Assembly (NCBI RefSeq): GCF_002161675.1
Contig: NZ_NFIH01000028.1
Coordinates: forward strand, 1 to 33,142
Source: Pseudoflavonifractor sp. An44
Lineage (GTDB): Bacteria > Bacillota > Clostridia > Oscillospirales > Oscillospiraceae
Direction of reading: 5' to 3'
Length of the DNA stretch: 33,142 nt
The position numbers were made by a program, and so were the translations under genes. Of the stretch, positions 1-33,142 are shown in pieces; positions within the stretch are counted from its first letter, which is position 1, and the number at the start of each line of letters is the position of its first letter. The notes under the pieces were generated by a model. The model had not been told where the DNA came from. It was given only the letters and a program-made list of their open reading frames with translations, and did no database searches.

Positions 1-1
1 G

Positions 2-562
2 CAGGATCTGGTGGACGCTCTGGATGCCGCCAAGAAGGTGGCTGAGGACGGCGACGCCATGCAGGAGGACGTGGACAAGGCCGCTGGTGACCTGCTCAAC
101 GCCATTCTGGCCCAGCGCTTCAAGGCGGACAAGTCCATCCTGGAAGACCTCATCGGCAAGGCCAAGGGCATGGACCTCACCGGCTACACCGCTGAGTCCG
201 TGGCCACCTTCCGCACCGCTCTCAAGGCCGCCCAGGCTGTGATGGCTGACGCCAACCTGTCCGAGGACGACCAGAAGGTCGTGGACGACGCTGTGGCCGC
301 TCTGAGCGCCGCCATGGACGGCCTCACCGCTGAGGGTGAGACCCAGCCCAGCGACAAGCCTGAGGCCACGGACAAGCCCGAGGCCACCGATAAGCCCGAG
401 GGCACCGACAAGCCCGACGCCACTCAGAAGCCTGAGGGCGAGAAGCCCGCTCAGACTGGCGACACCAACAACGTGATGGTTCCCGTCATCGTGGTCGTCG
501 TCTGTGTGGTGTGCCTGCTGGCTGTGGTTGTGGTTGCTCGCAAGCGCAGCAGCAAGCACTAA
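2..562 (+). CDS. C-terminal part of a sortase-anchored FIVAR-repeat surface protein (5' end outside window)
   Basis: The reading frame is open from the left edge, so only the last 186 residues are visible. They contain helical FIVAR-type repeat sequence (motifs KADKSILEDLIGKA, TAESVATFRTAL, SEDDQKVVDDAVAAL), then a Thr/Pro/Glu/Lys linker of four 18-bp repeats encoding DKPEAT-like units (353-424), then a cell-wall sorting signal: KPAQTGD, a hydrophobic span and a basic RKRSSKH tail. The signal is a PAQTGD variant of LPXTG, as often seen in Clostridia. The protein is therefore probably exported and covalently anchored; its catalytic or binding part lies upstream and is unknown. The tail is nearly identical to that of the protein ending at 32357. 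Codon use is like that gene (many CTG, GCT, CGT, AAG), typical of well expressed genes here. Confidence 0.9.
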   Translation, partial: QDLVDALDAAKKVAEDGDAMQEDVDKAAGDLLNAILAQRFKADKSILEDLIGKAKGMDLTGYTAESVATFRTALKAAQAVMADANLSEDDQKVVDDAVAALSAAMDGLTAEGETQPSDKPEATDKPEATDKPEGTDKPDATQKPEGEKPAQTGDTNNVMVPVIVVVVCVVCLLAVVVVARKRSSKH

Positions 563-603
563 TCCACGCCTGAGCACACATTAGAGCTCTGATAAGCGAC
601 AAG

Positions 604-640
604 AGCCCGGAGGAAGCAACTGCTTCCTCTGGGCTTTTTT
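604..640 (+). terminator. Rho-independent terminator of the left-edge surface protein
   Basis: A 15-bp stem (604-618 with 621-635, one G-T pair) is followed by a T run. The same hairpin, with one base changed, follows the paralogous surface gene at 32397. Confidence 0.92.
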
Positions 641-721
641 GTCCGTTTATAGGGCTCCCTTGTGCCACAGGAGCGGTCAGCCGCTAGGATGATGGAAGGA
701 TTGTACTCCTCCGATTTCCTT

Positions 722-1256
722 GGCGCAAACCAGCGCCCCCGCCGGGGACGCTCCGCTGGGCCCGATTTCTCCCCGATGAGAAATCGGGGAAAGAATCGCC
801 AAAGGCGGGGCCTTCCCCCGCCTTGTGGAATCCACCCCGCGGTACTGGCTGTCCCTGCGTGCTCCTCTTTTCGGCCCTTGGACGGGTGGGGTCACATGGA
901 TGGCATGGAAGTTCCACAGAATACACCTGCTTCTGTGGAAACTTGTACTTCTATCGCCGGGGCCTTACCCGGGTGAGCCGCTGTTCCCAGCTATCGGCGG
1001 CGGGAACGCCGCTTCTCCGGGGTGAGGCCCTGGAAGGAGAGGCACCATCTTACAGAGAAGGGGGCGCTTCCCATAGACTTGCCAGGCCATCCATGTGACC
1101 CCACCAGGGCCTGGGCCGACCGTAGGCTTGACGCAGGTCCAGCCTCGTACCCCAGGGAGGTCCTTAGGGGGGAACGCCCTAAGCGGGTTTTGGTTCCTTT
1201 TGACCGAGCAAAAGGAACCCCCAGCGGGAAGCGTCCCCACCAGGCTGGCAAGCCTG
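722..1256. repeat. Large palindromic intergenic element, copy A1
   Basis: About 535 bp of non-coding sequence shared with 8522-9065, 20241-20764 and 32548-33051. Ends are imperfect inverted repeats (744-760 against 1220-1238). Internal parts are also inverted: the 19 bp at 885-903 recur exactly inverted at 1087-1105, and GTTCCC (983-988) mirrors GGGAAC (1002-1007), so the whole copy is one imperfect palindrome centred near 995. The left terminal hairpin is 761-771/778-788 with loop CCCGAT; the right one is 1192-1202/1209-1219 with loop ACCGAG. Inner hairpins follow, such as GGCGGGG/CCCCGCC at 804-822. Open frames inside are not conserved between copies, so I see no gene in 563-1339. Confidence 0.88.
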
Positions 1257-1290
1257 AACTGGTTCAAAAAGAAGGACAATCCCCCTGTGA

Positions 1291-1330
1291 TTAAAAAAAT
1301 ATCCCCGTGAAACCAAAGCTTCACGGGGAT
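1291..1330 (-). terminator. Terminator of the GNAT operon
   Basis: ATCCCCGTGA (1301-1310) pairs with 1321-1330; on the minus strand the hairpin runs into a T-rich stretch (1291-1300 reversed). It lies 10 bp after the stop of the GNAT gene. Confidence 0.85.
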
Positions 1331-1339
1331 GGATAGAAA

Positions 1340-1849
1340 TTACAAATTCAAATACATAGGAATACAGCCCTCAATAAAACGATTGGACGGCATTTCCATC
1401 AGCTCCACAAAGGAGCCAAATCCATGACGCTGATAGAAGGTTACGGCTTCGGGCACCGAGTATAACACAATGTGGTTTGCTCCACACTGTGTTTCCACAA
1501 TGGTGTAGATTAACTGGATGAGATAGTACAGGCAGTAGTCGCTCCAATGCCCCTGATCTTCGCCGGAGTTGGGAAACACCTGATGTTGATACGTTTCATC
1601 CAGAGCAAAAATCTTAATTTCAATGGCGGGTGTGAGATTGAAGTGGGAGCCGGAGTGAATCACAATGCCGCTGCATGACAGGGCAGCAATTCCCACAAGC
1701 TGTGTTTTGTCCGAGTCAGCCCAGAAACAATATGGTACAGCATCCTCATCCCACAGAAATTTCTCACGAAAATAGTCGTTGATACCGGCATGGCCGCAGT
1801 GAAAGGAAATCTGGTCCAGATCCTCTGGGGTGGCCTGAGAACAAATCAT
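1340..1849 (-). CDS. GNAT-family N-acetyltransferase
   Basis: The 169-residue protein has the GNAT fold signature most clearly at the C-terminal side: VPEAVTFYQRHGFGSFVEL, the usual 'A..FY.R.GF' segment near the end of the fold. A central beta strand (AIEIKIFALDE) is followed by a region that should hold the pyrophosphate-binding loop, although a canonical QxxGxG/A is not evident. The substrate cannot be told. The start codon overlaps the stop of the upstream small gene (ATGA), so the two are translationally coupled. GNAT enzymes paired with a small upstream partner include toxins that acetylate aminoacyl-tRNA (TacT type), but others are ordinary acetyltransferases. Base composition is more AT-rich than the flanking house-keeping genes, which suggests acquired DNA. 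Confidence 0.8.
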   Translation of the reverse strand: MICSQATPEDLDQISFHCGHAGINDYFREKFLWDEDAVPYCFWADSDKTQLVGIAALSCSGIVIHSGSHFNLTPAIEIKIFALDETYQHQVFPNSGEDQGHWSDYCLYYLIQLIYTIVETQCGANHIVLYSVPEAVTFYQRHGFGSFVELMEMPSNRFIEGCIPMYLNL

Positions 1850-2052
1850 GGGTTGCGGCTAGATCGTCTGGTTTTCACAGCCTGAATCTGACGGTCCAGC
1901 TGTTGCAGACGGGAAGGACTAGCTGTGTGAAGTTCAGCTTGCCGAATCTTCTGGAGAGCATCCAGAACAGTGGTGTTGGGCTGGTGTAACTTCTGCTCCA
2001 TGTTGGAATCCATGCGAAACGCCTCCCGACAAGGGACTGCAAACAACGCCAT
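1846..2052 (-). CDS. Small basic protein of unknown function, coupled to GNAT gene
   Basis: 68 residues starting MALFAVPCREAF. This ATG is chosen because AAAGGAGG lies 7-8 nt upstream, while the longer reading would start inside the promoter (-10 at 2109). The C-terminal half is helical and basic (LQQLDRQIQAVKTRRSSRNP). I do not recognise the family; it lacks an obvious ribbon-helix-helix or HTH signature. Being first in a two-gene operon that ends in a GNAT, and having an inverted repeat in the promoter, it resembles an antitoxin gene by position only. It could equally be an accessory protein. Confidence 0.6.
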   Translation of the reverse strand: MALFAVPCREAFRMDSNMEQKLHQPNTTVLDALQKIRQAELHTASPSRLQQLDRQIQAVKTRRSSRNP

Positions 2053-2108
2053 TTTGGTGCCTCCTTTCTTTTGTATGCTATGTTTCTTCTTGGTTTCCTT
2101 TCGTTTCA

Positions 2109-2137
2109 ATCATATCACGCCCTGATATAAACTTCAA
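2109..2137 (-). promoter_or_regulatory. Promoter with inverted repeat for the small-protein/GNAT operon
   Basis: On the minus strand: -35 TTGAAG (2132-2137), 17-bp spacer, -10 TATGAT (2109-2114). The spacer and the edge of the -10 carry a perfect inverted repeat, ATATCAcgcccTGATAT (2112-2128), placed where a repressor would block RNA polymerase. Confidence 0.7.
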
Positions 2138-2282
2138 GAAACATTATATATATTTTATCATATAAATATTCCTTTCAGATTTTTCAGTGCGGTATCACCT
2201 GAATCTCGGCACACAAGTTTTCAGCCGTGGAAACACCTCTCCACCAGGGTAGTCTGGCAACGCAGTTTCCAGTGTGCTGGGC

Positions 2283-2358
2283 GTAGGGGCCGGGCTTGCC
2301 CGGCCCGAAACCAGGGCAGTGCCAGGGGAGAAGCGGGAGGGGCAAGCCCCTCCCCTAC
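2283..2358. repeat. GTAGGGG short palindromic repeat, copy B1
   Basis: A 76-bp intergenic unit bounded by GTAGGGG and CCCCTAC, with two internal hairpins (GGGCTTGCCC type and GGGGCTTGCCCC type). Related copies lie at 8310-8389 and, inverted, 17938-18017. Confidence 0.8.
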
Positions 2359-2394
2359 GGCGGTCTGCCCGGCAGTATGGTGAAAAAGGGCAAA

Positions 2395-2429
2395 AAATCC
2401 CCGTGAAACCTGAGGTTTCACGGGGATTT
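2395..2429 (-). terminator. Terminator after divIVA
   Basis: A 16-bp stem (about 2395-2410 with 2414-2429) with loop TGA or slightly larger. On the minus strand it is followed by TTTTTGCCC. It starts 8 bp after the divIVA stop. Confidence 0.88.
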
Positions 2430-2436
2430 GATGTAC

Positions 2437-3114
2437 TCACTTGATCTGGTAGTCCTTGCCAAACTGCAAGTCGTCAAACCGGCGGGTAGCATCCAGATAC
2501 AGATCGTCCACGGGGTCGTTCTTGGGCTGCTGGGATTGCTGGAGGGGCTGAGAAATGGTGGGCTCCTCCACTTCCTCCTCCTCAGAGGTGAGGTCCTCCA
2601 CGGGGGTGGTGGGCCCTTCCGGGACAATGGACTGGGCCATGGCGGCCTGAGCCATCTCGGGGGGGACCATCTGGCCCAGACGGGACAGGTAGTCCAGCTC
2701 CTCCTGGTGGAGGGCGTGGAGCTTCATGACGTAGTCCGCCGTGGCCTTCTGGGCCTGCTGGAGCCGGAACTCCTCTGCGGCGATCTCCGCCTCCAGCTTG
2801 GATTTGCGAGCCTGAGCCTCCTGGGTGGCGTCCTGCTCCAGCTGGGTCTTCTTCTTCTCCGCGTCGCTGACCATGGAGTCGGCCATCTGCTGGGCAGCCA
2901 GCAGGGTCTTACGCATGGCCACGTCGGTGGCCCGGTACTCTTCGATGGAATCGGAGAGCACCTTCAGCTTATTTTTCAAAATGGTGTTGTCGTTGTACAG
3001 TGCGGTGTAGTCCTCGGTGAGCTGATCGAGGAACTCATCCACCATGGTCATGTTGTAGCCGCCAAAGGTCGCTTTGGCAAAGACATGGCTGGCTACCTCC
3101 TGCGGAGTCATCAT
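2437..3114 (-). CDS. divIVA: DivIVA-domain cell division/polarity protein
   Basis: 225 residues. The N-terminus (TPQEVASHVFAKATFGGYNMTMVDEFLDQL) is the DivIVA lipid-binding domain: bacterial DivIVA/GpsB proteins begin with P-x-D/E-I..K.F...GY...EVD.FL. A long coiled coil follows (about residues 30-150, rich in E, K, A, Q), then an acidic, Pro/Gln-rich tail. DivIVA assembles at negatively curved membrane, at septum and poles, and recruits division or wall-synthesis partners. The ATG at 3114 has AAAGGAG upstream; a second ATG directly follows. It is the last gene of the yggS-sepF-divIVA run, 49 bp after sepF. The ylmG and ylmH genes that usually lie between these genes in Firmicutes are absent. 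Confidence 0.92.
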   Translation of the reverse strand: MMTPQEVASHVFAKATFGGYNMTMVDEFLDQLTEDYTALYNDNTILKNKLKVLSDSIEEYRATDVAMRKTLLAAQQMADSMVSDAEKKKTQLEQDATQEAQARKSKLEAEIAAEEFRLQQAQKATADYVMKLHALHQEELDYLSRLGQMVPPEMAQAAMAQSIVPEGPTTPVEDLTSEEEEVEEPTISQPLQQSQQPKNDPVDDLYLDATRRFDDLQFGKDYQIK

Positions 3115-3163
3115 TGTGCAAGTCTCCTTTATTTCTATTTCTCACAACAAACAAAACCGGGGC

Positions 3164-3610
3164 TTAGAAATACAGCCCGTTGTTCTCCAGTTCATCAATC
3201 AGGTCACCCATGATCTCCACGTTGTAGGGGGTCATGATGTAGGTGGCCATGGACACCTTCTTGATGGTGCCCTCGTTGGCGTAGGTCACGCCGGAGAGGA
3301 AGTCGATGAGACGGCGGGCCACGGTCTTGTCGGTCTGCTCCAGGTTCAGCACAACGGTGCGCTTCTCCCGCAGGTGATCGGCGATTTCAGAGGCATTTTC
3401 AAAGCGTTCGGGCTTGACCAGCACCACCTGCAGCTGGGTGGTGGTGTGGATGTTGACCACCTTGTTGTTGCGGCGCTCAGACTCGCTGGTGCGGGTGGTC
3501 TCGCTGGCGGGTGCGTTGTGGTTCACAGGGGCAAAATCCTCCTCGTAATCATCGTCGTCCTCATCCTCGTAAGGACGGGCCAGACGCTTCAGTTCATCCA
3601 AAAAGCTCAT
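3164..3610 (-). CDS. sepF: Cell division protein SepF
   Basis: 148 residues. The N-terminal MSFLDELKRLARPYEDEDD is the amphipathic membrane-anchoring helix followed by an acidic linker; the C-terminal domain (VVLVKPERFENASEIADHLREKRTVVLNLE, then RRLIDFLSGVTYANEGTIKKV) is the SepF/YlmF fold. SepF tethers FtsZ filaments to the membrane and polymerises into rings. Length matches the family. It sits between yggS and divIVA as in the classic division-cluster neighbourhood of Gram-positive bacteria and is probably co-transcribed with both. A GGGAG ribosome site precedes the ATG. Confidence 0.96.
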   Translation of the reverse strand: MSFLDELKRLARPYEDEDDDDYEEDFAPVNHNAPASETTRTSESERRNNKVVNIHTTTQLQVVLVKPERFENASEIADHLREKRTVVLNLEQTDKTVARRLIDFLSGVTYANEGTIKKVSMATYIMTPYNVEIMGDLIDELENNGLYF

Positions 3611-3637
3611 GGGTGAGAACTCCCTTCTATATATCGT

Positions 3638-4348
3638 TCAAAATGGGTTGGAAATGGGCGAACGAGGGCCAAAAATCGCCGTCCCCACCCGGATATGAGT
3701 GGCGCCGGCGGCAATGGCTGCGGTGAAATCGCCGCTCATCCCCATGGACAGTATCTTGGTATCTGTTTTATTATCTCCCATTCTGTCCTGTATGTCAACA
3801 GCAAGAGCCTGCAATTTATGAAAAAACGGTAAATTTTCCTCAGGAAAGGTTGCGGCGGGGGGAATGCACATCAGGCCTCTCAGGCGCACGTGGTCCAGCT
3901 GCCCACACAGCTGGGCGGCGGGCAGCACATCGGGGACAAAAAAGCCGGATTTGGACGGCTCCTGGGCCAGATTGACCTCCAGCAAAATGTCCTGAACCAG
4001 CCCGGCCTTCCCTGCCTGCTTGTCAATTTCCAGCAGCAGCTTCTGGGAGGACACCGAGTGGATCAAATCCACCTTGCCCATGAGGTATTTCACCTTGTTG
4101 GTCTGCAAGTGGCCGATGAAGTGGACCTGTGCCCCCTCATAGGCCCCCGCTTCCCAGTGGGCGGTGAGCTCCTGCACCCGGTTCTCCCCGCACACCGTCA
4201 CTCCGGCGGCAATGGCCTGCCGGATGACGTCGTCGGATTGGGTCTTGGTGGCGGCCACCAGGGTGATCTCCGCCGGGTCCCGGCCAGCGGCCAGGGCGGC
4301 GGCCCGGATTTCTTCCACAACGTGGGCTAAATTTGTGGAAATACTCAT
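3638..4348 (-). CDS. yggS: YggS/YlmE-family pyridoxal-phosphate-binding protein (PLPBP)
   Basis: 236 residues, the family's usual size. The PLP-binding lysine is in LVAATKTQ (Lys35), and the family motifs GENRVQEL, HFIGHLQTNKVK, LEVNLAQEPSKSGF, LRGLMCIPP and LSMGMSGDFTAAIAAGATHIRVGTAIFG are all present, giving a complete alanine-racemase-type TIM barrel. Known members have no clear enzymatic activity and maintain PLP homeostasis and amino-acid balance. The start overlaps the stop of the upstream HlyD-like gene by 4 nt (ATGA) and sepF begins 27 bp downstream, so these genes form a transcription unit. Confidence 0.95.
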   Translation of the reverse strand: MSISTNLAHVVEEIRAAALAAGRDPAEITLVAATKTQSDDVIRQAIAAGVTVCGENRVQELTAHWEAGAYEGAQVHFIGHLQTNKVKYLMGKVDLIHSVSSQKLLLEIDKQAGKAGLVQDILLEVNLAQEPSKSGFFVPDVLPAAQLCGQLDHVRLRGLMCIPPAATFPEENLPFFHKLQALAVDIQDRMGDNKTDTKILSMGMSGDFTAAIAAGATHIRVGTAIFGPRSPISNPF

Positions 4349-5613
4349 GAGCGCACCACCATCCCGTCGGTGATGTTGGTGGTGTTGAGGATGACCTCGT
4401 CCCCGGCCCGGAGGCGGGAAGAGGCGGTCTCATCCACCGGCTGGACCAGGTAGAAGGAGTCGTCGTCGCTGTAGACCACCTTTACCTCCTGCCACTCGGC
4501 CTGGGTGCCCACCACGGTGTACACGCCGTAGGAGTTGACCTGGCTCTGGTTGCCCTGGTCGTCGGTGACGGTCTCGGTGTTCACCCGCAGGGCCTGGCGG
4601 GGGATGCGGATGCCCTCCACCTGCTGGGCGATGATGTCCACCGTCTGCTGGCGCAGAAGAGTGGTGTCAGACAGGTTGGTGTTGGTGGAGAAAATGGCCA
4701 TGGTCTGGTCGTTTTCCATGACCAAACGCTCCAAATTCATGGAAATCATGCCGTAGTAGTCGTCCGAGAAAGAAATTTTGTAGGTCTTGCCCTCCAGCAG
4801 GCCCTCCACCGACGGCTGGTCGATGAGGGTGGCCAGATACCAGGTGTTGTTGGTCACCACCTTGCCCAGGGCGGCCGGGGGGTCCGCCACCTCCTTGTGG
4901 AGCAGCTCGTTGAGCTGCTGCATGGTCAAAGAGGAGAGCATGGACGGGGTGATGAGGCTCTCAAAGCCGTCCACTTCCCCGGAGAAACACCCGGAGGCGG
5001 GGGAGGTGATGGTCTGAGACACCTGGCTGAGGGAGGCGTTGAGGGAGTCCAACTGCTTTTGCTTGTCGGAAATCAGTTGTTTGATCTGGGTGGCGGCCTC
5101 GGTGTTGCCGTAGCTGTAATCCCGCTGGAACACCATGGTGCGCAGGTGGAGGGCGGAGTCCTCCAGAGTGGACAGGTCACCGGAGGCGGCCAGGGAACGG
5201 ATGGCCACCATGGAAGAGATCACCTCTTCGTCCAGCTTGGAGGAGTTGGTGGCCTGGGTGCCGGTGGACAGAGAGTACTCCAGCTGCTGAATCTCCGCCT
5301 CCAGGGACTGGATGGTTTGGCGGGTCTCCAGCGAGTCCTGACTGGCGTGAATCAGGGCAATTTGGCCGCCTTTGGACACCTTTTCCCCTTCGTCCAGTAG
5401 GATATCCACATACTGTCCGGTGGTGGAGATTACCTGTTCGTCCCGCACCAGAAGGGCGGAGGCCTCGGTGCCGATGTCCACCGAGTAGGAATAGGCGGTG
5501 GTGGTCACCAGGTCGGGTTTGAAGCCCAGGGCCAGATAGACGGCGAAATACAGAATCACCGCGGCGCAGATGACGCCGATGATGACTTTATTGACCAATG
5601 TACTCTCTTTCAT
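4345..5613 (-). CDS. HlyD-like membrane-anchored periplasmic-adaptor-type protein
   Basis: 422 residues from MKESTLVNK; this start is preferred over an upstream in-frame ATG because AAAAGGA lies 8 nt before it and the extra N-terminus lies in repeat DNA. A single membrane span (about residues 8-28) is followed by a barrel-sandwich/lipoyl-like segment (ALLVRDEQVISTTGQYVDILLDEGEKVSKGGQIALI), a coiled coil (about residues 100-200), and a C-terminal beta-barrel region. This is the layout of HlyD/RND adaptor subunits, but no ABC or RND partner is adjacent. Its overlap with yggS and nearness to sepF/divIVA suggest a role in the envelope or at division sites rather than drug export; that role is inference. 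Confidence 0.8.
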   Translation of the reverse strand: MKESTLVNKVIIGVICAAVILYFAVYLALGFKPDLVTTTAYSYSVDIGTEASALLVRDEQVISTTGQYVDILLDEGEKVSKGGQIALIHASQDSLETRQTIQSLEAEIQQLEYSLSTGTQATNSSKLDEEVISSMVAIRSLAASGDLSTLEDSALHLRTMVFQRDYSYGNTEAATQIKQLISDKQKQLDSLNASLSQVSQTITSPASGCFSGEVDGFESLITPSMLSSLTMQQLNELLHKEVADPPAALGKVVTNNTWYLATLIDQPSVEGLLEGKTYKISFSDDYYGMISMNLERLVMENDQTMAIFSTNTNLSDTTLLRQQTVDIIAQQVEGIRIPRQALRVNTETVTDDQGNQSQVNSYGVYTVVGTQAEWQEVKVVYSDDDSFYLVQPVDETASSRLRAGDEVILNTTNITDGMVVRS

Positions 5614-5684
5614 AGGCTCATTCCTTTTTTTATGTGGGAAACCTGCCCTTCCACTTGGCTTCGGTATCTTGTGGCTCTTTTGCG

Positions 5685-5762
5685 CCAGAAATGCGTTGCA
5701 TCTTCTTGAAATACACAAAGTATTTCTGCAAAGCTGCGCCTTTTTCTGACACAAAATATCTC
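5685..5762. repeat. AATACACAAAGTATT dispersed repeat, copy C1
   Basis: About 80 bp shared imperfectly with 18533-18636, including GCGCCA near the start, the perfectly conserved core AATACACAAAGTATT (a small hairpin) and a CTGCGC...TTTTTCTGAC stretch. It occupies the intergenic region between hfq and the HlyD-like gene. Confidence 0.65.
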
Positions 5763-5780
5763 ACAATCTACTCTTGCCAA
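5753..5780 (-). promoter_or_regulatory. Possible promoter of the HlyD-yggS-sepF-divIVA unit
   Basis: On the minus strand TTGGCA (5775-5780), 16-bp spacer, TATTTT (5753-5758). It overlaps the edge of repeat C1. The match is modest. Confidence 0.35.
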
Positions 5781-5868
5781 TGGAACGGCACGTTTCCCGG
5801 TTTGGGAAACCTGTGCCGATGGATTGGCACGGTTCCGTGGGGTTGGAACACGCCTTCCGAGTTGGGGA

Positions 5869-6111
5869 TTATTCCTCCATATTCACCGGTCGTTCCGGGG
5901 TGATGGTGGAAATGGCGTGTTTGTAGATGATTTGCTGTTTTCCGTCACTGACCAGCACCACCACATAGGGGTCAAAGGCGGTGATGACCCCCCGGAGCTG
6001 GAACCCGTTGATCAAAAAGACGGTGACCCGGGCGGCGGTGCGGCGGAGGGTGGACAGGACGGTGTCCTGGACGTTGGGCTGTTTGCCCACGGCGACTGCG
6101 GTAAAACTCAT
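5869..6111 (-). CDS. hfq: RNA chaperone Hfq
   Basis: 80 residues with both Sm motifs: VTVFLINGFQLRGVITAFDPYVVVLVSDGKQQIIYKHAISTI. The YKHAIS segment forms the proximal-face uridine-binding site. Hfq forms a hexameric ring that binds small RNAs and mRNAs. The ATG at 6111 is preceded by AAGGAG; a longer frame upstream is a read-through of miaA in another frame. It lies 56 bp after miaA, the miaA-hfq order being conserved widely in bacteria. Like other Firmicute Hfq proteins it lacks the long C-terminal tail of the enterobacterial protein. Confidence 0.96.
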   Translation of the reverse strand: MSFTAVAVGKQPNVQDTVLSTLRRTAARVTVFLINGFQLRGVITAFDPYVVVLVSDGKQQIIYKHAISTITPERPVNMEE

Positions 6112-6167
6112 ATATATCAGCACTCCTTTTCTTTTTTGGGCCAGGCGTGGCCTGTCCCAGAGTGCTG

Positions 6168-7121
6168 TTATTGTAAGCCATGGGCGTGGGCGAGTTCTGT
6201 CGAACTCGCGACGGCTTGGGAAAAATTGGGGTTTTCTCCCCAGCGAATCCAGTGGGTGTTGGGATTGCGGCGGAACCAGGTCAGCTGCCGCTTGGCGTAC
6301 TGCCGGGAGCGCAGCTTCACTTCCTCCGCCCCTTCCTCCACCGGGCGGCCCTGCTGAAGGGCGGAGATGATCTCTTTGTAGCCGATGGCCTGCATGGCGG
6401 TGCAGGTGGGAGGGATTCCGGCGTCCAGTAGCCGCCGTACCTCTTCCTCCAGCCCCTGCTCCATCATCACATCCACCCGGCGGTCGATGCGCTGCCACAG
6501 GTGGGGGCGCTCCTGAAAATCCAGGCCAATGGTCAGGGGATGATAGCGAGGCGGAATGGCCTGGGACTCCCGGTTGTGCTGGGAGATGGTTGTTCCGGTG
6601 GTGAGATACACCTCTAAGGCTCGGATGATGCGCTTTTCGTCGTTGGGGTGCAGCCGCTGGGCGGACTCCGGGTCCACCTGGGCCAGCTTGTCCCGCAGGG
6701 GCTCCAGCCCCTCCTCCCTGGCCTGCTGCTGGAGCTGCTGACGCACTCCGGCGGTGTCGGGGGCGAAGGGGGCGAACTCCCGCCCGGCCATGAGGTGGTC
6801 GATGTACAGCCCGGTGCCCCCTGCCACAATGGGCAGCTTGCCTCGGGCGAGAATGTCGTCCATAACGGGGATGGCCTGGGAGACATAGCGGCCCACGGAG
6901 AAGTTCTCCCAGGGGTCGGCCACGTCCAGCATGTGGTGGGGCACTCCCTGCATCTCCTCCGCTGTGGGCTTGGCGGTGCCAATGTCCATGCCACGGTAGA
7001 CCTGCATGGAGTCGGCGGACACCACTTCCCCGTTCAAAATCTGGGCCAGAGCCACCGCCAGGGCGGTTTTGCCGGAGGCGGTGGGGCCGCAGATGACCAG
7101 ACAGTCGGGCGTGTGGTTCAT
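6168..7121 (-). CDS. miaA: tRNA dimethylallyltransferase MiaA
   Basis: 317 residues from MNHTPDC. It transfers a dimethylallyl group from DMAPP to N6 of adenine-37 in tRNAs reading UNN codons. Visible motifs are the P-loop GPTASGKT (residues 12-19), SADSMQVYRGMDIGTAKPT (DMAPP/substrate region), VPHHMLDV, PIVAGGTGLYI, and the C-terminal RQYAKRQLTWFRR. The ATG at 7121 overlaps the mnmA stop (ATGA), favouring it over a GTG three codons upstream. The product is the substrate of MiaB (14215-15627), so two steps of the ms2i6A pathway lie in one window. Confidence 0.97.
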   Translation of the reverse strand: MNHTPDCLVICGPTASGKTALAVALAQILNGEVVSADSMQVYRGMDIGTAKPTAEEMQGVPHHMLDVADPWENFSVGRYVSQAIPVMDDILARGKLPIVAGGTGLYIDHLMAGREFAPFAPDTAGVRQQLQQQAREEGLEPLRDKLAQVDPESAQRLHPNDEKRIIRALEVYLTTGTTISQHNRESQAIPPRYHPLTIGLDFQERPHLWQRIDRRVDVMMEQGLEEEVRRLLDAGIPPTCTAMQAIGYKEIISALQQGRPVEEGAEEVKLRSRQYAKRQLTWFRRNPNTHWIRWGENPNFSQAVASSTELAHAHGLQ

Positions 7122-8140
7122 CGGATCCACCCGCTTCCCAGCACTTGGTCGCCCTGGTAGAACACCGCCAGCTGGCCCGGCGTGGGGGCCCGGGCGGGGT
7201 GCTTCATGTGGATGTCCACCCGTCCGCCCCCCAGGGGAAGGATGGTGGCGGGGTCCTGACGGCGGGAGTGGCGCAGGCGCACCTCCACCTCTATGGGGGC
7301 GGACAGGGGGTGTTCGCCCAGCCAGTTCAGGGAGTCGGTGTGCACCATAAAGGCGTGGAGCCCCTCCCCATGGGAGAGCACCACCTCATTGGTGTGGGGG
7401 CGGATTTCGGTGACAAACAGCCGCCCGGTGGAGGAGACCCCCAGACCCCGGCGCTGGCCGATGGTGTAGTGGTGGAAGCCCTTGTGGGTGCCCAGGACGT
7501 TGCCGTTGGCGTCCACAAAGTTCCCCGGCGGGGGTGTGCCGCCCCGGGCGTCCAGCCAGGCGGCGTAGTCGTCGTCGGGGATGAAGCAGATCTCCATGGA
7601 GTCGGGGCGGTCGGCGGCGGGCAGCTGCCCGGCCTCCGCCTCCTGGCGGGTCTGCTCCTTGGGGCCGTCCCCCAGAGGGAAGAGAACGTGGGAGAGCATG
7701 TCCCGGGTGAGCCGGGAGAGCATGTAGGACTGGTCGTTGGCGGAATTGCCCCGCAGCAAGATGGGGCCGCCGTCGCACCCGGTGCCGATGCGGGCATAGT
7801 GTCCGGTGGCCACCCAGTTGGCCCCGATTTCCCGGGCAAAGGAGATGAGGGCGGGGAACTTCACCGCCCGGTTGCACACCGCGCAGGGAATGGGGGTGCG
7901 GCCGGACAGGTAGTCGGCGGCAAAGGGGGCGCACACGTGCTCCTCCAGCTCCTGCTGGATGGAGCGCACGGTGAGGGGAATGCCCAATTTGGCAGCGTTG
8001 TCCCGGGCGGACTGTTCGCCTCCCAGCCCGATGTCCAGGTACAGCCCGTGCACCTCATAGCCCTGGCCCAAGAGCCGCTGGGCGGCTACGGCGGAATCCA
8101 CCCCGCCGGAGAGCCCCAAAACCACCTTCTTGTCTGCCAT
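7118..8140 (-). CDS. mnmA: tRNA-specific 2-thiouridylase MnmA (TrmU)
   Basis: 340 residues. It activates uridine-34 of tRNA-Lys/Glu/Gln with ATP and inserts sulfur. The PP-loop SGGVDS is near the N-terminus; the catalytic cysteine pair is Cys89 (in CAVCNRAVKF) and Cys185 (in MEICFIPDDDY), matching the two cysteines of the E. coli enzyme; GTPPPGNFVD and HHYTIGQRRGLGV are family signatures. AGGAGG precedes the ATG. It is first in an mnmA-miaA-hfq run; a tRNA-Glu(UUC), one of its usual substrates, is also encoded in the window. Confidence 0.96.
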   Translation of the reverse strand: MADKKVVLGLSGGVDSAVAAQRLLGQGYEVHGLYLDIGLGGEQSARDNAAKLGIPLTVRSIQQELEEHVCAPFAADYLSGRTPIPCAVCNRAVKFPALISFAREIGANWVATGHYARIGTGCDGGPILLRGNSANDQSYMLSRLTRDMLSHVLFPLGDGPKEQTRQEAEAGQLPAADRPDSMEICFIPDDDYAAWLDARGGTPPPGNFVDANGNVLGTHKGFHHYTIGQRRGLGVSSTGRLFVTEIRPHTNEVVLSHGEGLHAFMVHTDSLNWLGEHPLSAPIEVEVRLRHSRRQDPATILPLGGGRVDIHMKHPARAPTPGQLAVFYQGDQVLGSGWIR

Positions 8141-8175
8141 GTGCTGCGTCCTCCTGTGGAAATGATTTACCGTTT

Positions 8176-8204
8176 AGTATACCAGAAAATTGTGAACGGT
8201 TCAA
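8176..8204 (-). promoter_or_regulatory. Promoter of mnmA-miaA-hfq
   Basis: On the minus strand -35 TTGAAC (8199-8204), 17-bp spacer, -10 TATACT (8176-8181) with an extended-10 TGG just upstream. It lies 36 bp from the mnmA ATG. Confidence 0.8.
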
Positions 8205-8309
8205 CCAAATGAAGCATGAAAAATAGGGGGGAAGGGATGCAAAATCTGGCGGGTTTTGCACCGCCCGGAGGGAGCCATAGGACTCCGCCGCACTCCCTGT
8301 GTTACTGTG

Positions 8310-8389
8310 GTAGGGGCCGTGGCTTGCCCGGCCCGTGGCTACCCTGGCATTGCCTTGGGGGATTCGGGAGGGGCAAGCCCCTCCCCTAC
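8310..8389. repeat. GTAGGGG short palindromic repeat, copy B2
   Basis: An 80-bp unit bounded by GTAGGGG and CCCCTAC; contains the hairpin GGAGGGGCAAGCCCCTCC-type near its right end. It is the inverse of the copy at 17938-18017, with only a few base changes. Confidence 0.85.
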
Positions 8390-8448
8390 CGCAGCGTAGC
8401 AAGATGGTGCAGAAAAAGCATCTGACAACGGGAACGCCGTACTGAAAA

Positions 8449-8497
8449 GGCTCCCTCCGGGAGGGAGCTGTCTGCGAAGCAGACTGAGACAAGGGGT
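8449..8497. repeat. Short two-hairpin intergenic repeat
   Basis: Two back-to-back hairpins: 8449-8468 (GGCTCCCTCC/GGAGGGAGC type) and 8470-8484 (GTCTGC gaa GCAGAC). This pattern is a common intergenic palindrome in Clostridia; a cousin with different stems lies at 9101-9138. Confidence 0.55.
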
Positions 8498-8521
8498 TGT
8501 TCTTCTAAAAGGACTGTTTCC

Positions 8522-9065
8522 GGCTTGCCAGCCTGGCAGGGACGCTCCGCTGGGCCCGATTTCTCCCCGATGAGAAATCGGGGAAAGAATCGCCAAAGGC
8601 GGGGCCTTCCCCCGCCTTGTGGAATCCACCCCGCGGTACTGGGTGTCCTTGCGTCTTTCTCTTTTCAGCCCTGGGCCCGGTGGGGGCACATAGATGGCTT
8701 ACCGTTCTATGGTTTGCACTCACTTCTCTGTTCATGTGTCCTTCTACTGCCAGGGCCTTACCCTGGTGAGCCGCTGTTCCCAGCTATCGAGAGGCCGGCA
8801 TCCGGCGGCGGGAACGCCGCATCCCCAGAGTAGGCCCGGACGTGGAAACCAACCAGCGATAGGGCCAGCTGCCCAGGGTGGCCTGGTGTGGTGGCACAAA
8901 CAGGGGCCACAGCAAGGGTAACGGGCCGAATAGAGACTTGACGCAGTTCCAGCCTGGTACCCCAAGGGAGGTCCTTAGGGGGGAACGCCCTAAGCGGGTT
9001 TTGGTTTCTTTTGCCCGCTCAAAAGAAACCCCCAGCGGGAAGCGTCCCCGCCAGGCTGGCAAGCC
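8522..9065. repeat. Large palindromic intergenic element, copy A2
   Basis: 544 bp, the copy with the clearest ends: 8522-8554 and 9031-9065 are inverted repeats of 33 and 35 bp differing by one base and a 2-bp gap. Left hairpin 8555-8565/8572-8582, loop CCCGAT. Right hairpin 9003-9013/9020-9030, loop CCCGCT, which is exactly complementary to AGCGGG at 8993-8998. No target-site duplication is obvious. No conserved reading frame inside. Confidence 0.88.
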
Positions 9066-9100
9066 TGAAACAAGGGCGGTTAGACGGACACCCTCTCCGC

Positions 9101-9138
9101 CAGCCCTGACGGGCTGCCACCTCTCCCAGAGGGAGAGG
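9101..9138. repeat. Short two-hairpin intergenic repeat
   Basis: CAGCCC tgac GGGCTG (9101-9116) and CCTCTCCC aga GGGAGAGG (9120-9138), the typical paired hairpins of a widespread clostridial intergenic palindrome. Confidence 0.5.
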
Positions 9139-9173
9139 CAAGGCCCCCTTCGTGAAATTTCATAAATTTGGTG

Positions 9174-9202
9174 TGGCACATTGAGGCAGTGTGTGCTATA
9201 CT
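9174..9202 (+). promoter_or_regulatory. Promoter of the mobA-like gene
   Basis: TGGCAC (9174-9179), 17-bp spacer, TATACT (9197-9202) with an extended -10 (TGC). The gene starts 40 bp downstream. Confidence 0.65.
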
Positions 9203-9241
9203 GTCCTTAGTGACTACTCTGGCGACGGGAGGTAAATCCCA

Positions 9242-9817
9242 ATGAAGAAACATGAACTCACCGTTCAGATTATGTTAGGCGGCCCCTCCAAGCGGATGGG
9301 GACGGACAAAGCCCTGGTGACCCTGGGGGGCAAAACCCTGTTGGATCGGGCGGTGGAGACCTGGAACCATTACGGCGCAGGAGTCCAGCTGTCTGTGGGC
9401 GCTCCGGAGCGGAAGGCTCTGGCCCCTGCTGGCACTTTGGCCGTGGCAGATATTTATCCTGACCGGGGCCCTCTGGCCGGACTCCATGCGGGTCTGCGGG
9501 CCTGTACCACCCGCTGGATGCTGCTGGTGGGCGTGAACTTCCCCTTCCTCACCCCGGCCCAGGCCGACACCCTGGTGGATGCCATCGGCGATGCCGATGC
9601 CTGTGTGTACACCATCGACGGGGTGCCTCAGCCCCTGTTTGGCGTGTACCGCAAGCGTTGCATGTCCTTTGCAGAGACCATGATGCTCAACGGCGATTAC
9701 GACATCCGCAATCTGCTCAATTGGGCCAACACCGTGTACATCCCTCTGGAGGACACCGCCCCCTTCCGCAGCGTGGACACCCCCGCCGATTTGGAAGAGG
9801 CCGAAAACCTGATCTGA
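9242..9817 (+). CDS. mobA: MobA-like molybdenum cofactor guanylyltransferase
   Basis: 191 residues, the MobA size. The nucleotide-binding N-terminus is LGGPSKRMGTDKALV (residues 12-26), followed by DIYPDRGPLAGLHAGL and FGVYRKRC. MobA joins GMP to molybdopterin. The metal-binding motif that normally reads D-x-P-F appears as VNFPFL with Asn99 in place of the usual Asp, which in E. coli MobA binds Mg2+. No other molybdenum-cofactor gene is nearby. Either the protein has altered activity or uses another residue, or it has moved to a different nucleotidyltransfer. A GGGAGGT site precedes the ATG; the gene is monocistronic and converges on the MATE gene. Confidence 0.85.
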   Translation: MKKHELTVQIMLGGPSKRMGTDKALVTLGGKTLLDRAVETWNHYGAGVQLSVGAPERKALAPAGTLAVADIYPDRGPLAGLHAGLRACTTRWMLLVGVNFPFLTPAQADTLVDAIGDADACVYTIDGVPQPLFGVYRKRCMSFAETMMLNGDYDIRNLLNWANTVYIPLEDTAPFRSVDTPADLEEAENLI

Positions 9818-9836
9818 ACCACCCTAAAATGAGACA

Positions 9837-9875
9837 AAGCCCCCCCTTCCCAAACCCTTTGGGAAGGGGGGGCTT
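9837..9875. terminator. Shared hairpin between convergent mobA and MATE genes
   Basis: A perfect stem of about 18 bp (9837-9854 with 9858-9875) with a CCC loop. Neither side has a long T run, but the position between convergent stops suggests a bidirectional terminator. Confidence 0.6.
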
Positions 9876-9933
9876 GTACTTGAACAGCTTGTGGAAAACT
9901 TTGTGGAAGTTGTGGAAGCTGTGGAAATTGTCC

Positions 9934-11304
9934 CTATACCGCCCCTGCAAAATTGTGACCATGGGAGAGAGGACGGTACACGGTGCGGTACATGGTGAAG
10001 AAACACAGGAAACCGCAGACGAATTGAGAGACCGCTTCCGCCACAAAAACGCCGTTTACCCCCCACAAAAAGGCCAGAAGCACGGTGAGGGGGGCGTTGA
10101 TCACCGCTTTGCGGAGGATGGAGAAGAAAATGGACTTCTTGGCCTGGCCCAGCCCCACAAAAATGGACTGGCTGGAGATCATCAGGGCCATGAACACGAA
10201 CATGGAGAAGTACACCCGCAGGGCAGGCACACCCGCCTGGAGCATGTCCGGGTTGTTGTTGAAGATGCGGATGAGCAGGCCGGGAATGGTCATGTTCAAC
10301 AGCCAAATGAGGGCCGCATATCCCACCGTCACCCCCACGGCGAAGCGGATGCAGGCGCACACCCGGCGCTTCTCCCCTGCCCCGTAGTTGTACCCCAGCA
10401 CCGGCTGGACGCCGCTGCTGAAGCCCTGAATGAGCATGAAGGTGACCTCTCGCAGGGAGTTGATGATGGTCATGACCCCCACGTACAGGTCGCCGCCGTA
10501 GATGTGCAGCACCTTGTTGCACACAATTTGCACCAGGGAGTTGGTGATGCTGGTGAAGAAGCCGGACAGCCCCAGGGTGATAATACGCCGCAGGTGGTCC
10601 CACCGGGGGCGCAGGTGGCACAGATGCAGGGGAAGCAGCGATTTCTTCCCGGTGAGGAAGCTCAGCACCCACACCGCCGAACAGGCCTGGGCGATGATGG
10701 TGGCGATGGCCGCCCCACGTACCCCCAGGTTCAGCCCGTAGATGAGAATGGGGTCCAGCACCAGATTTACCACCGCCCCCAGCATGACGGTGAGCATTCC
10801 CTTGTTGCCGAAGCCCTGGGAATTGATGAAGGGGTTCATGCCCAGACCCACCATGACAAAGGGGGTGCCCAGCAGGTAGATGAAACTATAGTCCTTGGCG
10901 TAGGGCAACGTGGCGTCGCTGGCCCCGAAGGCCATCAGAATGGGGTCCAAAAAGGGAATGGTCACCAGAGGGATGGCAAACCCAAAGAACAGCAGCAGGG
11001 ACAGGGTGTTGCCCATGACGGCGCTGGCCAGCCCCTCCTCCCCTTTGCCCCGGTAGATGGAGCACAGGGGGCTGCCCCCCATGCCGCCCAGGTTGGCAAA
11101 GGCCAGCACAATGGAGATGAGGGGCAGGGTGAGGCCCATGCCGGTGAGGCTGGTGTGGCCCACCCCGGGGATGTGGCCGATATACATGCGGTCCACCAGG
11201 GAGTAGAGAATATTCACCACCTGGGCCACCGTCATGGGCACGGCGATGGAGAGAATGTTCCGGGCCACAGAGCCCTGGGAAAAGTCGTTTTGTACGGGGG
11301 TCAA
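9934..11304 (-). CDS. MATE-family multidrug/Na+ exporter
   Basis: 456 residues with twelve hydrophobic segments in two homologous halves and the MATE pattern: IAVPMTVAQVVNILYSLVDRMYIGHIPG, then TLPLISIVLAFANLGGMGGSPL, and the repeat-half ITLGLSGFFTSITNSLVQIVCNKVL ... QGFSSGVQPVLGYNYGAGEKRRV. It is closest in pattern to MepA/DinF-like members, which extrude cationic compounds with a Na+ or H+ gradient; the substrate is not predictable. The start is a TTG preceded by GGAGGG at 8 nt; no ATG fits as well. It follows the PBP2 gene by 23 bp and is probably co-transcribed with it. Confidence 0.92.
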   Translation of the reverse strand: MTPVQNDFSQGSVARNILSIAVPMTVAQVVNILYSLVDRMYIGHIPGVGHTSLTGMGLTLPLISIVLAFANLGGMGGSPLCSIYRGKGEEGLASAVMGNTLSLLLFFGFAIPLVTIPFLDPILMAFGASDATLPYAKDYSFIYLLGTPFVMVGLGMNPFINSQGFGNKGMLTVMLGAVVNLVLDPILIYGLNLGVRGAAIATIIAQACSAVWVLSFLTGKKSLLPLHLCHLRPRWDHLRRIITLGLSGFFTSITNSLVQIVCNKVLHIYGGDLYVGVMTIINSLREVTFMLIQGFSSGVQPVLGYNYGAGEKRRVCACIRFAVGVTVGYAALIWLLNMTIPGLLIRIFNNNPDMLQAGVPALRVYFSMFVFMALMISSQSIFVGLGQAKKSIFFSILRKAVINAPLTVLLAFLWGVNGVFVAEAVSQFVCGFLCFFTMYRTVYRPLSHGHNFAGAV

Positions 11305-11327
11305 GACAGGTCCCTCCAGAGGAAAGT

Positions 11328-13442
11328 TTAGTGCAGCAAGGTATTTTCCTGATCGGTGACGCTCAGGTTGTCCTCATTGGAGAAGTACTCCTCCAGCATG
11401 GAGGCCGCCAGAGCCGCCAGATTGCCGCCGGCGGAGCCCTTCTCCGCCACCAGGCACAGGGCCACCTGGGGGTCGTCGTAGGGGGCAAAGCAGACGAAGG
11501 TGGCGGTGGCGTCGCTGCCCGACACCTCGGCGGTACCGGTCTTACAGCCCACGGACACGGGCAGGTCGTCAAAGTACCGGGCCATGGAGGCGGTCTGGGA
11601 CAGGTCGTACATGCCCTGTTTCACGGCTGCCAGGTCCTCGGGGTCAATGTCGATGGTGGAGGCCAGCTTGGGCTCATATTCATACACCACTTGGGAGTAA
11701 TCGCTGGACTTCACCTCTTTCAAAAGGTGGGTCTCGTAGCGGTTGCCCCCGTTGACCAGGGTGGCCACGTAGTTGGCCAGCTGGATGGGGGTGAACTGGT
11801 TGTCGCTCTGGCCGATGGCGGCAGACAGGGTCTGACCGGCGTACCACACGTCCCCCAGCCTCTCGGCGGTCTCCGGCCCGGCCACAGTGCCCTTGGACTC
11901 GGGCAGCTCGATGCCGGTGTACTGGCCCAGGCCGAAGGCGGTGGCGTAATCCACCAGCTTGTCAATGCCCAGGCGGCGGCCCAGGTCGTAGAAGAAGATG
12001 TTACAGGAGTCCTTGATGGCTTCGCTCACCGTCTCGCTGCCGTGGTTCCCTCGGGTGTTGGTGTAAATCCAGCATACGGGCCGATAGTCCGGGTAATAGG
12101 TGTAGATGCCGGAGCAGTAGGTGGTGCTGGACGGAGTGATCAGCCCCTCGGTGAGGCCCCCCACGGCGGTGACCATCTTAAAGATGGAGCCGGGGGCGTA
12201 CACGCCCTGGGTGGCTCGGTTCAGCAGAGGCTTGGCGGGGTCGGTGAGCAGGTCGTTGTAGTCCTCCGTGTAGGTGGACAGGTCGTAGGTGGGATAGGAG
12301 GCCAGGGCCAGCACCCCGCCGCTCATGTCCACCATCACCGCCGCGGCGCCGGCGGGGTCGGACAGCCCGGACACGAAGTCCCCCAGCAGCTGCTCGGTGT
12401 GGGCCTGGAGTTCGCTGTCCAGGGTGAGCACCACATGGTTGCCCGGCTGGGGCTCGGTCTGCCACTGCTGGCTCACCACCGCCCCGTTCTCGTCGGTCTC
12501 CAGCAGCCGGGTGCCGCTGGTGCCGTGGAGGTAGGACTCAAAGGCCAATTCCACCCCGTCCTTGCCCACATAGGCGTTCATGGGGTAGTTCAGGGCCTGG
12601 TAGGTGGGCCACTCCTCGGCGCTGATGAGGCCGATGCGGCCCAGCACATGGGCCGCCGCCTTGGTGTTGTATACCCGGTTGGTGGAGGTGACAATGGACA
12701 CCCCGGGCAGGCCCAGCTCTTTGACCTGGGTGATGAAGGAGATGGACACGTCGGTGGCGAAGGTGTAGGTGTTGTAGGTGATCTGCTCCTGGCGCAGGGC
12801 CACCTCGTAGAGCACCCCCAGCAGCGCTCGCACCTGGGGAGTGAGGGTCTCGGTCTCCACCGAGAAGGTCTCACCCATGGCCTCCATCAGCTCTTGGGCG
12901 GAAATTTGAGCGGTTTCGGCACGTTTCACCCACTTATTTTTCTCCGCCAGCTTGCCCAGCTGGGTGGGCAGAATCTCAAAGGTGCCGTCGTCGTTGTCCG
13001 CCCGATAGGCAAACAGGTTCTCGCCCTTGGTGTAGGTCCAGGGGGCCTCTTTGGAGATGGGCAGGGTGTCGGACCACTCCACCCCCTCCTTCTCACACAG
13101 CTCCAGCAGCTGGGAGATCACCTCGTTGACGTGGTCGCCCATGGAGGCGGTGTCCAGTTCCACGGAGTAGCCCAGGGAGTTGGACACCAGCACCCGGCCG
13201 TAGCGGTCCAGAATCTCTCCACGCACCCCGTCCACCGTCTCGGTCTGGGTGATGTTGTAGTTGGCATTGGCCCGCCACTGGGCCCCGTCCACCACCTGCA
13301 ACTGGTACAGGATGGAGAAGAAGCCCAGGAGGAGACAGCCGAACAAGACCATCAGAAGGGTGGAGCGCACCCGCAGCCGATGACCTTCGTCCTCGGTGTG
13401 GGTGTCTTTGTTGTTGGAGTTAAAGTCAATAAATCTACTCAT
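11328..13442 (-). CDS. mrdA: Penicillin-binding protein 2 (class B transpeptidase, elongation)
   Basis: 704 residues. One N-terminal membrane span (about residues 25-48), a dimerisation/pedestal domain starting VDGVRGEILDRYGRVLVSN, and a transpeptidase domain with the three active-site motifs: GSIFKM (Ser about residue 418), SCN (about 477) and KTGT (about 632). It cross-links peptidoglycan during side-wall growth, working with RodA and the MreBCD complex. The C-terminus has the PBP2-type segment FVCFAPYDDPQVALCLVAEKG. GGAAGGA precedes the ATG. It lies 43 bp after mreD, the standard mreD-mrdA order. Confidence 0.95.
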   Translation of the reverse strand: MSRFIDFNSNNKDTHTEDEGHRLRVRSTLLMVLFGCLLLGFFSILYQLQVVDGAQWRANANYNITQTETVDGVRGEILDRYGRVLVSNSLGYSVELDTASMGDHVNEVISQLLELCEKEGVEWSDTLPISKEAPWTYTKGENLFAYRADNDDGTFEILPTQLGKLAEKNKWVKRAETAQISAQELMEAMGETFSVETETLTPQVRALLGVLYEVALRQEQITYNTYTFATDVSISFITQVKELGLPGVSIVTSTNRVYNTKAAAHVLGRIGLISAEEWPTYQALNYPMNAYVGKDGVELAFESYLHGTSGTRLLETDENGAVVSQQWQTEPQPGNHVVLTLDSELQAHTEQLLGDFVSGLSDPAGAAAVMVDMSGGVLALASYPTYDLSTYTEDYNDLLTDPAKPLLNRATQGVYAPGSIFKMVTAVGGLTEGLITPSSTTYCSGIYTYYPDYRPVCWIYTNTRGNHGSETVSEAIKDSCNIFFYDLGRRLGIDKLVDYATAFGLGQYTGIELPESKGTVAGPETAERLGDVWYAGQTLSAAIGQSDNQFTPIQLANYVATLVNGGNRYETHLLKEVKSSDYSQVVYEYEPKLASTIDIDPEDLAAVKQGMYDLSQTASMARYFDDLPVSVGCKTGTAEVSGSDATATFVCFAPYDDPQVALCLVAEKGSAGGNLAALAASMLEEYFSNEDNLSVTDQENTLLH

Positions 13443-13485
13443 GATAATTCCTTCCGTATCGGAGACAAAAAGCCCTGGTCAAATC

Positions 13486-13989
13486 TTATTCGTGATAGAT
13501 TCGACCGTAGTGGACGCAGCAGAAACGGTTCATGCCATAGATGGGGAACGCACACACCAGGGAGCACAGCCCTTCCCCTGCTGCCAGGGAGAGCAGCACC
13601 CCCAGGGGGGCGGAGGTGGAGGTGGCCACGCCCAGCAGCTGCACCGCCTCCCACACCACCAGCAGCACCACGCAGCAGATCACGTGGCCCCACAGGTCCT
13701 GACGCAGGACGTACTGGCCCAGCAGGCCGGACACCCAGCCCACAAAGGCCAGCAGGGCCACATAGCCCCAGCCGCCGTGGCCCAGGGTGGCCAGCAGCAG
13801 CCCGGAGGCCACCCCGAAGCCGGCCCCGAACTGGCCCCCCTCCAGACAGCCCGCCGCCACGGTGCACACCGGCAGCAGCAGGGGCACAGGGAGCGGGGTG
13901 AGGGGGAACACAAAGTAGTTGAATATGGCGCACAGCACCAAAGTGATGCCGTAGGCCAACAATTTTAAGATGAAATCCCGGCGGGTCAA
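13486..13989 (-). CDS. mreD: Rod-shape-determining membrane protein MreD
   Basis: 167 residues, nearly all hydrophobic, with about five or six spans; the family marker is the G-rich middle (GCLEGGQFGAGFGVASGLLL), typical of MreD 'GA.fGf..GLl.D' segments, though the Asp is missing. Sequence conservation in this family is low, so the call leans on size, topology and position before PBP2. The start is TTG with AAAGGAAGG 7 nt upstream. mreB and mreC are not here; miaB lies upstream, so the mre cluster is split. Confidence 0.8.
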   Translation of the reverse strand: MTRRDFILKLLAYGITLVLCAIFNYFVFPLTPLPVPLLLPVCTVAAGCLEGGQFGAGFGVASGLLLATLGHGGWGYVALLAFVGWVSGLLGQYVLRQDLWGHVICCVVLLVVWEAVQLLGVATSTSAPLGVLLSLAAGEGLCSLVCAFPIYGMNRFCCVHYGRIYHE

Positions 13990-14008
13990 AACGGCACCTT
14001 CCTTTCAG

Positions 14009-14218
14009 GAACGAAGAATGAATAGTGAATAATGAATAATGCAAATATCGAGCACTTGTGCGGCCTTCTAAACCTGCAAGGGCTTTCGGTAGAGCTCGTA
14101 GGGGCGGATGCTATCTGCCCCTACGTCTGGACGCTGCTAGGCCCCCACTCCAATTTAAATCCGTGCCGCTTGCGGCACACCACAATTATTCATTCTTCAT
14201 TTTTCATTATTCATTCAC
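14009..14218. repeat. AT-rich inverted-repeat insertion between miaB and mreD
   Basis: About 200 bp bounded by imperfect inverted repeats built from GAATGAATAATGAA-like units (14015-14042 and 14185-14217). The middle holds a 27-bp palindrome, GTAGGGGCGG...CTGCCCCTAC (14098-14124), which matches the ends of the B repeats. The AT-rich unit recurs at 17874-17900 next to a B repeat. It looks like a small non-autonomous insertion. Confidence 0.6.
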
Positions 14219-15627
14219 AAAAGTGTTCCGAACAGCGCCCAGGTGGAACAATCGGTGATCTTTACGTCCACAAACTGACCGATGAGCCCCACGTTGCCGT
14301 TGAGGTGCACCAGGCGGCCGCCGGGGGTGCGGGCGTTGAGGTTGTTCCGGGGGTCTTCGCTCTCCCCGTCCACCAGACAGTGCTGAATGGTACCGATATA
14401 GGCCTGGTGCTTTTCCAGGGAAATGCGGTTCTGAGCCTCCACCAGGCGGTTGAAGTTGGCGGACTTCTCCTCGCGACTCAAAGGGTCCTCCATCTCGGCA
14501 GCGGGCGTGCCCTTCCGGGGGGAGTAGATGAAGGTGAACAGGGCGTCGTAGCGCACCTCCTCAATGAGGGACAGGGTGTCCTCAAACTCGGGGGTGGTCT
14601 CGCCGGGGAAGCCCACGATGACGTCGCTGGTGAGCACCACGTTGGGAATCCGCTCCCGGAGCGCCTTCACCTTGTCCAGGTACTGCTCCCGGGTGTAGCG
14701 GCGGTTCATGGCCTGCAACACACGGGTGTTGCCGGACTGGAAGGGCAGGTGGATGCAGGGGGCCACCTTCTCACACTTGGCCATCACGTCAAAGAGCCGC
14801 TGGGTGGCATCCTTGGGGTGGCTGGTCATGAAGCGGAGCAAAAACTCCCCTTCGATGGCGTTGGCCTGCTCCAGCAGGGTGGGAAAGTCCATGCCGGTGC
14901 CCAGGTCTTTGCCGTAGGAGTTGACGTTCTGGCCCAGCAGGGTGATGTCCTTGTACCCTTCCGCCACCAGCTGGCGAATCTCACTCAAAATGATCTCCGG
15001 CTCTCGGCTGCGCTCCCGGCCCCGGGTGTAGGGCACAATGCAGTAGGTGCAGAAGTTGTTGCAGCCGTACATGATGGACACCCAGGCCTTGATTTTGCCG
15101 GAGCGGCGCACGGGCAGACCTTCGGCGATGGCCCCTTCGGCGGGGGCAGTCTCAAAGACACGGCCCCGGCGCAGGTAGATGCGGCGCATGAACTCAGGGA
15201 AGCGCCACAGCACCTGGGGCCCAAACACCAGGTCCACATGCTGGTAGGACTGGCGCAGACGCTCCACCACGTGGGGCTCCTGGGCCATGCAGCCGCACAG
15301 GCAGATGATCTGGTTGGGGTTGCGCCGCTTGCCGTGGACCAGGGCGCCCACGTTGCCGAACACCCGCTGCTCGGCGTGCTCTCGGATGGCGCAGGTGTTG
15401 ATGAGGATGAGGTCGGCGTTGTCGCCGTCGTGGACGATTTCATAGCCCATCTCGCACAGCATACCCCGCAGCAGTTCCGAGTCCGCCTCGTTTTGCTGGC
15501 ACCCGTAGGTGTCCACAAAGGCGGTGGGAGCCTGGGCGTGCTGGGCGTTGATGGCCCGGATTTCCTGACAATATTCCCGCTGTTTTGCCACGTCCTGAGC
15601 GGGGATGACGGGGGTCGTTCTCTCCAT
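14215..15627 (-). CDS. miaB: tRNA-2-methylthio-N6-dimethylallyladenosine synthase MiaB
   Basis: 470 residues. A radical-SAM methylthiotransferase that adds a methylthio group at C2 of i6A37 in tRNA. The N-terminal UPF0004 domain supplies Cys43 (DTYGC), Cys79 (INTC) and Cys113 (CGC) for the sacrificial cluster; the radical SAM cluster is Cys189, Cys193, Cys196 (YGCNNFCTYC). IHLPFQSGN, SDVIVGFPGET and a C-terminal TRAM domain (GRLVHLNGNVGLIGQFVDVKI) complete the protein. GGAGG lies before the ATG. Its substrate is made by MiaA at 6168-7121. Confidence 0.97.
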   Translation of the reverse strand: MERTTPVIPAQDVAKQREYCQEIRAINAQHAQAPTAFVDTYGCQQNEADSELLRGMLCEMGYEIVHDGDNADLILINTCAIREHAEQRVFGNVGALVHGKRRNPNQIICLCGCMAQEPHVVERLRQSYQHVDLVFGPQVLWRFPEFMRRIYLRRGRVFETAPAEGAIAEGLPVRRSGKIKAWVSIMYGCNNFCTYCIVPYTRGRERSREPEIILSEIRQLVAEGYKDITLLGQNVNSYGKDLGTGMDFPTLLEQANAIEGEFLLRFMTSHPKDATQRLFDVMAKCEKVAPCIHLPFQSGNTRVLQAMNRRYTREQYLDKVKALRERIPNVVLTSDVIVGFPGETTPEFEDTLSLIEEVRYDALFTFIYSPRKGTPAAEMEDPLSREEKSANFNRLVEAQNRISLEKHQAYIGTIQHCLVDGESEDPRNNLNARTPGGRLVHLNGNVGLIGQFVDVKITDCSTWALFGTLL

Positions 15628-15752
15628 GGGGAGTTCCTCCAGTATTCATAAGGTTATAACATATATGATACCAGGACGGCGAAGCCGACATGGTATCATG
15701 CCATGTTTGTTCGGTTGCCCCGTAAGGGGCGAGAAAAACGGCAAAATCAAAG

Positions 15753-15803
15753 TATAATAGCCGCAGCTGCGGCTATTATACCATGAGACAGATAGCAAAA
15801 CAA
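15753..15803 (-). promoter_or_regulatory. Promoter of miaB inside a perfect palindrome
   Basis: 15753-15780 is a perfect 28-bp palindrome (half-site TATAATAGCCGCAG), giving a consensus -10 TATAAT on each strand. On the minus strand a -35 TTGTTT (15798-15803) lies 17 bp from the -10 at 15775-15780. No good -35 is seen for the plus-strand -10. Confidence 0.6.
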
Positions 15804-15840
15804 GACGAACCGCACCCGGGGGATTCCCAGGTCTTGTGCG

Positions 15841-15869
15841 TTGACAGCCTCAGGGCAACGTGATAGAGT
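15841..15869 (+). promoter_or_regulatory. Promoter of the LtaS-like gene
   Basis: TTGACA (15841-15846), 17-bp spacer, TAGAGT (15864-15869). The -35 is perfect, the -10 moderate. Confidence 0.55.
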
Positions 15870-15917
15870 AGAGCAAATTGTTTGGAATCCCATAGGTTCC
15901 CCATAAGGAGACTGATT

Positions 15918-17873
15918 ATGCTGCATACTGCCCAACGTCTGCGCCAGGCCCTGCTCCGCCGCTGTGGGGGAGCCCCTGTGGTGCTGCCCGTGGCCGTGGT
16001 GCTCCACGCCCTGGTGGTGGCCCTGGTGGACCAGGTGGTCGTCCACCAGAGCTTGGCCGTCCTCCCCTCCTGCTTCACCGCCGGATGGTTTTGGTGGACG
16101 GTGGGGCTCATGGCCCTCTTCACCGGCCTGCTCACCTTCTTCACCCGCACCATCCTGCCCGGGGCCGTTCTCACCGCCGTGGCCCCCACCATCATGGTGT
16201 TTTCCAGCTACTTCAAGGCCCTCATCACCTCGGTACCGCTGACGGTGCAGGACTTCCTGCTCCTGGGCCAGCTGGGGGACATCACCCAGCTCAACGCCTC
16301 CTCCCTCCACTTCTCCCCCCTCAGCCTGGGGTGCATCCTCTTCTTGGTGCTGTGGCTGGTGGCGGTGTGCCTGCTGCTCTACCCCGTGCGCCTGGAGCGC
16401 AAGGCCAGCCTGTGGGCGGGAGCGGGCTGTGTGGCCGCTGTGGCCCTGGTGTACGGAGTGGCAGCCAATGCCCTGATCTTCACCCCCATGGGGGTGAGCA
16501 CCGACCAGAAGCTGTCCCAGGCCACGGTGAACCGGGAGACCGGGGTGCTGTTGGGCCTGTGGCGGGGCGCCCTCAACCAGGTGCACATGGCCCTCAACGA
16601 GGGGGACACCTCCCCGGAGGAGCTGGAGCGGGCGGCCCAGAAGGCCGTGGAGCTGGCCAGCCAGGAGGAGGACACTAAGGTGGCCCAGCAGCCCAACGTC
16701 ATCCTCATCCTCTCCGAGTCCTTCTTCGACGTCACCCGCCTGCCCGGGGTCACTTTTGACGGAGACCCCCTGGAGACCTTCCATAACCTACAACAAGAAG
16801 GAGTATCTGGGACCTTTTATACTCGGAGTTTAGGATATGGCACCTGTAACATTGAGTTGGAGATCCTCACGGGGATGAACACCGGCCTGTTGTGGGGGGA
16901 GGACCTGTACAACATGGCCCCCCAGGTGTTCTCCCGTCTGCCCTCGGTGCCCTCGGTGCTGCGGGACAGCGGCTACTCCACCGAGATGGTGCACATGTAT
17001 GACGACTCCATTTACAAGCGCACCCCCATGTTTGAGGCCATGGGCTTTGAGGAGACCTACTTCCAGGACGACTTTGCCGCCATTGACCCCCAGGCTGCCG
17101 ACGAGGCCTACTTGGAGGGGCAGCGGGAGGGCAGCTTCTACTCGGACGCCTACCTGTCCAAGCTGCTCATGGACCTGTACGAGGACGGCAAGGGGGAGGG
17201 GCCTCAGTTCCTCTACGGCATTTCCATGGAGAACCACGCCCCCTATGACAAGAAGAAGTACGACGCCCAGGAGCTGACGGTGGCCTTCCAGTCCGACCTC
17301 AAGGGTCAGGCCCAAGAGATGTTCCAGGCGGTGGTGCAGGGCACCCACGACGCCAGCGAGGCCCTGGGGCAGCTCACCGACTACTTCCGGGACCAGGCCG
17401 AGCCCACGGTCATTGTATTCTTCGGGGACCACCGACCCGGGGTGGGGCTCACGGACGGCGGCACGGTGTACTCCAAGCTGGGGCTGTGCTCCTCGGATTA
17501 CAGCCGCTGGTCCACCCAGGAGATGAAGGAGCTGTACTCCACCGACTATCTCATCTGGTCCAACGACCCGGCCTACCTGCCCAGCCAGCCCGGGGAGCGG
17601 GTGGACCGGGGGTCCAACTACCTGGGAGTGGATTTGCTGAACCTGGCGGGGGTGGAGAAGCCCGTGTACTGGAAGCTGTTGCAAAACCTGTCCCACACCC
17701 GGCTCAACGACACCTGGGTGTATAGTTTGGCCCAGGACGGCACCCTCACCTACAAGCACCCCACCACCGGGGGCGACGGGGAGAAGCTGGACCTGCTGAG
17801 TACCCTCCTGGACGACACCTTGTACGGGGACCAGGTGGCCACCCCTGTGCTGAGGGAACGGGGGATCAAATGA
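15918..17873 (+). CDS. LTA-synthase-family phosphoglycerol transferase (membrane sulfatase fold)
   Basis: 651 residues from MLHTAQRLR, chosen because AAGGAG lies 7 nt upstream. About five N-terminal membrane spans (to residue 190) precede an extracellular alkaline-phosphatase-like domain. Expected metal and catalytic residues are visible: Glu267 (ILSESFFD), the nucleophile Thr309 (GYGTCNIE), and Asp504-His505 (FFGDHRPG). LtaS-type enzymes move glycerol-phosphate from phosphatidylglycerol to a growing polymer or to membrane sugars. It could make lipoteichoic acid or decorate another glycan. It stands alone, diverging from miaB. Confidence 0.9.
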   Translation: MLHTAQRLRQALLRRCGGAPVVLPVAVVLHALVVALVDQVVVHQSLAVLPSCFTAGWFWWTVGLMALFTGLLTFFTRTILPGAVLTAVAPTIMVFSSYFKALITSVPLTVQDFLLLGQLGDITQLNASSLHFSPLSLGCILFLVLWLVAVCLLLYPVRLERKASLWAGAGCVAAVALVYGVAANALIFTPMGVSTDQKLSQATVNRETGVLLGLWRGALNQVHMALNEGDTSPEELERAAQKAVELASQEEDTKVAQQPNVILILSESFFDVTRLPGVTFDGDPLETFHNLQQEGVSGTFYTRSLGYGTCNIELEILTGMNTGLLWGEDLYNMAPQVFSRLPSVPSVLRDSGYSTEMVHMYDDSIYKRTPMFEAMGFEETYFQDDFAAIDPQAADEAYLEGQREGSFYSDAYLSKLLMDLYEDGKGEGPQFLYGISMENHAPYDKKKYDAQELTVAFQSDLKGQAQEMFQAVVQGTHDASEALGQLTDYFRDQAEPTVIVFFGDHRPGVGLTDGGTVYSKLGLCSSDYSRWSTQEMKELYSTDYLIWSNDPAYLPSQPGERVDRGSNYLGVDLLNLAGVEKPVYWKLLQNLSHTRLNDTWVYSLAQDGTLTYKHPTTGGDGEKLDLLSTLLDDTLYGDQVATPVLRERGIK

Positions 17874-17937
17874 ATAGTGATGAATGAAAAATGAAGAATG
17901 CAGGCCCTTGGATTGGCCAGACTCCCGGTGACCCGTT

Positions 17938-18017
17938 GTAGGGGAGGGGCTTGCCCCTCCCGAATCCCCCGGGGCAATACCAGGGTAACCACGGGCCGGG
18001 CAAGCCACGGCCCCTAC
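17938..18017. repeat. GTAGGGG short palindromic repeat, copy B3 (inverted)
   Basis: 80 bp, the inverse of 8310-8389 with few changes. It follows a short AT-rich unit (17874-17900) resembling the ends of the 14009-14218 insertion. Confidence 0.85.
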
Positions 18018-18048
18018 CACAGCACCACAGGGGGTGAGTCCATGCTTC

Positions 18049-18143
18049 CGGCGGCGGGAACGCCCTAAGCGGGTTTTGGTTTCTTTTGCCCGCTCAAAAG
18101 AAACCCCCAGCGGGTAGCGTCCCCACCAGGCTGGCAAGCCTGA
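18049..18143. repeat. Deletion derivative of the large palindromic element (A5)
   Basis: Only the right arm remains: hairpin 18078-18088/18095-18105 with loop CCCGCT, partner AGCGGG at 18068-18073, and the right terminal repeat. It is joined to a stretch of the element's centre (CGGCGGCGGGAACGCC) at GGGAACGCC, a string present both in the centre and in the right arm of full copies, which suggests recombination between those two sites. Confidence 0.75.
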
Positions 18144-18208
18144 TACAGGGACCGTGGAATGCTCCATTCTTCTGTGATGGTTGATGCCAGGATGGGACAA
18201 ATCCCGTC

Positions 18209-18237
18209 TTGACACCTGGGGAAAAACGTGATACAGT
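18209..18237 (+). promoter_or_regulatory. Promoter of the glyQS T-box leader
   Basis: TTGACA (18209-18214), 17-bp spacer, TACAGT (18232-18237), placing the transcript start just before the T-box. Confidence 0.65.
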
Positions 18238-18243
18238 GGCTCC

Positions 18244-18487
18244 AATATGCGAAGACGGAGATAAGTACCCAGGTGTGGAAGGTATTTAAGAGAGAGGATG
18301 GTCGGTGCAAATCCTCACCTTTGCCCTGTGGGAAGGCCCTCCTGAGCTGTGACCCCAACGGGAGACCCTAGTAGGCGTCACCGGCCCCCGCCGTTACCGG
18401 GTGAGAGTGCGCACATACCCTGTGCGAATTCAGGTGGAACCACGGACATTTTGTTCGCCCTGAGCCGCTGGCTCAGGGCGTTTTTCT
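18244..18487 (+). promoter_or_regulatory. Glycine T-box riboswitch
   Basis: The conserved T-box sequence AGGTGGAACCACGG is at 18432-18445 and is followed by a strong terminator. Upstream are AGATAAGTA (18259-18267 region), a GGTCGGTGCAAATCC stem III element, and a GAA-GGT-A stretch in which GGT (18281-18283) is a plausible glycine specifier codon. Uncharged tRNA-Gly would bind specifier and T-box, favouring the antiterminator and glyQS expression. The segment between AGTA and the specifier looks short, so the Stem I fold and specifier are tentative. Confidence 0.88.
18456..18487 (+). terminator. T-box-controlled terminator
   Basis: CGCCCTGAGCC (18456-18466) pairs fully with 18470-18480, loop GCT, followed by TTTTTCTTT. 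Confidence 0.92.
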
Positions 18488-18532
18488 TTGGGTCAACACC
18501 GAACCCGTTACGCCTAACGGCTCAGACGGCAC

Positions 18533-18636
18533 CTCGCGCCAAAATTTTCCGTGATATTTTGCAAAAATACTCGCCAATACACAAAGTATTGCCTGCGCTT
18601 TTTGCTGCATCTGACGAAAAATTTTCTGGTGCGATC
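18533..18636. repeat. AATACACAAAGTATT dispersed repeat, copy C2
   Basis: Related to 5685-5762 in the same orientation, sharing GCGCCA, the core AATACACAAAGTATT and CTGCGCTTTTT...TCTGAC. It lies between the T-box terminator and the glyQS start, lengthening the leader. Confidence 0.65.
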
Positions 18637-18714
18637 TACCGCCTGAACGGATTCGATGCTGCCCCTTGAGCCAGCGAGATATGGAAGGTAAAAACGAAAA
18701 AAGGAGTGTCATAC

Positions 18715-20145
18715 ATGAAGAACACCGAGAAAACCATGGAGAAGATTGTAAACCTGTGTAAGGGACGCGGCTTCATCTTCTCCGGCTCTGAGATCTACGG
18801 CGGCCTGGCCAACACTTGGGACTACGGCCCCCTGGGCGTGGAGCTGAAGAACAACGTCAAGAAGGCCTGGTGGAAGAAGTTCGTCCAGGAGAACCCCTAC
18901 AACGTGGGCCTGGACTGCGCCATCCTCATGAATCCCCAGGTTTGGGTGGCCTCCGGCCACGTGGGCGGCTTCTCCGACCCCCTCATGGACTGCAAGGAGT
19001 GCAAGGAGCGTTTCCGTGCCGACAAGGTCATTGAGGACTGGTGCCAGGAGAACCATTTTGAGCTGGGCAAGCCCGTGGACGCCATGAGCCAGGCTGAGAT
19101 GAAGGCCTTTGTGGACGAGCACCAGATCCCCTGCCCCTCCTGCGGCAAGCACAACTGGACCGATATCCGCCAGTTCAACCTGATGTTCAAGACCTTCCAG
19201 GGTGTCACCGAGGACGCCAAGAACACCGTGTATCTGCGCCCCGAGACCGCCCAGGGCATCTTCGTCAACTTCCAGAACGTCCAGCGCACCACCCGCCGCA
19301 AGCTGCCCTTTGGTGTCTGCCAGATCGGCAAGTCCTTCCGCAACGAGATCACCCCCGGCAACTTCACCTTCCGTACCCGTGAGTTTGAGCAGATGGAGCT
19401 GGAGTTCTTCTGCACTCCCGGCACCGAGCTGGAGTGGTTTGCCTACTGGAAAGACTTCTGCCACAAGTGGCTGCTGGACCTGGGCGTGAAGGACGAGAAT
19501 CTGCGCCTGCGTGACCACGACCCCGAGGAGCTCTCCCACTACTCCAACGCCACCACCGACTTCGAGTTCGTCTTCCCCTTCGGCTGGGGCGAGCTGTGGG
19601 GCGTGGCCAGCCGCACCAACTTCGACCTCACCGCCCACCAGAACACCTCTGGCAAGGACATGACCTACTTTGACCAGGAGAAGAACGAGCACTATATCCC
19701 CTACGTCATCGAGCCCTCTCTGGGCGCGGACCGTGTGACTCTGGCCTTCCTGGTGGACGCCTACGACGAGGAAGTGGTGGGTCAGGACAAGAACGGCAAG
19801 GACGACGTGCGCACCGTCCTGCGCCTCCACCCCGCTCTGGCCCCCTACAAGGTGGCTGTGCTGCCCCTGTCCAAGAAGCTGTCTGACAAGGGCCGTGAGA
19901 TTCAGGCCGAGCTGTCCAAGTACTTCATGGTGGACTTCGACGACGCCGGCTCCATCGGCAAGCGCTACCGCCGCCAGGACGAGATCGGTACTCCCTACTG
20001 TGTCACCGTGGACTTCCAGACCGTGGGCAGCGACACCGAGGAGGCCGACCACGCCGTCACCATCCGGGACCGCGATACCATGGAGCAGGTGCGGGTGCCC
20101 ATTTCTGAGCTGAAGGCCTGGCTGGACGCCAAGCTGGCTTACTAA
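18715..20145 (+). CDS. glyQS: Glycyl-tRNA synthetase, dimeric type
   Basis: 476 residues from [16 protein letters not shown] lies 8 nt upstream, favouring this ATG over a GTG inside the ribosome site. A class II synthetase charging tRNA-Gly. Motif 2 is [22 protein letters not shown], cut by the family-typical FRTREF, and motif 3 is [14 protein letters not shown]. Two CxxC pairs (CKEC and CPSC) lie in the insertion between motifs 1 and 2. The C-terminal anticodon-binding domain begins [11 protein letters not shown]. It is the single-chain homodimeric enzyme rather than the GlyQ/GlyS heterotetramer. Control by the upstream glycine T-box fits. Confidence 0.97.
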
Positions 20146-20164
20146 GACAGGCTATTTACTTGAA

Positions 20165-20202
20165 AAGACCGGGAGACGTTGGTGTCTCCTGGTCTTTCTT
20201 TT
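20165..20202 (+). terminator. Terminator of glyQS
   Basis: A 13-bp stem (20165-20177 with 20184-20196) then TTCTTTT, 20 bp after the stop. Confidence 0.9.
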
Positions 20203-20240
20203 GGAAAAGCCTGTGCTTCTTCCCTGTGTGCGCCGGGGTG

Positions 20241-20764
20241 CAGCGCCCCTGCCAGGGACGCTCCGCTGGGCCCGATTTCTCCCCGATGAGAAATCGGGGA
20301 AAGAATCGCCAAAGGCGGGGCCTTCCCCCGCCTTGTGGAATCCACCCCGCGGTACAAGGCCGTTCCTGCGGTGGTTTTCAGGCCGGGCCGAAGAGCACGG
20401 ACCATACCAAGAAAGTAAAAAGCACTGTTTTTCTGCATCGCTGCTGAGAAAGTGCAGGTTTCTCCTGGTTTCGGCCCTTTCTGGTCCACCCGGCCGACGG
20501 CGGCCGGGAAGCGGCCGCATACCACCTAGACTTGAGGCCCTGGCAGGTGTAGCACACCCTTACTTCGTAATCACGCATTGTCCTGAGAAATGCTCAGCCA
20601 TCTCTGTGACCCTGCCAGGCCCAGGGCCGACTACGGCCCCACCGCATAAAACAAAATAAAACCCTTGGGGTTTCAAAAGGGGCGAGCCCCTTTTGTGGCT
20701 TTTCGTCCATTTTGGCCAGTCAAAATGGACCCCAGCGGAGCGCGTCCCCAGGCTGGCCAGCCTG
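20241..20764. repeat. Large palindromic intergenic element, copy A3
   Basis: About 524 bp. The left arm is the same as in A1 and A2 (hairpin 20271-20281/20288-20298, loop CCCGAT). The right arm has the same plan but different sequence: hairpin 20705-20714/20721-20730 with loop GCCAGT, four bases of which pair with TGGC at 20696-20699, and a second hairpin 20674-20695 (CAAAAGGGG/CCCCTTTTG). The right terminal repeat 20731-20762 mirrors the left end. The centre has diverged. Confidence 0.82.
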
Positions 20765-20849
20765 AAAGCTCCATATCATGGGAGAATGCCTTGATGACAT
20801 ACAACATGTTGTGCTGCGCAATTTTTTGAAACTTTTTTGAAAAAAGGTG

Positions 20850-20878
20850 TTGACATTTTAGGACAAAGTGGGTATACT
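20850..20878 (+). promoter_or_regulatory. tRNA operon promoter
   Basis: Consensus TTGACA (20850-20855), 17-bp spacer, TATACT (20873-20878), 28 bp before the first tRNA. Confidence 0.92.
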
Positions 20879-20906
20879 ATCTCTTGCCCTGTTGGGTACG
20901 ACTTAC

Positions 20907-20983
20907 GGCGGCATAGCTCAGTTGGCTAGAGCATACGGTTCATACCCGTAGTGTCATGTGTTCGAATCACATTGCCGCTACCA
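20907..20983 (+). tRNA. tRNA-Met (CAT), elongator
   Basis: A 77-nt cloverleaf with acceptor GGCGGCA/TGCCGCT, anticodon loop TTCATAC, T-arm GTTCGAATC and encoded CCA. The paired first position (G-U) and the anticodon stem lacking three G-C pairs argue against the initiator; the sequence resembles elongator Met rather than Ile2. Confidence 0.93.
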
Positions 20984-21045
20984 CCCGGAGAGGCGGCAAT
21001 GGCCGCCCCTTCGGGACCCAACCTAGCGCCCGCTGTGGGCAACAT

Positions 21046-21120
21046 GGCCCGTTGGTCAAGCGGTTAAGACACCGCCCTTTCACGGCGGTAACACGGGTTC
21101 GAGTCCCGTACGGGTCACCA
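21046..21120 (+). tRNA. tRNA-Glu (TTC)
   Basis: 75 nt; acceptor GGCCCGT/ACGGGTC, anticodon loop CTTTCAC, GTTCGAGTC T-loop, encoded CCA. Confidence 0.95.
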
Positions 21121-21125
21121 TATAT

Positions 21126-21201
21126 GGAGGCTTAGCTCAGCCGGTAGAGCGCTTGCTTCACACGCAAGAGGTCACAGATTCGAGTTCTGTAGTCTCCACC
21201 A
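21126..21201 (+). tRNA. tRNA-Val (CAC)
   Basis: 76 nt; acceptor GGAGGCT/AGTCTCC, anticodon loop TTCACAC, ATTCGAGTT T-loop, encoded CCA. Third gene of the tRNA operon. Confidence 0.95.
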
Positions 21202-21202
21202 C

Positions 21203-21238
21203 AAGAAAGGACATCCAATCGGATGTCCTTTCTTTTTT
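21203..21238 (+). terminator. tRNA operon terminator
   Basis: A 14-bp perfect stem (21203-21216 with 21221-21234), loop AATC, followed by T residues. Confidence 0.93.
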
Positions 21239-21297
21239 GCGTTCCAGCCACTCTCTTTCCTAAACTATCCACTCGGGGTCAGGCCACCTAGAAGTTA

Positions 21298-21326
21298 TGG
21301 ACGATGCCAGCACAATATGGTATACT
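21298..21326 (+). promoter_or_regulatory. Promoter of the HTH-TPR regulator gene
   Basis: TGGACG (21298-21303), 17-bp spacer, TATACT (21321-21326) with extended -10 TGG. Confidence 0.65.
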
Positions 21327-21357
21327 TTCCAAAATAAATATCGTGGGGGAACATAAC

Positions 21358-22293
21358 GTGCATGAGATTTTTTTAGGTGATGTGATCAAACGACGGCGGT
21401 TAGAGTTAGGAATGACACAGGAGCAGCTGTGTGAGGGGATCTGCGAACCGATCACCATATCCCGATTGGAAAACGGAAAGCAAACGCCATCTCGCAGCCG
21501 GATTAATGCGCTGCTGCAACGACTAGGGCTACCTGGAGAGCGATACTATGCTCTGGTGAGCAAAAATGAGGAAGAAGAAGCTCGGTTGAGAAGAGAGATC
21601 AACGATGATATCGTTCAATTCTATCAGAAAATTGGAGAGGAAAAGGTGCAGGTCTGGGAACAGGCGACAAGAGCCTTGGATGAACTGGAAGGGATCACAG
21701 ACTCGGATGACACGCTTGCCAGGCAGTTTATACTGCGTAATCGTGCTCTGTTAGGAGAGCGTAGTGGGGCCTATCCCTACGAAAGGCAGTTAGAAATGTT
21801 GCTGGAGGCCATGCACCTGACCGCACCTCGGTTTGACCCGGAAGAAGTGGGACAGTTGAGGTATACTTGGGATGAGATTCAGCTTATCAACCAGATTGCC
21901 ATGGTATATGCGCTGACGGGACAAAGAAAAACAGCAATTGGCTTGTACAGCCAATTGCTGAAATATTTGCAGAAGTATATGGAGAGCAAGAAGTATCTTT
22001 GCCTGGTAACTTTCAACTATGCCCGGGAGTTAGTTGTAGCCAAGCGATACGAAGATGCCATTGAAGTGGCGGAAATTGGCAGGAAGACATGCATCGATCG
22101 AGGGCATTATCAATTTTTGCCCGGCCTTCTGGCGATTAAGGCGGAGTGTGCGTATTTCTTGGGCGACCGAGCTTGCAGCAAGGAGCTATACTGCCAAGCA
22201 CGCTACATATACAAAGCCATTGGTGATGAACATAACCTTAAAAAGCTCGAAATTGATGCCAGAGAACAGCTAGGAACGGAATTTTCCTTTTAA
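21358..22293 (+). CDS. HTH (XRE) - TPR regulator, RRNPP-like
   Basis: 311 residues. I place the start at GTG 21358 because GGGGGA precedes it by 8 nt and the HTH then begins at once; longer readings add an N-terminus over the promoter. Residues about 5-65 are an XRE-type DNA-binding domain (LGDVIKRRRLELGMTQEQLC, then ITISRLENGKQTPSR). The rest is helical with TPR-like repeats (AMVYALTGQRKTAIGLYSQLL; YARELVVAKRYEDAIEVAEIG; LGDRACSKELYCQARYIYKAIG). That layout is shared by RRNPP regulators (Rgg, PlcR, ComR), which bind short exported peptides. It is convergent with the peptide/ABC operon and its stop overlaps that operon's last gene by 4 nt. The peptide-sensing role is inference. Confidence 0.85.
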   Translation: MHEIFLGDVIKRRRLELGMTQEQLCEGICEPITISRLENGKQTPSRSRINALLQRLGLPGERYYALVSKNEEEEARLRREINDDIVQFYQKIGEEKVQVWEQATRALDELEGITDSDDTLARQFILRNRALLGERSGAYPYERQLEMLLEAMHLTAPRFDPEEVGQLRYTWDEIQLINQIAMVYALTGQRKTAIGLYSQLLKYLQKYMESKKYLCLVTFNYARELVVAKRYEDAIEVAEIGRKTCIDRGHYQFLPGLLAIKAECAYFLGDRACSKELYCQARYIYKAIGDEHNLKKLEIDAREQLGTEFSF

Positions 22294-22487
22294 TGTTCAG
22301 TAGGATGCGGATCAGGTACGTCTATGGGATTGGGTAAATCCCCTGGCACTGTATCATCTGGTTGTGTTGGTTCAACGGAAGATACGGGAGTGGGGCTTGG
22401 TTCAGTAGCCTGCGCATTCCGGGGAAGGACGATCCAGACCGAGAGGGTCAGAAGTAAGGTTGAGAGCAGTATCGTCGATTTTTTCAT
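22290..22487 (-). CDS. Small secreted Pro-rich protein or peptide precursor
   Basis: 65 residues: a signal peptide (MKKSTILLSTLLLTLSVWIV, then a likely cleavage after AQA) and a mature part of about 36 residues rich in Pro, Asp, Thr and Glu (PSPTP, VEPTQP, NPIDVPDPHPTEH). It starts one base after the stop of the ABC gene with GGTGAA as a weak ribosome site, so it is probably translationally coupled. Short secreted precursors next to HTH-TPR regulators are often pheromones; the proline-rich sequence could equally be a small secreted accessory protein. I do not recognise a family. Confidence 0.7.
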   Translation of the reverse strand: MKKSTILLSTLLLTLSVWIVLPRNAQATEPSPTPVSSVEPTQPDDTVPGDLPNPIDVPDPHPTEH

Positions 22488-22488
22488 T

Positions 22489-24141
22489 CTATTCACCTGA
22501 TTCTTTTGATTCTGTAGAACTGTTGTAGGAAGCTGTGGAGATAACGGGCTCCAATTCAAATACCTTGGTGAATTGTGCCTTGCGTTTAGATGTCAGATGG
22601 TGGCTGACCAAGATTAATGTGAGATTTGGGTTATTCAACAGGCTCTGCTCCACGATATCTGCATTTTTCTGGTCCAGTGCGCTGGTTCCTTCGTCTACCA
22701 GAAGAATGGACCGATCATGGATGAGGGCGCGGGCGATGGCGACCCGTTGCTTTTGGCCGCCGGAAAGGTTGCTCCCCTCCTCACCGACAGGGGTGTCCAG
22801 CCCCAGAGGCATATTTTTCAGGTCTCCATCCAAGGCACTTCCTTTGATGGCGCACTCAAGCTGCTGGTCGGTAAACTGTCCGCCCAGGGTGATGTTGTCC
22901 CGGATGGTGGTATTAAACAAAAATACGTTCTGCTCGATGTAGCTCATCTGACTTTGCAACTGTTGCGGAGTTACCTCCCGCACATCCAGGCCGTCAAAGC
23001 GAATGATGCCCTTGTACTCTGGAAGCCAGCCTAAAAGAAGCTTGAGTATGGTGGACTTGCCGCAGCCAGAGGGGCCCGTGAGTGCGTACTTGCCGCCCTT
23101 TTGGAAACAGAAACTTTGATCGTTCAAAATGGGCTTTCGTTCATCATAACTGAAGCTGATGTGCTCCAGCGTGATGTGCTCTCGCAGAGGCTCCAGTTGG
23201 GGGGCGGTGGCGGCCTTCTCCTCCCCGCCGTGGGTCACATTCTCAAAGTAGGGCTTTGCTGAAGCAAAGGACAGGCGGATTTCTGCAAGATTGCTCAGAC
23301 CGTTGCTCACTGCACCGCATAGGTTGCCGCCACCCATAATGGCGGCCTGTAAAATAGCTCCCTGAATGGACAGAATGCCAATGAATACATTAACCAGCAG
23401 TTGGGTGGCAACGATAAAGAAACCCATTACGCTGTTGACATAGCTGGCGATGGTCTTTTGATGACAGGCGGGCTGTTCCATCTCCCGACTGGCATTGTCA
23501 CATTGCCGGAGAAAGCGGTCAGACAGCCCAAAGAACCGGAGGACATCGAAGCCGCCTAACAGGTCCTTCAGTTTTCCAGTGGCGGCGGCCTGAGCATCGG
23601 CAGTCTTTTTGCCCAATTCTTCCAGCTTTTTCTCGAAGAGTTTGGGCAGGACCATGAGAATGACAAAACTGAACAGAGACGCTACCAGCAAAGACCAGTG
23701 GAGAGAGGCCAGGGCTATGATGGCCCACACCACTTGCGAGGCCAGACCTACGCCTTGAAAGAACGGCTCCCATGCTAGCGACTCCACCTTGTTGGTATAG
23801 TTGGTCATCCAGGCCAAATAGGTACCGTTATCCTGGGCGTGAAATTCCCCATAACTCTTGTGCAGCAGAGAGTGGGCTACATCGTGGCGGTATTGGTTGT
23901 TCATGGCCATCACAGCCTGGTACTGAACCTTGGTCTGGAGACTTCTGACCAGGAAATACAAGGTCCAGCCCAGCCCGGTGATACCAAGCCAGGTGAGGAA
24001 ATACCGGATGTCCCGGTCAATAATTCCCTGAAACATCTGCATCATCAACAGGTTTAGGCTGACGTGAATGCCATAGGTAATGACCTGTAAAAAGGCTGCA
24101 AGGCTGTTAATTCTCCAGAATTTTTTGAGATAATATGTCAT
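22489..24141 (-). CDS. ABC exporter, fused transmembrane and ATPase domains
   Basis: 550 residues from MTYYLKKFWRINSL, chosen for the AAAGGAG 6 nt upstream. Residues 1-320 form a type 1 exporter membrane domain with about six spans; the ATPase domain has Walker A GPSGCGKST (about 355-363), Q-loop region SYIEQNVFLFNTT, signature LSGGQKQR (about 457), Walker B ILLVDEGTSALD and the switch His in VSHHLTSKRKA. There is no N-terminal C39 peptidase domain, so it would export a peptide without cleaving it. It sits between the Cys-rich peptide gene and the secreted Pro-rich gene, making one of these the likely cargo. Works as a dimer in the membrane. Confidence 0.9.
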   Translation of the reverse strand: MTYYLKKFWRINSLAAFLQVITYGIHVSLNLLMMQMFQGIIDRDIRYFLTWLGITGLGWTLYFLVRSLQTKVQYQAVMAMNNQYRHDVAHSLLHKSYGEFHAQDNGTYLAWMTNYTNKVESLAWEPFFQGVGLASQVVWAIIALASLHWSLLVASLFSFVILMVLPKLFEKKLEELGKKTADAQAAATGKLKDLLGGFDVLRFFGLSDRFLRQCDNASREMEQPACHQKTIASYVNSVMGFFIVATQLLVNVFIGILSIQGAILQAAIMGGGNLCGAVSNGLSNLAEIRLSFASAKPYFENVTHGGEEKAATAPQLEPLREHITLEHISFSYDERKPILNDQSFCFQKGGKYALTGPSGCGKSTILKLLLGWLPEYKGIIRFDGLDVREVTPQQLQSQMSYIEQNVFLFNTTIRDNITLGGQFTDQQLECAIKGSALDGDLKNMPLGLDTPVGEEGSNLSGGQKQRVAIARALIHDRSILLVDEGTSALDQKNADIVEQSLLNNPNLTLILVSHHLTSKRKAQFTKVFELEPVISTASYNSSTESKESGE

Positions 24142-24187
24142 AGTGATCTCCTTTGGCATTCTGTCGCTGTTTTTTGATACGTGTGGA

Positions 24188-24325
24188 TCATTGATAGGCA
24201 CAAATATAGTTGCAATTGGAAGCTCCATAGAGAACGGTATTCCTCTTGCAGCTCAAATTGAGACAACTGAGTGCCTGGGCGCAAGATACACATTCTATGG
24301 GGTTCTTTTCGGTAAGAACCTCCAT
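24188..24325 (-). CDS. Six-cysteine small peptide, probable RiPP or signal precursor
   Basis: A 45-residue gene not covered by longer predictions. It begins MEVLTEKNPIE, then carries six cysteines at residues 12, 15, 21, 26, 38 and 42 (pattern C-x2-C-x5-C-x4-C-x11-C-x3-C) and ends CAYQ. GGAG lies 8 nt before the ATG, and the gene ends 46 bp before the ABC exporter's start, on the same strand. There is no signal peptide, so export by the neighbouring ABC protein is the natural guess. The short acidic N-terminus could be a leader. No radical-SAM or other modification enzyme is in the operon, so disulfides or maturation elsewhere are options. No family was recognised. Confidence 0.72.
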   Translation of the reverse strand: MEVLTEKNPIECVSCAQALSCLNLSCKRNTVLYGASNCNYICAYQ

Positions 24326-24354
24326 GTGTAACGCTCCTTTCTTTTGTTAGTGCA

Positions 24355-24375
24355 ACACAAAGCTGTACTTTGTGT
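24355..24375. promoter_or_regulatory. Operator-like inverted repeat before the Cys-peptide gene
   Basis: ACACAAAG (24355-24362) and CTTTGTGT (24368-24375) are perfect inverted arms with a 5-bp spacer, 30-50 bp upstream of the peptide ATG and just downstream of a putative -10. A good candidate site for the HTH-TPR regulator; as RNA it could also form a leader hairpin. Confidence 0.6.
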
Positions 24376-24385
24376 CGCTGAAGAA

Positions 24386-24391
24386 ATCATA
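24386..24391 (-). promoter_or_regulatory. Putative -10 of the Cys-peptide/ABC operon
   Basis: TATGAT on the minus strand in an AT-rich stretch; no good -35 at 17 bp (TGGTGC), which would fit an activator-dependent promoter. Confidence 0.4.
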
Positions 24392-24419
24392 TAATTTTTT
24401 CCCCCAATGCACCATATCG

Positions 24420-24800
24420 TTTCATGTTAATTTCTAGTATCTCATAACGATGACTCCAATAGCTTGAGGCTTGGAAAATCCACATTTCTAGAGAGGAAAT
24501 TTCTCTTCCCACTACAAGGTCGCTGACCCAAATGCGAAAGCCGTGGGTTTCTCTGCTTTACCCGTGCGACTCTCCGCACAGCATTCCTTTCTGTAAATAA
24601 ATGCTGAATGAGTAAAATGGTCATCCCTTGACTTTTATGGCCATTATGGCTATCATGTAAGAAGCAAAGGAACAGACAGCCACAAGATGGTCTGTCGCAA
24701 CGGTGAAGCACGGTGTCGGTCCAGTTTCGGTGCAGTGTGGAGTTTTATGAGGGGTTGTGCAACAACCACAGACTGGATAGCCGAAAGGCGAAAGAAAATG
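24420..24800. other. Intergenic stretch without a supported gene
   Basis: On the minus strand 24520-24580 contains a hairpin-rich string (GTGCGGAGAGTCGCAC at about 24564-24579) resembling the stem often found near the end of group II intron coding regions. Open frames here lack ribosome sites. Possibly debris of a mobile intron; not certain. Confidence 0.3.
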
Positions 24801-24802
24801 CT

Positions 24803-24844
24803 AAAAGGACTCTGCGTGTGGGAACACAGGCAGAGTCCTTTTAA
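24803..24844. terminator. Hairpin upstream of the glycosyltransferase remnant
   Basis: AAAAGGACTCTGC (24803-24815) pairs with 24830-24842, plus inner GTGTG/CACA pairing. It could stop rightward transcription or act as a leader hairpin; the T run is only four long. Confidence 0.55.
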
Positions 24845-24863
24845 ACTCGGATGGGAGGTCCCT

Positions 24864-25396
24864 ATGAAATTCTCTTCCCTTTGGCGCAAACACGCGGTAA
24901 TCGTCCTGCTGCTGGCGGTGATTGCCCTGGTGGCCTGCTTCTACCAGACCCAAAAGGTGGGTTTCCACGAGGACGAGGTGTACACCATCGCCTCCGCCGT
25001 CAACCCCGGCAACGGCCTGCTCACCGCCTACGAGGACAACCTTATGCCGGAACACGGCACCCCCGTGTGGAAAACCTCCCAAGAAGTGCGGGATTTTGTC
25101 ACCCTCAACCCGGAAAGCTACTTCAACCACATGAAATTTTTACCGGAAATGATGATCTACGACCACTCCCTCATGCTCAACACCACCCGGGGGGAGTTGG
25201 ACGTGTTGGCAGATGACCCGATGTTGGAACGGGGGGGCGTCTGGTGGTGTCTTTGCCTGTCTATCTGGACCATTCCGCCCTGTTGGAGCAAATTTCCCAA
25301 TCCACCGGGTTCCATCAGGTCACCACCCTGTGTACCAGCCCCGACGGCCCCAGGGACCGGGAGGTTAAGGCAAATCTGTACCTGGTTTCCCGCTGA
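24864..25396 (+). pseudogene. Decayed membrane glycosyltransferase-like gene
   Basis: A good ribosome site (GGGAGG) and ATG at 24864 lead into MKFSSLWRKHAVIVLLLAVI, one membrane span, then GFHEDEVYTIASAVNP, like the first extracellular loop of ArnT/PMT-type glycosyltransferases (Asp/Glu pair after the first span). After about residue 123, at a run of seven G (around 25231), the sensible frame shifts: the new frame reads LVVSLPVYLDHSALLEQIS and ends at TGA 25396. The original frame becomes low-complexity nonsense. Together they give about 175 residues where family members have 450 or more, so the middle has been lost as well as the frame. Confidence 0.75.
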
Positions 25397-25410
25397 ATTC
25401 CCATTTTTTC

Positions 25411-25450
25411 CACGCAGTCGCCTCCAAATGGAGGCGGATGCGTGTTTTTT
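25411..25450 (+). terminator. Terminator after the glycosyltransferase remnant
   Basis: CACGCA and CGCCTCC pair with GGAGGCG and TGCGTG (one internal mismatch), followed by TTTTTT. Confidence 0.88.
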
Positions 25451-25553
25451 GTAAAATTCAATTCCAATTCCTTCCTCGCTTATCGGCGTTTTTTTGAAGC
25501 CGGTTCAGCGCTTTTGCCAAAAAATGGCCCAAATGTTTTGTGCTGTTTGTCAA

Positions 25554-25582
25554 TTGTAAATTGTATAGGCCAGTGGGATAAT
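25554..25582 (+). promoter_or_regulatory. Promoter of the GH2 surface protein
   Basis: TTGTAA (25554-25559), 17-bp spacer, GATAAT (25577-25582), leaving a leader of about 130 bp that holds no recognisable regulatory RNA. Confidence 0.6.
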
Positions 25583-25721
25583 CTAGAGTGAAAATTTTCC
25601 ACACAAATGTGGAATGTCTATTCAGTAAAAATTCCGACACCGGAAAGGGGTGGAGCGTCGCAGCAAACATCTTGTCATCCCAGCGCCTCTATACTATGAA
25701 GAGAAAGGACGGAAAACACCC

Positions 25722-28700
25722 ATGCGAAATCGCAACAAACGAGTGGTATCCACTGGTTTGGCCCTGAGCATGCTGCTGAGTATGATTCCCCTTCATACCA
25801 TGGCAGCCGAGCCGGGCAACACCCAGGCTGGGTACAAGGACCCCTGGAACGCCTCCGCCTCCATTCCCGTGCTGGAGAAGAAAGACGCCATCACCTCTCC
25901 CACCTTTACTTATAAGGAGTGGACCGGTGAGGACGGCAACGAGGACGTGTTTGCAGTCAACCGGGAGGAGGCCAGCATGTTCGCCACCTCCAGCGTCATC
26001 TACGACAGCGTGGATGCCGCTCTGGACAGCGCCATCAACTTCAACAAGGAGGCCTCCGGCTACGTGCAGTACCTCACCGGTAAGAACGATGCCGACTGGT
26101 CCCTGCGCGTGGTGAAGAACGACACCATCGCCAAGGAGAGCTACGCCAACTTCTACGAGACCGACTACACCCCCGATGACTCCTGGAGCAGCGGGCTCCA
26201 GCTGCCCGCCAGCTGGACCTATTGGGGTCTGGACTATCCCATCTACACCAATACCCAGGTGCCCTGGCAGGAGGACAACACCAGCAGCGACACCGCTCCT
26301 CTGGCCCCGGTCAACTACAACCCCGTGGGTATGTACCGCAAGACCTTTACCCTGGATGAGGGCCTGTCCACTCTGAAAGAGAGGAACGGCCGCATCTACC
26401 TGAACTTCCAGGGCGTGGAGGCTGCCTACTATGTGTACCTCAACGGCCACGCCGTGGGTTACAGCGAGGACACCTACGCCCCCCACAGCTTCGACATCAC
26501 CGACTACCTGGTGGACGGCGAGAACCTGCTGGCTGTGGAAGTACATAAGTTCTGCGACGGCACTTGGTTCGAGCTGCAGGACATGTTCAAGGACGGCGGC
26601 ATCTTCCGTGACGTGTACGTCTACGGCGCCCCTCAGGTGCACCTCAACGACTACTTCGTCACCACCGACCTGGACGAGACCTATGAGAACGCCAACCTGG
26701 ATTTGAGCGTCACCGTGGAGAACGAGTCCGCCCAGGCCGCCTCCGGCTACAAGGTGGACGTGCGTGTGTACAACGAGGACGGCTCCATGTTCGTCAACGG
26801 CATGACCGCCGAGGTGCCCACCATTGATGCGGGCTCCAGCCAGACCGTGGACCTGTCCAAGTACGTGCAGGACCCCGAGCTGTGGAGCGCGGAGCACCCC
26901 AACCTGTACTACCTGGTGGTGAGCCTCTACAAGGACGGCGGCGCCTACCTGGGCTCCATGTCCCAGCAGCTGGGCTTCCGTGAGATCGAGTTCACCCGCA
27001 CGGAGGTGGATGGGAGCGGCAACCGCACCACGCAGGACAGCGAGTACAAGCCCATCACCATCAACGGTCAGCCTCTGGTGTTCCGCGGCACCAACCGCCA
27101 CGACACCGACCCCGTGTACGGCAAGGCCGTGAGCAAGGAGGTCATGGAGAAGGACGTTGAGCTGATGAAGCAGTACAACCTCAACGCCATCCGTACCTCT
27201 CACTACTCCAACGACGACTATCTGTACTATCTGTGCAACAAGTACGGCCTGTACATGATGGCCGAGACCAACCTGGAGTCCCACCAGCTGATGAACAACG
27301 AGGGCAAGCAGGTGCTCTTCAAGGAGCTGGCTATGGACCGCACTGTGACCACCTTCAACCGTTTGAAGAACGTCAGCGCCATCGTGTCCTGGTCCACCGG
27401 CAACGAGAACTACTACAAGAGCAACGCCAACTATGCCGACTACATGTTCTATGATCTGATCTGGTACTTCAAGGACAACGATCCCACCCGTCCGGTGCAC
27501 TCCGAGAGCTCCAACAAGGCCAACGGCACCGACATGGGCTCCAACATGTATCCCTCCGTGTCCACCATCCAGGGTGAGGCCCGCAACAACATGCCCTACG
27601 TGATGTGCGAGTACGACCACGCCATGGGCAACGCCGTGGGCAGCATCAAGGAGTACTGGGATGCCGTCCGTTCCGGCGACAACATGCTGGGCGGCTTCAT
27701 CTGGGACTGGGTGGACCAGGCCCGTGTGGTCACCTATCCCACCAGCTATGAGCTGGCCGACTATCCCGGCAGCGTGGCCGGCGCCCAGAGTGTCAACAAG
27801 GAGCCCGGCGAGGGCGCTTTGTCCGACACCAGCCTGGTCAACGGCTATGTGGGCTTTGAGGACACCGACGGGGCCTACAACGCCGCTCTGTCCGGCGACC
27901 GCAAGGCCTTCACCGTGGAAGTCATTCTCAAGCCCACCGAGTTCAAGGCCAACGAGGTCTTCGCCGCCAAGGGCGACAAGCAGTTCGCTCTGAAGCTCAA
28001 CGGCGACAACAACCTGGAGTTCTTCGTCTACAACGGCAGCTGGAACTCCCTGGTGGTGGAGCAGTCCAAGCTGGGCGACGACTTTTTGAACAACTGGCAC
28101 CAGCTGGTTGCCACCTATGACAACGGCACCATGAAGGTGTACCTGGACGGCCAGGAGATCGGCTCCAAGTCCGGCCCCACCTCCATCTCCTCCTCCGGCG
28201 CCCTGCTGAGCCTGGGCTACCAGAGCGATTACAGCGGACGTCAGTTCGCCGGCGAGATCTCCATGGGCCGCTTCTACAACGTGGCTCTGACCCAGGACGA
28301 GATCCGTGCCCAGAACTCCGCCACGCCTGCCATCGGCAAGGACGACGAGCGCGTCCTGCTGTGGGCTGAGATGAGCAGCATCCAGGAGAAGGAAGACGGC
28401 ACCTACAACTACTATGCTCAGGATTATGCCTACTACAACGAGGAAATCTATGGCCAGGCCCTGGACGGCAAGTTCTTCGGCTACGGCGGCGACACTGGCG
28501 ACTGGCGCAACAACTCCGGCAACTTCTGCCAGAACGGTCTGGTCACTCCCGACCGTGTGGCTCAGCCCGAGCTGGAGGAAGTGAAGTACCAGTATCAGAG
28601 CCTGTGGTTCACCGCCTCTGAGGCCGATCTGATGAGCGGCCAGGTGCAGGTGAAGAACGAGAACGGCTTCACCAACCTCAACGAGTACCATGTGGTGTGG

Positions 28701-31700
28701 CAGCTGATGGAGAGCGGCACCGTCATCGGCGAGGGCACCGTCAACGCCGACGTGGCTCCCCAGACCACTCAGACCATCACCATCCCCTATGCTCAGTACA
28801 TGCCCAAGGAGACCAAGGACGGCGCTGAGTACTACCTGAACATCTCCGTGCAGCTCAAGAGCGACACCCTGTGGGCCCCTGCTGGCCACGAGGTTGCCCA
28901 TGAGCAGTTCCAGGTGCCTGCCAACGTGGAGCAGGTGGCCCTGACTCCCTCCGCCAACGAAGTGGTGGTGGACGACTCCGCTGAGGACGTCATCGCCATC
29001 ACCGGTGAGGGCTTCTCCTTCAACATCGACAAGGCCAGCGGCGCCATCTCCAACTATGTGTACAACGGCGAGACCCTGCTGACCCAGGGCCCTGTCCCCA
29101 ACTTCTGGCGCGCTCCTGTCAACAACGACAACGGTAACTTCGACTGGGCCTGGCAGAATGCTGGCAAGGACGCCCAGGTCTCCGGTGACATCCAGGTCAT
29201 CCAGGCCAATGGTTTCACCTCCATCGCCTTCACCCAGACCTTCCCCAACATGAACGGCCTGTCTCAGACCGTGGTCTACACCGTGGACGGCTCCGGTGCT
29301 GTCACTCTGGACCTCACCGTGGACGCCACCAAGACCAGCACCAGCCGCAGCCGCTTCATGCGCATCGGCACCACCATGGTCCTGCCTGAGGGCTATGAGA
29401 ACGTCAGCTGGTACGGCAACGGCCCCGTGGAGGCCATGTGGGACCGTGAGTCCTTCGCCCGTGTGGGTGAGTACTCCTCCACCGTCAACGAGCTGTTCTT
29501 CCCCTACCTGGACACCGAGGACACCGGCACCCTGACTGGGGTGAAGTGGTTCACCGTCACCAATGACCAGAGCAACTACGCCATGGCCATTGCCGCCCAG
29601 GACACGGTGGAGGCTCAGGCTCTGCACTTCACCGCCGACGACCTGACTCAGGCCCGTCACCCCTATGAGCTGACTTACGAAAACGAGACCTATCTGTCCA
29701 TCAACTACCGTTCCCAGGGCACTGGTAACGCCAGCTGCGGTCCCGACGTGCTGGGTCAGTACACTCTGCCCACCTCCAAGACCTACAGCTACTCCTACAC
29801 CATGGTGCCCTACACCGTGAAGGACGCCGACCTGTATGACGTCACCGCTCCCTTCCGCACCGCTTCCGTGGTGGATCAGGACTCCGCCGTCAAGGAGCTG
29901 AAGGAGGCCATTGAGTCCCTGGTGGTCACCTCTGTGGACCAGGAGGCCGAGGTCAACAAGCTGGTCAACTCCTACAACGGACTGTCTGACGCCCTCAAGG
30001 AGCAGCTGGCTGACGCCAAGGCTCACCTGGACGAGCAGGTCGAGGTCCTGGAGACCATGAAGGCCGATCCCTACTACCACGCTGTGGTGGCCGATCAGAG
30101 CGCCAACGGCTTTGATGTGGACGTCACCGAGAAGTATGACACCGTGTCCATGGGTATGGATGCCGAGCAGGGCACCTACATGAGCGGTCACTTCCTGGTG
30201 GACAACGAGGGCGCCAAGGAGGCCATGAACGAGGTCATCGGCGGCTCCAACAGCTTCACCATGGAAGCCGTCATCCGTCCCAACGTCTATGACACCTCCG
30301 GTTCCTCCTTCAACATGATTATGGGTAAGGGCGACAGCTCCGCTGCCTTCCGTATCTCCGGCGGCAACCTGTACTTCTTTACCTACAACGGCTCCAACTG
30401 GATGCCCACTCCTCCCGACGGAGAGGCTTCCAACTTCCCCATGAACAACGAGCTGGTGCAGCAGTGGCTGCGTGTGGCTGCTGTGTATGACGGCAGCAAC
30501 GGCGGCACCATCAGCGTCTACCTCAACGGCGAGCTGTCCAGCACCCGCAGCAACGTGGGTGAGGTCCAGCCCTCCGACCTGTACCTGGGCATCGGTATGT
30601 GCCCCGACACCGGCCGTACTTCCATGAGCGACTTCAGCTCCGTGCGTCTGTACTCCAGCGCTCTGGACACCGAGGCCCTGAAGGCGGACGACGAGACCAA
30701 CCTGGCCCGTGAGGACGTGGCCCTGTGGTACGACTTCAGCCAGATCAACTACACCACCACCACCGAGGTGGAAGTGGTGGAGGACCTGCCCGCCTACACC
30801 TACCTGGGTGAGAAGCCCGCCCTGCCCGACGCCATCTCCGTGTCCGTCAACGGCGGCGAGCCCTTCGACATGAACGTGACCTGGAACCTGGACAACCTGA
30901 ACCTGGACCAGGTGGGCACCTATGAGATCTCCGGCTCCCTGGCCAATGGCCAGACTGTGAAGCACACCATGGCTGTGGTGCCCGACGACGTGGTCTACTT
31001 CGTGGACTCCGGCGCCACCAACTTCACCTCTCTGGGTCAGATTCTGGTGGACGCCAACCAGGACACCATCCGCAATGCTGACGCCGACGTGGCCTACACC
31101 GCCGAGAACGGCTGGGGCTACCTCAACGGCGAGAACACCGGCACCGACAACGGCAGCACTGGTTCCGCTTACGACACCCTGCGCCACATGACCAAGGAGG
31201 CCACCGGCAAGTCCCTGAGCTATCAGTTCGACGGCCTGAAGGCTGGCACCTACAACGTGTATGTGGGCTATCAGGATCCCTGGACCCAGTGGAGCACCAC
31301 CCGTCCCACCACCATCACCCTCAACCAGGGCGAGACCAACCTGGCCACCCTCAACGGCGTGGAGCTGTGCACTGCCACTCCTGCCTATGTGACCATGGAG
31401 AACGTGGAAGTGGCTGCGGATGGCACCGTCACCCTGACCCTGGCCCCCGAGAAGACCGGCGACTCCAACTATGACGTGCTGGTCAGCTACATCCTCATCA
31501 CCGCCGTGGGCGGCGAGGAGCCCGAGCCCAGCGGCGTGAACAAGGGCCTGCTGGAGAAGACCGTGGCCTATGCCGAGACCCTGTCCACCGACGGTGTCAC
31601 CGACACGGCCAAGAAGGCCTTCGAGGACGCTCTGGCCAACGCCAAGGCCGTTCTGGCTGACGCCGACGCCACCCAGGACGAGGTCAACGCCGCTTGGAAC

Positions 31701-32357
31701 CAGCTGCTGGAAGGCATCTGGGGCCTGGGCCTGGTTCAGGGCGACAAGGACGAGCTGAACCGTCTCATCGCCAAGGCCGAGGACATGATGGCCAACGCCG
31801 ACAAGTACGTGGAGACCAACTGGCAGCAGCTGGTGGACGCTCTGGCCGCCGCCCAGGACGTGGCCGCTGACGGCGACGCCATGGATGAGGACATCAAGCC
31901 TGTGGCTCAGGACCTGCTGGACGCCATCCTGGCTCAGCGCTTCAAGGCTGACAAGTCCATCCTGGAAGACCTCATCGGCAAGGCCGAGGGCATCGACCTC
32001 ACCGGCTACACCGCCGAGTCCGTGGCCACCTTCCGCACCGCTCTGGCTGCCGCTCAGGCTGTGATGGCTGACGCCGCTCTGTCTGAGGACGACCAGAAGG
32101 TTGTGGACGACGCCGTGGCCGCTCTCCAGAGCGCCATGGACGGCCTCACTGCTGGTGGCGCCCCCGAGACCACCGACAAGCCTGAGGTCACGGATAAGCC
32201 CGAGAGCACCGATCAGCCTCAGGCCACCGAGAAGCCCGCTGAGAAGCCTGCTCAGACTGGCGACTCCGCTCAGCTGATGCTGTATGTGGCCGCTCTGGCC
32301 GCCGCTGTGATGGCCCTTGGTACTGTCACCGTGGTGCGCAAGCGCCGCGGCAACTAA
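25722..32357 (+). CDS. Giant sortase-anchored GH2 beta-galactosidase-like protein
   Basis: 2211 residues from MRNRNKRVVSTGLALSML (signal peptide ending near HTMAAEP); AAAGGA lies 12 nt upstream. Order: GH2 sugar-binding and Ig-like domains (to about 450), TIM barrel with acid/base Glu562 (STGNEN) and nucleophile Glu630 (MCEYDHAMGN), a LamG/ConA-like domain (about 706-868) set inside the barrel, the barrel's last part (YGGDTGDWRNNSGNFCQNGLV, split by the LamG from GGFIWDWVDQ), a Bgal small-chain domain (about 1081-1366), a helical segment, a second LamG (about 1452-1670), an Ig-like domain, a carbohydrate-binding-like domain (about 1760-1930), FIVAR repeats (about 1940-2145), a Pro/Thr linker and the sorting signal KPAQTGD plus hydrophobic span and RKRRGN. 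It likely cleaves beta-galactosides of host or diet glycans at the cell surface; substrate is inference. Confidence 0.92.
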   Translation: MRNRNKRVVSTGLALSMLLSMIPLHTMAAEPGNTQAGYKDPWNASASIPVLEKKDAITSPTFTYKEWTGEDGNEDVFAVNREEASMFATSSVIYDSVDAALDSAINFNKEASGYVQYLTGKNDADWSLRVVKNDTIAKESYANFYETDYTPDDSWSSGLQLPASWTYWGLDYPIYTNTQVPWQEDNTSSDTAPLAPVNYNPVGMYRKTFTLDEGLSTLKERNGRIYLNFQGVEAAYYVYLNGHAVGYSEDTYAPHSFDITDYLVDGENLLAVEVHKFCDGTWFELQDMFKDGGIFRDVYVYGAPQVHLNDYFVTTDLDETYENANLDLSVTVENESAQAASGYKVDVRVYNEDGSMFVNGMTAEVPTIDAGSSQTVDLSKYVQDPELWSAEHPNLYYLVVSLYKDGGAYLGSMSQQLGFREIEFTRTEVDGSGNRTTQDSEYKPITINGQPLVFRGTNRHDTDPVYGKAVSKEVMEKDVELMKQYNLNAIRTSHYSNDDYLYYLCNKYGLYMMAETNLESHQLMNNEGKQVLFKELAMDRTVTTFNRLKNVSAIVSWSTGNENYYKSNANYADYMFYDLIWYFKDNDPTRPVHSESSNKANGTDMGSNMYPSVSTIQGEARNNMPYVMCEYDHAMGNAVGSIKEYWDAVRSGDNMLGGFIWDWVDQARVVTYPTSYELADYPGSVAGAQSVNKEPGEGALSDTSLVNGYVGFEDTDGAYNAALSGDRKAFTVEVILKPTEFKANEVFAAKGDKQFALKLNGDNNLEFFVYNGSWNSLVVEQSKLGDDFLNNWHQLVATYDNGTMKVYLDGQEIGSKSGPTSISSSGALLSLGYQSDYSGRQFAGEISMGRFYNVALTQDEIRAQNSATPAIGKDDERVLLWAEMSSIQEKEDGTYNYYAQDYAYYNEEIYGQALDGKFFGYGGDTGDWRNNSGNFCQNGLVTPDRVAQPELEEVKYQYQSLWFTASEADLMSGQVQVKNENGFTNLNEYHVVWQLMESGTVIGEGTVNADVAPQTTQTITIPYAQYMPKETKDGAEYYLNISVQLKSDTLWAPAGHEVAHEQFQVPANVEQVALTPSANEVVVDDSAEDVIAITGEGFSFNIDKASGAISNYVYNGETLLTQGPVPNFWRAPVNNDNGNFDWAWQNAGKDAQVSGDIQVIQANGFTSIAFTQTFPNMNGLSQTVVYTVDGSGAVTLDLTVDATKTSTSRSRFMRIGTTMVLPEGYENVSWYGNGPVEAMWDRESFARVGEYSSTVNELFFPYLDTEDTGTLTGVKWFTVTNDQSNYAMAIAAQDTVEAQALHFTADDLTQARHPYELTYENETYLSINYRSQGTGNASCGPDVLGQYTLPTSKTYSYSYTMVPYTVKDADLYDVTAPFRTASVVDQDSAVKELKEAIESLVVTSVDQEAEVNKLVNSYNGLSDALKEQLADAKAHLDEQVEVLETMKADPYYHAVVADQSANGFDVDVTEKYDTVSMGMDAEQGTYMSGHFLVDNEGAKEAMNEVIGGSNSFTMEAVIRPNVYDTSGSSFNMIMGKGDSSAAFRISGGNLYFFTYNGSNWMPTPPDGEASNFPMNNELVQQWLRVAAVYDGSNGGTISVYLNGELSSTRSNVGEVQPSDLYLGIGMCPDTGRTSMSDFSSVRLYSSALDTEALKADDETNLAREDVALWYDFSQINYTTTTEVEVVEDLPAYTYLGEKPALPDAISVSVNGGEPFDMNVTWNLDNLNLDQVGTYEISGSLANGQTVKHTMAVVPDDVVYFVDSGATNFTSLGQILVDANQDTIRNADADVAYTAENGWGYLNGENTGTDNGSTGSAYDTLRHMTKEATGKSLSYQFDGLKAGTYNVYVGYQDPWTQWSTTRPTTITLNQGETNLATLNGVELCTATPAYVTMENVEVAADGTVTLTLAPEKTGDSNYDVLVSYILITAVGGEEPEPSGVNKGLLEKTVAYAETLSTDGVTDTAKKAFEDALANAKAVLADADATQDEVNAAWNQLLEGIWGLGLVQGDKDELNRLIAKAEDMMANADKYVETNWQQLVDALAAAQDVAADGDAMDEDIKPVAQDLLDAILAQRFKADKSILEDLIGKAEGIDLTGYTAESVATFRTALAAAQAVMADAALSEDDQKVVDDAVAALQSAMDGLTAGGAPETTDKPEVTDKPESTDQPQATEKPAEKPAQTGDSAQLMLYVAALAAAVMALGTVTVVRKRRGN

Positions 32358-32396
32358 GTTCTTTCCAGACGGAAGAACCCGCCAAACTAAGACGAA

Positions 32397-32437
32397 AGCC
32401 CGGAGGAAGCAAATGCTTCCTCCGGGCTCTCTCTTTT
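32397..32437 (+). terminator. Terminator of the GH2 surface protein
   Basis: A perfect 15-bp stem (32397-32411 with 32414-32428) followed by CTCTCTTTT; nearly the same hairpin as at 604-640. Confidence 0.92.
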
Positions 32438-32483
32438 GGCGTATCCTCCGCCGTCAGCTTTTGCCGCATCATCCTGTGCCGCT

Positions 32484-32510
32484 GTGGTAGGGGCCGTGGC
32501 TTGCTCAGCC
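32484..32510. repeat. Fragment of a GTAGGGG repeat (B4)
   Basis: GGTAGGGGCCGTGGCTTGCT matches the left end of B2; the rest has been lost. Confidence 0.5.
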
Positions 32511-32547
32511 CACTTTGCCGGGGGCCTGTTCTTCTCCGATGTCTCAG

Positions 32548-33051
32548 GCGCAGACCAGCGCCCCAGCCGGGGACGCTCCGCTGGGGTGACTTTCTGGGTG
32601 GGCAGAAAGTCACCAAAGACCCACCAAAGGCGGGGCCTTCCCCCGCCTTGTGGAATCCACCCCGCGGTACGGGATGCACCTGCGTCCTCCTGGTTTCGGC
32701 CCTGGTCCTGGATGGGTCACATAGATGGCTTGGAGGCACGATAGACAGCACCTACTTCTCTGCCGGATGGTGCTTCTACTCCCCAGGGCCTTACCCTGGT
32801 AAGCCGCTGTTCCCAGCGATGGGTAGCCAGGCTCCCGGCGGCGGGAACGCCGCACACCGGGGTGAGGCCCTGGAAACAGAGGCACAGTCTTACAGAGAAG
32901 GGAATGCTTTCCATAGATGTACCAGAGCATCCATGTGACCCCACCAAGGCCAGGGCCGGCCATAGAATTGACGCAGTTCCAGCTTCGTACCCCAAGGGAG
33001 GTCCTTAGGGGGGAACGCCCTAAGCGATTCTTTCCCCCATTTCTCATCGGG
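32548..33051. repeat. Large palindromic intergenic element, copy A4, cut by an IS30-type element
   Basis: The left terminal repeat (32569-32586) matches A1. The left hairpin has a new sequence, 32586-32596/32603-32613 with loop GGTGGG, and its partner hexamer has changed to match, CCCACC at 32620-32625. The centre is close to A1. The right arm ends at 33051 inside a hairpin: 33024-33051 is the inverse of A1's left inner arm (771-798) with one mismatch, and stops after the loop ATCGGG, where IS30-type sequence begins. Confidence 0.82.
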
Positions 33052-33142
33052 CGCATTGTCAAGTCAAGTGCAACACCTGGTGATAAAAGACTTCCGCAGG
33101 AGTTTTCCATCCCAGGCATTTGCGAGGTCGAGTATTGAGCTT
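33052..33142 (-). mobile_element. IS30-family insertion sequence end
   Basis: The transposase tail plus CGCATTGTC before it, entering the window from the right. The exact terminal inverted repeat cannot be set without the other end. Confidence 0.7.
33059..33142 (-). CDS. C-terminus of an IS30-family transposase (partial)
   Basis: The minus strand from the right edge reads 27 residues ending in a TGA at 33059-33061, including LNTRPRKCLGWKTPAEVF, which is the conserved C-terminal motif of IS30-family DDE transposases (N.RPRK.LG..TP.EVF). The bulk of the gene lies outside the window. The element end should lie near 33052, within the hairpin of the A4 repeat. Confidence 0.85.
   Translation of the reverse strand, partial: KLNTRPRKCLGWKTPAEVFYHQVLHLT

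Follow-up and report, generated by a model that had tools for sequence, protein, structure and literature searches.

The window, a 33,142-nucleotide stretch of Pseudoflavonifractor sp. An44, is contig 21 of a 2.75 Mb genome. The GlyRS that it encodes is closest to Oscillospiraceae (91% to MAGs, 89% to Intestinimonas and 87% to Flavonifractor, in a search that may omit the nearest genomes). Repeated elements occupy positions ~700-1260 (A1), 8522-9064 (A2), 17950-18150 (the right part of an element), 20212-20760 (downstream of glyS) and 32527-33051 (right end broken). ORFs inside the elements overlap on both strands and, judged by eye, arise by chance. Other features lie nearby. A T-box leader (18243-18465) is found upstream of glyS, with the truncated element directly before it. 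An Rfam search identified a candidate drum RNA at 24698-24806 (88 bits). Two large ORFs, paralogues of each other, have their C-terminal tails at 1-562 and 31823-32357 (86% identity over 300 nt), and an element follows each. GTAG-tagged palindromes (GTAGGGG...GGGCTTGCCC...) at 2310-2361, 8341-8392, 17933-18019 and near 32486 appear by eye to be REP-like, a separate repeat family beside the elements. The ends of the elements carry the following features.

761-798, plus strand: left module of A1; stem 761-771/778-788, loop 772-777 (CC+CGAT), mirror spacer 789-794 (GAAAGA), partner ATCG 795-798; the outward (pyrimidine-first) strand is minus
1184-1219, plus strand, pyrimidine-first: right module of A1; CGGG 1184-1187, TTTT 1188-1191, stem 1192-1202/1209-1219, loop ACCGAG 1203-1208 (three pairs)
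8522-9064 (approximate ends), no strand assigned: element A2, with outer inverted repeats GGCTTGCCAGCCTGGCAGGGACGCTCCGCTGGG ... CCCAGCGGGAAGCGTCCCCGCCAGGCTGGCAAGCC
8555-8592, plus strand: left module of A2; stem 8555-8565/8572-8582, loop 8566-8571, spacer 8583-8588, partner ATCG 8589-8592
8995-9030, plus strand: right module of A2, the feature under study; CGGG 8995-8998, TTTT 8999-9002, stem GGTTTCTTTTG 9003-9013 / CAAAAGAAACC 9020-9030, loop CCCG+CT 9014-9019
18070-18105, plus strand: right module of the left-truncated element; CGGG 18070-18073, TTTT, stem 18078-18088/18095-18105, loop CCCGCT 18089-18094
20271-20308, plus strand: left module of the element downstream of glyS; stem 20271-20281/20288-20298, loop 20282-20287, spacer 20299-20304, partner ATCG 20305-20308
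20696-20730, plus strand: right module of the same element; TGGC 20696-20699, TTTT, C, stem GTCCATTTTG 20705-20714 / 20721-20730, loop GCCA+GT 20715-20720
32585-32623, plus strand: left module of the last element; stem 32585-32596/32603-32614, loop GG+TGGG 32597-32602, spacer AAAGA 32615-32619, partner CCCA 32620-32623
33025-33051, plus strand: right module of the last element, without its 3' arm; CGAT-TCTTT-C-CCCCATTTCTC-ATCGGG, read by eye

When reverse-complemented, the right end of an element is the same module as the left end. In left orientation the order is outer repeat GGGACGCTnCCGCTGGG, stem, loop NNwxyz, stem, spacer and z'y'x'w'. The partner tetranucleotide lies just inside the element at each end. 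Left-orientation loops read NN+CGAT (partner ATCG) or NN+TGGG (CCCA). Right-end loops, reverse-complemented, read NN+CGGG (CCCG) or NN+TGGC (GCCA). These four sets account for the genome itself, and others contribute CGGC/GCCG, CGCG/CGCG, TGTG/CACA, CGTG/CACG, CCCA/TGGG, AGAT/ATCT, TGTA/TACA and TGAT/ATCA. The outer two bases of left loops vary (CC, TC, CT, AG, GC, CG, CA, GG, AT, AC), and the loop/partner pair adjacent to the junction is the one most often lost. Read on the outward strand, the module comprises S1a (four bases), L1 (4-9 nt of pyrimidines), a stem of ~10-14 bp with its loop, and the 3' arm. The first four bases of the loop pair with S1a, and the upper stem holds the mirror of L1. 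Several ends have a second hairpin inside the tetranucleotide (for example GGCGGGGGATTTCGATTTCCCCCGCC), followed by AATC-CCC, and a GC-rich hairpin often lies outside the module (both among L169, L171, L172, L173, L176 and L178). In a further subfamily (L030, L036, L042, L047, L048) the loop has 4 nt, CCGC, with partner CCG in a region CCGCC; here loop and partner are near-identical, not complementary.

A preliminary description of this DNA had proposed a pseudoknot at both ends of the element, with six-base loops complementary to nearby hexamers. Every pair that it quoted can be located: CCCGCT (9014-9019) with AGCGGG (8993-8998), the same hexamers at 18089-18094 and 18068-18073, GGTGGG (32597-32602) with CCCACC (32620-32625), CCCGAT (772-777) with ATCGCC (795-800) and GCCA (20715-20718) with TGGC (20696-20699). 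The exception that it named, the A1 right loop (1203-1208), does form just three pairs with CGGG (1184-1187). The loops pair with nearby bases as claimed, but the conserved core is 4 bp, not 6. Because the two outer loop bases vary, the six-base matches combine the four conserved pairs with two that lack conservation. A hairpin with loop pairing is indeed present at each end, and both are one module, inverted.

To count pairing, we parsed modules from the stem and an exact mirror only, with 6-nt loops, the gap between tract and third strand fixed at 6 nt and loop pairing unused. This main set contains 85 distinct modules. All four loop pairs form in 54, three in 15 and fewer in 16; permutation gave a mean of 7.75 and a maximum of 16 fully paired modules (2000 permutations). 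The neighbouring two loop bases pair in just 8/85. Several of the 16 lowest, part of the 31/85 without full in-register pairing, look by eye to be paired one base out of register. Shuffled sequence (2.03 Mb) gave 0 module parses. With each loop/partner combination counted once, complementary ones number 12 of 34, against a permutation mean of 1.0 and a maximum of 6 (5000 permutations).

Covariation was measured in an alignment of 47 distinct modules of equal geometry, with the pseudoknot written out, against shuffled and slid controls that ignore kinship. Paired cells make up 95.9%, compared with 69.8% in shuffles, and 192 cells are changed on both sides, compared with 63.1. The covariation score is 0.668, against 0.191 for shuffles and 0.06-0.13 for slid versions. 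Stems are 98.6% paired, which is partly by construction; the loop pairing is not, and the loop/partner helix alone is 88.2% paired with both-side changes in three of its four pairs. Two further measures discriminate less. Pairs with a both-side change number 11 versus 9.6 (10/500 shuffles as high), and further pair types show no excess (28 versus 27.4; 259/500 as high). The preliminary description had staked its case on covariation at loop and partner positions, and covariation is what this alignment shows when set against shuffles. Its statement that stems change in sequence while staying paired is likewise borne out. Hence, the reading as covariation of the kind left by selection, and as a pseudoknot, is supported with three qualifications: the core is 4 bp, the ends are a single inverted module, and a mirror spacer had been overlooked.

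A later set gave a similar picture. Here, 29 loci from a class-wide search yielded 21 modules, two of them from one palindrome (L355). These were reached by a model without loop pairing, yet one that keeps the sequence preferences of its training rows. At least three loop pairs form in 13/21 (permutation mean 2.15; 0/5000 as high), and 407 kb of shuffled sequence gave 0 parses. We consider the pairing between loop and tetranucleotide to be solid. As in an H-type pseudoknot, the loop pairs with a flanking single strand, and the two covary.

The overlooked spacer mirrors the pyrimidine/purine tract of the stem (TTTCT/TCTTT, TTTTCTT/TTCTTTT, TTTTCC/CCTTTT). On the outward strand, the tract that precedes the stem repeats in reverse order the one within the 5' arm. 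In a parse by stem and loop pairing alone (101 rows, many not modules), TTTCT tracts fit a mirror at 5/5 positions and a direct copy at 3/5; the TTTTCTT tract of L172 fits at 7/8 and 4/8, respectively. L178 fits a mirror at only 4/6, and some rows are in another register. With loop pairing unused, asymmetric 5-nt tracts gave 31 mirror matches and 1 same-direction copy (163 hairpins), and TTTCT accounts for 27 of the 31. Mirror-to-direct ratios for longer asymmetric tracts were 7:6 at 6 nt (142 hairpins), 6:1 at 7 nt (75 hairpins) and 6:2 at 8 nt (80 hairpins), where direct matches include homopolymer runs and register alternatives. Mirror tracts of other sizes include TTTTCTT, TTCTTTT, TTTTCT, TTTCTT, TTTTCC, TTTTTC, TTTTCTTT, TTTCTTTT and CTTTTCT. 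The gap between tract and third strand is 5 or 6 nt in 21/21 modules of the later set, for which 5-7 was allowed. The mirror rule is strong.

No ordinary protein site fits a mirror repeat, whereas a third strand parallel to the purine arm does. Hence, we infer a triple strand. At the level of sequence, the third strand mirrors the purine tract of the duplex, as a triple helix requires. L1 is therefore likely to form a third strand along the stem's major groove. Telomerase-type RNA pseudoknots contain U.A-U major-groove triples. They share with the module the order S1a, pyrimidine L1, S2a, S1b, L3, S2b, and an L1 parallel to the S2 purine strand. They differ in that S1 is here ~3-6 bp, L3 is short, the setting is bacterial repeat ends and C is tolerated in the tract.

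We then considered which strand folds. On the outward strand, stems of the main set contain 929 Watson-Crick, 6 G.T, 1 A.C and 2 other pairs. Across 122 distinct stems, some of them redundantly parsed or from decayed copies, the corresponding numbers are 1293, 20, 14 and 17. Sorting by hand the stems with a single odd pair gives G.T in 10 lineages and A.C in 3. Because the loop pairs with a one-sided run of bases, and because wobble pairs are asymmetric, a single folded strand is indicated. The data suggest that this is the outward one, as RNA or single-stranded DNA. The same two properties speak against a role for double-stranded DNA structure, where a cruciform or H-DNA would matter as a protein site or replication block. 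Such structure would suit the perfect palindromes with AT-rich centres, the mirror tracts and the scarcity of odd stem pairs (of which the 98.6% pairing is partly by construction). Overall, we think it very improbable.

The modules are numerous. Probes for the two ends, with the best 40 of 112 (left) and 40 of 84 (right) candidates scored, gave at least 40 left-end and at least 42 right-end matches in the genome. A right-end covariance model gave 78 matches at E≤1e-4 (150 candidates scored). With 150 candidates scored per genome, the same model gave 50, 21, 85, 39 and 41 matches in the congeners G123, G001, G006, G311 and G315. Across the order, a left model matches 16/295 genomes at E≤0.01, with ~3 expected by chance. 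Across the class, a mixed model matches 36/391 at E≤0.05; since ~20 of the 36 are expected by chance, the many weak matches need the pairing test.

The design also recurs further afield. An approximate query matched 82 plasmid records at E≤10, 23 of them covering at least 80%. Well-supported matches (E≤0.01) are from Burkholderia, Paraburkholderia, Aeromonas, Pasteurella, Pseudoalteromonas and Ilyobacter, and seven Paraburkholderia plasmid records have at least 40 places each. Matches in Variovorax and Parabacteroides plasmids are weak by score, and partial matches in Leptospira and Enterococcus are probably chance. Diaphorobacter (E 4e-7) and Aureibacter (E 0.4) gave further matches. Inspection by eye or script showed loop pairing in Pasteurella, Paraburkholderia, Pseudoalteromonas, Diaphorobacter, Aureibacter, Ilyobacter and Parabacteroides; the B. 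cepacia copy L276 is without it. The module design is found in Pseudomonadota and, from few copies only, in Fusobacteriota and Bacteroidota. In the latter two the mirror is trivial, because their few loci have T-only tracts. E. coli gave no module match, and 0 of 49 matching phage records cover 80% of the query. Exact patterns, which were too strict, gave 0 matches in viral contigs, 398 genomes of the phylum and three plasmid records.

Like bacterial MITEs, the elements are short, non-coding and intergenic, with inverted terminal repeats and tens of copies. What sets them apart from MITEs is the covarying pseudoknot hairpin, with its mirror spacer, at their ends; in addition, neither a parental transposase nor a target duplication was found. 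Lineages differ in the interior and have the end module in common. In P. caribensis MBA4, all 16 short copies examined have a core of 504-517 bp between their inverted modules. In 20-base bins, modules of these copies are 97-100% conserved and interiors 73-98%, although selecting the copies by module similarity biases this comparison towards conserved ends. Two P. caribensis slots have the element at the corresponding place in related strains as well. Hence, movement there is not recent.

Orientation at shared slots differs. Read by eye, the left flank of the A2 slot is the same in the sister genome G006, and the element there points the other way. Downstream of glyS, also by eye, the genome and G311 are oriented differently from G123 and G315. 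Slots with both orientations could reflect inversion by recombination between repeats. Upstream of glyS, four congeners have no insertion and that of the genome itself is composite. At the compared slots (A2 and the glyS flanks), no target duplication was readable and no simple empty site was obtained. In contig 4 of G006 (~105.4-105.9 kb), another repeat family (CTCCCTTTACACAAGGGAGG and related) is inserted relative to the window.

No parental transposase with module ends was found among 16 module-bearing genomes, 42 Y1/RAYT loci and two long P. caribensis copies. The latter, examined out of four as candidate autonomous copies, were rejected, being split by ORFs that inspection named IS256-like and IS5-like. 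The only ORFs in the 910 bp interior of L172 overlap, and we attribute them to chance.

A Y1 HUH transposase of RAYT, TIRYT or IS200/IS605 type would be one possible mover, and pairing of the tetranucleotide would then correspond to that of guide and cleavage site. The logic of hairpin plus tetranucleotide invites the comparison. The likeness to IS200/IS605 ends lies in a subterminal hairpin with tetranucleotide pairing nearby (PMC6006769). The difference is that there a guide at the hairpin foot pairs with the cleavage site and here the loop pairs, and that the module ends are inverted and have no Y1 gene tied to them. The ends of IS200/IS605 elements lie on one strand, unlike these inverted ends. 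Y1_Tnp matches 7/16 module-bearing genomes; in the other 9 the Y1 TnpA gene of an IS200/IS605 system was not found. The match in the window's own genome is weak, with a stop inside.

REP/BIME-RAYT systems and TIRtrons with TIRYT resemble the elements in being high-copy intergenic hairpins in inverted pairs. Moreover, some ends contain GGGGTGAC, which agrees with the TIRYT consensus GGGGWSAS (PMC3733652). Each of the seven Paraburkholderia records with at least 40 module places carries one RAYT-like gene, and of 42 Y1/RAYT loci one, L141, contains a hairpin resembling the module, ~760 bp away from its gene. The other 41, scanned with an exact-mirror parse, are without a module. Among 28 matching records, we inspected 10 RAYT-like loci; in 0 of the 10 do module-type inverted repeats flank the gene, and 4 have GGGTCAG-type inverted repeats. 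L340 shows a partial likeness, since the inverted repeats AGGGACGGTTCTTTTTG around its RAYT-like gene resemble the outer repeat plus 5' arm, without the hairpin. The GTAG/GTGG of REP sequences is absent from the 5' foot of the module, where the tetranucleotide varies with the loop. The idea of TIRYT/RAYT as mover, which GGGGWSAS had suggested, gained no support from the scans of Y1 loci, the Y1_Tnp counts or the RAYT-like loci. A Y1 mover is not supported and is largely contradicted; we rate it improbable.

The module may instead act as RNA, either as part of a structured RNA or as an orientation-independent 3' boundary, with copies that spread passively. Whichever the direction of transcription, the downstream end would show the pyrimidine-first pseudoknot and then a GC-rich outer hairpin. 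The GC hairpin beside several modules and the asymmetry of G.T over A.C agree with this. On either strand, folding of the whole element also exceeds that of shuffles by far (z -8.5, -9.2). We compared the loci with Rfam, in which no family covers the module. The genome's own elements gave no match at gathering score, and permissive matches were far below it (best E 0.0036, 31 of 196 bits). Among 36 other loci, a family touches or adjoins the module in two. Bp1_684 (RF02421), a candidate sRNA, lies at 3032-3143 in Burkholderia L276, starting within the 3' arm and running outward. TwoAYGGAY (RF01731) lies just inside the module of Pseudoalteromonas L278, in which the outer hairpin loop, ATGGAC, is itself an AYGGAY loop. 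A permissive search of five loci found TwoAYGGAY twice in L287, on opposite strands with one copy ending in S1a/L1, and just below gathering in L284. By eye, the strand of the family is the outward strand of the module in L276, L278 and the L287 copy that ends in S1a/L1.

That these candidate RNAs lie next to the module or extend into it, on its outward strand, speaks for an RNA role and raises its probability. Its discoverers rated TwoAYGGAY a probable RNA from human gut, gamma-Proteobacteria and Clostridiales (PMC2864571), and the taxa listed there fit the module spread seen here. However, among module elements TwoAYGGAY reaches gathering score in Pseudoalteromonas only, in 1/24 module-bearing genomes or records. 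The genome studied here has no match at that score, and A1 and A2 have none at the permissive cut-off either. Neither Rfam model covers the loop/tetranucleotide pairing or the mirror spacer. An RNA role alone also leaves unexplained the inverted pairs around lineage-specific interiors. We regard it as a serious contender that falls short of being our first choice, and it is compatible with mobile ends.

Our best reading is that the elements are MITE-like and mobile or invertible, with the RNA-level role close behind; both can hold. Tentatively, we propose that the modules are the structured ends of a non-coding element, the folded strand most likely being recognised by a trans-acting enzyme. 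Both ends are the same module, inverted, and the outward strand would carry the 3' end at each transposon end. It would fold as an H-type pseudoknot, joining the first four loop bases to S1a. In the major groove L1 would run as third strand (T/U.A-T/U, C+.G-C), and the loop pairing would keep it in place. The enzyme would recognise this fold at each end and so move, invert or maintain the element. Stem and loop/partner covariation, the mirror rule, copy number, differing interiors, differences of orientation and the excess of G.T over A.C count in favour of mobile ends. Against them count the missing partner gene, the 9/16 genomes that match the left model and not Y1_Tnp, the raw 20 G.T to 14 A.C, the 4-nt-loop subfamily, the 31/85 modules not fully paired and the 7:6 ratio of 6-nt tracts.

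In searches of the open-licence literature we found no published description of the module, and among the papers listed for sequence strings none was relevant by title. A wider claim is possible, if doubtful: that these are a widespread class of pseudoknotted triple-helix ends, of folded RNA or single-stranded DNA. Such ends would delimit non-coding elements, mobile or invertible, in several phyla; TwoAYGGAY and Bp1_684 would belong to them or lie next to them, and an enzyme with no prior known use of such ends would act on them. Taken as a sequence rule, the loop tetranucleotide plus mirror spacer picks out a structured module in several phyla; it also predicts that bacteria contain a natural nucleic-acid triple helix. 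Confirmation would unite many unannotated intergenic repeats with at least two orphan RNA candidates in one system and would point to the protein that reads the modules.
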